A DNA stretch of 64,000 bases from Paraburkholderia aromaticivorans (GTDB taxonomy: Bacteria > Pseudomonadota > Gammaproteobacteria > Burkholderiales > Burkholderiaceae): NCBI RefSeq assembly GCF_012689525.1, contig NZ_CP051516.1:4402001-4466000 (forward strand), in the 5' to 3' direction. Position numbers and translations under genes: made by a program. Shown piece after piece: positions 1 through 64,000 of this stretch; position 1 is the first letter of the stretch, and each line of letters opens with the position of its first letter. The notes beneath the pieces were generated by a model. It was not told where the DNA came from. It ran no database searches and saw nothing but the letters and a program-made list of their open reading frames with translations.

Positions 1-372
1 GTGGTCTGGCTCGGCTAGCGCCGCCACCAGTTCGGTCAGCATGTCCGGGTCGAGCGGCTTTTCGATCCAGCCGGTCGCGCCCGCAGCCCGTGCTGCTTCC
101 TTGAACGGCTCGCCCGATTCCGTCGTGAGGACGAGGATGGGTGTCGCCTGGTAAGCCGGGTTGTTGCGCAGCGCGGCGATCAGATCGAGGCCGGTCTTGC
201 CTGGCATGTACTGGTCGGTCAGCACGAGGTCGAACGACATGGCGAGCGCGTTTTCGAGCCCTTCGTTGCCGTCCGCCGCGAGCGTCACCTCGTAGCCTGC
301 CGTCGTCAACGTGGCGGCGAGAATCTGCCGCATCGATGCCGAATCGTCGATTGCCAGGATGTGCCTGATCAT
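1..372 (-). CDS. cheY: CheY-type chemotaxis response regulator (partial, runs off the left edge)
   Basis: The reverse strand reads an open frame of 124 residues from an ATG at 372 to the window edge, with no stop inside the window. It is a stand-alone receiver domain: it starts MIRHILAIDDSASMRQ, with the acidic pair in IDDS, the phospho-acceptor Asp in LVLTDQYMPG, the conserved Thr in VLTTES and the Lys in IEKPLDP. No output domain is visible, which fits CheY. It lies directly downstream of motB on the same strand, the position of cheY1 at the head of the chemotaxis operon in Burkholderia. A full CheY is about 125 residues, so only the last few codons and the stop should be missing, unless it is fused to something further left. 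Confidence 0.88.
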   Translation of the reverse strand, partial: MIRHILAIDDSASMRQILAATLTTAGYEVTLAADGNEGLENALAMSFDLVLTDQYMPGKTGLDLIAALRNNPAYQATPILVLTTESGEPFKEAARAAGATGWIEKPLDPDMLTELVAALAEPDH

Positions 373-456
373 GAAAACCTCGCTGCACGTACGCTAGGGA
401 TCGTCCCGCCGTCCGCGCCGGCAGGGCGCGCGAATCAGCGGGGCAATCGCTGTCTG

Positions 457-1464
457 TTACTGGGCCGACGGCACTGCCGCCGGCAACTTCGGTGCAACCG
501 TTACCGGCTGCGCAAGCTTTTGCAGCAACGGCTTGGAGCCGGCTGCATCGTCCGACAAGGTGGTCGTGGTGGAGTCGTCATGATTCAGCGCCTCCTCCGA
601 CTTCCTGTTCAACACGATGATGCTGATGCGGCGGTTCTCCGGATCCATCGGATCCGCCTTGTTCAGGTTCTGCGTCGACGCGAGGCCGAGCACGCGCATC
701 ACCTTCGCCTCGTCCATGCCGCCGCCGATCAGCTCGCGGCGCGACGCATTGGCGCGGTCCGCAGACAGTTCCCAGTTGCTGTAGCCCTTCTCGCCGCCGG
801 CGTACTGCGCCGCGTCGGTGTGGCCCTGCACGATGATGCGGTTCGGCACGTCGTTCAGCGTGTGGCCGATTTCGCGCAGGATGTCGCGCATATACGGCTC
901 GACCTGGTCTTTCGCGGTCGCGAACATGGGCCGCTTCTGCGAGTCGACGATTTCGATGCGCAGGCCGGTCAGCGTCGAGTCGATGCGGATCTGCTGCTTG
1001 AACTGGCGCAGCACCGGATTCGCTTCGATCGCGGCCATCAGCTTGACCTGCAGATCGTGCAGGCGGACCTGCTCACGACGCTCCAGCTCGCCCTGCAACT
1101 GCTTCATCGAGTCTTCGTTGTTGTGCGAGACGCTGCGCTCGGAGCGGTTGTTCGAACCGTCGGTGGAGCGCGTTACGCCTTGCGCGTCGGTCGAGATATC
1201 GCGGCCGCCGCCCTTCAGAATGCTCGAGTCCTCGGCGCTGCGGTCGCCGCCCCACAGCGTGATCTTCAACGGCTGGTTGAAGTAATCGGCAATCCCCTTT
1301 AACTGCACCGTGGAGGCCGAACTCAGCAGCCACATCAGCAGGAAGAACGCCATCATCGCGGTCATGAAGTCCGCATACGCGAGCTTCCAGGCGCCGCCGT
1401 GATGGCCGGCTTTCTTCGGCGCGGCGCGCTTGACGATAATGGCGCGGTCTTTGTCCTTGCTCAT
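457..1464 (-). CDS. motB: MotB, proton-conducting flagellar stator subunit
   Basis: This is a 335-residue protein. A short cytoplasmic N-terminus is followed by one membrane helix at about residues 28-49, with the channel aspartate at Asp32 (in AYADFMTAMM), the same number as the essential Asp32 of E. coli MotB. A linker and a C-terminal OmpA-like peptidoglycan-binding domain follow (VQGHTDAA near residue 213, DPENRRISI near 278). MotB binds MotA and anchors the stator to the cell wall, carrying the protons that power rotation. It starts 32 bases after motA ends, on the same strand, so the two are surely co-transcribed. The proton type, rather than sodium, is inferred from similarity to enterobacterial MotB. 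Confidence 0.97.
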   Translation of the reverse strand: MSKDKDRAIIVKRAAPKKAGHHGGAWKLAYADFMTAMMAFFLLMWLLSSASTVQLKGIADYFNQPLKITLWGGDRSAEDSSILKGGGRDISTDAQGVTRSTDGSNNRSERSVSHNNEDSMKQLQGELERREQVRLHDLQVKLMAAIEANPVLRQFKQQIRIDSTLTGLRIEIVDSQKRPMFATAKDQVEPYMRDILREIGHTLNDVPNRIIVQGHTDAAQYAGGEKGYSNWELSADRANASRRELIGGGMDEAKVMRVLGLASTQNLNKADPMDPENRRISIIVLNRKSEEALNHDDSTTTTLSDDAAGSKPLLQKLAQPVTVAPKLPAAVPSAQ

Positions 1465-1496
1465 CGGTTCGGTTCCCGGTGCCCTTTATCTGACCT

Positions 1497-2357
1497 TTAC
1501 TTGGCCTTCACGCGGCGCACGTGCTCTTCCAGCTCGGCGAACGACGGGCGTTCGGTCGAGAAGAGCACCTTGCGGCCGAACTCGACGGCAATCGCCGGCG
1601 CGTAACCGTTCAGGCTGGCCAGAATCGTCACCTTGATGCACTGGAACATCTTGGTCGACTCGGTCACGCGCTGTTCGGCGACGCTCGCGAGCGGCCCGAT
1701 CAGCCCGTACGAAAGCAGAATCCCGAGGAAGGTGCCGACCAGCGCCTGCGCGATCATCTCGCCGAGCACCGCGGGCGGCTTGTCGGCGGAGGCCATGGTG
1801 TGCACCACGCCCATCACCGCGGCCACGATACCGAACGCCGGCATTGCGTCGCCGACCTTGTTCAGCGCGTGAGCGGGCGCTTCGCCTTCCTGGTGATGCG
1901 TCTCGATTTCCTCGTCCATCAGGCTTTCGATCTCGAACGCGTTCATGTTGCCGCCCACCATCAGACGCAGGTAGTCGGTCAGGAATTCGATGATGTGATG
2001 GTCCGCGAGAATCTTCGGATATTGGGTGAAGATCGGACTTTTCGACGGATCGTCGATGTCCGCTTCCAGCGTCAGCGTGCCTTCCTTGCGCGCCTTGGCC
2101 AGCAGGACGTAGAGGAGCGCCATCAGCTCCATATAGACGTCCTTGTTGTACTTCGCGCCCTTGAACAGGGTTGGAATGACGCGCAGCGTGGCCTTGATCG
2201 TCTTCATTCCGTTACCCAGAATGAATGCGCCGACACCGGCGCCGACGATCATCAGCACTTCAACGGGCTGCAGCAGCGCGCCGAGATGGCCGCCTTCCAG
2301 CGCGTAACCGCCGAAAACGGACAAAAGCGTCACGAGTGTTCCCACGAAAATCAGCAC
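1497..2357 (-). CDS. motA: MotA, flagellar stator subunit
   Basis: The protein has 286 residues and matches E. coli MotA along its whole length. It starts (M)LIFVGTLVTLLSVFGGY and holds four hydrophobic segments, the large cytoplasmic loop with YPKILADHHIIEFLTDYLR, the MDEEIETH segment, and PAFGIVAAVMGVVHTM near the third membrane helix. The start is a GTG at 2357 with a GAGG ribosome-binding site about eight bases upstream; no ATG fits the family N-terminus better. MotA surrounds the MotB dimer and its charged loop contacts FliG. A 214-base gap separates it from flhC upstream, so it may have its own promoter, but I found no clear sigma-28 site there. Confidence 0.97.
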   Translation of the reverse strand: MLIFVGTLVTLLSVFGGYALEGGHLGALLQPVEVLMIVGAGVGAFILGNGMKTIKATLRVIPTLFKGAKYNKDVYMELMALLYVLLAKARKEGTLTLEADIDDPSKSPIFTQYPKILADHHIIEFLTDYLRLMVGGNMNAFEIESLMDEEIETHHQEGEAPAHALNKVGDAMPAFGIVAAVMGVVHTMASADKPPAVLGEMIAQALVGTFLGILLSYGLIGPLASVAEQRVTESTKMFQCIKVTILASLNGYAPAIAVEFGRKVLFSTERPSFAELEEHVRRVKAK

Positions 2358-2571
2358 TGCCGAGCCCTCACAAAGAAGCGACGGTGACCGTCGTTAATAA
2401 GGTTTACGGCAACGAAGCGGAAAACTTTGGCGGAAAAGCGGCTCGTCGCTCCGGTGTAAACCAGAGGCGGATGCGGCTGGCCCGGCGGGACCGGCCATAG
2501 CGCGGGCGGGCTGGAAGCCCCGCCGCATGGGCGATGGAAGGCGCGCCGCGCACCGGCGGCCGCCTTCCAGG

Positions 2572-3132
2572 TCAGGCTTCGAGAGCAGCGAGGCTCTCGC
2601 GGGCCCGGGCGTCGGCAAATTTCTTTGTCTTACCGGCGCGCGAAGGCGGCTGGCACAGGCCGCAGACGAACGCGTGCTGCGGATCGTGCGCATGCGCGAC
2701 AAAATGTCCCCCGCAGCGGCAGCAGGCGGTCATTTGCAGCATTCCAGAGTCGAAAAAGCGCACCAGCGTCCAGGCGCGCGTGAGACTGAGCACGGGCTCG
2801 TCGTCGTGCAACTGGACGTGTTCCAGATAGAGCCGGTAGCTTTTCACGATCGACTGGATCGTCAGGCAGCCGCCATGATCGGCCATGAACCGGTAGATGT
2901 TGTAGAACAGCGATGAGTGAAAGTTCGGCTGCCAGGTCATGAACCAGTCGGTCGAAAACGGCAACATGCCCTTGGGCGGCGAGACCCCTTTCAGCTCTTT
3001 GTATAGCTTGATGAGCCGGTCGCGCGACAGACTGGTTTCTGCTTCCAGCAATTGCAAACGCGCGCCAAGCTCGATCAGCTCGATCGCCAGGGTGATTTCC
3101 CTGACTTCGAGCACAACACTTTTATAGGCCAT
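2572..3132 (-). CDS. flhC: FlhC, subunit of the FlhD4C2 flagellar master regulator
   Basis: The product is 186 residues. The C-terminal zinc site is intact, with Cys137, Cys140, Cys157 and Cys160, the same numbers as in E. coli FlhC, plus an extra Cys138. With FlhD it forms the hexameric activator that binds class II flagellar promoters and recruits sigma-70 RNA polymerase. It follows flhD by 51 bases on the same strand and precedes motA. Because flhD and flhC head the motAB-cheY gene string, the whole minus-strand block is probably controlled from the long region upstream of flhD. Confidence 0.96.
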   Translation of the reverse strand: MAYKSVVLEVREITLAIELIELGARLQLLEAETSLSRDRLIKLYKELKGVSPPKGMLPFSTDWFMTWQPNFHSSLFYNIYRFMADHGGCLTIQSIVKSYRLYLEHVQLHDDEPVLSLTRAWTLVRFFDSGMLQMTACCRCGGHFVAHAHDPQHAFVCGLCQPPSRAGKTKKFADARARESLAALEA

Positions 3133-3183
3133 CCGTTTGCGTTTCCCCCGTCCTGATCGCTTTGTTTGAATTACAACGTGCCA

Positions 3184-3504
3184 TCAGCCGAGGTGTTCGA
3201 CTGGCTGGCTTGCCATCAGGATCGCGGAATGCGCCTGGGCTACGGCGCTGGATTTGCCTTTGTCCGCCAAAGCGGACAGTACGGCATGGTCGTCGAAACG
3301 GAAACGGCACAACACCTGATTGGACGCCGCCAGCTTGACGGTCTGCGCCAACGACAGATTGGCAAGCACATCGGCTAACTGGTCCGAAATCCCCATGCGA
3401 AACATGCCCATCGGCTTGTCTTCGCGCAGCAGTCGCTGGGCGAGCAGGAGATAAGACAGGTTGACTTCTCTGATCTCATTGAGCATTTCGCTTGTCGCGC
3501 TCAT
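3184..3504 (-). CDS. flhD: FlhD, subunit of the FlhD4C2 flagellar master regulator
   Basis: The product is 106 residues and starts MSATSEMLNEIREVNLSYLL, the conserved dimerisation helix of FlhD. Cys66 sits where E. coli FlhD has the Cys65 that makes an inter-subunit disulfide. FlhD itself hardly touches DNA; it positions FlhC in the heterohexamer. It is the first gene of the minus-strand motility block. The region upstream, about 700 bases without a gene, contains a strong inverted repeat at 3680-3698 that may be an operator. Confidence 0.95.
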   Translation of the reverse strand: MSATSEMLNEIREVNLSYLLLAQRLLREDKPMGMFRMGISDQLADVLANLSLAQTVKLAASNQVLCRFRFDDHAVLSALADKGKSSAVAQAHSAILMASQPVEHLG

Positions 3505-4210
3505 GATTCCCCCGGGTGTATCTGGCTGGTCAGGCCGTTACGGAAACGTTTGCTCGAACGCGCGCACTGAAACCGCACGAAACGGCTCGTTTCTGGTCTT
3601 GCGAGCATTGTGTCGAAAGGGGGAGCGGACGAAAATCGGACAGACACCCAGCCTTGTTGACGGATTAATCCGTCATTCGTGTAGGAATTTTTCCTACAAA
3701 GGCGAGTCGGAGAGCGGGTTTGCGGGGAGCGGAGGCGCGCGATCTGGAATTTTCCATGCGCGTTGAACACGCTGCTTTCAACGATGTGAACCAGATGGTG
3801 AGTCTGATTGACTCATGGCCCGCACCGTTACAGCGGTGAGCGAGAATTATAAGACGTTTTCACTTCTCTGCAATGCGCACCGTGTAGGCGCCGCGCTCCA
3901 CGTTTCGGGCCCGCGCCTTGCTGATGGCTTCTCAGCGTTCGAATAATCATCCGGCGGCGCTTCCCGATTAGGGAGCTGAGCTTCCAGACGACCTGTAACG
4001 CGCCATGTTTCGCGCTGTAACAACATTAAGTGTTTGAAAAATAACTCGAATTAGCGCGGCCAATCCCGATAATGAAGCTAAGGGATTACCCGATGCAGGT
4101 TCGGAACACCCCCGGGCGGCGGCTTACCGCGCCCAACCGTCCGTCAGGCATTCGCTCCTCGCTCTACTCGAGCGTCGCTGTGGGATGCCGTTCTGATTAG
4201 GAGAAAACGC
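3505..4210. other. Long divergent intergenic region upstream of flhD
   Basis: About 700 bases separate flhD (minus) from a GT4 glycosyltransferase (plus). The short open frames inside have no family resemblance or convincing ribosome-binding site. The half nearer the glycosyltransferase is comparatively AT-rich. Besides the perfect inverted repeat at 3680-3698, there is GAGTC-N5-GACTC just before position 3815. The size fits a master-regulator promoter with many inputs; that is inference. Confidence 0.5.
3680..3698. promoter_or_regulatory. Perfect inverted repeat upstream of flhDC, candidate operator
   Basis: TGTAGGAA-TTT-TTCCTACA is a perfect 8-bp inverted repeat with a 3-base spacer, centred about 185 bases upstream of the flhD start. 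TAGGAA/TTCCTA half-sites resemble those bound by NarL/LuxR-type response regulators such as RcsB (RcsAB box) and BvgA (TTTCCTA heptads). No T-run follows that would suggest a terminator. The identity of the binding protein is inference. Confidence 0.5.
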
Positions 4211-5275
4211 ATGCGAATCGCACAAATTGCGCCGTTGTATGAAGCTGTCCCGCCGAAACTTTACGGTGGCACCGAACGCGTCGTGTCGTATCTGACGGAA
4301 GCCTTGGTCGACCTCGGCCACGACGTCACGCTGTTTGCCAGCGGCGACTCGGTCACCTCCGCGAACCTCGACGCCTGCTGGCCTCGTGCGCTGCGTCTAG
4401 ATCCGACGATTCGCGATTCGCTGGCTCCGCACGTCCTGATGATGGAAAAGGTGCGCAAGGTCGCGCATGAGTTCGACGTGCTGCACTTCCACCTCGACTA
4501 CATGCCGTTCCCGCTCTTCACGACGATGGACACGCCGTTCGTGACGACGCTGCACGGCCGCCTCGACCTGCCGGAACTCCAACCGGTGTTCGATGCGTTC
4601 TCCAACGTGCCGGTGGTCTCGATCTCCGATTCGCAGCGTGCACCGCTGCCGCAAGCGAACTGGCTCAACACGATTTACCACGGTCTGCCGGAGCAACTGC
4701 TCACGCCGCACACCCACAAGAAGCCGGAATATTTGGCGTTCCTCGGCCGTATTTGTCCCGAGAAGCGCGTCGATACAGCTATCAAGATCGCTGCACAAAG
4801 CGGTTTGCCGCTGAAGATCGCCGCCAAGGTGGACAAGGTCGACCAGGAATACTTCAAGCGCGAAATCGAGCCGCTGCTGTCGCTGGCGCATGTGGAATTC
4901 GTCGGCGAGATCAATGAAGCGCAGAAGCCCGAATTCCTGTCCGGCGCCAAGGCGCTGCTGTTCCCGATCGACTGGTCGGAGCCGTTCGGCCTCGTGATGA
5001 TCGAGTCGATGGCGTGCGGTACACCGGTGATCGCGTTCAACCGCGGTTCGGTGCCGGAAGTGATCGACCACGGCGTGACGGGTTACATCGTCGAGGACGT
5101 GCAAGGCGCGGTCGCTGCACTGCAACGCCTGGATGAACTGTCGCGCACCGAAATCCGCGCCCAGTTCGAGCGCCGCTTCAGCTCGAAGACGATGGCCCAG
5201 AATTACGTGGATGGCTATTCGGCACTGATCGAAGCCACGCGCCGCCCGGTGTTGCGTCGAGTCGCGGTGGGTTAA
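4211..5275 (+). CDS. GT4-family glycosyltransferase
   Basis: The 354-residue protein has the two-domain GT-B layout. The N-terminal glycine-rich acceptor loop reads PPKLYGGTERVVSYL (residues 14-28). The C-terminal nucleotide-sugar domain starts with LAFLGRICPEKRVD and has the EX7E signature as Glu257 and Glu265 in SEPFGLVMIESMACGTP. It should transfer a sugar from a nucleotide donor with retention of configuration; donor and acceptor cannot be told from sequence. A GGAG ribosome-binding site sits before the ATG. It stands alone and is followed by a terminator at 5439-5466. It points away from flhDC and could share regulation with it, but a cell-envelope or stress role is equally possible. Confidence 0.85.
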   Translation: MRIAQIAPLYEAVPPKLYGGTERVVSYLTEALVDLGHDVTLFASGDSVTSANLDACWPRALRLDPTIRDSLAPHVLMMEKVRKVAHEFDVLHFHLDYMPFPLFTTMDTPFVTTLHGRLDLPELQPVFDAFSNVPVVSISDSQRAPLPQANWLNTIYHGLPEQLLTPHTHKKPEYLAFLGRICPEKRVDTAIKIAAQSGLPLKIAAKVDKVDQEYFKREIEPLLSLAHVEFVGEINEAQKPEFLSGAKALLFPIDWSEPFGLVMIESMACGTPVIAFNRGSVPEVIDHGVTGYIVEDVQGAVAALQRLDELSRTEIRAQFERRFSSKTMAQNYVDGYSALIEATRRPVLRRVAVG

Positions 5276-5438
5276 ACGCCGCGCTTAAGCGGCTGTGGCA
5301 GTTTTTTGCTCAGCCGCTTGAGTATCGGAATCCGCCGCTCACAGCGTTTCCGATTTGCAGGTCAATAGTGAGATCATTTGTCGTGTGAATCGTTTGCGCG
5401 AGCGGAAAATCCAAGTTATCCCGCTTCTTTGTTCAGAA

Positions 5439-5466
5439 AAGCCGCCCCTCGAGGGCGGCTTTTTTA
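5439..5466 (+). terminator. Rho-independent terminator after the GT4 gene
   Basis: The stem GCCGCCC-CTC-GAGGGCGGC, slightly overlapping in the loop, is followed by a run of T. It lies 160 bases after the glycosyltransferase stop codon. Confidence 0.85.
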
Positions 5467-5567
5467 ATACGGGTATGGATGCGCTTCCATCGCGGATTAG
5501 CACTCAGCGAATAAACACCGAATGCCAATAAACCTTCAGTTGGCTTTCGCCTCGACCGGCAATCGGC

Positions 5568-5870
5568 TCAAGCCGCGCCAATCAGAAAGCGCTCGCGATT
5601 CTTACCGACGATCCACTTGGGCGGTTTGCCGCGCCCGCTCCACGTATTGCCCGACTTAGGATCCTGGTATTTTGCCGGCAGCGGTGCCTTCTTGGGCGGG
5701 CGGCCACGCTTGGCGGCGACCGCAAAGCCGAGGTCTTGAGCCGTCAGACCGTATTCAGCGATCTTTTGGCGGATGTCGGCGACCACATTGTCGATTTCAG
5801 TACGCCGCGCTTCTTCTGCTTGTGCCTGCAATTTGGCGATCTGCGCCTTGAGGTCTGCATATTGAGACAT
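5568..5870 (-). CDS. H-NS family nucleoid-associated DNA-binding protein
   Basis: This is a 100-residue protein with an N-terminal coiled-coil oligomerisation segment (residues 1-40). The C-terminal H-NS domain (about 66-86) holds the core TWSGRGKPPKW. Between them, KRGRPPKK (54-61) looks like an AT-hook, a feature seen in several Burkholderia H-NS paralogues. It should bind AT-rich, curved DNA in the nucleoid and silence genes. A GGGGAG ribosome-binding site precedes the ATG at 5870. The DNA upstream, between this gene and aqpZ, is strikingly AT-rich for this genome, as often seen at autoregulated hns genes. Autoregulation here is inference. Confidence 0.92.
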   Translation of the reverse strand: MSQYADLKAQIAKLQAQAEEARRTEIDNVVADIRQKIAEYGLTAQDLGFAVAAKRGRPPKKAPLPAKYQDPKSGNTWSGRGKPPKWIVGKNRERFLIGAA

Positions 5871-6160
5871 TCCGGTTCTCCCCTTTTCTAGAACTCATTG
5901 GCTCGCAGACTAACTGCAATTATAAAAATTCGCAATGGACAAGAATACCGATTTAGCAAGATATCCTCTGATAATTAATAAGATCGGTGAATTGTAAAAC
6001 GGCATCTTTATCTCGCAATAAAAAGGTAAAGGCGACACCACATTGACAATTCTTGACACCTGATTTGGCGGCCTTTCCCTAGAATTGCGCGTTCAAGGCA
6101 TGCGGACGGACTTAGCCGCGTGTGCTGGCGGAAGGCTCAATCTTTTTAGGATTACCAATC

Positions 6161-6901
6161 ATGCAGTTGTCAAAGCGCCTCGCTGCCGAATTGTTCGGCA
6201 CTTTCTGGCTCGTGCTCGGGGGCTGCGGCAGCGCTGTCCTCGCCGCCAACTTCGCCGGCCCGGTTCACGGTCTGGGCATCGGCTTCGTGGGCGTGTCGCT
6301 CGCGTTCGGCCTGACCGTGCTGACCATGGCTTTTGCGATCGGCCACATCTCCGGCTGCCATCTGAATCCGGCGGTGAGCGTCGGCCTGACCGTCGCGGGG
6401 CGCTTTCCGGCGCGCGACCTGCTGCCGTACATCGTCGCCCAGGTGATCGGCGCGGTGCTGGGTGCGCTGGTGCTGTCGCTCATCGCGTCGGGCAAACCCG
6501 GCTTCGATCTCGTCGCCAGCGGTTTTGCCAGCAACGGCTATGGCGAGCGATCGCCGGGCCACTACTCGCTCGCCGCGGCATTCATCTGCGAAGTGGTGAT
6601 GACCGGCTTCTTCCTCTTCGTCATTCTCGGCTCGACCGACAAGCGCGCGCCGGCCGGCTTCGCACCGATCGCCATCGGCCTGTGCCTCACGCTGATTCAC
6701 CTGGTTTCGATCCCGGTCACCAACACGTCGGTCAATCCGGCGCGTTCCACTGGCCCCGCGCTCTTTGTCGGCGGCGCGGCCATGGATCAGTTGTGGCTGT
6801 TCTGGGTTGCGCCGATCCTCGGCGCAGTGATCGCGGGCGTGTTGTACCCGGTCATCGCTGAAAGCCGCAGCGGCAATTCGCAGAAGCTGGCGCTCGACTA
6901 A
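6161..6901 (+). CDS. aqpZ: AqpZ, aquaporin (water channel)
   Basis: The 246-residue protein has six membrane helices and two re-entrant NPA loops at Asn69-Pro-Ala and Asn192-Pro-Ala. The selectivity filter is Phe42, His180, Thr189 and Arg195, the water-selective set of E. coli AqpZ (Phe43, His174, Thr183, Arg189), so it should pass water rather than glycerol. I chose the ATG at 6161 because [15 protein letters not shown] matches the family start; an in-frame GTG at 6122 would add an unlikely 13-residue extension. It is a single-gene unit: a hairpin terminator follows at 6923. A TTGACA lies about 110 bases upstream of the ATG in the AT-rich region, but I could not pair it with a well-spaced -10. 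Confidence 0.95.
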
Positions 6902-6922
6902 TTCGCGCGCTGTCATTCAGGC

Positions 6923-6956
6923 AACAAAGCGGGCGCTGCGGCGCCCGCTTTGTTTT
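6923..6956 (+). terminator. Rho-independent terminator after aqpZ
   Basis: A perfect 14-bp stem (AACAAAGCGGGCGC with its complement) closes a TGCG loop and ends in a short T-run. Confidence 0.88.
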
Positions 6957-7053
6957 GCGGCGGACGGCGTCGGCACCTCGATATCGCCGCGCTAGCTAAC
7001 TCGCGCCCGCTGCTAGAATCGTGCGACTTCCCAAGCTCGCACAGGTGCTCCCT

Positions 7054-7749
7054 ATGAAGCGTTTCCGCGGATTCCTGCATGGCGTCGCACTCTCCATCGG
7101 CGGCTTGTGCGCGGGTGTGCTGGCGCTACCCACCGCGCATGCGGCCGACGGCCAGACGGAAACGCTCGTGTTCGTGCGGCACGGTGAGAAACCCGCCCAA
7201 GGCTATGGGCAACTCAACTGCCAGGGACTCAACCGCGCGCTGGCGTTGCCGGCAGTGATCGCGGCCAAGTTCGGCAAACCGGATGCGATCTACGCACCCG
7301 ATCCCGGCCAGCAAAAAGACGACAGCGGCAAGCCCTACTACTACATCCGGCCGCTTGCGACGATCGAGCCGACCGCCATCCAGTTCCAGATGCCGGTGCA
7401 AACGCCTTATGGTTTCGCTCAGATCGACCAGCTCGGCACCGCGCTCGTCAATCCCGCCAATCGCAACAAGCTCATCGTCGTGGCGTGGGAACACAAGCTG
7501 ATCGTGAAGCTATTGCGCCAGATGATGAGCGCGCACGGCGGCAATGCCGCCGATGTCCCGAACTGGAAGAGCGACGACTTCGACAGTATTTATATTGTTC
7601 GCCTCAACTGGCAGAACGGCACCGCGCGCGCCAACTTCAAACATGATCGTCAGGGGCTGGATGGACGTGCGACCGATTGCCCTTGCGCGCAGTTGCAAGG
7701 GGCTTCGTCAGCGGCTGCGTCGGCGGTTTCGTCGAGCGCGGCAGATTAA
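7054..7749 (+). CDS. Secreted histidine phosphatase superfamily protein
   Basis: The 231-residue product begins with a signal peptide (about residues 1-31, ending TAHA-ADG). Directly after comes the phosphohistidine motif VRHGEK (Arg42, His43, Gly44), the mark of the branch-1 histidine phosphatase (phosphoglycerate mutase-like) fold. A second histidine in AWEHKLIVKLL probably completes the active site. The substrate is unknown; periplasmic export rules against a glycolytic role. The start at 7054 is preferred over a GTG at 7021 because it puts the positive residues directly before the hydrophobic core. The C-terminus is a low-complexity Ala/Ser tail. It has no operon partner. Confidence 0.75.
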   Translation: MKRFRGFLHGVALSIGGLCAGVLALPTAHAADGQTETLVFVRHGEKPAQGYGQLNCQGLNRALALPAVIAAKFGKPDAIYAPDPGQQKDDSGKPYYYIRPLATIEPTAIQFQMPVQTPYGFAQIDQLGTALVNPANRNKLIVVAWEHKLIVKLLRQMMSAHGGNAADVPNWKSDDFDSIYIVRLNWQNGTARANFKHDRQGLDGRATDCPCAQLQGASSAAASAVSSSAAD

Positions 7750-8035
7750 TCGGGTAATACAGATGTAAGCCGCAATTACGCACGCGGCCATGTGATTTGG
7801 GCACAGCGTGACGGCGGGCGCGATTCGGCGCGGCTCAATGGGCCGCGAATCCCTATCGGGTGGGGCTTTGACCGAGCGGTGCTTGACGAGTGGTGTACCT
7901 ATGTACGGCTGCTCACAACGTTCAAACCCTGCGGCGATGCTTGCAGTCCGTAACATCTCGTCGCAGTACCCATCGACGGGAATGCGTAGATTGGTCCTGT
8001 GCGACACACATACGTCGCCTCACAGGAGAACAAAC

Positions 8036-8347
8036 ATGAAACGCATCGTCACTCACTTGCTGGTTGCTGCAGGACTCGCGGCGGGCGCATGCGGCGTCGC
8101 GCAAGCGCATACGGATCTGAACATCGGCCTGTCGCTCGGCGCACCGGTTTATGCCCGCCCAGCCCCGGTCTATGCGGCGCCGCAGCCGGTCTACTACGGC
8201 AACGGCGGGTGGGACCACCGCTACGATCGCGGCGACTACTACCGTGGCGACCATCGATATGATCGCAACTGGAACCACAATGAGCGTGGCTGGGGCCACG
8301 ATAACGGGGGCGACCATGGCGACCGCCGTGGCGGATGGCACGGGTAA
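8036..8347 (+). CDS. Small secreted Gly/Asp/His/Arg-rich protein, unknown function
   Basis: The 103-residue protein has a clear signal peptide (cleavage expected after Ala24, VAQA-HTD) and a good AGGAG ribosome-binding site. The mature part has Ala/Pro/Tyr/Val repeats (residues 35-53) and then a low-complexity tail of Asp, His, Arg, Tyr, Trp and Gly in motifs such as WDHRYDRGDYYRGDH. Such exported His/Asp-rich tails are common in Burkholderia genomes and may bind metal, but I know of no established function. No neighbour suggests a pathway. A near-perfect hairpin at 8459-8500 separates it from the converging next gene. Confidence 0.7.
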   Translation: MKRIVTHLLVAAGLAAGACGVAQAHTDLNIGLSLGAPVYARPAPVYAAPQPVYYGNGGWDHRYDRGDYYRGDHRYDRNWNHNERGWGHDNGGDHGDRRGGWHG

Positions 8348-8458
8348 TCTTCCTGGTGCGCCTGACGTCGGCGAATGGGGCGGATTGCCGACCTTGATGG
8401 ACCTTGGTCGTGCAACGCCGTCACTAGTAGCCTGAACCAACCGGCGCGCTCACTTAAA

Positions 8459-8500
8459 GGAAACGGCCTGCATCCATGAAACTGGATGCGGGCCGTTTCC
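8459..8500. terminator. Bidirectional hairpin terminator between convergent genes
   Basis: A 17-bp stem (GGAAACGGCCTGCATCC with its complement, one G-T wobble) closes an 8-base loop between the small secreted protein (plus) and the HAD phosphatase (minus). The T-tracts on either side are short, so termination strength is uncertain. Confidence 0.65.
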
Positions 8501-8508
8501 ATTTCCGC

Positions 8509-9330
8509 TCAGGACATCAGTTCGTCGTCGAGCGAGAAAAGCTTGCGCAGATGGTGCGCGACGCCCGCTTCGAAGTTGTTGCCGATACGCGGCACGTTCG
8601 GCAGGCGCGTGATGAGGTCGGGATTGGCGTTGTTCATCATGAACGGATGGCCGGCCGTTTCCAGCAGATCGATATCGTTCATGTTGTCGCCGAAAGCGAC
8701 GCATTGCGAGGCATCCGCGTCGAGGCGCTCGAGCACGATCTGCAACGCGCGGCCCTTCGATACGTTCGCCGTCATCACTTCCAGACAGTCCGGCAGCGAA
8801 TAGGTCACGTACAGGGCGTCGCCGAATTCGCGCGCGAGATTCGCCGCGACCTGCGCGAGATCGGCGGGCTCGCCGATGTAGAGAGCCTTCGCGATGTCGA
8901 CGCCGTCGTGTTTCGGCAAATCGGTCACTTCATAGGTGAAGCCCGAGTCCTGGTGAAACTTCAGCAGATCCGGCGCGTCGCGGTCGATCAGCCACGCCTG
9001 ATCGGCGAACAGGTTGACGATCACGCGGCCATGCGCGCCGGCGATTTCCGGCTGTACCAGTCGTTGCACGATAGCTGGAGGCAGGTCGTCGGCGTGGATC
9101 ACCGTGTTGTCCGGTGCGTGGATGCGCGCGCCATTCGATGTAATCAGATACGGATTGATGCCCAGCACGTCGCGGATGCCGGCGACATCGCAATAATGGC
9201 GGCCCGTTGCAATCACGAACCGTAGCCCGTCGCTTTCAAGTTTGCGCACGGTGGCGACCGTGAACGGGTCCACTTGGTGATCCGCGTTGAGCAGCGTGCC
9301 GTCGAGATCCGTGGCGATGACTTTGTACAT
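8509..9330 (-). CDS. Cof-type HAD-superfamily sugar-phosphate phosphatase
   Basis: The 273-residue protein has HAD motif I TDLDGTLL (Asp8 nucleophile, Asp10), the motif II region VIATGRHYCDV, a C2-type cap domain in the middle, Lys in VSKGRALQIV and motif IV FGDNMNDIDLL. This is the architecture of the Cof/YbiV/YidA group, cytosolic Mg-dependent phosphatases with broad sugar-phosphate specificity. The exact substrate cannot be inferred. It is transcribed away from the kinase gene upstream by the same strand with a 131-base gap, so a shared transcript is possible but not evident. Confidence 0.85.
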   Translation of the reverse strand: MYKVIATDLDGTLLNADHQVDPFTVATVRKLESDGLRFVIATGRHYCDVAGIRDVLGINPYLITSNGARIHAPDNTVIHADDLPPAIVQRLVQPEIAGAHGRVIVNLFADQAWLIDRDAPDLLKFHQDSGFTYEVTDLPKHDGVDIAKALYIGEPADLAQVAANLAREFGDALYVTYSLPDCLEVMTANVSKGRALQIVLERLDADASQCVAFGDNMNDIDLLETAGHPFMMNNANPDLITRLPNVPRIGNNFEAGVAHHLRKLFSLDDELMS

Positions 9331-9461
9331 AGTTTGAGCAGGCGGGCAGCGTCGAAGCTGCGTATTTTACCGTTGTCGGCCGCATTCGCCGGAACGCGTT
9401 GGCCGTGCACGACTATTCTCAACCGCAAGCGCGCGACTCGCGCATGCCGCGGTTCGCCGTT

Positions 9462-10343
9462 TCAGCCGCCGACGCGGACCGCTTCGCGTTGCGCCAACTG
9501 CAATCCACCGTGCGCCGAGTCGGCCAGCGGTTCGCGCAAACGCGCCTGATAGATCTGCGGCACGTACTCGCGCAACGGCGCGCCGAGGCCGCCGCACAAC
9601 GCGACCGGCAGGCTCGCCGACGGGTCCAGCGCGGCAATCATCTTGCCCACTTCCACGCCAGCGTCCCCGAGGAAGCGCGCCGCGAACGGATGCGTGCGGT
9701 GGGCGATGACAATCGGCGCGAGCCTCGCATAAGCCGTCTGGTTGGCTTCGCAGAGCCAGACGACGAGGCTGTCGCGGTCATGCGCGCCGGTGTGCGCGAC
9801 AAGGGCCTGCGCCAGGTCGTCGATGGGACCGCGGCCGTCCAGCGCATGTTGGGCATGCACGATGGCTCGCAGTCCGAGCCACGCGCCGCTCGCTTCGTCG
9901 CCCGATGGGAAGCCATAGCCGCTGACCTGGCGGCATTCGCCCTCGCCATCCAGCACGGCCGCCACGCTGCCGGTGCCAAGCGCGACGATCACACCATGCG
10001 CGCCGCCGTGTGCGCCCAGCAGGGTGGTGTAGGCGTCGCTTTCCACGGCGAGTCCCGCTAGCGCGGGCGCTTGTGCGCGAAACGCGGCCAGCCAGTCGCG
10101 ATTGTTGACGCCTGCCAGTCCGCAGCCGAGCACGCAGCGCGACCAGTCCAACGCCACGCCGGCACTTGCAAATACTTCGCCGCAGCCGGCCGCGATGGCC
10201 TGCCACGCACGTTCGACGCCGAGCCCCAAACCCGACGGCCCGCTTGCCGCCTGCGCCAGCTCGCGGCCTTGCGCGTCGCCGAGCACGACCCGCGTGCCGC
10301 TGCCGCCGCCGTCAATGCCGATCAGAAGGAAGTCTTTGTTCAT
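9462..10343 (-). CDS. BadF/BadG/BcrA/BcrD-type ATPase, probable amino-sugar kinase
   Basis: The 293-residue protein has the actin-like ATPase fold: phosphate-1 motif IGIDGGGSGTRVVLGD at the N-terminus, a second motif IVALGTGSVAAVLDG in the middle, and CGGLGAPLREYV near the C-terminus. This size and pattern fit N-acetylglucosamine/glucosamine kinases (GspK-like) better than the larger benzoyl-CoA reductase activators, which carry an iron-sulfur cysteine pair absent here. The role would be ATP-dependent phosphorylation of a salvaged amino sugar. No other amino-sugar genes are adjacent. It is divergent from tag. Confidence 0.75.
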   Translation of the reverse strand: MNKDFLLIGIDGGGSGTRVVLGDAQGRELAQAASGPSGLGLGVERAWQAIAAGCGEVFASAGVALDWSRCVLGCGLAGVNNRDWLAAFRAQAPALAGLAVESDAYTTLLGAHGGAHGVIVALGTGSVAAVLDGEGECRQVSGYGFPSGDEASGAWLGLRAIVHAQHALDGRGPIDDLAQALVAHTGAHDRDSLVVWLCEANQTAYARLAPIVIAHRTHPFAARFLGDAGVEVGKMIAALDPSASLPVALCGGLGAPLREYVPQIYQARLREPLADSAHGGLQLAQREAVRVGG

Positions 10344-10483
10344 GGAATCGAATGAGTTCCGTGGATGAATAGTGCATAGCGTGGCAGGTCAGTTTAAATC
10401 CGGCAATCGGCCGAATGGCTAGCTTGCAGTGCGCACGGCTTCGGCTATGCTGGCGGGCGACATCACAACGCAGGAGCGCGACA

Positions 10484-11080
10484 GTGACACAGCGATGCAA
10501 CTGGGTATCGAGCGAAGCGCTCGCACAGTATCACGACACCGAATGGGGCGTCCCCTCGCGAGACGACCAGCATCTGTTCGAGATGCTCGTGCTGGAAAGC
10601 GCTCAGGCCGGCTTGTCGTGGTCGACGATTCTCAACAAACGGGCCGGCTATCGCCACGCCTTTGCCGACTTCGATATCGGCAAGGTCGCGCGATTTACGC
10701 CGAAGCACGTCGAGGCGTTGGTGACGGACGAAAGTATCGTGCGTCATCGCGGCAAGATCGAAGCGGCCATTACTAACGCTCGCGCCGTCCAGCAGATTCA
10801 GACCGAACACGGCTCGCTCGCCAACTTCGTGTGGTCGTTCGTCGACCAAACGCCGATCCAGAACGATTGGGCTTCTTACAAACAGGCGCCTGCGTCGACC
10901 GACATTTCGGACGCGCTGAGCAAGGGGCTGAAGCGCTACGGTTGCAAGTTCGTCGGCTCGACGATCTGTTACGCGTTCATGCAAGCGGTCGGCATGGTGA
11001 ACGACCACGAGGCGAGTTGCATGTGCCGCGCGCGATGCACGGCGCTTGGCAAGAAAGGACGTAATCGCAAAGCGGGCTGA
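10484..11080 (+). CDS. tag: Tag, 3-methyladenine DNA glycosylase I
   Basis: The 198-residue protein excises 3-methyladenine from alkylated DNA. All signature residues of the E. coli enzyme are present at nearly the same numbers: the zinc ligands Cys5, His17, His175 and Cys179, and the active-site Glu38 in LESAQAGLSW. I chose the GTG start at 10484 because it has an AGGAG ribosome-binding site eight bases upstream and gives the family N-terminus VTQRCNWV; an upstream in-frame ATG at 10415 adds 23 unrelated residues. It is a single gene, divergent from the sugar kinase. Confidence 0.95.
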   Translation: MTQRCNWVSSEALAQYHDTEWGVPSRDDQHLFEMLVLESAQAGLSWSTILNKRAGYRHAFADFDIGKVARFTPKHVEALVTDESIVRHRGKIEAAITNARAVQQIQTEHGSLANFVWSFVDQTPIQNDWASYKQAPASTDISDALSKGLKRYGCKFVGSTICYAFMQAVGMVNDHEASCMCRARCTALGKKGRNRKAG

Positions 11081-11484
11081 GGCGGCCCGGTATTCGTCCG
11101 CGCTTAGTGCCGCAGTTCTAACAAAGGACGGCGGCTCAGGGAAACTCCCAGGCACCACAGCGCGTGTCCGGCCATCACCTCGCGGCGCAAGGCCTGGAGG
11201 ACCGGAACACGACGCGCCACGACGCCGGGTTCGGCGCGATGGGCCCATCCGGTAAAGCCCTGCTGCGCTTCCGAGGCATGTCGGTCGTTATACGGTTATG
11301 AGTTGCGGCTGCGGCAGTCGGCGAAACCTGCGGCATGGGGAGCATCGCGGAAAACGAGCCAAATCCGGGAATTGGCGGTTTTTCGCCGCGCTAGTCCGGG
11401 ATTCGCCGAATGGAGCACGCTCGATACTGCTAGTCATGCGCTCGAACAACGAATAACCGCTGCGTAACGCATGGGAGACCAACC
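11081..11484. other. 404-base gap without a recognisable feature
   Basis: Between tag and the next gene I see no coding frame with family resemblance, no strong hairpin with a T-run and no obvious repeat. Confidence 0.4.
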
Positions 11485-11910
11485 ATGAAAACTCTTAGCT
11501 TCCTGATGCATCAGGAGATTTTCGATCAGGCCGTGGGCCACTTGTTAGGCCAGAAGCGCGCCGCGCTGCTGCCGCGCGGCGGCGGGGCTTATCGCGGCTA
11601 CTGCGGCGGCTGCCCGGTCGGCAGCTTCATCAAACCGCGCGACTACATGACCGCGATGGAAGGCATTCCGGTGCGCTTCATCGGCAAAACGCCTGCGGAG
11701 ATGCCTGCGTATATGGACGTCGGCGTGTCCGCGCTGAAGAAGGCGTTGCTGCGCTCGCGCATCAATGTGTACGACGCGGCCACCGTGGAGCTGCTTAGCT
11801 GCCTGCAAAACGTGCACGACGTATTCGGCACCTGGGAATGGCTTGAGCGTCTGGGCTCGATCGCCCGCCAGTTCAGTCTGTCCGCTGACCGGCTGAAGAG
11901 CGCGGCGTAA
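11485..11910 (+). CDS. Conserved-looking hypothetical protein with a CxxC motif
   Basis: The 141-residue product is not one I recognise. A GGGAG ribosome-binding site lies before the ATG and the codon use matches the neighbours, so it is very likely real. It starts MKTLSFLMHQEIFDQAVGHL, has a glycine-rich turn with Cys-Gly-Gly-Cys (YCGGCPVG, residues 39-46), and ends in amphipathic helices (NVHDVFGTWEWLERLGSIA). There is no signal peptide or membrane segment, so it is probably cytosolic. The CGGC pair could bind a metal or be redox active; this is only a guess. It has no operon partner. Confidence 0.65.
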   Translation: MKTLSFLMHQEIFDQAVGHLLGQKRAALLPRGGGAYRGYCGGCPVGSFIKPRDYMTAMEGIPVRFIGKTPAEMPAYMDVGVSALKKALLRSRINVYDAATVELLSCLQNVHDVFGTWEWLERLGSIARQFSLSADRLKSAA

Positions 11911-12049
11911 GCAGGATAGAACTCGCCTGGATACCAAAGGCCGCACTCCGACGTCGCGGTGCGCACCGCCAGCGGATCCACAAGCCAGCGCCCCGAGGCG
12001 CGTAGCTCGCATTGGCCCATTCAGGACTGAGCGCTCCCACCTGACGCCC

Positions 12050-12095
12050 AAAAAGCAAAACGGCGATGTGGCTTCTTTCGAAGCTCACACCGCCG
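12050..12095 (-). terminator. Rho-independent terminator after rpsU
   Basis: On the minus strand CGGCGGTGTG-A-GCTTC, a GAAA loop and the matching 3' arm are followed by TTTTGCTTTTT, 25 bases after the rpsU stop. Confidence 0.85.
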
Positions 12096-12119
12096 TTCGG
12101 CCGTGCGGGAAAAGCGTGC

Positions 12120-12332
12120 TTAGTGCAGCTTTTTCGGCAGCATCTGGCTGCGCAGGCGCTTGTGCAGGCGCTTCACAGCAGCAGCCTTCTTGCGCTTACG
12201 TGCCGTCGTCGGCTTTTCGTACGATTGGCGCTCACGCAGTTCAGCGATCAGGCCATTCTTTTCGATTGCGCGACGAAAGCGGCGAATCGCCACTTCGAAC
12301 GGCTCGTTTTCTTTCAGAAGAATCGTCGTCAT
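12120..12332 (-). CDS. rpsU: Ribosomal protein bS21
   Basis: The 70-residue, very basic protein starts [19 protein letters not shown], typical of bS21, and has the [15 protein letters not shown] tail. It sits on the small subunit near the anti-Shine-Dalgarno end of 16S rRNA and helps initiation. The ribosome-binding site TAGGA precedes the ATG. It has its own terminator and stands apart from the dnaG-rpoD operon in which rpsU lies in enteric bacteria; Burkholderia carry more than one rpsU copy, so this may be a paralogue. Confidence 0.95.
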
Positions 12333-12695
12333 TTAATTCCTAACTCAATCACTTGATAGGGGGTAAATTGCGTGGCGGCATACCGCTCACGCGCCGGCCC
12401 TCCGGTCGTTTCAGTTCATGGCCAGTAACAGGCAAACGCGGGCAGAACCCGGCCAAACCACGAATGAAACGAGAGGCAAAGCGGCCACGGAGGCCGGAAA
12501 AGAGAGGTGGGGAGTTCACCGCGGAACGCGGACAGACATAATGCAAAAGCCGCGTCTGCTGCTGTTTCGCCAACCTTTCATCAACGAAAAAACATTGACG
12601 AAACAGGCAAAGATCTCAATTCACTCCCGATGATATCAGGAAACTCCCCATCCTACCAGGGGTTTAGGGATTGCGCCAGGTCACCTATTGCACGC
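12333..12695. other. 363-base gap upstream of rpsU
   Basis: It should hold the rpsU promoter (minus strand), but I found no -35/-10 pair with good spacing. The open frames here have no family resemblance. I see no repeat or strong terminator. Confidence 0.4.
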
Positions 12696-13637
12696 TCAGG
12701 CGCTCGCTTCGTCCAGTTCTCGGATATCGGCGCCCGTCAGCATCAGATGAACGGCCGCCGCGAGACTTTTGAGCTGCTCGACCGACGTCGCGCTGGCAAT
12801 GGGCGCCGTAACACTGGGCCGCGCGATCAGCCATGCCAGAGCGACGGTGGCCGGCGTGCTGCCATGCGCCTCGGCAACCCGGTCTAGCGCAGCGAGAATG
12901 CGCAACCCGCGTTCATTCAGATATTTTTCGACCCGGCTGCCGCGCGCCTTGTTGGCCAGATCCGCCTGTGAGCGGTACTTGCCGGACAGAAAGCCACTCG
13001 CCAGACTGTAGTACACCACCACGCCGAGCTGATTGGCGAGCGCCACCGGTTCGATGTCGCGCTCATATTCCGCGCGGTCATACAGGTTGTATTCCGGCTG
13101 CAGCAGCTGGTATTCGGGCAGGCCGTGCTGGCGGGATACGGCCAGCGCTTCCTCAACTCGCGCGCCGCTGTAGTTCGACGCGCCGATCACCCGCACCTTG
13201 CCCGCCTCAATTAGCTTCTGATACGCGCCGAGTGTTTCGGCGAGCGGCGTTTCGGTGTCGTCGTCGTGAGAAAAGTAGACGTCGATGTAGTCGGTCTGCA
13301 AGCGCCGCAGCGAATCCTCGACGGCCGCCTGAATGTTGGCCGCCGACAGCCCCTTGCGCTGCGGATGCTTCGAAACCTTGGTGGCGATCACGATCTTGTC
13401 GCGCTTGCCGCTCTGACGGAACCACTTGCCGATGATCGTTTCCGATTCGCCGCCCTGGTTGCCGGGCACCCACGCAGAATAGACATCGGCGGTATCGATA
13501 AAGTCGAGACCGGCGTCGACAAACGCATCCAGAATCGAAAACGAGGTGGCTTCATCGGCGGTCCAGCCGAAAACATTGCCGCCGAACATAAGCGGCGCGA
13601 CCTCTAATTCCGAACGCCCAATCCTGCGCTTTTGCAT
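12696..13637 (-). CDS. Aldo/keto reductase
   Basis: The 313-residue protein has the AKR TIM-barrel with the full catalytic tetrad: Asp48 and Tyr53 (FIDTADVYS), Lys87 (VIATKVSKH) and His124 (DVYFSHDDD). It should reduce carbonyls with NADPH in the cytosol. The C-terminal part (VALAWLIARPSVTAPIASATSVEQL) belongs to the YajO/Tas-like group; the natural substrate is unknown. I chose the ATG at 13637, which has a GGAG ribosome-binding site seven bases upstream, over an ATG seven codons earlier. The gene is divergent from fliC, 268 bases away, and unrelated to it in function. Confidence 0.9.
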   Translation of the reverse strand: MQKRRIGRSELEVAPLMFGGNVFGWTADEATSFSILDAFVDAGLDFIDTADVYSAWVPGNQGGESETIIGKWFRQSGKRDKIVIATKVSKHPQRKGLSAANIQAAVEDSLRRLQTDYIDVYFSHDDDTETPLAETLGAYQKLIEAGKVRVIGASNYSGARVEEALAVSRQHGLPEYQLLQPEYNLYDRAEYERDIEPVALANQLGVVVYYSLASGFLSGKYRSQADLANKARGSRVEKYLNERGLRILAALDRVAEAHGSTPATVALAWLIARPSVTAPIASATSVEQLKSLAAAVHLMLTGADIRELDEASA

Positions 13638-13790
13638 GATTTCTCCAGGGTTTGTCACAAGAAAAAACGAGAATACGCCGTCTTTTCAATACCTGCAGTG
13701 CATCTGCCGAATAAGGCTGCAAGGGGCTTTCAGCCACATTGCAATATGCCCGGCATGGAAAGCATTGGGATCGCCATTGCACAAAGTTCC

Positions 13791-13817
13791 TCAAGTTTTT
13801 TTTAATGGGGCCGTCAA
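13791..13817 (+). promoter_or_regulatory. Sigma-28 (FliA) promoter of fliC
   Basis: TCAAGTTT, 11 bases, then GCCGTCAA matches the FliA consensus TAAAGTTT-N11-GCCGATAA at 13 of 16 positions with exact spacing. It lies about 90 bases upstream of the fliC ATG, as expected for a class III flagellar gene. Confidence 0.8.
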
Positions 13818-13905
13818 CCTTCACTGAGGCGGCCAGCAATGAACGAGTGCTTCCGCCGATGCCAACGTGGCGTATTGGGCTCAAGGCTTATTTAGGAGAT
13901 TTTCC

Positions 13906-15051
13906 ATGCTCGGAATCAATAGCAACATCAACTCGCTGGTTGCACAGCAAAACCTTAATGGCTCGCAAAGCGCCCTTTCGCAAGCCATCACCCGCCTGTC
14001 GTCGGGCAAGCGCATCAACAGCGCGGCTGACGATGCAGCAGGTCTGGCAATCTCGACGCGTATGCAAACGCAGATCAACGGCCTGAACCAGGGCGTGTCG
14101 AATGCGAATGACGGCGTGTCGATGATTCAAACCGCATCGAGCGCACTGTCCTCGCTGACCTCCAGCCTGCAACGTATCCGTCAGTTGGCGGTGCAAGCAT
14201 CGACCGGTTCGCTGTCGTCGAGCGACCAGGCAGCGCTGCAGACGGAAGTTTCGGCGCAGATCGCTGAAGTGAACCGTATCGCTTCGCAAACGACGTACAA
14301 CGGCACGCACATTCTGGACGGCTCGGCAGGCAGCGTGTCGTTCCAGGTCGGCGCGAACGTCGGTCAGACGGTCAGCCTGAACCTGAGCCAATCGATGTCG
14401 GCAGCGCAGATCGGCGGCGGTCTGGTGCAAACGGGTCAAACGGTCGGCACGATCGCCGTCAGCCTGTCGGCGACCGGCACGTACACCAGCACGGGCGCGA
14501 CGATCACGTCTATCAACGTTCTGTCCGACGGCAAGGGCGGCTACACCTTCACGGACCAGAACAACACCGCCATCACGTCGGGCGTTGCAAACGCAATCTT
14601 CAGCGCAGGCACGGGCGCGGGCTCCGGCACGGCCATCACCTCCCTCGCCATCACCGCGGCAGCTCTGCCGACGACCGGCGCAGCTTCCGGGGCCGCCATC
14701 GCCGCCGTCAATCAGATCAACGCGATCAACGCACCGCCGACGGTTTCGGGCCTCGACATCAGCACGGTCACGGGCGCGAACGAAGCGATGGTCTCCATCG
14801 ACAACGCACTGCAAACGGTCAACACGCTGCAAGCTGCACTGGGCGCCGCGCAAAACCGTTTCACGGCAATCTCGACGGCGCAGCAAGCTGAATCGACCGA
14901 CCTGTCGTCGGCACAATCGCAAATCACGGACGCCAACTTCGCACAAGAAACGGCGAACCTGAGCAAGGCGCAAGTGCTGCAACAAGCTGGTATCTCGGTG
15001 TTGGCGCAAGCTAACTCGAACCCGCAGCAAGTTCTGAAGCTCCTGCAGTAA
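13906..15051 (+). CDS. fliC: FliC, flagellin
   Basis: The 381-residue protein has the conserved D0/D1 ends of flagellins (MLGINSNINSLVAQQNL at the start; ISVLAQANSNPQQVLKLLQ at the end) and a short variable centre (about residues 165-290) rich in Ser, Thr, Gly and Ala, well suited to O-glycosylation. It is exported by the flagellar type III system and builds the filament. The ATG at 13906 follows an AGGAG site; the upstream in-frame start at 13867 would add 13 unrelated residues. It is driven by a sigma-28 promoter. The glycosyltransferase cluster four genes downstream suggests that it is glycosylated (inference). Confidence 0.97.
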   Translation: MLGINSNINSLVAQQNLNGSQSALSQAITRLSSGKRINSAADDAAGLAISTRMQTQINGLNQGVSNANDGVSMIQTASSALSSLTSSLQRIRQLAVQASTGSLSSSDQAALQTEVSAQIAEVNRIASQTTYNGTHILDGSAGSVSFQVGANVGQTVSLNLSQSMSAAQIGGGLVQTGQTVGTIAVSLSATGTYTSTGATITSINVLSDGKGGYTFTDQNNTAITSGVANAIFSAGTGAGSGTAITSLAITAAALPTTGAASGAAIAAVNQINAINAPPTVSGLDISTVTGANEAMVSIDNALQTVNTLQAALGAAQNRFTAISTAQQAESTDLSSAQSQITDANFAQETANLSKAQVLQQAGISVLAQANSNPQQVLKLLQ

Positions 15052-15066
15052 GAGCTGACGCGGTAA

Positions 15067-15132
15067 CGGCGATGCGTCGCGCGCAAGCGGGGCGCATCGC
15101 CGGGTTTCAAGCGACGGGAGGCATGCCTCCCG
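15067..15132 (+). terminator. Two hairpins after fliC, weak terminator or attenuator
   Basis: CGGCGATGCG pairs with CGCATCGCCG (15067-15102), and an 18-bp perfect palindrome, CGGGAGGCATGCCTCCCG, follows at 15115-15132. Neither ends in a strong T-run, so partial termination or mRNA 3'-end protection between fliC and fliD is more likely than full stop. Confidence 0.5.
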
Positions 15133-15208
15133 CTGTGCATTTCCATCACGTAGTGATGTAGCATCGCGCACCACCTAATACCGATTTCCAGACGCCCGGA
15201 GCCTCTGC

Positions 15209-16726
15209 ATGTCCTCGATCTCAACCTCGTCTTCTACAGCAAGCGCCAATGCCGCGCTGCAGTCGGCTGCTCAATCGATCATCAGCGGCTCGACGGGCAA
15301 TTCGTCGATGGACGTGTCGACGCTCGTCACGGCACTCGTGAACGCGAAGGTCGCCGGGCAAACTTCGGCTCTGGCGGCACAGCAAACCACCGACACCACC
15401 ACGCTGTCCGCGTACGGCGCACTGAGCTCCGCGCTCGGCGCCCTGCAGTCGGGCATCGCGAATCTCGCCAACGGCAATACGCTGGCAACCTTCGCGGCGA
15501 CCACGAGCGGCACCGGGCTGACCGCGACAGCCGGCGTCGGCGCCGTGGCCGGCAGCTACTCGGTCGCGGTGACGCAGATCGCCAGCTCGCAAGCCTTGTC
15601 GTCGGCAGCCTTCGGCGCCACGACGCAACTGGGCACCGGCACGCTGTCCATCTCACTGGGCAGCAAGTCGATGGATATCAGCGTCGACAGCACCAACAAC
15701 ACGCTCTCGGGCATCGCGTCGGCGATCAACGCGAGCAGCAGCAACCCCGGCGTCACGGCGACCATCGTGACCGGCACGGACGGCGCCCACCTTGTGCTGC
15801 GCGCGGCGAACACAGGGGCGGCCAACGTCATCAACGTTTCGACCAGCAACATCACCAGCGACACCGGCCTGTCGAGCCTCGGCGTGACGTCCACCGCCAG
15901 CACCACCGGCGGTCAGTCGTCCATTACATCGGCCAATTCGAGCAGCGCCTGGACGCAGAGCGGCTTCGCGCAGGACGCGGAGTACACGATCGGCGGAATC
16001 GCAGGCAGCAGCGCGAGCAACGCGGTAACCGGCGCCATTTCGGGCGTGACGATCAACCTGACGGCCGCGGCCGTGGGCACGCCCGCGGGCACCCCGCAGA
16101 CGCTGACGATTGCGCAGGACACCACCTCGCAGAACACCGCGATCAATAATTTCGTGAGCCTGTACAACACCGTCGTCACGACGATGAGCACGCTCACGTC
16201 GTTCAGCTCCGGCTCGACGTCGCAAGGTCCGCTGCTAGGCGACTCCACGCTGCAGACCATCAAGAACACGCTAGCCAATATCGTCGGCGGCGCGGTCGGC
16301 TCGGGCAGCACCGGCACCACGCTGGCGGCGATCGGCATCACGCTGAAGGACGATCCGGCCGACGGCACGATGGTGGTCGACAACAACGCGCTGAACACGG
16401 CGCTGACGACCAGCCCGGCCACGGTCGCATCGCTCTTTAACTCGACCAACGGCATTGCCGAGCAGTTGAACGCCAGCATCACCACGTTCACGCAGACCGG
16501 CGGCATCATCGACACGCGCAACACCGCGCTGAACGCCGACCTGAAAAGCATCACCACACAACAAACCGCGCTCGCCGATTACACGACACAATTGACGAAC
16601 CAGTATCAGGCACAGTTCACCGCCCTGAACACGTTGATGGCGACCATGAACAACAATTCGCAATACCTGACCGCGCTGTTCGGCGGCACCAACAGCGCGG
16701 GCGCGCTGGCCACGGGCAAGAGCTAA
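15209..16726 (+). CDS. fliD: FliD, flagellar filament cap
   Basis: The 505-residue protein fits FliD/HAP2: a helical N-terminus (VSTLVTALVNAKVAGQTSALAAQQ region, about 38-62), a long Ser/Thr/Ala/Gly-rich beta domain in the middle, and a helical C-terminus (ITTQQTALADYTTQLTNQYQ and the following helix, about 445-490). It forms the cap under which flagellin subunits fold. It is encoded 157 bases after fliC, and fliT follows after 3 bases, the usual fliC-fliD-fliT order in Burkholderia. The start MSSISTSSSTASANAALQ has only a weak ribosome-binding site (GGAG 14 bases upstream). Confidence 0.93.
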   Translation: MSSISTSSSTASANAALQSAAQSIISGSTGNSSMDVSTLVTALVNAKVAGQTSALAAQQTTDTTTLSAYGALSSALGALQSGIANLANGNTLATFAATTSGTGLTATAGVGAVAGSYSVAVTQIASSQALSSAAFGATTQLGTGTLSISLGSKSMDISVDSTNNTLSGIASAINASSSNPGVTATIVTGTDGAHLVLRAANTGAANVINVSTSNITSDTGLSSLGVTSTASTTGGQSSITSANSSSAWTQSGFAQDAEYTIGGIAGSSASNAVTGAISGVTINLTAAAVGTPAGTPQTLTIAQDTTSQNTAINNFVSLYNTVVTTMSTLTSFSSGSTSQGPLLGDSTLQTIKNTLANIVGGAVGSGSTGTTLAAIGITLKDDPADGTMVVDNNALNTALTTSPATVASLFNSTNGIAEQLNASITTFTQTGGIIDTRNTALNADLKSITTQQTALADYTTQLTNQYQAQFTALNTLMATMNNNSQYLTALFGGTNSAGALATGKS

Positions 16727-16729
16727 GCC

Positions 16730-17044
16730 ATGAACGCGCACAACATGACCCAGATGGAATTGGTCGAACGCGTGCTTTCCGTCACGCGGGAAATCGAGCA
16801 GGCCGCCTTGCTGGCGGACTGGCCGGAAGCCGCCCGCCTGACCGAAACGCGCTCGCCGCTGCTGATGTCGCTCACCGCGGATCAGGAACCGGCGGCGCTG
16901 GACATGATCCGCCAGATCCAGGCGATCGACGCGGCGCTGCTCGCGGACGCGGCAGTCACCCAGAACGAACTGCATGTCGAGTTCGAAGCGGCGATCGGAC
17001 GCACCAAGGCCGCCGGCGAATATCAGCGGATGGCCCGCCTGTAA
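16730..17044 (+). CDS. fliT: FliT-type flagellar export chaperone
   Basis: The 104-residue, all-helical protein sits 3 bases after fliD. Its size, helical pattern (VERVLSVTREIEQAALLADWPEAARL) and place match FliT, which binds FliD before export and in enteric bacteria also represses FlhDC. Sequence conservation in FliT is low, so the call relies partly on position. A strong terminator at 17157 ends the fliC-fliD-fliT group. Confidence 0.85.
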   Translation: MNAHNMTQMELVERVLSVTREIEQAALLADWPEAARLTETRSPLLMSLTADQEPAALDMIRQIQAIDAALLADAAVTQNELHVEFEAAIGRTKAAGEYQRMARL

Positions 17045-17156
17045 AAATCACCCAGAGCGGGGCCGCGCAAGGCGGCATCCACTCCCAGGAAGCCGGTTCA
17101 GCCGGCCGACCCGATAATAAGAACTACGTGCCGAAGTGAGGCGCGCTCGTTCCCTC

Positions 17157-17181
17157 AGCCCGCCTCGTGCGGGCTTTTTTC
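17157..17181 (+). terminator. Rho-independent terminator after fliT
   Basis: The stem AGCCCGC-CTCGT-GCGGGCT is followed by TTTTTT. It separates the flagellar genes from the glycosylation cluster, which must therefore have its own promoter or depend on read-through. Confidence 0.88.
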
Positions 17182-17309
17182 TTGCCTTTCGGCTTTCCGC
17201 CCCCTTCCGCCATACGCTAAACAGGCGGCCTTTTTACCGTCATCTCCGCGCATCGGAAAGACCGGCCTCGTCGCACAATTTCCTCTATAGAACATTTTGC
17301 GCCGAGACC

Positions 17310-19697
17310 ATGACTCTCCTGTACGAGCAGCCGCCTGCTGAACCCCTGACGCCCGAACAACAACTCGAGCAGGACATTGCGCTCGTGTTGCAAACGGCGC
17401 TCGACCATCACCACAAGGGCGAATTCGACGACGCCGAAGCGCTTTACCGGGCGATCCTCGACGCAAAACCGCAGCACGCGGATGCCCTGTATGACCTGGG
17501 TGTGTTGCTCGGTCAAACGGGCCGCCCCAAAAACGCCGTGCCCGTGCTCGAGTTAGCGCTGGGCCAACAGCCGCAGAACGGCCAGTATTGGGCGGCATAT
17601 ATCAGTGCGTTGATCGACGCCGGTGAAAGCGCCGCTGCGTGGCTTTCACTGGAAATGGGCCAGAAGCAGGGTCTGAAGGGTTCGGCGGTAGACGGCCTGA
17701 TCGTACGAATGGCCAATCCCGGCAAGGTCATCGCGACGCTGCCTGTGGCAGTGCAGAACTCGCAGGCCGGCGGCAGCGCCGCTGTCGAGACAGATACCGG
17801 CGCGGCAAATACGGCGGCGGAAACGGGCAAATCCACGATCGCGGCCGGACGTCGCGTGAGCCAACAGGAAACGACGCGATTCACGTCGCTGTACAACAAA
17901 GGCCAAATCACCGACGCCGTCAAACTTGCACGAACGCTCACTCAGCGGTTTCCCGCCGACGGTAACGCGTGGCGCTGGTTCGGGATTGCCCTGCATCGTC
18001 TGGGGCGGTACGACGACGCGCTCATTCCCTTGCGCAAAGCTGCCGAACTACTGCCGGAGGAACTGGAAAGCCGCACCGTCCTCGCGGATACGCTGCGCCT
18101 GAAAGGCCTGCACAAGGATGCCGAAGAAGTCTGCCGCGCGATCCTCGCCATCAATCCGGCGTACGCCGAAGCGCAACGGATCTACGGCATGTCGCTGGTT
18201 CACCAGGGACGCGTGGCCGAGGGTCTGGCAGCTGCGCGGCGCGCGATCGAACTGGCGCCGGACACGTCCGGCATGCACAACACGCTCGGCGTGCTACTGC
18301 TCGATCTGGGCCGGGTGACCGAGGCCGAGGAAAACTTTCGCGCCGCGCTGGAGAAAGAGCCGAAAGATGCGATCGCGGCGGATAACTATCTGTTCTCGCT
18401 CACTCACAATCCCGCGGTCAAGCAGGACACGCTGTTCGCCGAACACGTCAAATTCGCTCAACAGCACGAAGCGCCGGTGCGCGCGCAATGGCCGCGTCAT
18501 GTGAACAAGCGCACGCCTAACCGCAAGCTGAAAATCGGCCTTGTTTCCGGCGATCTGTTCCGTCACGCGGTCGCCTCCTATCTGCTGCCGATCATGGAGC
18601 GCCTCGCGACCGATCCCGGCGTCTCGCTGCATGTCTACAACAACCACATCGCGGAAGACGACTACACCCATCTGCTACGCAAATGCGCCCATGAGTGGCA
18701 CCAGGTCACCGGCATGCCGGACGCGCAGTTGGCGAACAGGATCCGCGACGACAGAATCGACATTCTGTTCGATCTGTCCGGTCATACGGGCCGCAATCGC
18801 CTTCTCACGTTCGTGCGCAAGCCCGCGCCGATCCAGGTCAGTTGGCTCGGCTATCCCGCCACGACCGGGCTAAGTGCGATGGACTATTACCTCGTGGACC
18901 GGTTCGGGGTGCCGTTCGGCCCCGCGGAACGCATGTTCTCCGAAAAGATCGTGCATTTGCCGGCGAACGCGCCCTTCCTGCCGGAAGAAAGCGCGCCGCC
19001 AGTCAATATCCTGCCGGCCATGCACAACGGCTATGTGACGTTCGGCAGCTTCAACCGTCTCAACAAATTGCGTCCCGACGTGATCGCTCTTTGGGCGGAA
19101 TTGCTGCAGGCCCAACCGTCGTCGCGAATGTTGCTGGGCGCGATTGCAACCGACGAGGACGAACAGCTTCTGATCGACTGGTTTGCCAACGCAGGCATCT
19201 CGCGCGAGCGCCTGATGTTCCGCCGCCGTTCGAGTATTCCGGTCTACCTGCAACAGCATTTCCACGTCGACATTTGCCTCGACACGTTCCCGTACACGGG
19301 CTCGACCACCGTGCTGAACTCATTGTGGATGGGCGTGCCGACCTTGACGATTGCAGGCGACACATTGCCCAGTCGCGCCGGCACCACCTGGATGTCGCAT
19401 GTCGGACTGGAACAGTTTCTCGCCACAGATAAGGCGGACTTCGTCGCCAAGGGCGTCGCGCTGTCTTCCGATATCGCCACGCTCGCCGCGCTGCGCACGG
19501 GTTTGCGCGAACGCTGCATGGCGTCGGCGGCATTCCGGCCTGAAGTGGTCGCTGCAGGTTTGTCACGCGCGTTGAGAATCATGTGGCAACGCTGGTGCGA
19601 CGATCAGCCGCCCGTCGCATTTGAAGTCACGGCGGAAGAAGCCATTGCCGCGACGGGCGACATCACCGTGCCGTCCAAAACAGGGGAAAGCCAATGA
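17310..19697 (+). CDS. TPR-containing GT41 (SPINDLY/OGT-like) glycosyltransferase, probable flagellin O-glycosyltransferase
   Basis: The 795-residue protein has N-terminal TPR repeats (about 25-100 and 190-350), split by a linker rich in Ala, Gly and Thr. A C-terminal GT41 domain (about 405-770) follows, with LKIGLVSGDLFRHAVASYL, IDILFDLSGHTGRNRL, PIQVSWLGYPATTGL, VTFGSFNRLNKLRPD and DTFPYTGSTTVLNSLWMGVPT. This is the layout of O-linked GlcNAc transferase and of bacterial flagellin glycosyltransferases. In Burkholderia cenocepacia a single transferase next to fliCD modifies flagellin at several sites. The ATG at 17310 is preferred over a frame starting at 17136, whose extra 58 residues look non-coding and overlap the fliT terminator. 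The stop overlaps the next start (ATGA). Acceptor and donor are inferred from context. Confidence 0.85.
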   Translation: MTLLYEQPPAEPLTPEQQLEQDIALVLQTALDHHHKGEFDDAEALYRAILDAKPQHADALYDLGVLLGQTGRPKNAVPVLELALGQQPQNGQYWAAYISALIDAGESAAAWLSLEMGQKQGLKGSAVDGLIVRMANPGKVIATLPVAVQNSQAGGSAAVETDTGAANTAAETGKSTIAAGRRVSQQETTRFTSLYNKGQITDAVKLARTLTQRFPADGNAWRWFGIALHRLGRYDDALIPLRKAAELLPEELESRTVLADTLRLKGLHKDAEEVCRAILAINPAYAEAQRIYGMSLVHQGRVAEGLAAARRAIELAPDTSGMHNTLGVLLLDLGRVTEAEENFRAALEKEPKDAIAADNYLFSLTHNPAVKQDTLFAEHVKFAQQHEAPVRAQWPRHVNKRTPNRKLKIGLVSGDLFRHAVASYLLPIMERLATDPGVSLHVYNNHIAEDDYTHLLRKCAHEWHQVTGMPDAQLANRIRDDRIDILFDLSGHTGRNRLLTFVRKPAPIQVSWLGYPATTGLSAMDYYLVDRFGVPFGPAERMFSEKIVHLPANAPFLPEESAPPVNILPAMHNGYVTFGSFNRLNKLRPDVIALWAELLQAQPSSRMLLGAIATDEDEQLLIDWFANAGISRERLMFRRRSSIPVYLQQHFHVDICLDTFPYTGSTTVLNSLWMGVPTLTIAGDTLPSRAGTTWMSHVGLEQFLATDKADFVAKGVALSSDIATLAALRTGLRERCMASAAFRPEVVAAGLSRALRIMWQRWCDDQPPVAFEVTAEEAIAATGDITVPSKTGESQ

Positions 19698-20839
19698 ACG
19701 CTGCCTTACCGCTTGGGGCCGTCGCGCCGCAGATCGACGAGCGCATTTACGTTACCCAGCCGCATCTCCCGCCGCTCGAAGAATTCATTCCCTATCTTCA
19801 ACAGATCTGGGACAGCAAGATCCTGACCAATGCCGGTCCGTTTCACCAACAGTTCGAAGCGGCGCTGTGCAAGTATCTCGGCGTCAAGCATCTTGCGCTG
19901 TTCACCAACGGCACGCTGGCGCTGCTCACCGCACTGCAAGCGCTGCGCGTGACCGGCGAAGTGATCACGACGCCCTATTCGTTCGTTGCCACCGCGCACT
20001 CGTTGGTCTGGAACGGCATTAAACCGGTATTCGTCGACGTCGATCCGCACACGCTGAATCTCGACCCTGCCAAGATCGAGGCAGCGATCACGCCGCAGAC
20101 CACCGCGATCATGCCGGTGCATTGCTACGGCAAGCCGTGCGACGTCGACGCGATCCAGAAGATCGCCGACAACTACAATCTGAAGGTGATCTACGACGCG
20201 GCCCATGCTTTCGGCGTGCAGACCGAAACCGGCAGCGTGCTCGAGCACGGCGACCTCGCCGTTCTGAGCTTCCACGCGACCAAGGTCTTCAACACGTTCG
20301 AAGGCGGCGCGATCATCTGTCAGGACGCCAAGACGAAGCAGCGTATCGACCATCTGAAGAACTTCGGTTTCGTCGATGAAGTGACCGTGGTTGCATCCGG
20401 CATCAACGGCAAGATGAGCGAGATCAACGCGGCATTCGGGCTGCTTCAGCTACAGCACATCGATGAAGCGCTGGCACGGCGCGCGCGGATCGACGCGATT
20501 TATCGCGAACGGCTGAGCGACGTGCGTGGTATTAGTTGCGTGCCGAAAGCGGGCGAGAAAGTGGCGAACCATTCGTACTTTCCGATTCTCGTCGGCCCGG
20601 ACTACCCGATCAGCCGCGACGCGCTGTATCAGAAGTTCCGCGACGAGAACATTTACGCACGGCGCTATTTCTATCCGCTGATCTCGGACTTTCCGATCTA
20701 TCGCGGCCTGCCTTCCGCGCGCCCCGATAACCTGCCGATCGCACACGCCGCTTCGCAACAGATACTGTGCCTGCCGATTTTCCCGGCACTGACGGACGGC
20801 ATGCTCGATCGCATCGTCGGGATCATCGCGGGTAGCTGA
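19694..20839 (+). CDS. vioA: VioA-type DegT/DnrJ/EryC1/StrS sugar aminotransferase
   Basis: The 381-residue PLP enzyme belongs to the nucleotide-sugar aminotransferases. The Schiff-base lysine is Lys197 (SFHATKVFNTFEGG) and the PLP-nitrogen aspartate is Asp168 (IYDAAHAFG). The N-terminus YVTQPHLPPLEEFIPYLQQIW is very like E. coli VioA, which converts dTDP-4-keto-6-deoxyglucose to dTDP-4-amino-4,6-dideoxyglucose (viosamine, Qui4N). In B. cenocepacia the flagellin sugar is an N-acylated Qui4N, which fits this context. No rmlA or rmlB is in the window, so the 4-keto sugar must come from elsewhere. The start overlaps the upstream stop by 4 bases, showing tight co-translation. Confidence 0.85.
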   Translation: MNAALPLGAVAPQIDERIYVTQPHLPPLEEFIPYLQQIWDSKILTNAGPFHQQFEAALCKYLGVKHLALFTNGTLALLTALQALRVTGEVITTPYSFVATAHSLVWNGIKPVFVDVDPHTLNLDPAKIEAAITPQTTAIMPVHCYGKPCDVDAIQKIADNYNLKVIYDAAHAFGVQTETGSVLEHGDLAVLSFHATKVFNTFEGGAIICQDAKTKQRIDHLKNFGFVDEVTVVASGINGKMSEINAAFGLLQLQHIDEALARRARIDAIYRERLSDVRGISCVPKAGEKVANHSYFPILVGPDYPISRDALYQKFRDENIYARRYFYPLISDFPIYRGLPSARPDNLPIAHAASQQILCLPIFPALTDGMLDRIVGIIAGS

Positions 20840-20844
20840 ACGTC

Positions 20845-21543
20845 ATGAAGCTCGCGATCATGCAGCCCTACCTGTTTCCGTACATCGGGTATTTCCAACT
20901 GGCGGCGGCCGTCGACAAGTTCGTCTTTTACGACGATGTGAATTTCATCAAGAATGGCTGGATCAACCGCAACCGGATGCTGCTGGGCGACGAGGTGCGT
21001 TATCTCACCGTGCCGCTCAGCGGTGCGAGTCCTTCGTTGAAGATTAATGAGGTACTGGTCGAACCGCGCGAGCGCTGGCTACGCAAGCTGCTCGAATCGA
21101 TGCGGCATGCCTATGCCAAAGCGCCTCACTACGCGCAGGTCAGCGCATTGATCGAACGGATCCTCGGGGAGCCTCTTGCGCCGGTTTCGCTGCTCGCGTC
21201 GCACACCGTCATGGAGGTCTGCAGGTACCTCGAGATCGAGACCGAGTTCGTCCGGTCTTCGACGAAGTACGGCAATGCGCAACTCAAAGGCGCCGAACGG
21301 GTTATCGACATCTGCGCGAGAGAACAGGCCAGCACCTACGTGAACCTGCCGGGTGGCCGCGCACTTTACGATAGCGCGGCATTCTCAGCGCGCGGCGTAG
21401 AGCTCGCCTTCATTGAACCGAACCTGTGTCCCTATGCGCAGTTCAACGACGCTTTTCACCCTGCTTTATCGATTCTCGACGTCCTCATGTTCAATAGCAA
21501 AGACAACGTCAGAGAGATGCTGTGCGTCGAGGTGAACGCATGA
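20845..21543 (+). CDS. WbqC family protein
   Basis: The 232-residue protein has the family hallmark near its start, MQPYLFPYIGYFQLA (residues 6-20), then FYDDVNFIKNGWINRNRM and YVNLPGGRALYD. WbqC-like proteins are found in O-antigen and other surface-glycan clusters, but their reaction is not established; a role in making or transferring an amino-sugar substituent has been suggested from context. It is cytosolic by sequence. It follows vioA by 5 bases and overlaps the next gene by 4 (ATGA), so it belongs to the same operon. Confidence 0.85.
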   Translation: MKLAIMQPYLFPYIGYFQLAAAVDKFVFYDDVNFIKNGWINRNRMLLGDEVRYLTVPLSGASPSLKINEVLVEPRERWLRKLLESMRHAYAKAPHYAQVSALIERILGEPLAPVSLLASHTVMEVCRYLEIETEFVRSSTKYGNAQLKGAERVIDICAREQASTYVNLPGGRALYDSAAFSARGVELAFIEPNLCPYAQFNDAFHPALSILDVLMFNSKDNVREMLCVEVNA

Positions 21544-22517
21544 TCCCGCGCGAGCCGCGCGCAATCGGCGGCTATTTCGAACTCGAACTGCCGCCGGCCG
21601 AAGCGACGCTTCACGACGACGCGCTGCGTTTTCAGTCGTCGCGAGCGGCGTTTCTTGCTCTGCTTCGCGCGATGCGACCGGCTGCCGTCTGGATGCCCTG
21701 GTACATTTGCGACGCGATGATCGAGCCTCTGCGCATGACCGGCACGCTGGTCAAACGCTATCAGCTCGACGCCGAATTGCGCGTGCAATCTGTCGATATC
21801 GCGCACGATGAATGGCTCGTTTACGTCAACTATTTCGGCTTGTGCGCTCGACAGGTCGACGACGTGCTCAACCGGTTCCCACGCGAGCGCGTCGTGATCG
21901 ACAATGCGCAGGCGTTGTTCGCGCAGCCCGCCGATTGCCTCGCCACACTGTATTCGCCGCGCAAATTCCTTGGCGTGCCGGATGGCGGATACCTCGTCAC
22001 ACAGCAGCCGATCGCGATGCCGGAAGCGACCGACGACGCCTCGTTGCAACGCAGCGGGCATCTGCTGACCCGGCTCGCGAAAGACGCGGAAGCAGGTTAC
22101 GCCGACTACGCCGCGGCCGAGGAGAGCCTGAAACATCAGGAGCCATTGCGCATGTCGGCACTGACTCAACGGCTACTCGCCGGCGTCGACTACGACAGCG
22201 TCCGCGCGCGACGAATCGAAAATTTCGCCTTCCTGCACGACAAATTGCAGCGCTATAACCGCTTCACGTTTCGTCACGACGAAGATGCGGTGCCGCTCTG
22301 CTACCCGTTTTTCGGTGCGCCGCCTGGCGTACGCGAGGCCTTTCGAGCACAACGCATCTATACGCCCACTTACTGGCCGGACGTTGCGGCCGCTGAAGGC
22401 GCGCCGGACTTCGAGCGCAATCTTCCTGATTCGACCTTGTGCCTGCCGTGCGATCAGCGGCTGACGCGCAACGATCTGGCGCCGATGGTGCAACACTTAC
22501 TGGAACGGCTCGCATGA
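21540..22517 (+). CDS. Divergent DegT/DnrJ-fold (PLP aminotransferase-like) protein
   Basis: The 325-residue protein lacks overall similarity to textbook aminotransferases but keeps their landmarks in order: IDNAQALFAQ with Asp121 matching the PLP-nitrogen aspartate, and SPRKFLGVPDGG with Lys142 placed six residues before Gly-Gly, exactly as the catalytic lysine of the VioA-like protein two genes upstream. It starts at an ATG overlapping the wbqC stop and ends overlapping the start of the GNAT gene, so it is embedded in the operon. It may be an active aminotransferase on a second position or substrate, or a partner of WbqC. The assignment is motif-based; I did not recognise a named family. 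Confidence 0.6.
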   Translation: MIPREPRAIGGYFELELPPAEATLHDDALRFQSSRAAFLALLRAMRPAAVWMPWYICDAMIEPLRMTGTLVKRYQLDAELRVQSVDIAHDEWLVYVNYFGLCARQVDDVLNRFPRERVVIDNAQALFAQPADCLATLYSPRKFLGVPDGGYLVTQQPIAMPEATDDASLQRSGHLLTRLAKDAEAGYADYAAAEESLKHQEPLRMSALTQRLLAGVDYDSVRARRIENFAFLHDKLQRYNRFTFRHDEDAVPLCYPFFGAPPGVREAFRAQRIYTPTYWPDVAAAEGAPDFERNLPDSTLCLPCDQRLTRNDLAPMVQHLLERLA

Positions 22518-23038
22518 GCGACAACACAATATTCCTGCGCGAGATCGAACGCGGCGACCTGCTGACGATCAATGCGTGGCGCGCCGACAAGGCGCTGGTC
22601 GGCCTGCTGGGCGGCGCCTTCCGGTACGTGGGTGCCGAGATCGACAACAAATGGTTCGATAGCTATCTCGGCTCCCGGGCGAATAACGTGCGTCTCGCCG
22701 TGTGCCTCGCGTCTACCCAGGAAGTGGTCGGCGTGACGTATCTGCTAGGCATCGACTGGGTGAACCGCAACGCGGAGTTCTCGATTCAGATTGGCGCGGA
22801 GACGGCACGCGGGCGGGGCATCGGTGAGGCCGCCACGCGCCAGACGCTCGAACATGCATTCGACGACCTCAACCTCAACCGTATTTCGCTGACCGTGCTC
22901 GCGTCCAATGCGCGCGCCATCGCGCTCTACGAGAAAGTGGGCTTTCGCGCCGAAGGTCTTTCGCGCCAGGCCGCCTTCAAAGGCGGCCGCTATCTCGACG
23001 TCATGCCGATGGCCATCCTGGCTGCCGATCGACGCTGA
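22514..23038 (+). CDS. GNAT N-acyltransferase (RimJ/RimL-type)
   Basis: The 174-residue protein has the acetyl-CoA-binding motif A with Arg99-Gly-Arg-Gly-Ile-Gly104 and the motif B region NARAIALYEKVGFRAEG (Tyr139). In sugar clusters such proteins acylate the amino group made by the aminotransferase, as PseH does for pseudaminic acid. Here the likely job is N-acylation of the 4-amino sugar, with acetyl-CoA or another acyl-CoA. I chose the ATG at 22514, which overlaps the preceding stop (ATGA); an earlier in-frame start at 22439 lies inside the upstream gene. Substrate by inference only. Confidence 0.8.
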   Translation: MSDNTIFLREIERGDLLTINAWRADKALVGLLGGAFRYVGAEIDNKWFDSYLGSRANNVRLAVCLASTQEVVGVTYLLGIDWVNRNAEFSIQIGAETARGRGIGEAATRQTLEHAFDDLNLNRISLTVLASNARAIALYEKVGFRAEGLSRQAAFKGGRYLDVMPMAILAADRR

Positions 23039-23071
23039 GCCTTTTACTTTTGCCGTTGCCTCGCTCCACTC

Positions 23072-23857
23072 ATGAACACGATTGACGCTCAACACCACAC
23101 CGCGCTCGCCACGGCGGGCTGGACGGTGCTTCCCGGACTGATTCGCAGCGAACTGCTCGATTCGCTGGTCGAGGCGCTCGGTCCTTCGCTCGCGTTGCGC
23201 GACGAAATCAGGCGACGCAACGGCGTGCTGGAAAACAGCGCCGGCACCTTGCATCATCTTCTGATGGATGAGCCGTGCTACGTCGAATTGCTGGCGGAAC
23301 TCTCAGCGCTGGAGCCGGTTTTCAAAGGATACTTTGACGGCAACTTTGTTCTGAATTCCTACGGCGGCGTGATCAACGAGCGCGACTCGCGCTCCTACGT
23401 GCAGAACGTGCATCGCGATATCCGCTTCGGCTCCGACACGCGACGCTTCATGGTGAACGCGCTGGTGATGCTCGACGATTTCACGCTGGACAATGGCGCG
23501 ACGCATATTCTTTCGCACTCGCAAAACCTCCAGCAGCAACCCGCCAATGAGCATTTTTACGCGCAGGCGTCGCGGGCTACCGGAAAGCGCGGCTCGGTTC
23601 TGCTGTTCGATTCACGCATGTGGCACGCCACCGGCCGCAACACCACCGATGCGCCGCGCCGTGCGCTGACACTGACGTTCACCAGCCCCTTCTTCAAGCC
23701 GCAGCTCGACTACGCGCGGCAATTCGGATACCGCAATCTCGACCGCTGCAACGCATGGATGCGCCAGGTGCTCGGCTTCAACGCCCGGGTGCCTGAATCG
23801 CTCGATGAGTTTTACGTGCCGGTGGAGCAGCGGTTCTATCAACGCGGACAGGATTGA
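23072..23857 (+). CDS. Phytanoyl-CoA dioxygenase-like Fe(II)/2-oxoglutarate oxygenase
   Basis: The 261-residue protein has the double-stranded beta-helix of PhyH enzymes. The iron ligands are His114 and Asp116 (NVHRDIRFG) and His185 (RMWHATGRN), with Arg197 (DAPRRALTLTF) placed to bind 2-oxoglutarate. It should hydroxylate a carbon of its substrate, here perhaps the sugar or its N-acyl group. It sits 33 bases after the GNAT gene and 5 bases before the methyltransferase, in the same operon. Oxygenases are not part of the published B. cenocepacia Qui4N pathway as I recall it, so this points to a different glycan. Confidence 0.8.
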   Translation: MNTIDAQHHTALATAGWTVLPGLIRSELLDSLVEALGPSLALRDEIRRRNGVLENSAGTLHHLLMDEPCYVELLAELSALEPVFKGYFDGNFVLNSYGGVINERDSRSYVQNVHRDIRFGSDTRRFMVNALVMLDDFTLDNGATHILSHSQNLQQQPANEHFYAQASRATGKRGSVLLFDSRMWHATGRNTTDAPRRALTLTFTSPFFKPQLDYARQFGYRNLDRCNAWMRQVLGFNARVPESLDEFYVPVEQRFYQRGQD

Positions 23858-23862
23858 CGACC

Positions 23863-24600
23863 ATGAGCAGAGACTACAACGCGGAAGCGAAAGATCATCC
23901 CGAACATCGCTACGCTTATGACTTCGATTACCTGATGCATGAATACATGCTTCGGACGTTTGCACCGTTTCTCGTGAGCGGCAACGCGCTCGAACTGGGA
24001 TGCTTCGAAGGTAACTTCACGCGACTCCTGGCGCAGCGGTTCGATTCACTGGAAGTGGTCGAGGCATCGGCAGACTGCATTGCCGTTGCGTCGGATAAGA
24101 CGAAAGGCGCCGTCAAATTCCATCACGCGACGTTCGAGACTTTTGAACCCGCGCGACGCTACGACAACATCTTCCTGATCCATACGCTCGAACACCTCGA
24201 TCATCCGATCGAAGTCCTGAGCCGGATCGGTAGCTGGCTATCGGACGGCGGCCGCCTATTCGTGGCTGCGCCGAATGCGCGCGCCGGATCCCGGCAAATC
24301 GCGGTCAATATGGGGCTAATCGACCATCACGCAGCCGTGACGGCGGCTGAAGCCGCACACGGTCATCGCGTGACCTATTCGATCGACACGCTGCGAGCCG
24401 ATCTGCGTGCGGCAAAGCTCCGCCCGGTCACCGAAGGCGGGGTCTTTTTCAAGGGTCTCGCCAACTTCCAGATCGATGCGGCATTACAGGCCGGCATCAT
24501 ATCCAGAGAGTATCTTGATGGCTGTTTTGAGCTGGGGCGCGTTTATCCCGACTTGTGCTCCAGCGTGTACGCGATATGCGAGCGCGGCATAGCCAACTGA
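23863..24600 (+). CDS. Class I SAM-dependent methyltransferase
   Basis: The 245-residue protein has SAM motif I as Glu44-Leu-Gly-Cys-Phe-Glu-Gly50, followed by SLEVVEASADCIAVA (motif II acidic residue) and YDNIFLIHTLEHLDHPIEVL (post-motif region of the UbiE/Methyltransf_11 type). It resembles the small-molecule and sugar O- or N-methyltransferases found in surface-glycan clusters. The ATG at 23863 lies five bases after the dioxygenase stop; a TTG three codons earlier overlaps that stop and is less likely. It is the last large gene of the operon. The substrate is unknown; the flagellar sugar is the obvious candidate. Confidence 0.82.
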   Translation: MSRDYNAEAKDHPEHRYAYDFDYLMHEYMLRTFAPFLVSGNALELGCFEGNFTRLLAQRFDSLEVVEASADCIAVASDKTKGAVKFHHATFETFEPARRYDNIFLIHTLEHLDHPIEVLSRIGSWLSDGGRLFVAAPNARAGSRQIAVNMGLIDHHAAVTAAEAAHGHRVTYSIDTLRADLRAAKLRPVTEGGVFFKGLANFQIDAALQAGIISREYLDGCFELGRVYPDLCSSVYAICERGIAN

Positions 24601-24629
24601 TCGATTTTTGTCCGGATGGAGGGTCTCCC

Positions 24630-24743
24630 ATGGATGCCCGCTTCTCACCGTCTGAACCGCCCGCCCCCGCCGCCGAATCGGCGCTGTGGCTGAAATGGCC
24701 CGCTCGCGCGCGCGTTGCCGATGCGCCGGCCCCGGCGTCATGA
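24630..24743 (+). CDS. Possible 37-residue small protein at the end of the glycosylation operon
   Basis: An ATG at 24630 with a GGAGGG site eight bases upstream opens a 37-codon frame rich in Ala and Pro (starts MDARFSPSEPPAPAAESALW, ends in ADAPAPAS). It follows the methyltransferase by 29 bases. A stem CCCGGCG/CGCCGGG (24731-24754) overlaps its stop and might end the transcript, though no T-run follows. The ribosome-binding site is the only strong argument; the composition is typical of chance frames in this GC-rich DNA. Confidence 0.3.
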   Translation: MDARFSPSEPPAPAAESALWLKWPARARVADAPAPAS

Positions 24744-24837
24744 CAAACGCCGGGCGACGCCGCCGTCTCTCTTACAGCTCAATCTCTTTGCGTGGTTCGT
24801 CCGGCACCGCGCCTGTCACACGTCACATGCAGCGGCG

Positions 24838-25812
24838 TTACTGAAAGGTCGCATTGACCGACAGTTGCACGGCATTGCCCTTCGGCCGGTTGCTGGTGTT
24901 GAATTCGTTGACCCAGCGCAGCGCAGCCGACACAGGGGTTTTCTGCACTTTGCCGGACCACGTGACCATCGGCCCGAGGCCCACGGAATGGCCCTGACTG
25001 CCGCCGACGATGTCCGCAATGCCGCCGCTGTCATGGCCGATCTGCTGGATATAGCCGCCCACCACGCCGACGCCCCAGCCGCTGCTGAAGCGCTTGAGCG
25101 CGAGCAGATCGAGCACGCTGACCGGCGCGTTGTGATAGTGGGTGTCGTTATTGGGCGTGTAGAACTCGAGGCCGTAATTCAACGACAACTCGATGTTCTC
25201 CTTCGGCAGCAATTTCGTATAGGCGATCGTCGGCGTGAAGGTCCACGTGTTCTGTCCGGCATTGGCGAGCCGGTTCGGATTGTACGCACCAGTCGGCGCG
25301 TAGATCTGCACACTCAACGCGACGTGGTCGGTCTTGGTCAGGTGATAGCCGGCAATGACTGGCGTAACGAAGAAATCGGCGAACTGCGTGCCGTGGTCGT
25401 TCGGCAAGCGGCCGTGAAACGACGAGATGTTGGTGTACTGAACCGGCACACCGAACGACGACGCAAAGTTCCAACCGCCCACGGTAATTCCCCACGTCTT
25501 GACCGCGGCGAGGATGGTGTATTCGGCCGTCGCATTGATGCCGGCCGTCACCTGTCCGGCAATGGGGATCGATTTGCTCGCCCCCAGCGAGCCTTCGTAA
25601 TAGATCGTGGCGGCTGACACGATCCAGTCGTCGGTGGGCGGCACGACGCCGCCGTACGGCGTGACCTGCTGGCCGGTGATCGGACGGCCGATGCCGCCTT
25701 CCGTCGCCCACGCCGTCTGGGAGAGACTCACGCCGACGGTGGTCAGAAGCGCGCCTTTGCACAATCCGGCAACGAGCCGCCTGGCTGCGAAGAAACAGTT
25801 AGGTTGACTCAT
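24838..25812 (-). CDS. SphA/phenol-degradation (meta) family outer-membrane protein
   Basis: The 324-residue protein has a signal peptide (MSQPNCFFAARRLVAGLCKGALLTTV..., cleaved near WATE), then ITGQQVTPYGGVVPPTDDW and alternating aromatic and polar segments of a beta-barrel, ending in the outer-membrane signature with a C-terminal phenylalanine region (LSVNATFQ). Members of this family occur in aromatic or lipid degradation operons and may act as channels for hydrophobic substrates. I chose the ATG at 25812, which has a GAGGA site. It is the last gene of a three-gene minus-strand operon after the DUF1254 gene. Confidence 0.75.
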   Translation of the reverse strand: MSQPNCFFAARRLVAGLCKGALLTTVGVSLSQTAWATEGGIGRPITGQQVTPYGGVVPPTDDWIVSAATIYYEGSLGASKSIPIAGQVTAGINATAEYTILAAVKTWGITVGGWNFASSFGVPVQYTNISSFHGRLPNDHGTQFADFFVTPVIAGYHLTKTDHVALSVQIYAPTGAYNPNRLANAGQNTWTFTPTIAYTKLLPKENIELSLNYGLEFYTPNNDTHYHNAPVSVLDLLALKRFSSGWGVGVVGGYIQQIGHDSGGIADIVGGSQGHSVGLGPMVTWSGKVQKTPVSAALRWVNEFNTSNRPKGNAVQLSVNATFQ

Positions 25813-25872
25813 AGTCGTCCTCATCGAATGGAAATTCGGCATTCTCAGTCCTCCGGAACCGCATCTGGGCAG

Positions 25873-27381
25873 TCAGGCTTCGCGCACGATTGGCGGCGGC
25901 GTCCAGTTGCCATCCAGCAGCGCTTGCTGCGGCCAGTAGGCGCGCAAGTGCAGGGAGAACACCTCGTTGGCCGGCGCCGGCAGCCAATTGGCGAAGTTGT
26001 CGTCGCTGGGTCTCGCGTTGTGCACGTGGAGCGTGAGCGAGCCGTCTGCGTCGAACTTCAGGTGTTTGTTCCTGGTGCCCAGCGTGTAGCGGTTGTGCGT
26101 GTTGGTTGAAAGAAAGTGGTGCGAGTCATATAAGGTCAGCGACCAGAAGCCTTTGACAGGCGGCAACCGGTCTTTATGAAAAGTCACGGTATAGCGGCCG
26201 TCGCCATCAAGAAATTGGCCAGATGCATCGGTATCCGAATAAAAACACTTTATCTCGTTGGCCTTGTTGACAAAGATATGCGACGCCGCTATTGCCGTTC
26301 GGGAGTAGTAGTCCGTACCAAAGGCTGCACCGTTGCTGAAGGTGTTCCAGTTTCCCGGAAGCCGCTTGCCGAACAGATTGAAGTTGGAGAGCGGTGCGAT
26401 CAGATCCGCTTCGGCTCTCGCCGCTTCGTCGATGACGGCGTTCCTGAGTGCCTCGTCGTGGCGCGCGGCGGCGATCAGCGCGCGCGCCTGCGCATAGAGC
26501 GCCTCTTCGCCATGCTGCGGCGGCGCTTGGTCGAGCACGGCGGGCAATAGGTCCCAGAAACGGTTTGGATCGACCCATTTGATCTCTTCCGCGCTTGCAT
26601 GCGTGGCGCGGTGGGCCGCGCCGAAACCGGGCAGTGCCGACCAGTCCGTTTCCTTGAACTCGCCGTCGTAGTCCGCGAGCGGGTACACGCCGATTTTGCT
26701 GATCAGCGACTGCACCGCCGCATGGTCTTCCGGCGTATCGTCCATGAACACTCGCGGAATCAATATGCCTATCGGAGTGGGCGAGCGGAACATCTGGCGG
26801 ATACCCTTCGGCGCGTGGCCGTGCCAGTCCGGACCGGCCAACAGATAAAAGCCCGGCCGCGACCCGTACATTTTGCCGAGGCTCGCGAAACTATCGGTGC
26901 GCAGATCGATGGCCTGATAGACCCAGAAGCGCCTGCCGAAATCCGGCACCTGGACGATCGCCGGCGTGGTGCGCAAGTCGAGGAGTGAGCAACCGTCGAT
27001 CAATTCGCGATTCGGGTACGTGACATGACGCGCGGGAGGCCGGACGTAGTCACGCAACATCGCCAGGCGGTTGGGCGGTGCGACCGGCGCGACGCCGCCG
27101 TTCAGCCCCGGCCGCGGCACCCGCTGCATCGCCAGCAAACGGTTGTAGACGTTCACCAGCGGCCACGCCCAGAAGTAGGTTTGGCGCGCCACCAGCCGCG
27201 CGTATTCCTCGGAGATTGCGTCGCCGGCCACCGGACCGGGTACGAACGCCGCGCCGGCCGTCGCGGCAGACCACGGACGCTGCTGCGTCTTCGCAAGGAT
27301 CGGCGCGGCGACCGACGCCAGCACGGCCGCCGTCACCCATGTCGCCGCTTTCTTGTGCATGTCGATGTCCGGGTCGTCCAT
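25873..27381 (-). CDS. DUF1254/DUF1214 domain protein, exported
   Basis: The 502-residue protein has an N-terminal export signal (MHKKAATWVTAAVLASVAAPILA, from the second Met at 27360). A DUF1254 domain follows (about 65-200, with YFWAWPLVNVYNR, TYPNRELIDGCSLLDL and RRFWVYQAIDLRTDSFA), then a DUF1214 domain (about 330-470, with GKRLPGNWNTFSN and GFWSLTLYD). These domains pair in periplasmic proteins of unknown reaction. The first start (27381) has a GAGG site; the second gives a cleaner signal peptide. It begins 7 bases after the 71-residue gene upstream ends. The neighbour's outer-membrane channel suggests joint uptake or modification of a hydrophobic compound (inference). Confidence 0.82.
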   Translation of the reverse strand: MDDPDIDMHKKAATWVTAAVLASVAAPILAKTQQRPWSAATAGAAFVPGPVAGDAISEEYARLVARQTYFWAWPLVNVYNRLLAMQRVPRPGLNGGVAPVAPPNRLAMLRDYVRPPARHVTYPNRELIDGCSLLDLRTTPAIVQVPDFGRRFWVYQAIDLRTDSFASLGKMYGSRPGFYLLAGPDWHGHAPKGIRQMFRSPTPIGILIPRVFMDDTPEDHAAVQSLISKIGVYPLADYDGEFKETDWSALPGFGAAHRATHASAEEIKWVDPNRFWDLLPAVLDQAPPQHGEEALYAQARALIAAARHDEALRNAVIDEAARAEADLIAPLSNFNLFGKRLPGNWNTFSNGAAFGTDYYSRTAIAASHIFVNKANEIKCFYSDTDASGQFLDGDGRYTVTFHKDRLPPVKGFWSLTLYDSHHFLSTNTHNRYTLGTRNKHLKFDADGSLTLHVHNARPSDDNFANWLPAPANEVFSLHLRAYWPQQALLDGNWTPPPIVREA

Positions 27382-27388
27382 GCGAGCC

Positions 27389-27604
27389 TCAGCGCTTCTG
27401 GGGTGTCGGAAACGTCCAGCTGCCGTCGTGCATGGTGCCGAACACGCTCGGCATGTAGTAATTCTGGAGATTGAAAGAGGCGGCGAGATTGAGCGGGTTA
27501 TTGCTTTTATTGGCGTCGGCGGCAGATGCCTGTCCGAAGACCGGCGACGACACGAACGCGGAGGCGCTTAACGCCCCCAACCGAAACGCGCAGCTGTACC
27601 CCAT
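27389..27604 (-). CDS. Short exported protein, possibly a truncated outer-membrane protein
   Basis: The 71-residue protein has a signal peptide (cleavage near VFGQASA) and a mature part with NKSNNPLNLAASFNLQNYY. This reminds me of the N-terminus of longer exported proteins, but here the frame stops after GSWTFPTPQKR. It may be a shortened relict or a genuine small subunit; there is no trace of the rest of a barrel downstream, because the DUF1254 gene starts 7 bases later. It is the first gene of the operon. Confidence 0.55.
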   Translation of the reverse strand: MGYSCAFRLGALSASAFVSSPVFGQASAADANKSNNPLNLAASFNLQNYYMPSVFGTMHDGSWTFPTPQKR

Positions 27605-28140
27605 TATCGAGCCTCGTTTTATGGGTATTTCTTATAGGCGATCACTTGCCTTTGCCTGACGCAAAATCATTTCGAAGGAGTGGTGTTCGGGCGACCGATC
27701 TAAATCAAATTCATTTCACGCGCGTGTTCGCGCGTCCGGGCAGCCATGAGCAGCCGGACGCGATATCACACAAATAACGCGCGTTATGTCACTCGAACAA
27801 TCTGGCAAAGTGGCGCAGCTGAATACGGGGCTTGCATGAGCGCTCCTTGAAACGAGAGACGCCGCATCAAACGAAGCATGCGGAAAGGAGAAGATTCACC
27901 ACGCTGGCATCGTTGGGAATACTAGCAACGATTTCAGAAATTACAGAGATAAATTTGTAACACGGCCGAAAGCCTAGTCAGTCGCGACCGACTTGCCCGC
28001 TTATTCAATTGGCATTGTGTTTTGCCGAGACAGGCTCGACCGTCAATGTCGAAAAAATCCCACAACGGCTGCGATAACCGCTTTGGCCCATTAGACTGGC
28101 GCTCGCTTGAATTCGACCCACCGCTTTCGATGAGGCTTTC
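27605..28140. other. Divergent 536-base intergenic region
   Basis: It lies between the minus-strand DUF1254 operon and a plus-strand lipoprotein gene and must hold both promoters. A perfect 14-bp palindrome is at 27774-27787. The middle part (about 27900-28010) is relatively AT-rich. No coding frame here has support. Confidence 0.45.
27774..27787. promoter_or_regulatory. Perfect palindrome ATAACGCGCGTTAT, candidate operator
   Basis: A 14-bp perfect palindrome lies 170 bases upstream of the first gene of the DUF1254 operon. It has the size and symmetry of a dimeric repressor site. No regulator gene is next to it, so the assignment is speculative. Confidence 0.35.
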
Positions 28141-29208
28141 ATGATTCGCACGCTGCACCGGTATTGCATTGCCTTCACCGTTGTCCTTCTTTCCGCTTGC
28201 TCCGTGACGCCGCGCCAGGACGGCATGTCGCAGACCGGCGCATCGACGGCCGCCGCGTTGGCGTCATGGAACGACACGAAGACCAAACGCTCGATCGTCG
28301 ACTTCGTGACGCTGGTGACGACGCCCGAGTCCAGGGACTTCATCCCACGAGCCGACCGGATCGCCGTATTCGATAACGACGGCACACTGTGGCCCGAGCA
28401 ACCGGCCTCGGTGCAACTGGTGTTTGCGCTGCAACGTGTGAAGACGGTGGCCGGACGGCATCCGGAATGGAAGCACCAGGAGCCGTTCCGCTCGATCCTC
28501 AAAGGCAATCTCAGGAATGTGGCGGCAAGCGGCGACACCGGCTCGATGCGGGTGTTGGCGGCGGCCCACGCCGGCATGACGGGCGATCAGTTCGCCGCAC
28601 TCGTGCACGAATGGTTCGATTCCGCGAGTGACCCGCGCTTCAACCGGCCTTACGCCGATCTCGCGTATCAGCCCATGCTCGAGTTGCTCGCCTATCTGCG
28701 CGCGAATGGTTTCAAGACCTATCTGGTGACGGGCGGCGACGTCGAGTTCGTCCGCGACGTGGCTCAGCGCATGTACGGCATTCCGCCCGAGCAGGTGACC
28801 GGCAGCACCGTCAAATACCGGTACGGCCAGAGCAACGGTTCGGTCTCGCTGACGCGCCTCGCGCAGGTCGACACGCTGGTCGACGGCTCGGCCAAACCGC
28901 TTGCCATCGATCGAGTGATCGGCAGACGTCCGGTGATCGCATTCGGTAACGCGGATGGCGACGCGCCGATGCTCGAATGGACCTCGGCAGGCGATGGCCC
29001 ACGCCTCGCCGCGCTCGTGCATCACACGGACGCGGAACGCGAATACGCGTACGACCGCGCGGCGAAAAGCGGCAAGCTCGATAAAGGTCTGGACGAGGCT
29101 GGCGCGAAAGGCTGGCTTGTCGTCGATATGAAAAATGACTGGAGAACCATGTTCAAGCCGGACAGCGCGACAACGGCCGCAGCGGCGACGAAGAGCCCAG
29201 CGAACTAA
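28141..29208 (+). CDS. HAD-family phosphatase lipoprotein
   Basis: The 355-residue protein has a lipoprotein signal with lipobox Leu-Ser-Ala-Cys20, so it should be anchored to a membrane facing the periplasm. HAD motif I is VFDNDGTLW (Asp78, Asp80), motif II is YLVTGGDVEF, and motif III/IV lies in AFGNADGDAPMLEW. This resembles phosphoserine phosphatase-like or acid phosphatase HAD proteins; the natural phosphoester is unknown. A weak hairpin (29221-29245, GAAGGCCG with its complement) follows. It has no functional neighbour. Confidence 0.8.
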   Translation: MIRTLHRYCIAFTVVLLSACSVTPRQDGMSQTGASTAAALASWNDTKTKRSIVDFVTLVTTPESRDFIPRADRIAVFDNDGTLWPEQPASVQLVFALQRVKTVAGRHPEWKHQEPFRSILKGNLRNVAASGDTGSMRVLAAAHAGMTGDQFAALVHEWFDSASDPRFNRPYADLAYQPMLELLAYLRANGFKTYLVTGGDVEFVRDVAQRMYGIPPEQVTGSTVKYRYGQSNGSVSLTRLAQVDTLVDGSAKPLAIDRVIGRRPVIAFGNADGDAPMLEWTSAGDGPRLAALVHHTDAEREYAYDRAAKSGKLDKGLDEAGAKGWLVVDMKNDWRTMFKPDSATTAAAATKSPAN

Positions 29209-29277
29209 GCTTGAAACGCAGAAGGCCGTCGGGCAAGCGGCCTTCCGCGACTGTTTTTACCGTTGACGATGGCTCGT

Positions 29278-30288
29278 CTAGCGGCTCAGCGTGATCGCCA
29301 GATACGTGGCATAGAGCACGCCGCAAACCAGCAACGCCCACACCGGCACGCCGCGCTCACGCACATTGAGCCGCAGCCACGCCGCGGCGGCGAGCGTGAT
29401 CACGATGCCGGTCACCACTTCGATACGCGGCACCCACGGCGTCAGCAGAATGCCGATCGCGGGCAGCAAGGTGCCCTGAAATACCATCGCGCCGGTGATG
29501 TTGCCGAACGCGAGCGTGTCCTTGCCGCGGCGAATCCACAGAATGCTGTTGACCTTCTCGGGCAGCTCGGTAGCGATCGGAATGATCAGCAGCGAGAGCA
29601 GCAGCGGCGACACGCCGAGCACCTGCGACACGCCGCGCACACCGTGGATGAAGCCTTCAGCGCCCCACACCAGCAACGCGACGGCGAGCGCCAGTTGCAC
29701 GCCGATCGTCGCGAGGTTGGTCGGCACGCCGAGACGCGAGATCAGCATCTTGCCCGGCGCTTCGGTGCCGTGGCCGGCATCGACCAATTCATTCGATGCA
29801 CGGAAGGTCATCACCACATAGGTGACGTACACGCCGACCAGCGCCACGCTGAAGAGCGCGCGCACGATCATCTGCTCATGCGGCACGTACATCGCAGCGG
29901 CGGCCAGCAGGAACGCAAACAGGAAATAGTTGAGGTCGCGCGTGAAGCCCGTGCGTTCCGGCGAGACCCAGCCGCGCGCGCCGCGCGAGCCGAGAATCGC
30001 TAGCGTCATGAGGAAAGTGGAGAGGGTGGAGAGCATCAGCGGCGCGCCGAGAATCGCGCCGACGCCGATCTCCTGATTGACTGCGCTATCGGCCGTGCCG
30101 CCGGCGATCGCGAGCAGCGGCACGAGCGTCTCGGGCAACGCGGTGCCGACGGCGGCGAATAGCGAACCCGTTACACCTTCGGAAATCTTGAGGCGTTCGC
30201 CCAGATGCTCGAGTGCATTCGTGAAGAGCTCGGCCGCCACCAGAATGACGACCAGCATGATGGCAAGTTCTAACAGAAGACCGGTCAT
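29278..30288 (-). CDS. CaCA-superfamily cation exchanger under a Mn-type riboswitch, probable manganese/calcium exporter
   Basis: The 336-residue protein has about ten membrane helices in two inverted halves. Each has the alpha-repeat signature of Na+/Ca2+ exchangers: GTALPE (48-53) in the first and ATELPE (239-244) in the second, with acidic residues that bind the cation. The family exports divalent cations in exchange for Na+ or H+. The start at 30288 is preferred because MTGLLLELAIMLVVILVAAEL begins the first membrane helix; an in-frame start at 30465 would add 59 residues read from the leader RNA. The leader carries a yybP-ykoY motif, which senses Mn2+ in other bacteria, so I infer Mn2+ export. 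Direct proof of cation specificity is not in the sequence. Confidence 0.85.
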   Translation of the reverse strand: MTGLLLELAIMLVVILVAAELFTNALEHLGERLKISEGVTGSLFAAVGTALPETLVPLLAIAGGTADSAVNQEIGVGAILGAPLMLSTLSTFLMTLAILGSRGARGWVSPERTGFTRDLNYFLFAFLLAAAAMYVPHEQMIVRALFSVALVGVYVTYVVMTFRASNELVDAGHGTEAPGKMLISRLGVPTNLATIGVQLALAVALLVWGAEGFIHGVRGVSQVLGVSPLLLSLLIIPIATELPEKVNSILWIRRGKDTLAFGNITGAMVFQGTLLPAIGILLTPWVPRIEVVTGIVITLAAAAWLRLNVRERGVPVWALLVCGVLYATYLAITLSR

Positions 30289-30384
30289 GCGCGGCGCTCC
30301 GCAACCACGCAGAGGCAGCGGCGCGGCGGACGGGCAGAAGGGGAGACTCGGAGGGTACGACGATGTTCCACAGGATTGCTCCGC

Positions 30385-30448
30385 GGTCGGACGTAGATGA
30401 ACAAACCAATGACGCACCGCCGCCCGTCCGACCAGAACGAGGCAGTGC
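30385..30448 (-). promoter_or_regulatory. Likely expression platform of the Mn riboswitch
   Basis: Downstream of the aptamer on the minus strand, GGTCGGAC (30426-30433) can pair perfectly with GTCCGACC (30385-30392), and GCACTGCC can pair with GGCGGTGC inside. No T-run follows, so control may act by Rho or at translation rather than by an intrinsic terminator. Confidence 0.4.
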
Positions 30449-30555
30449 GTCAATGGTCTCGCCAAACCGACCCGGTCGAACGCGCCATGACCCGCAGGCC
30501 AAGTATGTTGACGCGCTCTCCTTCAAAGGATGAAGGAAGGCTACTCCCCAGTGAC
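30449..30555 (-). ncRNA. yybP-ykoY manganese riboswitch aptamer
   Basis: On the minus strand the conserved parts appear in the right order: GGGGAGTAGC (30549-30540), a hairpin CCTTC/GAAGG, TCAACATACTTGGC (30511-30498), a second variable arm, and GGCGAGACC (30463-30455). The closing helix P1 is GTCACTGG with CCATTGAC, 7 of 8 pairs. This is the consensus of the yybP-ykoY family, known to bind Mn2+ and to switch on exporters. It lies 160 bases upstream of the CaCA exchanger start. A competing hairpin, AATCCCC/GGGGAGT, just 5' may form without metal. Confidence 0.85.
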
Positions 30556-30656
30556 CGGGGGATTCTAACGGCAGGGGGCGCTTTCAACAACCTTGTTGCG
30601 GTGAAGGCGGTTGTTCAAGCTCAATCGGTTAGCTACGCGGTCGCGAATCCAGCGCG

Positions 30657-31178
30657 TTAGTTGAAGTGATATTGCAAGCCGATTGTGAAACTGTTATTTG
30701 TTCTTCGGGTGCCGTCGTGATTGCTGGTGTCGGTTGTCCATTCGCCCACCGTGCTCACGTGTTTAGCGAATTTATATTCGACGCCTAAACCCCAGTGGGC
30801 GCGTACATCCGGCCAATCCGTGGTCAATCCAACGCGTACATATGGCATGAATTGATTGAACGGCATGCCGAATTTCGCATCGATTCCGCCGTCTTTATAG
30901 GTTGTTGAGCCATGATGCAGATCGGCAAAAACTTCGGCGCCTACGACAAAGCGGTCGACGTCGAAGTTATACCCCGCCGTGAAACCCGGAAAAACCGTGG
31001 TATGCGATGCTTTATTGACGACGCCTGAGGCATCGGAGGTATTCACACCCATCTTGAAACCCACATAGGGACCGGCAAACTCGCTTGCGCCCGTTTGAGG
31101 CGCCACCGATTGCGCGTGGACGAGATTGGATAGCATCATGATCGATGCAGTTAAAATCAGCCGGGTTATTTTGTGCAT
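30657..31178 (-). CDS. Small outer-membrane beta-barrel protein
   Basis: The 173-residue protein has a signal peptide (MHKITRLILTASIMMLSNLVHAQS) and the eight-strand pattern of OmpA/OmpW-like porins: AGPYVGFKMGVNTSD, FPGFTAGYNFDVDRFVVGAE, FMPYVRVGLTTDW, WGLGVEYKFAKHVSTVGEW, and a C-terminal strand SFTIGLQYHF plus one Asn. The start at 31178 is the one giving a proper signal peptide; a frame from 31220 adds 14 residues. Barrels of this type occur in adhesion or stress responses; the role is unknown. Its codons are less GC-rich than its neighbours, which might mean recent acquisition. Confidence 0.8.
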   Translation of the reverse strand: MHKITRLILTASIMMLSNLVHAQSVAPQTGASEFAGPYVGFKMGVNTSDASGVVNKASHTTVFPGFTAGYNFDVDRFVVGAEVFADLHHGSTTYKDGGIDAKFGMPFNQFMPYVRVGLTTDWPDVRAHWGLGVEYKFAKHVSTVGEWTTDTSNHDGTRRTNNSFTIGLQYHFN

Positions 31179-31563
31179 GACCTGCAATAAAACGATTGGC
31201 GCGCGAATAAAGCGCGACACCTTATTAATCAGTGAAGCGATGCCGAAATGCCGCTCCGGGGATATTCACGCGCGACGCAAGTTGCATGACCAAAACATGC
31301 TAATTAATCGGATAGAATGGGGCAATGCGAAATTTCCGCATGCAGACATTCAAACGTCTGCTTCTTAATTTTCAATAGAAATAAAGCGCACGTTTTAGGA
31401 TGATTTTTGCAGAGCGCACGCGAGCGTACGTAGTGCGTCGCGGAACAGCTAATTGCAGGAATGTGGGAGCCTAGGCGGCGCTCGTCTGAACACGACAGGA
31501 CCGTAAAAAAACAAAAGGGCTTAGCGCAGATTGCGTAAGCCCTTCAGCGAGATCGACTCTTTA
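31179..31563. other. 385-base gap between the barrel gene and tRNA-Arg
   Basis: The part from 31180 to 31400 is clearly AT-richer than the genome and holds a small hairpin GCAGAC-N8-GTCTGC just before 31370. The tRNA terminator lies at 31504-31544. No coding frame is convincing. Confidence 0.4.
31504..31544 (-). terminator. Rho-independent terminator of tRNA-Arg
   Basis: On the minus strand AAGGGCTTACGCA pairs with TGCGCTAAGCCCTT (one bulged base), followed by TTGTTTTTTT, 20 bases after the tRNA. Confidence 0.82.
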
Positions 31564-31639
31564 TGGTGCGCCCGGCTGGGATCGAACCAGCAACCCCTGC
31601 CTTCGGAGGGCAGTACTCTATCCATTGAGCTACGGGCGC
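31564..31639 (-). tRNA. tRNA-Arg, anticodon CCG
   Basis: The 76-base minus-strand gene folds as a cloverleaf: acceptor stem GCGCCCG/CGGGCGC, anticodon stem CTGCC/GGCAG with loop CTCCGAA (anticodon CCG, reading CGG codons), T-arm with GGTTCGATCC, and an encoded 3' CCA. A terminator follows. No integrated element borders it. Confidence 0.97.
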
Positions 31640-31913
31640 TTCCACACGAAAGCGCGGCACCAGAACGGATGCGACGCCAAAGCGAGACCGAAAGGATACC
31701 CGGTTTCCGCCATACCGTCCACCGGACGGCCTGAACGGCGGTATCCGGCGTCTTTCGGACAACCCGCGCGATGCGGGTAAACGCCTGCTGAACACCTCGC
31801 CACGCCCCTCGCCGCCGTCGAAATGTTCCGTCTATAATCGTCCGTGGCTGAATAAAGAACAAGAAGTTGCCGTCACGCTGTACCGCTCACATACCCACGG
31901 AGACGAGACAAGC

Positions 31914-32813
31914 ATGAGCGAAGCACCACACGGAGCCCCGATCAAAACCCCCGGGCAGCTCGTCGCCGCGATCATCGCCAGTTTTGCGGTACCGATCGTC
32001 ATCATCGTTCTGCTAGTGATCTACGTCGACAATTCGACGCGCACCGGCGCCGGCACCGACTCTCTCTCCGAAGCCGAGGTGACCGCCCGCATCAAGCCGT
32101 TCGCCCAGGTCGACATTCGCGACGCCAACGCGCCGCGCGTCTACAAGAGCGGCGAGGAAGTCTATAAGGCGGTGTGCTCCGCGTGTCACGCGTCGGGTGC
32201 GGCAGGCGCGCCGAAATTCACCAATACCGCCGACTGGGCGCCGCGCATCGCGCAGGGCTTCGACATGCTGCTTCACACGGCGCTCTCCGGCAAAGGCGCG
32301 ATGCCCCCGCGCGGCGGCACCAGCCCGGACGATTACAGCGATTTCGAAATCGCCCGCGCGGTCACCTACATGGCGAACAATTCTGGCGGAAGTTTCCCTG
32401 AACCGGCTCAGCCGGCAGCGGGCGCAGCAGCGGCGGCATCCGGCGTAGCAGCCGCGGCGCCGGCCGGCGCTTCCGACGCGGGTGCGGCTCAGGCCGCCGC
32501 AGCAATGGCCGCCATGGCCAGCGTGCCGCAAGCGGCGGCGCCAGCAGCGGGCGGCACGCAAAGCGCGGACGCGTCGCAAGCCGGCAAGGCGTTGTATCAG
32601 CAGGTTTGCCAGGCCTGTCATGCGGCCGGCGTGTTGAACGCACCGAAGTTCGGCGACAAGGACGCCTGGGCGCCGCGTCTGAAGGAGCCGATGGACACGG
32701 TCTATAACTACGCGCTGCACGGCAAGGGCGCGATGCCTCCGAAGGGCGGCTCGACTGCTTCCGACGCGGACGTGAAGGCCGCCGTCGACTACATGGTCAC
32801 CGCGGCGAAGTAA
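31914..32813 (+). CDS. Dihaem cytochrome c (two c5-like domains), membrane-anchored
   Basis: The 299-residue protein has one N-terminal membrane helix (about 17-38). The first cytochrome c domain has Cys88-Ser-Ala-Cys91-His92 and axial Met130 in KGAMPPRGG. An Ala/Pro/Gly-rich linker spans about 160-220. The second domain has Cys232-Gln-Ala-Cys235-His236 and Met274 in KGAMPPKGG. It should face the periplasm and pass electrons, for example between the bc1 complex and a terminal oxidase. The two domains are near-duplicates, which points to an internal duplication joined by a flexible linker. A GGAGA ribosome-binding site precedes the ATG, and a terminator follows. Confidence 0.9.
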   Translation: MSEAPHGAPIKTPGQLVAAIIASFAVPIVIIVLLVIYVDNSTRTGAGTDSLSEAEVTARIKPFAQVDIRDANAPRVYKSGEEVYKAVCSACHASGAAGAPKFTNTADWAPRIAQGFDMLLHTALSGKGAMPPRGGTSPDDYSDFEIARAVTYMANNSGGSFPEPAQPAAGAAAAASGVAAAAPAGASDAGAAQAAAAMAAMASVPQAAAPAAGGTQSADASQAGKALYQQVCQACHAAGVLNAPKFGDKDAWAPRLKEPMDTVYNYALHGKGAMPPKGGSTASDADVKAAVDYMVTAAK

Positions 32814-32840
32814 AACGCTCGCGGCGTTTGCCGCATCAGA

Positions 32841-32882
32841 AAAAATCCCTGGACTGCGGCGACGCGGTCCAGGGATTTTTTT
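32841..32882. terminator. Bidirectional terminator between the cytochrome and helicase genes
   Basis: AAAAATCCCTGGAC pairs perfectly with GTCCAGGGATTTTT around a 12-base loop, giving T-runs on both strands for convergent genes. Confidence 0.88.
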
Positions 32883-32934
32883 ATATTTCGGCTGGCAAAC
32901 AGGCCCACTCGATCTCAACGTTCGCAGCGCCCGC

Positions 32935-35025
32935 TCAAGGCTTCTGCAACAGCGCCTTCAAACTCGCGAGCCGGTCTTTCGGCGACATCGGCGCTTCTTC
33001 GGGCGTCGGCGGCGGCGCGTCGTCGAGCAGCATTTCGGGGATGAAGCGCGACGGCTCGCACACCACCGTCTCTCTCGCGCGCTTGCGCTTCTTGCACCAG
33101 TTCAGATGCAGACTGCGCTGCGCACGCGTAATCGCCACGTACATCAGGCGACGCTCTTCCTCGATGCGCGCATCGTCGATCGGCTCGTCGTCTGGACCGC
33201 CGCGATGCGGCATGATGCCTTCCTCGACGCCCACCAGAAACACGTGCGGATACTCCAGACCCTTCGACGCATGCACCGTCGAAAGCCGCACCGCGTCGGG
33301 ATCTTCCTCGCGGCCTTCGAGCATCGACATCAGCGCCACGGTCTGGATCAGGCCGAGCAGACTCTTGCCGGTGTCGCCGAGACCGTCGGCGGTGTCGTAG
33401 CCGGTGGCTTCGTCGTTCGCCGCGCCCGCGGGCTCAGCCTTGGTGCCTTTACGTTTGAGCCATTCCATGAACTCCAGCACGTTTTGCCACTTGGACTGCG
33501 CCTGACGCTCGTCGAACGCGTCGTACAGATACGCCTCGTAGTGGATCGCGTCCATCAGTTCGTCGAGCAGCGTGCCGGCGGCATCTTTCTCGGCGCGATC
33601 GGTGAGGCGCTGCATGAAGTCGCAGAACACGCGCATGGGTTCGATCTGCCGCGGCGACAGACGCGCCTCGATGCCGCCCATGTACACCGCCTCGAACAAC
33701 GACACCTTGGCCTGGCCCGCGAACGAGCCGAGCGCCTCGAGCGTCGTATTGCCGACGCCGCGGCGAGGCGTGGTGATCGCGCGAATGAACGCGGGGTCGT
33801 CGTTCGCGTTGGCGATCAGACGCAGATAAGCGCAGATGTCCTTGATCTCGGCTTTGTCGAAGAACGATTGGCCACCCGACAACACGTACGGAATGCGTTC
33901 ACGCCGCAACACCTGTTCGAAGATGCGCGCCTGGAAATTGCCGCGATACAGAATCGCGTAGTCGCGGAAATTCGCGCGCCGCTCGAACTTGTGCGCCGAC
34001 AGGCGAAACACCACGGACTCGGCCTCGTGCTCTTCGTCGTTGCACGGCGTGACGGTGATCGTGTCGCCCATGCCGTGTTCGGACCACAGCTTCTTTTCGA
34101 ACAGCTTCGGATTGTTCGCGATCACGTTGTTCGCGGCAGTCAGAATGCGCACGGTCGAGCGGTAGTTCTGCTCCAGCTTGATCAGGTGCAGCTTCGGAAA
34201 ATCCTTGCTAAGTTGGCCGAGATTTTCGAGCGTCGCGCCGCGCCAGCCGTAGATCGCCTGATCGTCGTCGCCGACCGCCGTGAATGCCGCGCGCTTGCCG
34301 GCCAGCAACTTCACCAGTTCGTACTGACAGGCGTTGGTGTCCTGATACTCGTCGATCAGCAGATAACGCAGCTTGTTCTGCCAGCGGTCGCGCACCTGCT
34401 CGTTCTTCTCGAAGAGTTCGGCGGGCAGACGGATCAGGTCGTCGAAATCGACTGCCTGATACGCGTGCAGCGTCGCCACGTAATTGCGGTAGACGATCGC
34501 GGCCTGATGTTCATCCTCGTTCGCGGCGATCGCGATCGCTTGCTCGGGCATGATCATGCCGTTCTTCCACAGCGAGATGATCGACTGAATCTTGCGGATG
34601 AAGCCCTTGTCCGTCGAGCCGACCTGCTCCTGGATCATGCCGAAGCAGTCGTCGGAATCCATGATCGAGAACTGCGGCTTCAAACCGACATGTTCCGCTT
34701 CCTGCCGCAGAATCTGCACGCCGAGCGAGTGGAAGGTGCAGACCGTCAACTGGTTGACGGGCACTTTGCGGCCTTCCTTGCCGGGCGTGGTCAGCGTCTT
34801 GCCTTCGAGCAGCTTGCCCACGCGCTCGCGCATTTCCAGCGCGGCCTTGTTCGTGAACGTGACGGCAGCGATGTGGCGCGGCTCGAAGCCTTTGGCTTCG
34901 ATCAGGTGCGCGATCTTCTGCGTGATCACGCGCGTCTTGCCGCTACCTGCGCCGGCGAGCACGAGACACGGACCGTCAAGATAACGGACCGCTTCATTTT
35001 GAGCGGGGTTCAGGCCTGCGGACAT
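32935..35025 (-). CDS. rep: Rep/UvrD-family ATP-dependent DNA helicase
   Basis: The 696-residue superfamily 1A helicase has Walker A AGAGSGKT (24-31) and LLIDEYQDTN as the DEXX-box motif II, plus motif Ia AAVTFTNKAALEMRERV, motif III AVGDDDQAIYGWRGA and motif VI VAITRAQRSLHL. The start MSAGLNPAQNEAVRYLDGPCLVLAGAG is closer to E. coli Rep than to UvrD or PcrA. It unwinds DNA 3' to 5' and clears proteins ahead of forks. The ATG at 35025 is preferred over an in-frame upstream start at 35325 that would add 100 unrelated residues. The final tail (PEEAPMSPKDRLASLKALLQKP) is family-like. Distinguishing rep from uvrD needs a tree. Confidence 0.88.
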   Translation of the reverse strand: MSAGLNPAQNEAVRYLDGPCLVLAGAGSGKTRVITQKIAHLIEAKGFEPRHIAAVTFTNKAALEMRERVGKLLEGKTLTTPGKEGRKVPVNQLTVCTFHSLGVQILRQEAEHVGLKPQFSIMDSDDCFGMIQEQVGSTDKGFIRKIQSIISLWKNGMIMPEQAIAIAANEDEHQAAIVYRNYVATLHAYQAVDFDDLIRLPAELFEKNEQVRDRWQNKLRYLLIDEYQDTNACQYELVKLLAGKRAAFTAVGDDDQAIYGWRGATLENLGQLSKDFPKLHLIKLEQNYRSTVRILTAANNVIANNPKLFEKKLWSEHGMGDTITVTPCNDEEHEAESVVFRLSAHKFERRANFRDYAILYRGNFQARIFEQVLRRERIPYVLSGGQSFFDKAEIKDICAYLRLIANANDDPAFIRAITTPRRGVGNTTLEALGSFAGQAKVSLFEAVYMGGIEARLSPRQIEPMRVFCDFMQRLTDRAEKDAAGTLLDELMDAIHYEAYLYDAFDERQAQSKWQNVLEFMEWLKRKGTKAEPAGAANDEATGYDTADGLGDTGKSLLGLIQTVALMSMLEGREEDPDAVRLSTVHASKGLEYPHVFLVGVEEGIMPHRGGPDDEPIDDARIEEERRLMYVAITRAQRSLHLNWCKKRKRARETVVCEPSRFIPEMLLDDAPPPTPEEAPMSPKDRLASLKALLQKP

Positions 35026-35323
35026 CGTCTGTGGATGGGTAATGCGGTTGAGGGCGTGGCGGCGCAATTTCGCCGGCCGAAGGCTCGGGGCATGCTGCGC
35101 GGCCCCGGCGACTGGAACGGGCGCCCCGCGCGGTGCGAGGGTGTTCCGCCCCGCTGGGCAAACGCGCGAGAGGAGCGATGTTAACACGATTGTGCTGACG
35201 GATAGCGGCGACCCACGCCCACGACGACGCTGACGGTCCACCTTCAGGACATGCCACAATTGCGGTGTTGCGCGCCGTCGCCGCCGTGGCAAAGCGGCGC
35301 GCCGTTTTTGCAGGAAGACACGC

Positions 35324-36373
35324 ATGTCCGCATCGCTGAAGATTGGATTGATGGGCTACGGTTTCGCCGGCGCGACCTTTCATGCGCCGATGATCGAGCA
35401 CTGCGGCCGCGCGAGCGTCGCGGCCATTGCCACGAGCCAGCCCGAGCGCGCGCTCGCCGACTATCCGCATACGAAGGTGGTGGCCGACCTCGACGCGCTG
35501 CTTGCACTCGATGAACTCGACTGCATCGTGATCGCCACGCCGAACGACACGCACTTCGACCTGGCGCGCCGCACGCTGGAAGCGGGCAAGCACGTGGTGG
35601 TCGACAAACCGGTCACGCTGAACGCCGCCGACGCTCACACGCTGGCCAACATCGCGCTCGCCCGAAGCAAGCTCTTCATGCCGTTTCACAACCGTCGCTG
35701 GGACGGCGATTTTCTGACCGTGCGCGATCTGCTCGCGAGCGGCGAATTGGGACGGATCACGCAATACGAATCGCACTTCGACCGTTTCCGGCCGGAGGTG
35801 CGGCAGCGTTGGCGCGAAGAAGCGTCGCGAGGCGGCGGCTTGCTGCTGGACCTCGGACCGCATCTGATCGACCAGGCGCTGGCGCTGTTCGGCACACCGC
35901 AAACCGTGTCGGCAACGGTGCGCACGCATCGCGACGACGCCGGCGCGCCCGACTACGTGCACATCCAGCTCGGCTACGTTGATTTTGAAGTGGTGCTGCA
36001 CGCCAGCGCGTTGACGGCGCTGGTGGCACCGCGCTTCGCCCTCCACGGCACGCGCGGCAGTTATATGAAGTGCGGCCTCGACACGCAGGAAGATCAGTTG
36101 AAGGCGGGCCTGCGTCCGGGCGACGACGGCTTCGGCGCGGGCAATGCCGCAGGTGTGCTGCGCGTGCTGGAAGGCGATCAGGAAGTCGAGCGCGAGTTGC
36201 CGACGCGCAATGGCGACTACACCGGGTTCTATGTCGCGGTGGCCGACGCGATCCAGAACGGCGTGAAATTCCCGGTGAGCGCACAGGACGCCGTCGACGT
36301 AATGACGGTTATCGAGCTTGCCGGCCGAAGCTCGGACGAAGGCGTCCGGCTGCCGTTCGAGCGGATTCGCTGA
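35324..36373 (+). CDS. Gfo/Idh/MocA-family NAD(P)-dependent oxidoreductase
   Basis: The 349-residue protein has a Rossmann domain (GYGFAG at 11-16, near the N-terminus; VIATPND at about 69-75) and the family motif VDKPVTL at about 94-100. The dehydrogenase-type C-terminal domain includes GGGLLLDLGPHLIDQAL. It resembles E. coli YdgJ/YhhX, whose substrates are unsettled; sugars or inositol-like polyols are typical. It is encoded divergently from rep and followed by a hairpin at 36486-36510 (GGCCGCGCTG with its complement, no T-run). Cytosolic; substrate unknown. Confidence 0.88.
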   Translation: MSASLKIGLMGYGFAGATFHAPMIEHCGRASVAAIATSQPERALADYPHTKVVADLDALLALDELDCIVIATPNDTHFDLARRTLEAGKHVVVDKPVTLNAADAHTLANIALARSKLFMPFHNRRWDGDFLTVRDLLASGELGRITQYESHFDRFRPEVRQRWREEASRGGGLLLDLGPHLIDQALALFGTPQTVSATVRTHRDDAGAPDYVHIQLGYVDFEVVLHASALTALVAPRFALHGTRGSYMKCGLDTQEDQLKAGLRPGDDGFGAGNAAGVLRVLEGDQEVERELPTRNGDYTGFYVAVADAIQNGVKFPVSAQDAVDVMTVIELAGRSSDEGVRLPFERIR

Positions 36374-36571
36374 CGGTTTGGCCTACGCGTCGAAACGGCT
36401 TGTGTACCTAAAACAGCACTCGCCGTGCACGCGACACGGGGCAGAAACCCTGACAAGCCCGAAAGGAACATAACGTTACAAATCAGGCCGCGCTGCCGGT
36501 CAGCGCGGCCCGGTAGTCATCCGTTGCTACCCGGGTAGCACCACAAAACGACAATGACTTCCGGAGTGTCC

Positions 36572-36922
36572 ATGCCCCGTACTATCCGCGCGCTCGCCGC
36601 GTGCGCCTTGCTTAGTTCCGTCGCCGCCTGTGTGGTGGCGCCTCAACCCCAGCCAGCGCCTCGTCCCAACCCGCAGCAGATCGCGGATCAGCGCCTGCGT
36701 CAGGTCGACGGCCGCATCGACAATCTCAGCCGCCGGATCGACAACCGCGTGAATCAGGGCTATTACCCGCCGCCCCAAGGCGGCGCGCTGCACCATCGCC
36801 TCGACGTGATTCGTCAGGAAGCGCACGACATGGCCGCGCAACATGGCGGCGGTCTGTCCGGTGACGAACAGCGCGTGCTGAATCAGGAACTGGACAACGC
36901 GGCACGCGCCATCGGCGAATAA
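36572..36922 (+). CDS. Small predicted lipoprotein
   Basis: The 116-residue protein has a lipoprotein signal with lipobox Val-Ala-Ala-Cys20. A Pro-rich stretch (PQPQPAPRPNPQQ) and a charged helical segment follow (QIADQRLRQVDGRIDNLSRRI), likely a coiled coil in the periplasm. I do not recognise a family. The ATG at 36572 gives the proper signal sequence; an in-frame start at 36554 adds six residues. A strong terminator at 36965 ends it, so it is a separate unit from gcvT. Confidence 0.75.
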   Translation: MPRTIRALAACALLSSVAACVVAPQPQPAPRPNPQQIADQRLRQVDGRIDNLSRRIDNRVNQGYYPPPQGGALHHRLDVIRQEAHDMAAQHGGGLSGDEQRVLNQELDNAARAIGE

Positions 36923-36964
36923 TCGCGCCAGAATCAATTCCAACTTCAGCACCTAAGCAGCACG

Positions 36965-36996
36965 AGCGCGGGCATCACGTCCCGCGCTTTTTTTTT
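36965..36996 (+). terminator. Rho-independent terminator after the lipoprotein gene
   Basis: AGCGCGGG-N8-CCCGCGCT is followed by nine T residues. It isolates the glycine riboswitch and gcv operon from upstream transcription. Confidence 0.92.
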
Positions 36997-37084
36997 GACA
37001 AGTGCGGAGACGCTCCGTCAACCGCCGCACCGCTCGCAGGCCTTTATTTGACAAGCCCCCAGCCCTCGCGTACATTCGCCGCAC

Positions 37085-37432
37085 GCGTCGGGAGAGCGTG
37101 CTGGCCGCAGAAAATCGCAGGCCGCGCCGCCGAAGGGGCACACCCGCAAACTCTCAGGCAAAAGGACCGACCGCGTCGAAGAACCCGCGTCCAGGCAACA
37201 TCGAGGCACCGGTTTTTCGCACTCTGGAGAGCGGCAGTAGCCGTCTGCATCGCACGTGTTGTCAATCGCGTGCAGATCGGGCAGGCTGCCCACCGAAGGG
37301 GCGCGCGTTTCACCGTGACGGACTCACGTTCTCACGGCAGCGCAATCTCTCAGGTATCGAGGACAGAGGGGTCATGCAGCACCACGCTCGCAGGCATCAG
37401 GCCGGGAGGCGTAGCGCCGCATGGCCTTTTTT
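37085..37432 (+). ncRNA. Tandem glycine riboswitch controlling gcvTHP
   Basis: Two aptamers precede gcvT. Aptamer 1 has CGGGAGAG, GCCGAAGGGGCA (37129-37140) and CTCTCAGGCAAAAGGAC (37151-37167). Aptamer 2 has CTGGAGAGCGG (37224 on), CACCGAAGGGGCGCG and CTCTCAGGTATCGAGGAC up to AGAGGGG near 37371. Aptamer 2 is longer than usual, with added stems TCTGCA/TGCAGA and CCGTGA/TCACGG. An intrinsic terminator follows at 37399-37432 (AGGCC...GGCCT, inner GGCG-TAG-CGCC, then TTTTTT). Glycine binding should prevent it, turning the operon on when glycine is plentiful. This is the known scheme; pairing details here are my reading. Confidence 0.93.
37399..37432 (+). terminator. Terminator serving as the glycine riboswitch expression platform
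   Basis: AGGCC/GGCCT encloses GGCG-TAG-CGCC and is followed by TTTTTT, 25 bases before the gcvT ATG. Its 5' arm can be masked by the upstream RNA when glycine is bound (inference). Confidence 0.8.
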
Positions 37433-37456
37433 GTTTCGCGAGATGCCCGAGGCCCC

Positions 37457-38575
37457 ATGACCGAACTCAAACACACCCCGCTCAACGCCACCCATCGTGC
37501 GCTCAATGCCCGCATGGTCGATTTCGGCGGCTGGGACATGCCTGTCAATTACGGCTCGCAGATCGACGAACACCGCGCCGTGCGCACCGACGCCGGCATG
37601 TTCGACGTCTCGCATATGTGCGTCGTCGATTTCACCGGCGAGCGCGTGCGCGCTTTCTTCGAATATGCGCTGGCGAACAACGTCGGCAAACTGCAAACGC
37701 CGGGCCGTGCGCTGTACTCCTGTCTGCTGAATCCGAACGGCGGTGTGATCGACGATCTGATTGTCTATTACTTCGGTGAAGAACACTTCCGCGTGGTCGT
37801 CAACGCCGGCACCGCCGATAAAGACATCGCCTGGTTCGGCCAGCTCAACGCCGAAGGCGGCTTCGGCCTGACCATCACGCCGCGCCGCGATTACGCGATC
37901 GTCGCGGTGCAAGGTCCGAACGCGCGCGACAAAGTCTGGCAAACCGTGCCGGCCGCGCGCGCCGCCACGGAAGCGCTGAAGCCCTTCAACGCCGCCCGCA
38001 TCGACGATACGCCGTTCGGCGAATTGACCGTCGCCCGCACCGGCTACACCGGCGAAGACGGCTTCGAAATCATCGTGCCGGCGGATCACGTCGACGCGCT
38101 GTGGAACGCGCTGCAAGCGCAAGGCGTGCGCCCGGCCGGTCTCGGCGCGCGCGACACGCTGCGCCTCGAAGCCGGCATGAACCTGTACGGCCAGGATATG
38201 GACGACAACGTCTCGCCGCTCGACGCCGGCCTCGCCTGGACCGTCGACCTCACCTCGCCGCGCGACTTCGTCGGCAAGGGCAAGCTGGAAGCGGACGGTT
38301 CGCAAGCTGCGTTCGTCGGCCTGATCCTGCTGAAGGAAAACGGCAAGGCAGCAGGCGTGCTGCGTGCTCACCAGAAAGTCGTCACGCCGCAAGGCGACGG
38401 CGAAATCACCAGCGGTACGTTTTCCCCGACCATGCAGGAATCGATCGCCTTCGCGCGCGTGCCGAAAGGCGTGCAGCCGGGCGACACTGTGCACGTTCAG
38501 ATTCGTGACAAAAACGTACCTGCAAGCGTGGTAAAACTGCCGTTCGTGCGCAACGGCAAAGTGCTCGCGGTTTAA
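37457..38575 (+). CDS. gcvT: GcvT, aminomethyltransferase of the glycine cleavage system (T protein)
   Basis: The 372-residue protein starts [33 protein letters not shown], a strong family match, and has YTGEDGFEI and [21 protein letters not shown], the tetrahydrofolate-binding core. It moves the methylene group from the lipoyl arm of GcvH to tetrahydrofolate and releases ammonia. The ATG at 37457 is chosen because it matches the family start; an in-frame ATG at 37421 lies inside the riboswitch terminator and is unlikely. The gene is first in gcvT-gcvH-gcvP. Confidence 0.97.
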
Positions 38576-38610
38576 GCAAACCGGCGCGTGCGCAAACCTT
38601 CACAAGAAAA

Positions 38611-38688
38611 CGCCGGGCCGCCCCAAGTTTTCTTGTTCCCCCTCGGGGGGACCTGGCGCGAAGCGACAGGTTTGGGGGCCCCTTTTAA
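38611..38688. repeat. Dispersed hairpin-type repeat between gcvT and gcvH
   Basis: The segment holds CCCCC-TC-GGGGG and CCTGGCGC-GAA-GCGACAGG with flanks typical of a short repeat that I recall being scattered through intergenic regions of Burkholderia and Paraburkholderia genomes. It contains no coding frame. Only one copy is in this window, so repetition itself cannot be shown here. Confidence 0.5.
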
Positions 38689-38722
38689 GTTATTCCCGAA
38701 TCACACCGCATAGGAGCATCCG

Positions 38723-39103
38723 ATGAGCATCCCGGCCGATCTGAAATACACCGAATCGCACGAATGGGTCCGCACCGAGGCGGACGGCACGCTGACGGTC
38801 GGCATTACCGACCACGCGCAGGAAGCGCTCGGCGATATCGTCTTCTTCGAAGTCCAGGAACTGGGCAAGACCGTCACGGCAGGCGACACCGTTGCCGTCA
38901 TCGAATCGGTGAAAGCCGCTTCCGATATCTACGCACCGGTCTCGGGCGAAATCATCGAAGCGAACACCGCCGTGGCCGATACGCCTGATTCGGTCAACAC
39001 CACGCCGTACGAAAGCTGGCTCTTCAAGATCAAGCCGGCCGCGGACGCCACGCAGGACCGTCTGATCGACGCCGACGCGTACACCAAGTCAATCGGCGCC
39101 TGA
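38723..39103 (+). CDS. gcvH: GcvH, lipoyl carrier protein of the glycine cleavage system (H protein)
   Basis: The 126-residue protein has the lipoylation site Lys64 in [17 protein letters not shown] and starts [17 protein letters not shown]. It carries the aminomethyl group between GcvP and GcvT on its lipoyl arm. It lies 147 bases after gcvT, with a dispersed repeat between them, and 71 bases before gcvP. Confidence 0.97.
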
Positions 39104-39174
39104 TTTACCTTTACGTTTAACCCGACAGGTGCGGCCTCCTTTTCGAACGGACCGCCGCACCGCCAGGAACACCC

Positions 39175-42111
39175 ATGAAGCTCGAACACCCGGATCGTCT
39201 GATGACCCGCACTCCTCTCTCGCTCGCCGCGCTCGAAGTGCATGACGCCTTCGCCGAACGGCATATCGGCCCGGACGCGGCCGACCAGCACGCGATGCTC
39301 GAAGCCCTCGGCTTCGCGTCGCGCGCCGCGCTGATCGACGCCGTTATTCCGAAGACGATCCGCCGCACCGAAACGCTGCCGCTCGGCCCTTTCGCGCAAC
39401 CGAAAAGCGAAGCCGAGGCGCTCGCCGCGCTGCGCGAACTCGCGGACAAGAACCAGGTGTTCCGCTCGTACATCGGGCAGGGCTATTACAACGCGCACAC
39501 GCCGACGGTAATCCTGCGTAACGTGCTGGAAAATCCGGCGTGGTACACCGCGTACACGCCGTACCAGCCGGAAATCTCGCAAGGCCGTCTGGAAGCGCTG
39601 CTGAACTTCCAGCAGATGATCGTCGACCTGACGGGTCTGGCAATCTCGAATGCGTCGCTGCTCGACGAAGCCACGGCTGCGGCCGAAGCGATGACGCTGC
39701 TGCAACGCATCGGCAAGCCGAAGTCGAACGTGTTTTACGTCGCCGACGACGTGCTGCCGCAAACCATCGAAGTAGTAAAGACGCGCGCCACGCCGGTCGG
39801 CATCGAAGTGAAAGTGGGCCCGGCTGCTGAAGCGGCAAACGCGAATGCGTTCGGCGTGCTGCTGCAATACCCGGGCGTGAACGGCGACGTGCGCGACTAT
39901 CGCGCGCTCACCGAAGCGATCCATGCAGCGGGCGGCCACGTGGTGGTCGCCGCCGACCTGCTCGCGCTGACCGTGCTCACGCCGCCGGGCGAATGGGGCG
40001 CGGACGTGGCCGTCGGCAATACGCAGCGCTTTGGCGTGCCTGTCGGCTTCGGCGGCCCGCATGCGGCTTATCTGGCCGTGCGCGACGAATTCAAGCGTCA
40101 GATGCCGGGCCGCCTCGTCGGCGTGACCGTCGACGCGCAAGGCAATCCCGCGCTGCGTCTCGCGCTGCAAACGCGCGAACAACATATTCGCCGCGAGAAG
40201 GCGACCTCGAACGTGTGTACCGCGCAAGCGCTGCTCGCGATCATGGCCAGCATGTACGCCGTCTATCACGGCCCGCACGGTCTGAAAACCATCGCGCTGC
40301 GCGTGAACCGCATCGCCGCGTTGCTGGCGGAAGGCGCGAAACAGCTCGGCTACACGCTCACCAACGAAACGTTCTTCGACACGCTCACGATCGAATCCGG
40401 CGCGCGCACGCAAGCGCTGCACGACGCGGCTCAAGCAAAGCGCATCAACCTGCGCCGCGTGAGCGACACGCAAGTCGGCCTGTCGATCGACGAATCCACC
40501 ACGCGCCGCGATCTGGCCGATCTGCTCGAAGTGTTTGCGCAAGCCGCGGGCGCGAAAGACGTGCCGCAAGTCGACACGCTCGACGAAAAGCTCGCCGCGT
40601 CGAACACCGCATCGGTGCCGGCCGCGCTCGAACGCACCAGCGCGTACCTCACGCATCACGTGTTCAACCGTCATCATTCGGAAACGGAAATGCTGCGCTA
40701 TCTGCGCAGCCTGTCGGACAAGGACCTCGCGCTCGACCGTTCGATGATCCCGCTCGGCTCGTGCACGATGAAGCTGAACGCGACCTCGGAAATGCTGCCC
40801 GTCACGTGGCCTGAATTCGGCCAGATCCATCCGTTTGCACCGGCCGAGCAAACCGTCGGTTACCGCGAAATGATCGATCAGCTCGAAGAGATGCTGGTCG
40901 CCGCCACCGGCTACGCGGCCGTGTCGCTGCAACCGAATGCCGGCTCGCAAGGCGAATACGCCGGCCTGTTGATCATCCACGCGTATCACGCGTCGCGCGG
41001 CGAAGCGCATCGCAATGTCTGCCTGATTCCCGCTTCGGCGCACGGCACGAATCCGGCGTCGGCGCAGATGGCCGGTATGCAGGTCGTCGTGGTGGCGTGC
41101 GACGCGCAAGGCAACGTCGATATCGAAGACCTGAAGAAGAAAGCCGATCAGCACGCCGACAAACTCGCGGCGATCATGATCACGTATCCGTCCACGCATG
41201 GCGTGTTCGAGCAGAACGTCCGCGAAATCTGCGAGATCGTGCATGCGCACGGCGGCCAGGTGTACGTGGACGGCGCGAACATGAACGCGATGGTCGGCCT
41301 GACCGCGCCGGGCCAGTTCGGCGGCGACGTGTCGCACCTGAATCTGCACAAAACCTTCTGCATTCCGCACGGCGGCGGCGGACCGGGCGTCGGTCCGGTT
41401 GCGGTCGGCGCGCATCTTGCGCAATTCCTGCCGAACCAGATTTCGTCGGGCTATGAACGCGCGCCAAACGGCATCGGCGCGGTGTCGGGCGCACCGTACG
41501 GCTCGGCGTCGATCCTCCCGATCTCGTGGATGTATATCGCGATGATGGGCGCGAAGAACCTCACCGCCGCCACCGAAACCGCGATCCTCAACGCGAACTA
41601 CGTCGCGAAGAAACTCGCGCCGCATTATCCGGTGCTGTATTCGGGCCCGGGCGGACTGGTCGCGCACGAGTGCATTCTCGACCTGCGTCCGATCAAGGAA
41701 ACCAGCGGCATCACCGTCGACGACGTCGCCAAGCGTCTCGCCGACTACGGCTTCCACGCGCCGACCATGAGCTTCCCGGTGCCAGGCACGCTGATGGTCG
41801 AGCCGACCGAATCGGAATCGAAGGAAGAGCTCGACCGTTTCATCGAAGCGATGATCGCGATCCGCGAGGAAATCCGCGCCGTCGAAGAAGGCCGCTCGGA
41901 CCGCGAGGACAATCCGCTGAAGCACGCGCCGCACACGGCGGCGGTGGTCATCGCGAATGACTGGAAGCACGCGTATGCGCGCGAAACGGCGGCCTATCCG
42001 CTGCCCACGCTGATCGCGAAGAAGTACTGGCCGCCGGTCGGCCGCGCGGACAACGTGTACGGCGACCGCAATCTGTTCTGCTCCTGCGTGCCGATCGCCG
42101 ACTACGAGTAA
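39175..42111 (+). CDS. gcvP: GcvP, glycine decarboxylase (P protein)
   Basis: The 978-residue PLP enzyme is of the long, homodimeric type with N- and C-terminal halves fused. The PLP lysine is Lys726 in [20 protein letters not shown]. Other family blocks are [39 protein letters not shown] and [14 protein letters not shown]. It decarboxylates glycine and loads the aminomethyl group on GcvH. The start [20 protein letters not shown] lies 71 bases after gcvH. It ends the riboswitch-controlled gcv operon; 139 bases separate it from the next gene. Confidence 0.98.
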
Positions 42112-42250
42112 GCAGGCTCACTGCCGCGCATCGCCCACTGTCTTGAATAGAGGCGGTAGGGCGGTGCGGCGCTCAGTCCTGAGTTCTCTGTCGCTCCTGG
42201 CCGCAAACGGCTAACATCACACACCGAATCAGCCTAACGAGGAGTTTCGC

Positions 42251-43381
42251 ATGGCGCGAAAGGTGCGATTGATGCAAAGCCGGACCGAAGCAACGCGAGC
42301 GCCGAAGTGGCGGCAAGCCTGCACGCTGCTGTTGGCTGGCGCAGCCGTGCTGCTGCCGCTGGGGCAAGCGCAGGCCGCGATGAATTTTTGTGCGGCGCCC
42401 GCGCTGCAAACCAGCGAACGCACGAACGCCGATCCCGGCGTAAAAGCGCTGGTGAGCAATGTGCAAGCCCATCTGAACGACCAGCCGCATGCGGTCGCGA
42501 AATTGCATACCGAAGGCACGCTGCCGCACGAAGGCATTTACGACCAGAGCGTGGAAGCGGAGAAAGATCTCGATCTATTACGCGACGCCGCGCTCGCCTG
42601 GCGCGCCACCAGCGACGACCGCTATCTCAAGCTTGTCGATCGCTTGCTGTTCGCCTGGGTCACGACCTATCAACCGAGCTTCAATCCCATCGACGAAACC
42701 CGTTTCGAGGGACTGATTCTCGCGTACGACATGACGGCGAGCGCGTTGCCGGTGAAAACGCGCAATGCGTCGATGGCGTTCCTGACGAAACTCGCGAACG
42801 GCTACATCGGGCAAATCGACGCGCAGCCGCGCCCGCTCAAAGGGACGTTCAGGAACAACTGGCAGAGCCATCGGATCAAACTGATTGCCATGGCCGCGTT
42901 CACGCTCGACAACCGCAAGATGATCAATGCGGCCCAGCGTCTGTTCGTCGAACATATCGGCGACAACATCGAGCCGGATGGTTCGACGATCGATTTCAGC
43001 GAACGCGACGCCTTGCATTACGTCACCTACGACTTGCAGCCGCTCGTGACAGCCGCGCTCTCTGCGCGTCGCCATAACCGCAACTGGCTGCCCGAGAGGG
43101 GTGCGGACGGCGCGTCGCTGGAAGCCGCGCTCAACTGGCTGGCGCCGTATGCGGCCGGCAGCAAGACGCATGAAGAATTCGTGCATTCGAGCGTTCCGTT
43201 CGATGCAAGACGTCGCGAGGCCGGCTTGCCCGGCTATTCGGGTCAGTGGGACCCGAAGAACGCGACGGAACTGTTTCACCTGGCGGCGCGCCTCGACGGG
43301 CGCTATACGCCGATCGCGCTACAGCTCGCACCGACGCCGCCCGCGTGGCTCGCCGTGTGTTTGCCGCTGCCGGCACGGTAA
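42251..43381 (+). CDS. Alginate-lyase-family exported protein
   Basis: The 376-residue protein has a signal peptide (cleavage expected after AQA at about residue 42) and helical repeats of an alpha/alpha toroid. Landmarks of the alginate lyase family (PF05426) are RNNWQSHRIKLIAMAAFTL and the later block DGSTIDFSERDALHYVTYDLQ. It may cleave an anionic polysaccharide in the periplasm, or be a relative with another polymer substrate; the catalytic set is not complete enough for me to be sure. A GAGGAG ribosome-binding site precedes the ATG. Its position between gcvP and sdaA has no functional logic that I can see. Confidence 0.68.
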   Translation: MARKVRLMQSRTEATRAPKWRQACTLLLAGAAVLLPLGQAQAAMNFCAAPALQTSERTNADPGVKALVSNVQAHLNDQPHAVAKLHTEGTLPHEGIYDQSVEAEKDLDLLRDAALAWRATSDDRYLKLVDRLLFAWVTTYQPSFNPIDETRFEGLILAYDMTASALPVKTRNASMAFLTKLANGYIGQIDAQPRPLKGTFRNNWQSHRIKLIAMAAFTLDNRKMINAAQRLFVEHIGDNIEPDGSTIDFSERDALHYVTYDLQPLVTAALSARRHNRNWLPERGADGASLEAALNWLAPYAAGSKTHEEFVHSSVPFDARRREAGLPGYSGQWDPKNATELFHLAARLDGRYTPIALQLAPTPPAWLAVCLPLPAR

Positions 43382-43411
43382 ACCAACTTTATCAATAGCA
43401 GGGAGCAGTAA

Positions 43412-44800
43412 ATGGCAGTCAGCGTGTTCGACCTCTTCAAAATCGGCATTGGTCCGTCCAGTTCGCACACGGTCGGGCCGATGCGCGCGGCGCTGATGTT
43501 CGCTCAAGGGCTCGAACGTGACGGGCTGCTCGCTGCGACCGCATCGGTGAAAGTGGATCTGTATGGCTCGCTCGGCGCGACGGGCAAAGGGCACGGCACC
43601 GATCGCGGCGTCATGCTCGGCCTGATGGGCGACGCGCCCGACACCGTGGACCCGGACACGATCGTTGAGCGGCTCGAAACCGTGCGCGTGTCCCGCAAGC
43701 TGGCGCTGCTCGGCATGCACGAGGTGCCGTTCGTGCAGAAAGATCACATTTCGTTTTATCGTCAGGCGCTGCCCGAGCATCCGAACGGCCTGAAGTTGCG
43801 TGCGTTCGACGCGCAAGGCGAGACGTTGCGCGAGTCGACTTATCTGTCGGTGGGCGGCGGTTTCGTGGTGACCGCCGGCGCGCCGAACACGAAAGTGTTG
43901 GCCGCCGTCGATCAACTGCCGTACTCGTTTCGCAGCGGCAACGAGTTGCTCGCGCTGTGCGAATCGACCGGTAAGAGCATCGCCCAGTTGATGTGGGAAA
44001 ACGAGCGCGTCTGGCACACGGAAGAGGAGACGCGCGCGGGCTTGCTGAAGATCTGGGACGTGATGCAATCGTGCGTATCGCGGGGTTGCGGCATCAACAA
44101 TCCGGATGCCGACGGTAACTTGCCCGGTCCGTTCCAGGTGAAGCGTCGCGCGCCGCAGCTGTATCGCGCGCTGTCGGGCAATCCTGAGCTGGCGTTGCGC
44201 GATCCGCTGTCGATGATCGACTGGATCAATCTCTACGCGATCGCCGTCAACGAAGAAAACGCCGCCGGCGCACGCGTGGTGACGGCGCCGACCAACGGCG
44301 CAGCCGGCATCATCCCGGCCGTGCTGCATTACTACACGCGCTTCATGCCGGGCTCGAATCAGCAAGGCGTGATGGACTTCCTGATGACCGCCGCGGCGAT
44401 CGGCATTCTGTACAAACTGAACGCGTCGATTTCGGGCGCCGAAGTGGGCTGTCAGGGCGAAGTGGGCGTCGCCTGTTCGATGGCGGCGGGCGCGCTCGCC
44501 GCAGTCATGGGCGGCACGCCGCGGCAGGTCGAGAACGCCGCGGAAATCGGCATGGAGCACAACCTCGGGCTGACGTGCGATCCGGTCGGCGGCATGGTGC
44601 AGATTCCGTGTATCGAACGCAATGCGATGGCATCGGTGAAGGCGGTCAATGCGGCGCGCATGGCGTTGCGCGGCGACGGCAGCCACTATGTGTCGCTCGA
44701 TTCGGTGATCAAGACCATGCGTGAAACCGGCGCGGATATGAAGACCAAGTACAAGGAAACGTCGCGCGGCGGGTTGGCGGTGAATATCGTCGAGTGTTGA
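43412..44800 (+). CDS. sdaA: SdaA, iron-sulfur L-serine dehydratase
   Basis: The 462-residue protein combines the beta and alpha parts in one chain. It starts [24 protein letters not shown] and has the cysteine-bearing blocks [24 protein letters not shown] and [14 protein letters not shown] that hold the [4Fe-4S] cluster. It converts serine to pyruvate and ammonia in the cytosol. With GcvTHP encoded just upstream, glycine can be turned to one-carbon units and serine to pyruvate, so it may share a transcript with gcvP and the lyase gene, but a terminator follows it at 44835. Confidence 0.96.
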
Positions 44801-44834
44801 GTCGCGTGCTTTACGGGCTTCACGACGAGTGACG

Positions 44835-44862
44835 ACGCGGGCTATCAGGCCCGCGTTTTTTA
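44835..44862 (+). terminator. Rho-independent terminator after sdaA
   Basis: CGCGGGC-TATCAG-GCCCGCG is followed by TTTTTT. Confidence 0.9.
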
Positions 44863-45018
44863 TTTGCGTGCCACGTTACGCGCGAGCACTACGGTTGCGC
44901 TGCGCCGTGACAGCGCAGGCGCGCTCGGCGTAAGCTGTCGAAGCGCCGCGTCGGTTTGCGTCCTGCCGATGCGGCATCCTCATACCGCACTCATGCACTG
45001 CCTGGAGGCTTCATCGCA

Positions 45019-46737
45019 ATGTCGCAGCCGAATGCTCCCGTTTCCGGATTTGCCGCCGCTCAAACCACCGGCGCGCGTCTCGTCGTCGATGCTTTGCTCA
45101 CGCACGGTGTCGAACGTGTTTTCTGTGTGCCTGGCGAGAGTTTTCTCGCTGTACTGGATTCGCTGCACGACGAAACCGAACGCATCCAGACCATTGTTTG
45201 CCGTCACGAAGCAGCCGCGGCGAATATGGCGGAGGCGGTTGGCAAATTGACCGGCCGACCGGGTGTCGCGCTCGTGACGCGCGGACCGGGCGCCACGCAC
45301 GCGTCGATCGGCGTGCACACGGCGTTTCAGGATTCCACGCCGATGATCCTTCTGATCGGCCAATGCGCGCGCGAGCATCTCGACCGCGAAGCGTTTCAGG
45401 AGATCGACTATCGGCGCATGTTCGGTCAGATGGCGAAATGGGTCGCGCAAATCGACGATCCGAAGCGTATTCCCGAGTATCTGAGCCATGCGTTTCACAC
45501 GGCGACATCCGGACGGCCCGGGCCCGTGGTGTTGTCGTTACCGGAAGATGTGTTGAGCGATGCATGCGACGCGGTGGCCGGCGCGCCGGCTTATCAGCGC
45601 GTCGCGGCGTCACCGTCGGCGGCGCAGATCGAGAAGCTGCGCGTATTGCTGGAAGGCGCGCAACGGCCGATGGTGATCGCGGGCGGCAGCGGTTGGACGT
45701 CGGCTGCGTGCGCGGACTTTCAGCGCTTCGTCGAGAACTGGCAACTGCCGGTCGGGCTCGCGTTCCGCTTTCAGGATACGCTCGACAACGAGCATCCGAA
45801 TTATGCCGGCGACGTCGGCCTCGGCATCAATCCCGCGCTGGCGCAGCGCATCCGCGATGCCGACGTGCTGCTCGCAATCGGGCCGCGTTTGGGCGAAGCG
45901 ACGACCAACGGCTACACGTTGCTCGACATTCCCAAGACCAAGCAGATGCTCGTGCATGTGCATCAAGGTGCGGAAGAATTAGGTCGCGTGTATGCGGCGG
46001 ATCTGCCGATTGTGTCCGGTATGCCGGAGCTGGCAGCGCTGCTTGCGGAGCTGAAGCCTTCATCCGACAAACTCGCCTGGTCGGGCGCCGCGGACGAGGC
46101 GCATCGCGCGTATCTCGAATGGCGCAAACCGCGTCAAATTCCCGGCGACGTGCAGATGGGCGAAGTGATCCAGCAGTTGCGCGCGCATCTGCCGGACGAC
46201 GCGATTCTCACCAACGGTGCGGGCAATTACGCGACGTGGCTGCATCGGCACTTCTCGTATCGCCATTACCGTTCGCAACTCGCGCCGACGAGTGGTGCAA
46301 TGGGCTACGGCGTGCCGGCGGCGATCGCGGCGAAGTCGATGTATCCGCAACGCGCCGTCGTCGCGCTGGCCGGCGATGGCTGCTTCATGATGGCTGCGCA
46401 AGAACTCGCGACGGCGATGCAGTACGACCTGCACGTGCTTTTCATCGTGGTAAATAACAGTCACTTCGGCACGATTCGCATGCATCAGGAACGGCATTAT
46501 CCTGGACGGGTATATGGCACCGGACTGACCAATCCAGACTTCGCGGCGTTCGCGCGATCGTTCGGCGCGCATGGTGAAACGGTGGAACGAACTGAGGAGT
46601 TTCTGCCTGCGCTCAAGCGTTCGATTGAAGCGAAGCGTGCGGCGGTGATCGAGATTCGCATGCCGCAGGAAGCGAGTACGCCGGGCGCGACGTTGGAACA
46701 GATTCGTGAGCAGGGGAAGAAGATGCGAGGGGAGTAA
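45019..46737 (+). CDS. Thiamine-diphosphate-dependent enzyme, acetolactate synthase-like
   Basis: The 572-residue protein has the three-domain ThDP fold: N-terminal PYR domain with the activating glutamate in CRHEAAAANMAEA, central domain, and C-terminal PP domain with the GDG motif at 452-454 (AGDGCFMMAAQELATAMQYD...NN). It resembles acetolactate synthase large subunits, but no ilvH-type small subunit is near and ILV-specific features cannot be confirmed. It could act on another 2-oxo acid, as benzoylformate decarboxylase or glyoxylate carboligase do. The ATG at 45019 is chosen with a GGAGG site about 10 bases upstream; the in-frame start at 44956 gives 21 unrelated residues. Confidence 0.8.
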   Translation: MSQPNAPVSGFAAAQTTGARLVVDALLTHGVERVFCVPGESFLAVLDSLHDETERIQTIVCRHEAAAANMAEAVGKLTGRPGVALVTRGPGATHASIGVHTAFQDSTPMILLIGQCAREHLDREAFQEIDYRRMFGQMAKWVAQIDDPKRIPEYLSHAFHTATSGRPGPVVLSLPEDVLSDACDAVAGAPAYQRVAASPSAAQIEKLRVLLEGAQRPMVIAGGSGWTSAACADFQRFVENWQLPVGLAFRFQDTLDNEHPNYAGDVGLGINPALAQRIRDADVLLAIGPRLGEATTNGYTLLDIPKTKQMLVHVHQGAEELGRVYAADLPIVSGMPELAALLAELKPSSDKLAWSGAADEAHRAYLEWRKPRQIPGDVQMGEVIQQLRAHLPDDAILTNGAGNYATWLHRHFSYRHYRSQLAPTSGAMGYGVPAAIAAKSMYPQRAVVALAGDGCFMMAAQELATAMQYDLHVLFIVVNNSHFGTIRMHQERHYPGRVYGTGLTNPDFAAFARSFGAHGETVERTEEFLPALKRSIEAKRAAVIEIRMPQEASTPGATLEQIREQGKKMRGE

Positions 46738-46782
46738 TTGCGTTGTCGTGCAATTGGCACGCAACGTCGCGAAATATCAAAC

Positions 46783-46820
46783 AAAAAGCCCTGCGTGTTC
46801 GAAAACCGCAGGGCTTTTTT
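46783..46820. terminator. Bidirectional terminator after the ThDP enzyme gene
   Basis: AAAGCCCTGCG and CGCAGGGCTTT flank an 11-base loop, with A- and T-runs outside, serving the convergent ThDP gene and binding-protein gene. Confidence 0.85.
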
Positions 46821-46879
46821 GCGCCAGTTGCCGTGTCACACCATCACGCGGCAGCCGAGTGTACTAGCAGGAAAGCTAC

Positions 46880-48028
46880 TTACTTCCCACCCACGCTTTG
46901 CAGCGTCGTCCACTTGCCATCGACAACCTTGTACAGCGTGATGCCGCCGTTCTTCAGGTCGCCCTTGCTGTCGTACGCGAGGTTCGACGCCGTCACCGCC
47001 GGCATCGAGGTCTTCGCGAGCATCGGCAGGTACTTGGCCGGATCGGTCGAGTTCGCCTTCTTCATTGCGTCGAACATGGCCATTGCGCCGTCGTAGGCGT
47101 ACGGCGAGTACGTTTGCACGTCTTCGTTGAAACGCTTCTTGTACTTCGCGACGTAGTCCTTGCCGCCCGGCATTTCTTCCAGCGGCAGGCCGGCGAGCGA
47201 TGCCACCGTGCCATTCGCCGCTGCACCCGCGATCTGGATGAACGTCGGCGTGTGGACCATTTCGCCACCCATCAACGGCGCCTTGATGCCCAGTGCCTTC
47301 ATCTGCTTGACCATCGGTGCCGCTTGCGAATCCGCGCCGCCGTAGTAAATCAGATCCGGTTGGACCGACTTCAGCTTGGTCAGGATCGACTTGAAGTCGA
47401 CGGCCTTGTCGTTCGTGTATTCACGATCGATGATCTGGCCACCTGCTGCCTTCGCTGCCTTTTCGAACTGATCCGCCAGACCCTGGCCGTAGGCCGTGCG
47501 GTCGTCGACGATCACGATCTTCTTCATGCCCAAGGTCTTGACCGCGAACGTGCCGGCGACCGAACCTTGCTGCGTGTCGGACGTCATCATGCGGAACGTG
47601 GTCTTGAAACCTTGCTGCGTGTATTCCGGCGCCGTCGCCATTGCGATTTCGGGGATGCCCGCGTTCGCGTAAATGCGCGAAGCCGGAATCGTGGTACCCG
47701 AGTTGAAGTGGCCGAGCATGCCCTTGATGCCGTCATCCACCAGCTTCTGCGCAACCGTCGTACCGGTGCGCGGGTCAGCCTGGTCGTCGGCCGAATCCAG
47801 CACGAAGCGAACTTGCTTGCCGCCGATTACCGGCTTGGTCGCGTTCATGTCTTCCACTGCCAGCGTGATGCCGTTCTGGAAGTCCTTGCCGTAGTGCGCC
47901 TGCGCGCCTGTCATCGGGCCGGCAAAGCCGACCTTCACATCTTCCGTCGATTGAGCATTGGCCGTCCCCGCCAGCGACATCGCCGCAACCAGTGCAGCGC
48001 CTGCCAGCTGTTTCATCTTGTGTTGCAT
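46880..48028 (-). CDS. LivJ/LivK-type branched-chain amino acid ABC transporter binding protein
   Basis: The 382-residue protein has a signal peptide (MQHKMKQLAGAALVAAMSLAGTANA) and the periplasmic type I fold seen in LivJ: VKVGFAGPMTGAQAHYGKDFQNGITLAVEDMN, GHFNSGTTIPASRIY and DRTAYGQGLADQFEKAAKAAGG. It binds leucine, isoleucine, valine or a similar amino acid for an ABC importer, whose membrane genes are not in the window. The ATG at 48028 has an AAGGAG site; an in-frame start at 48106 would add 26 unrelated residues. It lies 88 bases downstream of putA on the same strand and may be co-transcribed. Proline or another amino acid is possible as ligand (inference from position). Confidence 0.92.
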   Translation of the reverse strand: MQHKMKQLAGAALVAAMSLAGTANAQSTEDVKVGFAGPMTGAQAHYGKDFQNGITLAVEDMNATKPVIGGKQVRFVLDSADDQADPRTGTTVAQKLVDDGIKGMLGHFNSGTTIPASRIYANAGIPEIAMATAPEYTQQGFKTTFRMMTSDTQQGSVAGTFAVKTLGMKKIVIVDDRTAYGQGLADQFEKAAKAAGGQIIDREYTNDKAVDFKSILTKLKSVQPDLIYYGGADSQAAPMVKQMKALGIKAPLMGGEMVHTPTFIQIAGAAANGTVASLAGLPLEEMPGGKDYVAKYKKRFNEDVQTYSPYAYDGAMAMFDAMKKANSTDPAKYLPMLAKTSMPAVTASNLAYDSKGDLKNGGITLYKVVDGKWTTLQSVGGK

Positions 48029-48116
48029 AGCTTCTCCTTGGTACCAGGTGTGGATGGAGCGGTTTCGGGGTCGCCGTACCGCTTCCTTCTTTTTTGAAAA
48101 GATCAATGAGGTTCGC

Positions 48117-51100
48117 TCAACCGATCGTCATCAAATTCGCATTACCGCCTGCAGCTGCCGTATTCACGCTGACCGAGCGTTCCGTCAACAGACGCTCGAG
48201 CGCGTAATCTTCATCGCCGCTTTCCAGTGCACGTGCCGCGACGCCCTGCACCGAAACGATCGGGCCCGGACGCTTCGCGACTTCCTTCACCAGCGCCAGC
48301 AATTCGTCGCTATCGCCTTCGAACAGCACGGCGTCGAACGGTGTATCGGCGCTCTTCTTCACGCTCGCATGCGACTTGAGCGTGGCGGGCAACTGCGCCA
48401 CCAATTGTTCACCAGCGGCGCCTTCGAACAACGCGCGATTTCCCGTAGCCAGCGCCGCGGCGAACTGCACGCGCGCGCCGCTTGCCGTCGACGCGATACA
48501 CAGCACCGTGCCGCGCGCGCCCAGCGTGTACGTATTGCGCTCGCCCGTCGGTCCCGACAATACCGCCGTGGCGCCGGCAGGCACATGCGACAAATAGCCA
48601 TCGCAGCGCGCGGCCAGCACCGGCTGTTGTTCGGCGATCAGCCAGTCGCGGTAAGCCGTCAATGCAGCGGACGGATTGTCGCTGTTTTCGGCTCCGTGCG
48701 GTACATCCGCGACCAGTGCCTGGGCGAGCGACTTCGGCAAACCGGCCGGACGCGTGGCGAGCAAACGCTGCAGGTACAGTGCGCCGCCCGCTTTCGGACC
48801 CGTGCCCGACAAACCTTCGCCACCGAACGGCTGCACACCCACCACCGCGCCGATCACATTCCGGTTCACATAAATGTTGCCGACGTGCGCGCGGCTGATC
48901 ACGTGAGCGATGGTTTCATCGATCCGCGTATGGATGCCGAGCGTCAGGCCGTAGCCGGTTGTGCGGATCTGTTCGAGCAGCTTGTCGAGCTGGCTGCGGC
49001 GATAACGCACCACGTGCAGCACTGGGCCAAACACTTCGCGCTTCAGTTCGTCGATGCTGTCGAGTTCGATCAGCGTCGGCGGAACGAAGGTGCCTTGCGC
49101 GCAACCGTCCGGCATCGGCAGCTGTTCGACCTTGCGACCTTTTTCGCGCATCGCCGCGACGTGCGCGTCGATACCGCGCTTTGCGTCGAGGTCGATCACC
49201 GGGCCGACGTCGATCGACAGACGGTCCGGATTGCCCACAGCCAGTTCGCGCATCGCGCCCGTTAGCATCTCCAGCGTGCGGTCAGCGACATCGTCCTGCA
49301 GACAAAGAACGCGCAGCGCGGAACACCGTTGACCGGCGGAGTCGAAAGACGATTGCAGCACGTCCGCCACGACCTGTTCAGCGAGCGCCGACGAGTCGAC
49401 GATCATTGCGTTCTGGCCGCCGGTTTCGGCGATCAGCGGAATCGGCTTCCCGTCCGGATCGAGGCGGCTCGACAGCGTCTTGTTGATGAGGCGCGCGACT
49501 TCGGTCGAACCGGTGAACATCACGGCACGAGTGCGCGGATCGGCCACCAACGCAGCGCCGACCGTTTCACCATTGCCCGGCAGCAGTTGCACCGCGCCTG
49601 CCGGCACGCCGGCTTCGCGCAGAATGCGCACGGCTTGCGCGGCGATCAGCGGCGTCTGTTCGGCCGGCTTCGCGAGCACGGTGTTGCCGGCGGCAAGCGC
49701 CGCGGCCACCTGGCCCATGAAAATCGCCAGCGGGAAATTCCACGGGCTGATACAAACCACCGGACCGAGCGGGCGATGCGTGTCGTTGGAGAACTCGTCG
49801 CGAATCTGCGTGGAGTAGTAGCGCAGGAAGTCGATCGCTTCGCGGATTTCCGCGACCGCATTGGCCAGCGACTTGCCGGCCTCACGCACCACCAGACCCA
49901 TCAACGTATGCATCTGCGCTTCGAGCAGATCGGCGGCGCGCGCGAGGCAATCGGCGCGCGCATCGACCGGCGTGGCTTGCCAGATCGGCGCAGCGGCGAC
50001 GGCATGCGCCAACGCGGCGCTCACATGTTCCGGGGTCGCTTCGACGACCGTGCCGACGAGGTCGCGATGATCGGCCGGATTGCGCACGTCGCGCGCGACG
50101 CCCACGGCGATTTCGTTGTCCTCGAGCATCGGCGCGGCGCGCCACGGATGATGCGCGCTCGCCAGCAACGCCGACGACAGCGACGCCAACCGATGCTCGT
50201 TCGACAGATCGAGGCCCATCGAGTTGAGGCGCTCAGCGCCGAACAGATTGCGCGGCAGCGGAATCTTCGCGTGCGGCGCGCCGAGCGGCACGATCTTCGA
50301 GGCTTCGTCGACGGGGTCGGCGATCAGGTCCTTGATCGCGACGGTTTCATCGGCAATGCGATTCACGAACGACGTGTTCGCGCCGTTTTCCAGCAGACGG
50401 CGCACGAGGTACGCGAGCAGCGTTTCATGCGTGCCGACCGGCGCGTACACGCGGCACGGACGGTTCAGCTTGTCGCGGCCGGTGACTTCCTCGTATAGCG
50501 GCTCGCCCATGCCGTGCAGGCACTGGAACTCGTACTGGCCGGGGTAGTAGTTGTTGCCCGCGAGGTAATAGATCGCCGACAGCGTGTGCGCGTTGTGTGT
50601 GGCGAACTGCGGATAGACCGCGTCGGGCGCGCTCAGCAGTTTTTTCGCGCAAGCGACGTACGACACATCCGTGTAGATCTTGCGCGTGTAGACCGGATAG
50701 CCTTCGAGGCCGTCCACTTGCGCACGCTTGATTTCGGTATCCCAGTACGCGCCCTTCACGAGACGCACCATGATGCGGTGACGGCTGCGGCGCGCCAGAT
50801 CGATGATGTAGTCGATCACGAACGGGCAACGTTTCTGATACGCCTGCACCACAAAGCCGATGCCGTTCCAGCCGGCCAGCTCCGGATCGAAGCACAGCGC
50901 TTCGAGCAGATCGAGCGAGATTTCGAGGCGGTCGGCTTCTTCAGCGTCGATGTTCAGGCCGATGTCGTAGCGGCGCGCGAGGATCGCGAGCGAGCGCACG
51001 CGCGGCAGCAGTTCGCTCATCGTGCGTTCCTGCTGCGAACGCGAGTAGCGTGCGTGCAGCGCGGAGAGCTTGATCGAAATGCCCGGGCCTTCGTAGATGC

Positions 51101-52046
51101 CACGGCCGCCGGCGGCCTTGCCGATCGCGTGGATCGCCTGTTCGTACGACGCGTAGTAGCGCTGCGCGTCGGCTTCGGTGGTGGCCGCTTCGCCGAGCAT
51201 GTCGTACGAGTAGCGGAAGCCGCGTGCTTCATACTTGCGGCTGTTGGCCAGCGCTTCGGAGATGTTCTCGCCGGTGACGAACTGCTCGCCCATCAGGCGC
51301 ATCGCCATGTCCACGCCCTTGCGGATCAACGGCTCGCCGCCCTTGCCGATCAGACGCGTGAGCGCCGACGAGAGACTCGTTTCGCTATTGGTAGTCACCA
51401 GCTTGCCGGTGATCATCAAGCCCCACGTCGCGGCGTTGACGAACATGGACGGCGCCTGGCCCATGTGCGATTTCCAGTCGCCCTTGCTGATCTTGTCGCG
51501 AATCAGCGCGTCGCGGGTCGCGCGATCGGGGATCCGCAGCAGCGCTTCGGCGAGGCACATCAGCGCCACGCCTTCCTGACTCGACAGCGAGAACTCGTGG
51601 ATCAGTCCTTCGACGCCACCGCCCTTGCTCTTGGTGCGCAGCGTTTCGACGAGCTTGCCGGCCATCGCCTGCACATCGCCCGCGAGGTTGGCCGGCAAAC
51701 GCGCCTGACCGAGCAGGAACGGCATGCATTCCGGCTCAGGACGACGATAAGCGGCCGTGATCGCCGCGCGCAGCACCGACTGCGGTTGCACGTTTTGCGC
51801 GAACTCGAGGAACGGATGCGACGCGCCGTCTTCTTCCTGCTCGACCGTGGCGCCGTCGGCGAGATCCGCCGAGCCCGCCACGCCCGACAGTTCGGGCGGC
51901 AACTGACCGTGCTCGATCTTTTCGAGGTACGCGAAGATGGCCTGCTTGATGAGCCAGTGCGGAGTGCGTTCGAGACGGGTAGCGGCATCTTTCAGCCGGG
52001 AACGCAGGAGGTCGTCGACCTTGACGCCAAGGGTGGTGCTAGCCAT
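48117..52046 (-). CDS. putA: PutA, trifunctional proline dehydrogenase / P5C dehydrogenase / repressor
   Basis: The 1309-residue protein has three parts. An N-terminal ribbon-helix-helix domain (about 1-47) closely follows E. coli PutA, with MASTTLGVKVDDLLRSRLKD and TPHWLIKQAIFAYLE. The FAD proline dehydrogenase barrel follows (ISIKLSALHARYSRSQ, VKGAYWDTEIK). The aldehyde dehydrogenase has catalytic Glu874 and Cys908 (ETGGQNAM, AGQRCSALR), matching E. coli Glu883 and Cys917. It oxidises proline to glutamate in two steps and represses its own gene when not at the membrane. The ATG at 52046 has a good GAAGGA site; an in-frame start 93 codons earlier is not homologous. Its promoter region holds an inverted repeat with two GTTGCA motifs. 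Confidence 0.98.
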   Translation of the reverse strand: MASTTLGVKVDDLLRSRLKDAATRLERTPHWLIKQAIFAYLEKIEHGQLPPELSGVAGSADLADGATVEQEEDGASHPFLEFAQNVQPQSVLRAAITAAYRRPEPECMPFLLGQARLPANLAGDVQAMAGKLVETLRTKSKGGGVEGLIHEFSLSSQEGVALMCLAEALLRIPDRATRDALIRDKISKGDWKSHMGQAPSMFVNAATWGLMITGKLVTTNSETSLSSALTRLIGKGGEPLIRKGVDMAMRLMGEQFVTGENISEALANSRKYEARGFRYSYDMLGEAATTEADAQRYYASYEQAIHAIGKAAGGRGIYEGPGISIKLSALHARYSRSQQERTMSELLPRVRSLAILARRYDIGLNIDAEEADRLEISLDLLEALCFDPELAGWNGIGFVVQAYQKRCPFVIDYIIDLARRSRHRIMVRLVKGAYWDTEIKRAQVDGLEGYPVYTRKIYTDVSYVACAKKLLSAPDAVYPQFATHNAHTLSAIYYLAGNNYYPGQYEFQCLHGMGEPLYEEVTGRDKLNRPCRVYAPVGTHETLLAYLVRRLLENGANTSFVNRIADETVAIKDLIADPVDEASKIVPLGAPHAKIPLPRNLFGAERLNSMGLDLSNEHRLASLSSALLASAHHPWRAAPMLEDNEIAVGVARDVRNPADHRDLVGTVVEATPEHVSAALAHAVAAAPIWQATPVDARADCLARAADLLEAQMHTLMGLVVREAGKSLANAVAEIREAIDFLRYYSTQIRDEFSNDTHRPLGPVVCISPWNFPLAIFMGQVAAALAAGNTVLAKPAEQTPLIAAQAVRILREAGVPAGAVQLLPGNGETVGAALVADPRTRAVMFTGSTEVARLINKTLSSRLDPDGKPIPLIAETGGQNAMIVDSSALAEQVVADVLQSSFDSAGQRCSALRVLCLQDDVADRTLEMLTGAMRELAVGNPDRLSIDVGPVIDLDAKRGIDAHVAAMREKGRKVEQLPMPDGCAQGTFVPPTLIELDSIDELKREVFGPVLHVVRYRRSQLDKLLEQIRTTGYGLTLGIHTRIDETIAHVISRAHVGNIYVNRNVIGAVVGVQPFGGEGLSGTGPKAGGALYLQRLLATRPAGLPKSLAQALVADVPHGAENSDNPSAALTAYRDWLIAEQQPVLAARCDGYLSHVPAGATAVLSGPTGERNTYTLGARGTVLCIASTASGARVQFAAALATGNRALFEGAAGEQLVAQLPATLKSHASVKKSADTPFDAVLFEGDSDELLALVKEVAKRPGPIVSVQGVAARALESGDEDYALERLLTERSVSVNTAAAGGNANLMTIG

Positions 52047-52123
52047 GTTTCCTTCTTCGGATACCAAACGAATGCGCTGGGAAAGACTAAAAGTTGGGCG
52101 AATCGTACGCCTCCCAATAAAAA

Positions 52124-52154
52124 GGTGCAACCATGTTCGGCGCATGGTTGCACC
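52124..52154. promoter_or_regulatory. Candidate PutA operator, inverted GTTGCA repeat
   Basis: GGTGCAACCATG and CATGGTTGCACC form a perfect 12-bp inverted repeat around a 7-base spacer, 78 bases upstream of the putA start. It contains GTTGCA once on each strand (52126-52131 and 52147-52152). GTTGCA is the core of the E. coli PutA operators, and this PutA keeps the same DNA-reading domain. No T-run follows, which argues against a terminator. Binding is inferred. Confidence 0.7.
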
Positions 52155-52358
52155 CTGTTGAGAGCCTTGTGCGGCGGGGGTTTGCGCTAGATGGCGCTGG
52201 GCGCGGGCACGGCGGTTGCGCCTAGTACTTTCCCTGGCGTGATTCTTTTTGCTTTTACCCTTATCAGAACAGGTCGGCGCGCCGTTATACGGAACATGCG
52301 GCACGCGGCCTCCGGGCACGCACAAAAAAACGGTACGGGGTTTTAGAGGACAGGCGAA

Positions 52359-52529
52359 ATGGAAAAGTGGCTGGTGATATTGGGCATCTGGGCGATGTGC
52401 GCGACTTGCGCCATCCTCTTCATCCGCGGCGCGACGAGCGGGCCGGGCAGGCGCGAGCTCGCCGACGAACGCACGCCGGCCGCATCGCGCGCATCGGCGG
52501 GCGACGCGCGGGCCGCATTGAACGATTGA
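52359..52529 (+). CDS. 56-residue single-pass membrane protein
   Basis: An AGAGGA site eight bases upstream of the ATG at 52359 opens a 56-residue frame, MEKWLVILGIWAMCATCAIL and on, with one membrane helix (about 4-23) and a hydrophilic tail (RGATSGPGRRELADERTPAA). Small proteins like this, divergent to putA, are known to me only as hypothetical in Burkholderia. The strong ribosome-binding site and clear helix support it being real. A role with PutA or in the membrane is a guess from position. Confidence 0.65.
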   Translation: MEKWLVILGIWAMCATCAILFIRGATSGPGRRELADERTPAASRASAGDARAALND

Positions 52530-52647
52530 GCGGTTGAACGGTAGCGTCCGGTGTTCCGTGCCGGCCGCAGCGGCGCCGCTCTTCCCGCTGACTCAGTGAC
52601 AGGACGAATGCAACGCCCGGCTTCATGCCGCGGCGTGGTGTCGGCAC

Positions 52648-52863
52648 GCGTCAATGTCGGTGGGTCGGTTTGAACTGCGCGCGGGTGTCGTGTCAGCGCT
52701 ACTGGATCGGTGCGAACTGCGCACGGGTATCGTGTCGGCGCCGTTGGATCGGCGCGAACTGCGCGCAGCTGACGCGTCAGCGCTGTCGACTCGGCTTGAA
52801 CGGCGCGCAGGCGTCGCGTCAGTGCCGCTGAATCGGCTCGAACTGCGCGCAGGCGTCGCCGGG
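52648..52863. repeat. 42-bp tandem repeat array, about five imperfect copies
   Basis: Units start with GAACTGCGCG or a variant at 52672, 52714, 52756, 52798 and 52840, each exactly 42 bases apart; half a unit precedes 52672 and the last is cut short. Changes between copies are mostly single bases. Because 42 is divisible by 3, several frames stay open on both strands, giving 14-residue repeats such as LRAVRADSAALTRR on the minus strand. No start with a ribosome-binding site supports translation. The array lies between the small membrane protein and the YeiH gene. Confidence 0.9.
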
Positions 52864-53063
52864 CGAAACGAGTTGGTCGTGCAGCCGGCAAAGCCGGCTG
52901 TCCGCTACGCTCGCGCCGAATGCGGAACCGAACACGGCGAGACCCGGAACGTCCTGCTCCAACGAATCCCGATTCTCCGCGCGGTACCGGCATCCCTCGC
53001 AGCACCGCGCGCGCGTCTCTTCGCGCGCATCCGTCGTACTGTCGATGCGGACCGCGCGCCTCA

Positions 53064-54485
53064 TCACGAGCCCTGCCCCAAGCTATTCCAGTACGGTGCG
53101 AACACGTGCGCGGACAGCGCGTAACCGATGGCGATATTGACCACCACGCCCACCGTGAACGCCAGGAACGGCTTCAGACCGGTCGCAGTGAGCGAGCGCA
53201 AGCGCGTGGTCAGCCCGATGCTCAGGAAGCAGAAGGTGAACGCCCACGTGCGCAACGCCGTGATCGGCGCGACGAATTCGGGCGTCACGACTTTGCGGTA
53301 GTCGGCCAGTGAATAGTGGCTGGCGATCCACGTCACCAGCGCCGACGCGATCACGAAACCGATCACGAATTTCGGAAAGCGCGCCCAGATCTCGCCGGCG
53401 TTGGCCTTGGCTTTGACGCCGCTGTCCTGCGATTCCCAGCGCGTCGTCGCGACGATCGCCAGCACGAACGCCCAGATGCCGATCCAGATATCGCGGCCGA
53501 CCACCTTCATCAGCGTGAACGCCTGCAACGACGCCTCCGGCGCACCCGCGATCGCGCCGCCCGCGTGCTTCGCGAAGTCGCCATAGGCCTGTGCGGCCGC
53601 GATGCCGGCGGCGTCGGCGAATTCAGACGTGCCGATCCAGGCGCCGGCGACCGCGGTCGACAGTCCGAGCGAGCGGGATGCGAACGGCAACACGAAGATC
53701 ATCACGATCGCCCATAGCACCACCAGCGTGATCGCCACCGAAGCCTGTTCGCGCTTGGCCCGCACTGCGCCAGCAATCGCGATGGCCGCCGAGACGCCGC
53801 ACACCGCGCCGCCGACGCCGAGCACAGCGGCAAAACGCCGGTCGAGGCCGAACGCTTTCGCGGCAAAGAAGATCACGAAGAACGTGACGAGCGAGACGAT
53901 GGTCGCCTGCCCGACCGCCACCGGTCCCGCCCACACCAGCAACGTGAACGGCAACGTCGCGCCGAGTAGCACGATGCCGACCTTGATATAGAACTCGACG
54001 CGCAAGCCGGCCGAAAACCATTCAGGCAGCTTGAACACGTTCGAGATGAGCAGCCCCAGCGCCAGCGCGACGAGCGGCGGCTCGAGGTTGTACTTCGACG
54101 CGTTGACCCACGCGCCCAGCGTGAAAATCAGCGCCGACGCGATGAACAGGATCAGGAACGACGCCAGGAAAGCGCCAACCCGTTGCTTGAGCGCTGCCAG
54201 GCTCACGCCAAATAGCAACGCGAACGCGATAAACAGCGCGGCATAGTTCGGCAAATGCTTGCGGACGTCCTGCGCGGCCTGCGCCACGCTCGACCATTTG
54301 GCCGGCGCCACCGCCAGCCACTTGATGCTGCTACCCGACGCGAACAGCGCCCAGGCGACCACGATCACCAGCAGGCCGACCCACACCGCCCACCAGTCTT
54401 CAGTCGAAAAAAGTCCGCCACCGTGCGTGCTTTGCCGGTTTGTCGGCGCCGCGCCGGCTTGCAGCGTCGGATTGCTATCGCTCAT
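53064..54485 (-). CDS. YeiH/UPF0324-family membrane protein, putative sulfate or anion exporter
   Basis: The 473-residue protein has about eleven membrane helices and the family block FGLDRRFAAVLGVGGAVCGVSAAIA, followed by WIGTSEFADAAGIAAAQAY. It matches the UPF0324 family (YeiH), sometimes called putative sulfate exporters; a sulfur-compound link is plausible but not proven. N-terminal residues 1-30 are hydrophilic. I prefer the ATG at 54485 (MSDSNPTLQ), with GGGG eight bases upstream, over one two codons earlier. It is followed by the 42-bp repeats and preceded by priA on the same strand. Confidence 0.85.
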   Translation of the reverse strand: MSDSNPTLQAGAAPTNRQSTHGGGLFSTEDWWAVWVGLLVIVVAWALFASGSSIKWLAVAPAKWSSVAQAAQDVRKHLPNYAALFIAFALLFGVSLAALKQRVGAFLASFLILFIASALIFTLGAWVNASKYNLEPPLVALALGLLISNVFKLPEWFSAGLRVEFYIKVGIVLLGATLPFTLLVWAGPVAVGQATIVSLVTFFVIFFAAKAFGLDRRFAAVLGVGGAVCGVSAAIAIAGAVRAKREQASVAITLVVLWAIVMIFVLPFASRSLGLSTAVAGAWIGTSEFADAAGIAAAQAYGDFAKHAGGAIAGAPEASLQAFTLMKVVGRDIWIGIWAFVLAIVATTRWESQDSGVKAKANAGEIWARFPKFVIGFVIASALVTWIASHYSLADYRKVVTPEFVAPITALRTWAFTFCFLSIGLTTRLRSLTATGLKPFLAFTVGVVVNIAIGYALSAHVFAPYWNSLGQGS

Positions 54486-54655
54486 CGCCATGCCCCGAGG
54501 AAGTTGAGGTGCATCGGCGCGGGAATGTTGGAGTTTTGCTTGAAAGCGCGCCGATTCGGCGAAATATAGGCGAGCGGCGTCGCAAAACGAAACGACCATT
54601 CGCTCTAAGAATATGACTGAAAGGAGTAACGGCGACGACGGCTTCGCGGCGCGCC

Positions 54656-56902
54656 TTAGATGTCAAGCGGATCGACTTCCAGATTCCAGCGCAGTACGCC
54701 TTTCAAACCGCGCAGCAGTGGCTGCCACGCACGCAAGGTCGCCTGCAGGGCGGCCCGCGACGCGCTCTCGATCAGCAATTGCGCACGGTGCACGTGCATC
54801 ACCTTGACGATGGTGAGCGGCACGGCGTCGTACACGGTCACGCGTTCGGCGGCCGCAATGCCGGTCAACTCGGCCGCCGCGTGTTGCAGGAAGGCGAGCG
54901 CTGCCTCAAGCGTGCGGCCTTCGGCGCGCAGCAAAGCTTGATAGACGAACGGCGGCAAGTGCGCGTCACGCCGCTCGGCCAACGTGGAGTTGGCGAAGCC
55001 GACATAGTCGTGGCGGCCCAGCGCGTGGTAGAGCGCGTGGCGCTGATAGCGTGTTTGCACCAGCACTTCGCCGGGCAAACCCCCGCGGCCTGCCCGCCCG
55101 CTCACTTGCATCAGTTGCGCGAAGAGCCGCTCGCTCGCCCGGAAGTCGTGAGAAAACAGCGCCGTGTCGGCGTTCAGCACCCCGACCAGCGACACGCGCT
55201 GGAAGTCGTGGCCCTTGGCTATCATCTGCGTGCCGACGAGGATGTCGACCTCGCCTGCGTGGACGTCGGAGAACAGCGCCTGCGCGCTGCCTTTACGGCG
55301 CGTGCTGTCGGCGTCGATACGCAAGATGCGGGCGCCGGGCACTGCGCTCGCCAGCGTTTCTTCGACCCGCTGCGTGCCGCGGCCCATCGGCGCGATGTCG
55401 ACGTTACCGCACTCCGGGCACGAACGCGGGATGCGCGCCTCCCAGCCGCAGTGGTGGCAGCGCAGCGCACGCTCGGGCTTATGCAACACGACATAGGCGC
55501 TGCAACGTGGGCAGCCGGCAACCCAGCCGCAGGCGTCGCAGGCAAGCTGCGGCGCGTAACCGCGGCGGTTCAGGAACACGAGGCTTTGCTCGCCGCGTTC
55601 GAGCCGCGCCTTCAGTGCGGCGATCAACGGCCCCGACAAACCTTCCACCGATGCCCGCCCGCGTCGCCGCTCCTCTTCCAGATCGATCAGTTTGACGGTG
55701 GGCAGCACGGCCTCGGCGACAGCACGGCGCGACAACGTGAGCCGCTTGTAGCGCCCCTGGTCGGCCTGCCACCAGCTTTCCAGCGACGGCGTGGCCGAAC
55801 CGAGCACGACCGGCAAGCCGAGTTGCTTGGCGCGATAGATCGCCAGATCGCGCGCCGAATAGCGCAAGCCTTCCTGCTGCTTGTAAGCCGGATCGTGCTC
55901 CTCGTCGACGACGATGATCGCGAGCTTCGGCAGCGACGCGAGCACCGCCAACCGCGTGCCGAGCACGATGCGCGCGCGGCCGGTGTGCGCGGCGAACCAG
56001 TTGCGGGCGCGTTCGCCTTCCGCAAGTCCGCTGTGCAGCGTGACGATCGACGTGCCTTCGAGCGCGGCGAAGCGCGCGCGGAAGGCCGCTTCGAACTGCG
56101 GCGTCAGATTGATTTCAGGTACGAGGACGAGCGCCTGGGCGTCGGGCTTCGCGGCCAGAATCTCGGCGAGTGCGCGCAGATAAACTTCGGTCTTGCCGCT
56201 GCCCGTCACGCCGTGCAGCAGGAAAGGCGCAAAGCCGTCGGCGTCGCGGATCGCTTCGACGGCGGCCGCCTGCTCGTCGGTGAGCGTGGGCAGCGTGGGC
56301 GCAGGCGCGTCAGGCGAGGCGGCGGTGGCCAGCGCCGCCGCGGCTTCGATGATGTCCAGCGCGACCCAGCCTTCCGCCTGCCAGGCGTCGAGCGTTGCAA
56401 TCGCTTTGGGGTGCAGCGCGCGAGCGTCGGCGGCGAGCAGGAACTCCGTCTCGGCCAACGCCTGCGCCAGTTTCCGCAAGGCGCTCGCCCGAGCCGGCAG
56501 GGCATCGGGCAACGCGGCGCGGCCCGCGGGCGTGAGACTGTAGCGCTCTTCCGGCGCGAACAGACGCGACCAGCGCGACGCATCGCGCAGCGCCTGCGGC
56601 AACGCGGGCAACGCGACTTCGCCGAGACCACGCTGGTAGTAGTCGGCGGCGAACGCGGCCAACTTCAGCCATTCCGACGACACCGGCGGACAAGCGGTGC
56701 ACACGCCACTCACCGAGCGAAGCCGATCTGCCGGCACGTCGCTGTGAGCGGTCACTTCGCAGACGAGCCCTACGACATGGCGCTTACCGAACGGCACGCT
56801 AACCAGCAAGCCCGGCGTGACGGGCTCAGGCGTGTCGCAACGGTAGTCGAACAGGGTCGGCAGCGGATGGTCCAGCGCGACGCGGACGAACACGTCGCTC
56901 AC
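54656..56902 (-). CDS. priA: PriA, primosomal protein N' (replication restart helicase)
   Basis: The 748-residue protein has the 3'-DNA-binding N-terminus (SDVFVRVALDHPLPTLFDY), Walker A GVTGSGKTEVYLRAL with Lys237, the DEEH box VVDEEHDPAYKQQEG, and the zinc site of eight cysteines in two pairs (CDACGWVAGCPRC; CHHCGWEARIPRSCPEC). It recognises abandoned forks and reloads DnaB through PriB/DnaT. I chose the GTG at 56902, which gives the family start SDVFVRVALDHPLP; a further GTG at 56944 adds 14 residues. The 465 bases upstream hold two DnaA-box-like sequences. Confidence 0.96.
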   Translation of the reverse strand: MSDVFVRVALDHPLPTLFDYRCDTPEPVTPGLLVSVPFGKRHVVGLVCEVTAHSDVPADRLRSVSGVCTACPPVSSEWLKLAAFAADYYQRGLGEVALPALPQALRDASRWSRLFAPEERYSLTPAGRAALPDALPARASALRKLAQALAETEFLLAADARALHPKAIATLDAWQAEGWVALDIIEAAAALATAASPDAPAPTLPTLTDEQAAAVEAIRDADGFAPFLLHGVTGSGKTEVYLRALAEILAAKPDAQALVLVPEINLTPQFEAAFRARFAALEGTSIVTLHSGLAEGERARNWFAAHTGRARIVLGTRLAVLASLPKLAIIVVDEEHDPAYKQQEGLRYSARDLAIYRAKQLGLPVVLGSATPSLESWWQADQGRYKRLTLSRRAVAEAVLPTVKLIDLEEERRRGRASVEGLSGPLIAALKARLERGEQSLVFLNRRGYAPQLACDACGWVAGCPRCSAYVVLHKPERALRCHHCGWEARIPRSCPECGNVDIAPMGRGTQRVEETLASAVPGARILRIDADSTRRKGSAQALFSDVHAGEVDILVGTQMIAKGHDFQRVSLVGVLNADTALFSHDFRASERLFAQLMQVSGRAGRGGLPGEVLVQTRYQRHALYHALGRHDYVGFANSTLAERRDAHLPPFVYQALLRAEGRTLEAALAFLQHAAAELTGIAAAERVTVYDAVPLTIVKVMHVHRAQLLIESASRAALQATLRAWQPLLRGLKGVLRWNLEVDPLDI

Positions 56903-57367
56903 GCGTCTGCAGAGTTCAGAGGAATGAGCGCGACACGATGCCACATCGTGGTGCCCATTGCGCAGACGGCGAACCCGTCGAAGTTAAAGTAAAACTTCAA
57001 TTTCGGCGCTAAGTTTTGGATTCGGCTGAACAATTGCAATCGGTCCGCGTGCCTGTGGATAACTTTGTTGAGAACTTTGCCCGGACGGCCCGAGAACCGC
57101 GCCACAGCGGCCTTCTGTGGGATTCCGCACAGTCTGTACTGGACCCGTGAAACCCTTGCCAGACAAGGCTTAGATCAAATGCGCCGGCAATGTGCAAGGG
57201 CCAGGACACGACTAAAGCTTCTACCGCGCCGCAGCGTGATGAATGTGCATAAGTCAAGTCTTGACTTTCGCAGGACCGCCATCTGACGGCCTGCTGGCTG
57301 CAAATTTTCCCTTAGGCCGAGAGCCCAGTTCGCTGCAATGCAACAAAAAATGGTAACGATTACGGCG
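56903..57367. other. priA-hemE intergenic region with DnaA-box-like sites and a palindrome
   Basis: This 465-base gap holds the priA promoter. It contains TGTGGATAA (57054-57062), the exact complement of the E. coli R-type DnaA box; TGTGCATAA (57244-57252), which fits TTWTNCACA; and AAGTCAAG-T-CTTGACTT (57251-57267), a perfect palindrome overlapping the second box. AT-rich patches lie at about 56980-57030. It could be a DnaA-regulated promoter or a replication-related site. Confidence 0.6.
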
Positions 57368-58468
57368 TCATGTCGGTGCATGAGCGCCGCTGCGAATCGC
57401 CCGGCTGTGACGATGCACCTCGTCCACCAGTTCGGCGACATTCTCCGGTGGCGTGAACTGCGAAATGCCGTGGCCGAGGTTGAACACGTGGCCCGGATGA
57501 TTCCCGAAGCTGTCGAGCACCGCGCGCGCTTCCATGCGGATCGAAGCCGGCGGCGCGAACAGCACCGAGGGATCGATATTGCCCTGTAACGCCACCTTCC
57601 CGCCCACGCGCTCGCGCGCCTTGCTCAGGTTCACCGTCCAGTCGAGGCCGACCGCATCCACACCGGTCTCGGCGATCTCGTCGAGCCACAGGCCACCACC
57701 CTTCGTGAAGGTGATCACCGGCACTTTTTCGCCGTCGTGGTCGCGCTTCAACTGGCTCACCACCTGCTGGATGTAGTGCAGCGAGAAACGTTGATACACG
57801 CCGTCCGCCAGCGCCCCGCCCCACGTGTCGAAAATCATCACGGCTTGCGCGCCGGCTTCGATCTGGGCGTTCAGATACGCCGCGACCGAGCGCGCGTTGA
57901 CGTCGAGAATGCGGTGCATCAGATCCGGCCGCGCGTAGAGCATCGACTTGACCGTACGGAAATCCGCCGAACCGCCGCCTTCGACCATGTAGCACGCGAG
58001 CGTCCACGGACTGCCCGAAAAGCCGATCAGCGGTACGCGTTGACGGCCTTGCGCGTCGGTCAGCGCGGTGCGAATTTCGCGCACGGCGTCGGTCACGTAG
58101 CGCAGCGTGGCGTCGATGTCCGGCACCGCGAGGCGCGCGACGTCGTCTTCCGTGCGAACCGGGCGAACAAACTTAGGACCCTCGCCGGTCACGAATTCGA
58201 GGCCGAGACCCATGGCGTCGGGCACGGTGAGGATGTCGGAGAACAGGATCGCGGCGTCGAGCGGATAACGCTCGAGCGGCTGCAACGTGACTTCCGTCGC
58301 GTACGCCGGGCTCTTCGCCAGACCGAGGAAACTGCCCGCGCGGCCACGCGTGGCGTTGTATTCGGGCAGGTAGCGGCCAGCTTGCCGCATCAGCCAGATC
58401 GGCGTGTAGTCGGTCGGCTGGCGCAGCAGCGCGCGCAGGAAAGTGTCGTTCAGGAGTTTATGGGCCAC
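57368..58468 (-). CDS. hemE: HemE, uroporphyrinogen decarboxylase
   Basis: The 366-residue TIM-barrel enzyme has the family start [36 protein letters not shown], with the [10 protein letters not shown] active-site loop, the [10 protein letters not shown] block, [19 protein letters not shown] and [13 protein letters not shown] near the C-terminus. It removes four carboxyl groups from uroporphyrinogen III on the way to haem. I prefer the GTG at 58468 because it gives the N-terminus of Burkholderia HemE; a TTG seven codons earlier is the only other start. No strong ribosome-binding site is visible for either. Confidence 0.96.
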
Positions 58469-58686
58469 GTTGCGTACGACTGAGGGCAAAGGGGCATTTT
58501 ACCGGACCCGGCTCGCCGCATCGTGCTTGATCCGGCCAATAACTGTTGTGCGCGTCGCTCGCGGCGGGTTTTCCGTGGGCTCGCCGCGGCGTCATGACCT
58601 GGCTGAACGGCCAATGTTCAAGCGCGAATTGCCGGGCTATTATCCAACGGACTTACCAAACAATTACATACAACCAAGGAGACTCG

Positions 58687-59484
58687 ATGAACAAGGCAGC
58701 ACTCGCATTGCTCGGCGCGCTGGCCGGCGTTTTGATGCACGCAGGCGTGGCCGGGGCACAGAACAGCGCCACCACCGCAACGCCCTCGCGGCTCGACGAA
58801 ATCCTCGCGCGCGGCACGCTGCGCGCCTGCACGACCGGTGACTACAAACCGTACTCGTTTTACAAGGCGGACGGCCAGTTCGAAGGCATCGATATCGACA
58901 TGACGGAGTCGCTCGCCAAGTCGCTCGGCGTGAAGACGGAGTACGTCAAGACGTCGTGGTCGAATCTGATGAACGACTTTGTCGCTAAATGCGACGTCGG
59001 CGTGGGCGGCGTGTCGCCGACGCTGGAGCGGCAGAAGCGCGCGTTTTTCACGGAGGCCTACATGGTCGACGGCAAGACGCCGATCGTTCGGTGCGACGAC
59101 GTCAACAAATATCAGACCGTCGCGCAGATCGACCAGCCGGCGACACGCGCGATCGTCAATCCGGGTGGCACCAACGAGCGCTTCGCGAAACAGTACTTTC
59201 CGCATGCGAACCTGACCGTCTATCCGGATAACGTGACGATCTTCAAGCAGATCCTCGCCGGCAAGGCGGATGTGATGGTGACGGACGCGTCCGAAACCCT
59301 GTTGCAGCAGAAGCTGAATCCCGGCCTTTGCTCGGTTCATCCGGACAAACCTTTCCAGTATGGTGAAAAGGCCTGGCTGCTGCCGCGCGGCGATGTGTCG
59401 TTCCAGCAATACGTCGACCAGTGGTTGCACCTTGCGCGGGCAACAGGCGAATACCAAGCCATTTCGGACAAGTGGCTGAAGTAG
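58687..59484 (+). CDS. pheC: PheC-like periplasmic cyclohexadienyl (arogenate/prephenate) dehydratase
   Basis: The 265-residue protein has a signal peptide (cleaved near GVAGAQ). Its body resembles an amino-acid-binding ABC protein but follows Pseudomonas aeruginosa PheC closely: SRLDEILARGTLRACTTGDYKP, VKTSWSNLMNDF, AIVNPGGTNERFAKQY, VYPDNVTIFKQILAGKADVM and CSVHPDKPFQYGEKAWLLPR. PheC dehydrates prephenate or arogenate in the periplasm. A plain ABC binding protein cannot be excluded without testing, but the PGGTNE block favours PheC. The ATG at 58687 has an AGGAG site. No transporter genes adjoin it. Confidence 0.78.
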   Translation: MNKAALALLGALAGVLMHAGVAGAQNSATTATPSRLDEILARGTLRACTTGDYKPYSFYKADGQFEGIDIDMTESLAKSLGVKTEYVKTSWSNLMNDFVAKCDVGVGGVSPTLERQKRAFFTEAYMVDGKTPIVRCDDVNKYQTVAQIDQPATRAIVNPGGTNERFAKQYFPHANLTVYPDNVTIFKQILAGKADVMVTDASETLLQQKLNPGLCSVHPDKPFQYGEKAWLLPRGDVSFQQYVDQWLHLARATGEYQAISDKWLK

Positions 59485-60019
59485 CGTGATGCGTTTTTTA
59501 GGCCGCCTCGTTTCTTCATTTTCACTGTGAGGCGGCGGCGGTCGAGAAACGCCAAATGCCCTCGTTCACGCGCCAATCATGTAACGGCACGGGGCGCTGT
59601 TAAGTAACACCTGAACAATAATGCCGCCGCAACAGTCGGTGAACCCGTTCTTTGCGCCCCAATTGCGCATCCGGACGGATGTTGCGACGCAATGCGACTG
59701 CGTGATTTGGATTGTGGAAGTTTGTGACGGCGGGCAAGCACCTGTGACACGGGGGTGCTTGGTCCAAAAGATGAACGTGCAACCATTTCATGCGGAATCG
59801 ACTTAACGGATTACGCCGCATTATGCGTCGCGAATAGCATCAATCACGCGTATGAAATTGCGAGCGAGTCATCGGTAAAAATTACGTTTCAATCGTTTCT
59901 TTTTGGCAATATATCCTGCAGCGCCTTATCTGGCGGGCGTTACAACCTGAAACACTTTGTTACCGCGCTCGTAGATTAATTCGCCCACAATGCCCTCAAC
60001 GGTTTCAACACGGATGTGG

Positions 60020-60207
60020 CTGGGTGCGTGGTGTGAGCGGATACGATGCACTTGCCGGTCGGCGTATGCCGAAGCCCTGTGAAGGGGCATCCCTGCTGGG
60101 GCCGTAGTCGACGCAGGGTCGTCGTCTCAGTCGGTTCCTTCTTTGGTCTCCTCGCGCTAACCCCGTAGCGTGTGGTTTTTAGCGGGCTCCAGGCCCGCTT
60201 TTTTTTC
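60020..60207 (+). ncRNA. Candidate noncoding RNA with its own terminator
   Basis: A plus-strand stretch without a gene ends in a perfect intrinsic terminator, AGCGGGC-TCCAG-GCCCGCT plus eight T (60181-60207). Upstream hairpins are CGGC-GTAT-GCCG, GCCC-N7-GGGC, GATGC...GCATC, CCTGC...GCAGG and CGCTA-N6-TAGCG. No plus-strand gene lies within 500 bases, so the terminator must end another transcript. I could not match it to 6S, 4.5S, tmRNA, RNase P or a riboswitch class that I know. The 5' end is a guess. Confidence 0.45.
60181..60207 (+). terminator. Rho-independent terminator without an adjacent plus-strand gene
   Basis: AGCGGGC and GCCCGCT close a 5-base loop and are followed by eight T residues. 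The minus strand gives A residues instead, so it works only in the plus direction. Confidence 0.88.
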
Positions 60208-60374
60208 GTCTGGCCAAACGTTTGCGCGGTTCGGTCGCGCGCTGTTTCGGGCACGTTCGCGGTCTTTTAGCGACTTGCACGGCAAACGGTTCGTCCTTCT
60301 GGTTTTATCCTTTGTGCCTTATTGGCTGGCCCGCGTTGCGCAATGATTTGCCGGCGCGGACCAGCCATTGAGCG

Positions 60375-62105
60375 TCACGCCGTCTTATCTTCTCGCAGCT
60401 TCAATTCTCTAATCATCTGCTCGCGCATGATGAACTTCTGCACCTTGCCGGTCACCGTCATGGGCAGTTCGTCGACGAAGCGGATGTACTTCGGCACCTT
60501 ATAGTGCGCAATCTGCCCTTGGCAGAACTGTTGGATCTGTTCAGCCGTTGCCTGCTCGCCGGAGCGCAATACGACCCACGCACACACCTCTTCGCCGTAC
60601 TTCGCGTCGGGCACGCCGAACACCTGCACGCTCTGGATCTTCGGGTGGCGGAACAGAAACTCTTCAATCTCACGCGGATAGATGTTCTCGCCGCCGCGAA
60701 TCAGCATGTCCTTTAGACGGCCGACGATGTTGCAGTAGCCTTCCGCATCGAGCGTCGCCAGATCGCCGGTATGCATCCAACCGTCGACAACGCTTTCGCG
60801 CGTCTTCGCCTCGTCGCCCCAATAGCCCTGCATCACTGAATAGCCGCGCGTGCACAGCTCGCCGGTTTCGCCCACCGGCACGATCTCGCCGAGGGGATCG
60901 ACGATTTTCACTTCCAGATGCGGCTGGATGCGGCCGACCGTTGTCGTGCGCTTGTCGAGCGGATCGGTCGTCGAGCTCTGGAACGAGACTGGGCTGGTTT
61001 CCGTCATGCCGTAGGCGATGGTGATTTCGCTCAAATGCATTCTGGAAACGACCTTCTTCATGGTCTCGATCGGGCAAGGCGAGCCGGCCATGATGCCGGT
61101 GCGCAAGCGCGAGAAGTCGTAGGTGGCGAAGTTGGGATGATCGAGTTCGGCGATGAACATGGTCGGCACGCCATGCAACGCGGTGCACTGCTCTTCCGCG
61201 ACCGCGGCCAGCGTTGAAGCCGGGTCGAAGCCCTCGCCCGGAAACACCATATTGGCGCCGACCGACACGCATGCCAGCACCGCCAGCACCATGCCGAAGC
61301 AGTGGTACAGCGGGACGGGGATGCATAAGCCGTCCTGCTCGGTCAGCCGCATCGCCATCGCGATATAACGCGCGTTATTCACCACGTTGCGGTGGGTCAG
61401 CGTCGCGCCCTTCGGATTGCCTGTCGTACCGCTGGTGAACTGGATATTGATCGGCTCGTGGCACGAGAGCGTGGCACCGATAGCGTCGAGCTTCGCCACG
61501 TCGAGCGACACGCGCCCCTGCTCGATCACGTCGGAAAAGCTCAACATACCCGGCGTTTCCGTGTCGCACATGCGAATCACGTAACGCAATTCGGGAAACC
61601 TTGCCGCGTGCAGTTCACCGGGCGCTTGCGTGGCCAGCTCGGGCGCGAGTTCCTGCAACATCTCCAAGTACATGGAAGTCTTGAAGCGCTCGGCCGCGAT
61701 GATTGCCTTGCAGCCGACCTTGTTCAGCGCGTACTCCAGTTCCGCAAGCCGATACGCCGGATTGATATTGACCAGCACGGCGCCGATGCGCGCGGTCGCA
61801 AACTGGGTCAGCAACCATTCCACGCGATTCGGCGACCAGATGCCGACGCGGTCGCCCTTCTCGATTCCGAGCGTGAGCAGACCGGCCGCCAATATGTCGA
61901 TTTCTTCGGCGAACTCCTTCCATGTCCAGCGAATACGCTGTTCGCGAAACACCACGGCCGGACGGTCCGGAAAGCGCGCCGCCGTATCGCGCAAAAACTG
62001 GCCGACCGTCGCTTCGCTCAGCGGAATGTCGGTCGATCCACGGACATACGACAGTCCGTCTTTGGGTTCGATGAGTGCACCTTCGCCTGACACGTGCGTT
62101 GCCAT
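60375..62105 (-). CDS. AMP-forming acyl-CoA synthetase (FadD/acyl-CoA ligase family)
   Basis: The 576-residue adenylate-forming enzyme has the phosphate-binding loop [16 protein letters not shown], the A5 motif [12 protein letters not shown], the A7/A8 block [16 protein letters not shown]...[16 protein letters not shown] and the C-terminal catalytic lysine in TVTGKVQKF. It activates a carboxylic acid, probably medium-chain or branched, with ATP and CoA. The chain length cannot be told. The ATG at 62105 gives a normal family length. It lies downstream of atpC on the same strand but is separated by a terminator. Confidence 0.9.
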
Positions 62106-62292
62106 GGTGTTGTCTCCGTGAGCTGAGCAGAAGCTCGCCTATTGAAATGAATTTGAAATCGATTGTGCCACCGGCGTGTGTCTGTCCGGCATCAAGTCTT
62201 ACCCGCAGCGCGTTTCCCTACTGCCAAGGCGTGGCGCCAACGATTCAAAAGCACGATTTTGCTGACCTTTCCGTAAACGTCAAGTCGAGGTC

Positions 62293-62320
62293 AAAAAAAA
62301 GCAGCCGTGAAGGCTGCTTT
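62293..62320 (-). terminator. Rho-independent terminator of the atp operon
   Basis: On the minus strand AAGCAGCC-TTCAC-GGCTGCTT is followed by a T-run, 19 bases after the atpC stop. Confidence 0.9.
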
Positions 62321-62338
62321 CTTTCTGATACGTATTGC

Positions 62339-62764
62339 CTAGTTCTGACCGCGCAGCTTGCGCAGACGCTGAATCGCAGCGAGCTGAGCCGTCGCGTACG
62401 CCAGTTCCGCTTGCGCGGTTGCGTATTCGAGGTTCGAACCCGTGTTCTGCAGCGCCTCTTCCGCACGCTTGCGTGCATCTTCAGCCTTGGCTTCGTCGAG
62501 ATCCTTGCCGCGGATAGCCGTGTCGGCGAGAACCGTCACAGCGCCCGGCTGGATTTCGAGGATGCCGCCGGCGACGAAGACAAACTCTTCCTCACCGTTT
62601 TCAGCTTCGATGCGCACCGCACCCGGACGAATCCGCGTGATGAGCGGGGTGTGGCCCGGCAGAATGCCGAGTTCACCTGCTTCGCCCGGCAGCGCGACGA
62701 ACTTCGCCTGGCCCGAGAAGATCTGCTCTTCCGCGCTGACGACGTCTACCTTGATTGTTGCCAT
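62339..62764 (-). CDS. atpC: AtpC, ATP synthase F1 epsilon subunit
   Basis: The 141-residue protein starts [45 protein letters not shown], the typical epsilon beta-sandwich. The C-terminal helical hairpin reads [19 protein letters not shown]...[14 protein letters not shown]. Epsilon forms part of the rotating stalk and inhibits ATP hydrolysis. An AGGAG site precedes the ATG. It is the last gene of the atp operon and is separated from atpD by 210 bases that contain two duplicated hairpins. Confidence 0.97.
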
Positions 62765-62787
62765 AAGTGTCGACTCCTGTGCCGATC

Positions 62788-62877
62788 AGAGTTAGCGCTT
62801 TAGCGCTTACTCTGGTCCCATGCAAAGCTCGACGAGAGTTAGCGCTTTAGTGCTTACTCTCGTCACATGCAAGGCTG
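62788..62877. repeat. Two direct 47-bp repeats, each with a hairpin, between atpD and atpC
   Basis: Copies start at 62788 and 62835. Each begins with AGAGT-T-AGCGC-TTTA-GCGCT-T-ACTCT, a stem of two 5-bp helices with one T-T mismatch (the second copy has GTGCT, keeping a G-T pair), followed by a similar tail CATGCAA-GGCT/AAGCT. The conserved pairing suggests that the hairpin matters, perhaps for mRNA processing or the expression ratio of the two genes. Confidence 0.88.
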
Positions 62878-62974
62878 GGTTGAGCGTAGTAAGAGGCGCC
62901 GGTTTTGCGATTCAATACCGTGATGGTATCCGTTCCGCGCGAGACGCCGGCGCCCGCTTCGTTACACCCGACCT

Positions 62975-64000
<1,026 letters not shown>

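Follow-up and report, generated by a model that had tools for sequence, protein, structure and literature searches.

Gene content and relatives of a probable flagellin glycosylation island in Paraburkholderia aromaticivorans, and a candidate route to amino-acyl Qui4N

Genes behind fliC-fliD-fliT

The window, a stretch of 64,000 nucleotides on the forward strand of contig NZ_CP051516.1 of P. aromaticivorans (assembly GCF_012689525.1, positions 4,402,001 to 4,466,000), holds the flagellar genes fliC, fliD and fliT followed by seven tightly packed genes (17310-24600), an arrangement that was noted in the first-pass annotation and is confirmed here (Table 1). FliC is 84-97% identical across 31 of the 32 close-relative stretches, L030 being left out as it is without the glycosyltransferase, and FliD was matched in 144 of 144 genomes of the genus at E<=0.001. 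The hairpin between fliT and the glycosyltransferase gene has 7 pairs, of which 6 are G-C, and ranked first in a consensus scan that gave 16 terminator-like sites across the region against 11.9 (sd 4.0) expected. The GC content of the cluster is 0.585-0.635, inside the range of its surroundings.

Table 1. Positions in the window of the flagellar genes, the hairpin and the seven genes behind them.
Feature	Position	Strand	Evidence
fliC, flagellin, presumed acceptor	13906..15051	+	ORF; longest ORF from 13867
fliD, filament cap	15209..16726	+	ORF; genus-wide matches
fliT, flagellar chaperone	16730..17044	+	Pfam FliT 25.8 bits, slightly under cut-off 29.5
Terminator-like hairpin, then TTTTT, between fliT and glycosyltransferase	17157..17175	+	consensus scan
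TPR + GT41 (SPINDLY/OGT-type), presumed flagellin O-glycosyltransferase	17310..19697	+	Pfam, PDB, tree test
VioA-type dTDP-4-amino-4,6-dideoxy-D-glucose (Qui4N) aminotransferase	19694..20839	+	DegT 348.7 bits
WbqC family (PF08889), proposed amino acid : amino-sugar ligase	20845..21543	+	
Gene 4, short DegT-fold PLP protein without Pfam family	21540..22517	+	predicted fold
GNAT acyltransferase, proposed cap enzyme for sugar-linked amino acid	22514..23038	+	Acetyltransf_3 63.1 bits
PhyH-type Fe(II)/2-oxoglutarate dioxygenase, putative tailoring hydroxylation	23072..23857	+	PhyH 65.5 bits
SAM-dependent methyltransferase	23854..24600	+	Methyltransf_23 75.8 bits

In the glycosyltransferase TPR repeats precede a GT41 domain (Pfam Glyco_transf_41 and TPR), a SPINDLY/FlmG-like layout, and the protein matched the SPINDLY structure 7y4i in the PDB at E 1e-82. 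VioA is 60% identical to the aminotransferase of E. coli O121 and 58% to that of O123, serogroups whose O-antigens both contain Qui4N; it is assigned as VioA-type on this kinship with enzymes from clusters whose Qui4N has been structurally solved. It was not filed as DesI, since it scored 304.5 bits against the NCBIfam equivalog TIGR04427, for which the curated cut-off is 650. The GNAT is 28.7% identical to the O123 GNAT and hardly like that of O121 (6 bits). The dioxygenase matched DhiD in the PDB at E 3e-8, and the methyltransferase, which starts at TTG 23854 or ATG 23863, matched the hypothetical protein 2p7h at E 9.6e-84.

WbqC scored 234.7 bits against a Pfam cut-off of 21.3 and is the sole PF08889 match of this genome; one search returned 5355 relatives of it. 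Gene 4 matched no Pfam model at E<=0.1, DegT (PF01041) included, and is filed only as a DegT-fold relative; the predicted structure has a DegT fold of PLP type with the Asp and Lys PLP residues. A PDB profile search with the gene-4 alignment gave nothing relevant. The idea that gene 4 is a dead aminotransferase was rejected, as the PLP residues are kept in 83-84 of 84 alignment rows. An order-wide gene-4 profile search matched 23 genomes, 13 of which had only scores below 45 bits, likely ordinary DegT proteins, and were set aside as a group ahead of the counts.

Cassette exchange at the flagellin locus

Sugar genes and a glycosyltransferase gene adjoin the flagellin genes at this locus, and among the relatives compared fliC-fliD-fliT is kept, with the glycosyltransferase, VioA and the genes behind swapped as one block. 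Such variability at a fixed site is seen between L014 and L015, where FliD is 98.6% alike, the glycosyltransferase 79.8%, and the cassettes differ. FliD retains some association with cassette type, as 7 of 200 shuffles were as low in a label-change tree test; this covered types A, Av, B and C in 34 of the 48 stretches having FliD and the glycosyltransferase, 13 'other' stretches and one with WbqC alone being left out. The 60 stretches of the comparison were picked via FliD and gene-4 matches, not at random, and include the second-locus stretches L048 and L049.

Flagellin glycosylation islands are known from other bacteria, and the first-pass annotation had taken the cluster for one. Its position, the FlmG-like TPR-glycosyltransferase layout and the exchange of glycosyltransferase, VioA and cassette at the fixed flagellin locus give this reading good support; flagellin would then be the acceptor. 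The cluster is not unique, gene 4 being carried by 17 of the 144 genomes of the genus, the present one among them. In the relative L018 WbqC is present and gene 4 absent.

In B. cenocepacia a glycosyltransferase beside fliCD reportedly adds acylated Qui4N to flagellin. From the addition of WbqC, dioxygenase and methyltransferase genes, a differently decorated sugar had been expected here. Dioxygenase and methyltransferase genes do not set this cluster apart, for the acyl-type cassette of the relative L011 also holds PhyH, Rieske and methyltransferase genes. The expected difference itself gains support; most likely, the hydroxyacyl group is replaced on the 4-amine by an N-linked amino acid that is itself capped.

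A candidate route to capped amino-acyl Qui4N

The order VioA-WbqC-gene 4-GNAT is the same in the O-antigen clusters of E. coli O123/O186 (L192, L193), and the O123 sugar is Qui4N with N-(3-hydroxybutanoyl)-D-alanyl. These clusters differ from the present one in that the sugar enters the O-antigen with Wzx/Wzy, and in that a MaoC gene stands next, where PhyH and the methyltransferase are found here, the cap being hydroxybutanoyl. E. coli O121 (L191) shares VioA-WbqC-GNAT but is without gene 4 and has the very different GNAT; its O-antigen carries Qui4N with N-acetylglycyl. O7, O39 and O116 (L199-L201) share VioA, with VioB or another acyltransferase next and neither WbqC nor gene 4. The VioA stretch had matched 171 of 5426 genomes, and the six regions were taken from the matches listed: three were chosen as annotated DegT, not vioA (O121 and two O123/O186), and three vioA-annotated regions served as controls (O7, O116 and O39). 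An Enterobacter WbqC-gene 4 stretch used as a DNA query against E. coli gave no match. The O7, O39 and O116 controls are in favour of the amino-acid reading, which draws on two serogroups and is at its weakest in the D-configuration step.

On balance we favour a cytoplasmic O-glycosylation of flagellin by capped amino-acyl Qui4N, with WbqC as ligase, gene 4 as epimerase and the GNAT as cap enzyme. RmlA and RmlB, encoded elsewhere in the genome, would make dTDP-4-keto-6-deoxyglucose, from which VioA would form dTDP-Qui4N. From there on we infer that WbqC, as an ATP-using ligase of HUP fold, would link dTDP-Qui4N, at its 4-amine, to the carboxyl of an amino acid. Gene 4 would set the attached amino acid, most likely by turning L- into D-alanine, and this inversion may proceed on the nucleotide sugar by way of an aldimine formed with the alpha-amine of alanine. 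We know of no PLP epimerase with such an activity on an amino acid borne by a nucleotide sugar. The GNAT would acylate the alpha-amine of the attached amino acid, probably with acetyl, and PhyH and the methyltransferase may supply hydroxyl and methyl groups. In the GT41 enzyme the TPR part would bind flagellin and the C-terminal part would move the monosaccharide to Ser/Thr. By calculation the residue on flagellin would weigh 258.12 Da as Qui4N + Ala + acetyl, 272.14 Da with methyl, 274.12 Da with hydroxyl and 288.13 Da with both, values that would change with another amino acid, against 187.08 Da for plain Qui4NAc before tailoring.

The predicted fold of WbqC is closest to that of BshC, which in bacillithiol synthesis is the putative amino-acid ligase and whose activity had not been demonstrated in vitro by 2015, according to PMC4360819. 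BshC is 9% identical to WbqC without a profile match, and is the larger protein (540 versus 232 residues) with a coiled-coil domain. Counting against the proposed ligase role, Foldseek returned no structure matching the WbqC model at E<=0.001, and comparing profiles with those of a thin set of BshC proteins found nothing. A PDB profile search with the WbqC alignment gave nothing relevant. The published literature on WbqC, at the level of titles and listings, contained no functional assignment; 'Wbq' is absent from PMC4732683 and PMC4873512, and WbqG of E. coli O121 is mentioned in a passage of PMC7468200.

A survey of the best 80 of 175 gene-4 relatives, some from genomes shared with the genus set, found the WbqC-gene 4 core in several phyla. 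An ATP-grasp protein replaces WbqC in 8 of these loci. Against the favoured route, 7 have neither that protein nor WbqC within 5 kb, among them L128, where WbqC lies farther away, and L161 and L166, which are truncated at contig ends. In L178 WbqC is present, and behind gene 4 lies a protein related more weakly to that ATP-grasp protein. Also against the route, with the narrow profiles used, 35 of the 80 showed none of GNAT, PhyH, methyltransferase and a second ATP-grasp class; the Proteus locus L189 had no GNAT by profile. Other aminotransferases as triad partners were considered by scanning 10 lower-scoring partners (matches at E<=1e-60 only), and DesI was the best NCBIfam model for all 10, each below its cut-off of 650, so no firm statement on other sugars is made.

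Gene 4 might instead be a transaminase, aminating on the sugar a keto acid such as pyruvate that WbqC has attached, or it might make a free D-amino acid for WbqC to attach. The structural matches listed for gene 4, mostly sugar aminotransferases, speak for this, as does its absence from O121, where the amino acid is the achiral glycine. Against it, L-alanine is plentiful in the cell and a keto-acid route would be unneeded. We hold this explanation to be rather unlikely. It is quite improbable that the GNAT acetylates the 4-amine of Qui4N directly, with PhyH and the methyltransferase decorating a plain acyl sugar and WbqC and gene 4 adding a group that has nothing to do with amino acids, such as a second amine. 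The GNAT does resemble PseH, an N-acetyltransferase acting on the 4-amine of a sugar (61.3 bits, under the NCBIfam equivalog cut-off of 93.1), and simple N-acylated Qui4N is known on P. syringae flagellin (PMC3927599). However, WbqC accompanies amino-acid Qui4N in two serogroups and is absent from the three VioA controls, and within the genus all 14 type C stretches having the single LbH acyltransferase are without WbqC and gene 4.

A further alternative, in which the GNAT takes the amino acid from an activated donor (aminoacyl-tRNA, for example) to the sugar and WbqC carries out another step, seems to us very improbable. A precedent in PMC7468200 is VimA of P. gingivalis and T. forsythia, which has a predicted N-acetyltransferase function and determines if the sugar amine receives serine or glycine; it weakens the case for WbqC in the amino-acid step. 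Against the GNAT as the amino-acid transferase, the second ATP-grasp class is found in 13 of the 80 gene-4 loci with the GNAT absent by profile, the ATP-grasp protein of the 8 loci replaces WbqC and not the GNAT, and the O123 and O121 sugars bear a cap as well as an amino acid, which calls for two transfers. That the cluster feeds a surface polysaccharide, as the same core would where it lies in O-antigen or polysaccharide-like clusters (L105, L191, L192), is highly implausible, given that its sole transferase is the TPR-GT41 enzyme, that it has no flippase or polymerase, and that block exchange takes place at the fliCDT site.

More generally, WbqC could tentatively be regarded as an ATP-dependent amino acid : amino-sugar ligase with a fold like those of BshC and aminoacyl-tRNA synthetases, and gene 4 as a PLP epimerase, which would equip flagellin and many surface glycans with D-amino-acid sugars. 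If true, two large families without function would gain precise reactions, and flagellin a type of modification new to it, possibly with a D-amino acid and with a potential effect on how plant or animal immune receptors recognise it. A cassette would also become readable from its genes, KAS genes pointing to hydroxyacyl, a lone acyltransferase for acetyl, WbqC for an amino acid, and WbqC with gene 4 for a changed or D-amino acid.

Relation to known systems

Chemical work established long ago that bacterial surface sugars can carry amino acids (PMC10609480), and among the enzymes proposed for some of these are VimA (PMC7468200) and the 'alt' alanine transferases of Acinetobacter (PMC9676051). 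No enzyme for putting an amino acid on Qui4N was found named in the literature searched. The VimA system of P. gingivalis resembles the present one in an amino acid on a surface-sugar amine and a GNAT-like protein involved, and differs in its uronic-acid linking sugar and in that the GNAT-like protein is itself the proposed amino-acid transferase; WbqC is unnamed in the portion of PMC7468200 used.

In the viosamine island of P. syringae, as described in portions of PMC3927599, flagellin likewise carries a VioA-derived modified, methylated Qui4N. There, however, the group is 3-hydroxybutanoyl, formed via N-acetoacetyl-viosamine, the sugar sits at the end of a rhamnose chain, and those portions hold no WbqC step. 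The enterobacterial islands of De Maayer & Cowan 2016 (PMC4875605) are a variable flagellin-modifying block with GT41, DegT, methyltransferases, acyltransferases and horizontal exchange, and its Results sections 7-9 leave WbqC, a gene-4-type protein and amino acids unmentioned. The transferase is laid out like FlmG in Caulobacter, which, in the parts of PMC7591256 drawn on, is cytoplasmic, with a TPR N-terminus that binds flagellin and a C-terminal glycosyltransferase; its donor is pseudaminic acid, whereas that of the present enzyme would be a derivative of Qui4N.

The seven-gene cluster and its precursor supply

ORF and family scans recovered the seven genes that the first-pass annotation had claimed after fliCDT, at the coordinates it gave. 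The junctions within the cluster are four 4-bp overlaps, one 5-bp gap and one 33-bp gap. Since 265 bp and a terminator-like hairpin separate fliT from the start of the glycosyltransferase gene (GT), the cluster is probably an operon of its own. A tRNA-Arg (CCG) gene is located on the minus strand about 7 kb downstream (window 31564-31639).

Coordinates of the cluster genes and the preceding hairpin in the window
Feature	Position	Location
Terminator-like hairpin	17157-17175	between fliT and GT
TPR-GT41 (GT)	17310-19697	
VioA-type	19694-20839	
WbqC	20845-21543	
Gene 4 (short, DegT-fold)	21540-22517	
GNAT	22514-23038	
PhyH-type dioxygenase (PhyH)	23072-23857	
Methyltransferase (MT)	23854-24600	

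The source genome (10.84 Mb, 4 contigs), for which the closest named proteins belong to Paraburkholderia, contained a single WbqC match. Three RmlB and three RmlA scored above curated cut-offs, as adjacent pairs elsewhere in the genome, and these can be regarded as a possible source of dTDP-4-keto-6-deoxyglucose. A second FliD, 70% identical (G000 C3:970080-971567), marks what is apparently a second flagellar system, and the 20-kb stretch around it (L048) gave no glycosylation-gene matches.

Exchange of cassettes at the flagellin locus

FliD was matched in 144 of 144 genus genomes and gene 4 in 17 of the 144, source genome counted. Sixty stretches picked through FliD and gene-4 matches made 61 with the window, and 48 of these held both FliD and GT. 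By the genes that follow, the 48 comprised type A, the type of the window (n = 10), gene 4 without GNAT (n = 4), type B (n = 6), type C (n = 14), WbqC without gene 4 (n = 1) and others (n = 13). Type B has KAS III genes, usually two, followed in L011, the sole member scanned, by a reductase, an LbH acyltransferase, a Rieske oxygenase, two methyltransferases and PhyH; members vary, and L014 is without the last genes of this set. Type C has a single PglD-like LbH acyltransferase (one member scanned).

In trees of 34 rows, the number of changes in cassette label was 5 for the catalytic part of GT, 5 for its TPR part, 4 for VioA and 14 for FliD, against approximately 17 with shuffled labels; 7 of 200 shuffles were equally low for FliD, so some clustering by cassette remains. 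Between L014 (type B) and L015 (type A), identity is 98.6% for FliD and 79.8% for GT. The few label changes relative to FliD, together with this pair, argue that GT, VioA and the cassette behind them travel jointly while the flagellin locus stays put. Joint movement of GT with the cassette is expected if the transferase must fit the donor sugar.

The WbqC-gene 4 core and its variants

All 17 genus gene-4 loci were fetched and all 17 had a WbqC-type gene nearby, a paralogue in four (Pfam check on one). A wider sample, the best 80 of 175 gene-4 relatives in named genomes, spans by titles Pseudomonadota, Bacteroidota, Bacillota, Nitrospirae and others. Among these 80, 65 had WbqC no more than 5 kb from gene 4, 56 of them at 500 bp or less, and 74 had a DegT aminotransferase no further than 6 kb away; the stretch held fliC or fliD in 24, GT41 in 32, and GNAT, PhyH and MT all together in 13. 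One locus from another family of the same taxonomic order, L105, displays VioA-WbqC-gene4-GNAT-PhyH-MT in the order of the window (identities 73, 42, 36, 34, 45 and 54%, respectively). No fliC or fliD match was detected within the L105 stretch, and its neighbours, judged from their first residues, look like polysaccharide-type genes. That two kinds of acceptor are served, in flagellin loci and in this polysaccharide-like setting, suggests that the module completes the sugar at the nucleotide level, ahead of transfer.

A second ATP-grasp class lies near gene 4 in GNAT-less loci (L043, L037, L117, L118, L167, L174 and others), with ATPgrasp_Ter matches in L043 and L168. It occurred together with GNAT in none of the best 80 of 175 loci, and its role may be to cap the amino acid using another acid. 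In Sulfurimonas (L162:9948-10958) and Sulfuricurvum (L173:9953-10957) a protein of about 335 residues follows DegT-WbqC-gene4, matching Sulfotransfer_3 in L162; both stretches also hold flagellin-like matches, and such loci perhaps make sulfated sugars. Clostridium ganghwense (L170, 8983-13079) has two copies of gene 4 and two proteins of about 305 residues alike at the start, of which the one scanned had no Pfam match. A further variant (L122, L123, L130, L132, L133, L140, L044-L047) has a WbqC paralogue on the strand opposite to gene 4 and two additional DegT aminotransferases; the strand order differs in L044.

Comparison with known sugars and transferases

VioA was matched in 171 of 5426 complete E. 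coli genomes, and six regions were opened. The O121 cluster runs rfbB-rfbA-VioA-WbqC-GNAT-wzx, with gene 4 absent from the stretch; its WbqC was present in 13 of the 5426 genomes, one labelled O103. A review citing the O121 structure gives N-acetylglycyl on Qui4N (PMC3210612), as is reported for S. dysenteriae D7 (PMC10609480). The O123/O186 cluster, named from its annotated flippase and found in 10 of the 5426 genomes, runs VioA-WbqC-'hypothetical protein'-GNAT-MaoC, where the protein annotated as hypothetical is in fact gene 4 (361 bits; 36% to that of the window). The O123 sugar is described as Qui4N bearing N-[(S)-3-hydroxybutanoyl]-D-alanyl (PMC10609480), and is shared by Salmonella O58 according to a cited title. 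A close gene-4 relative (81%) belongs to Salmonella enterica subsp. salamae.

In the controls O7, O116 and O39, the gene behind VioA is VioB or a different acyltransferase, and both WbqC and gene 4 are absent from these clusters. The O7 sugar is presumably N-acetyl-Qui4N. The same product is reported for O39 and O116 (PMC4732683). WbqC was thus present in 2 of 2 opened clusters with an amino acid and in 0 of 3 without. On this pattern, and on the VioA-WbqC-gene4-GNAT order that the window shares with O123/O186, we propose that WbqC would attach an amino acid to the sugar and GNAT would cap it, gene 4 being required for D-alanine and dispensable for glycine.

GT combines TPR repeats with a GT41 domain (Pfam; PDB search), an arrangement like that of Caulobacter FlmG, in which the TPR part is reported to bind flagellin and the C-terminal part to be the transferase (PMC7591256). 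By this analogy GT would glycosylate FliC; glycans at a single site have been reported for Burkholderia flagellins (PMC3958885). The cluster is of a kind already known, the flagellin glycosylation island, and what is new is the aminoacyl reading of its cassette, the putative WbqC reaction and the finding that gene 4 is a conserved partner with a DegT fold.
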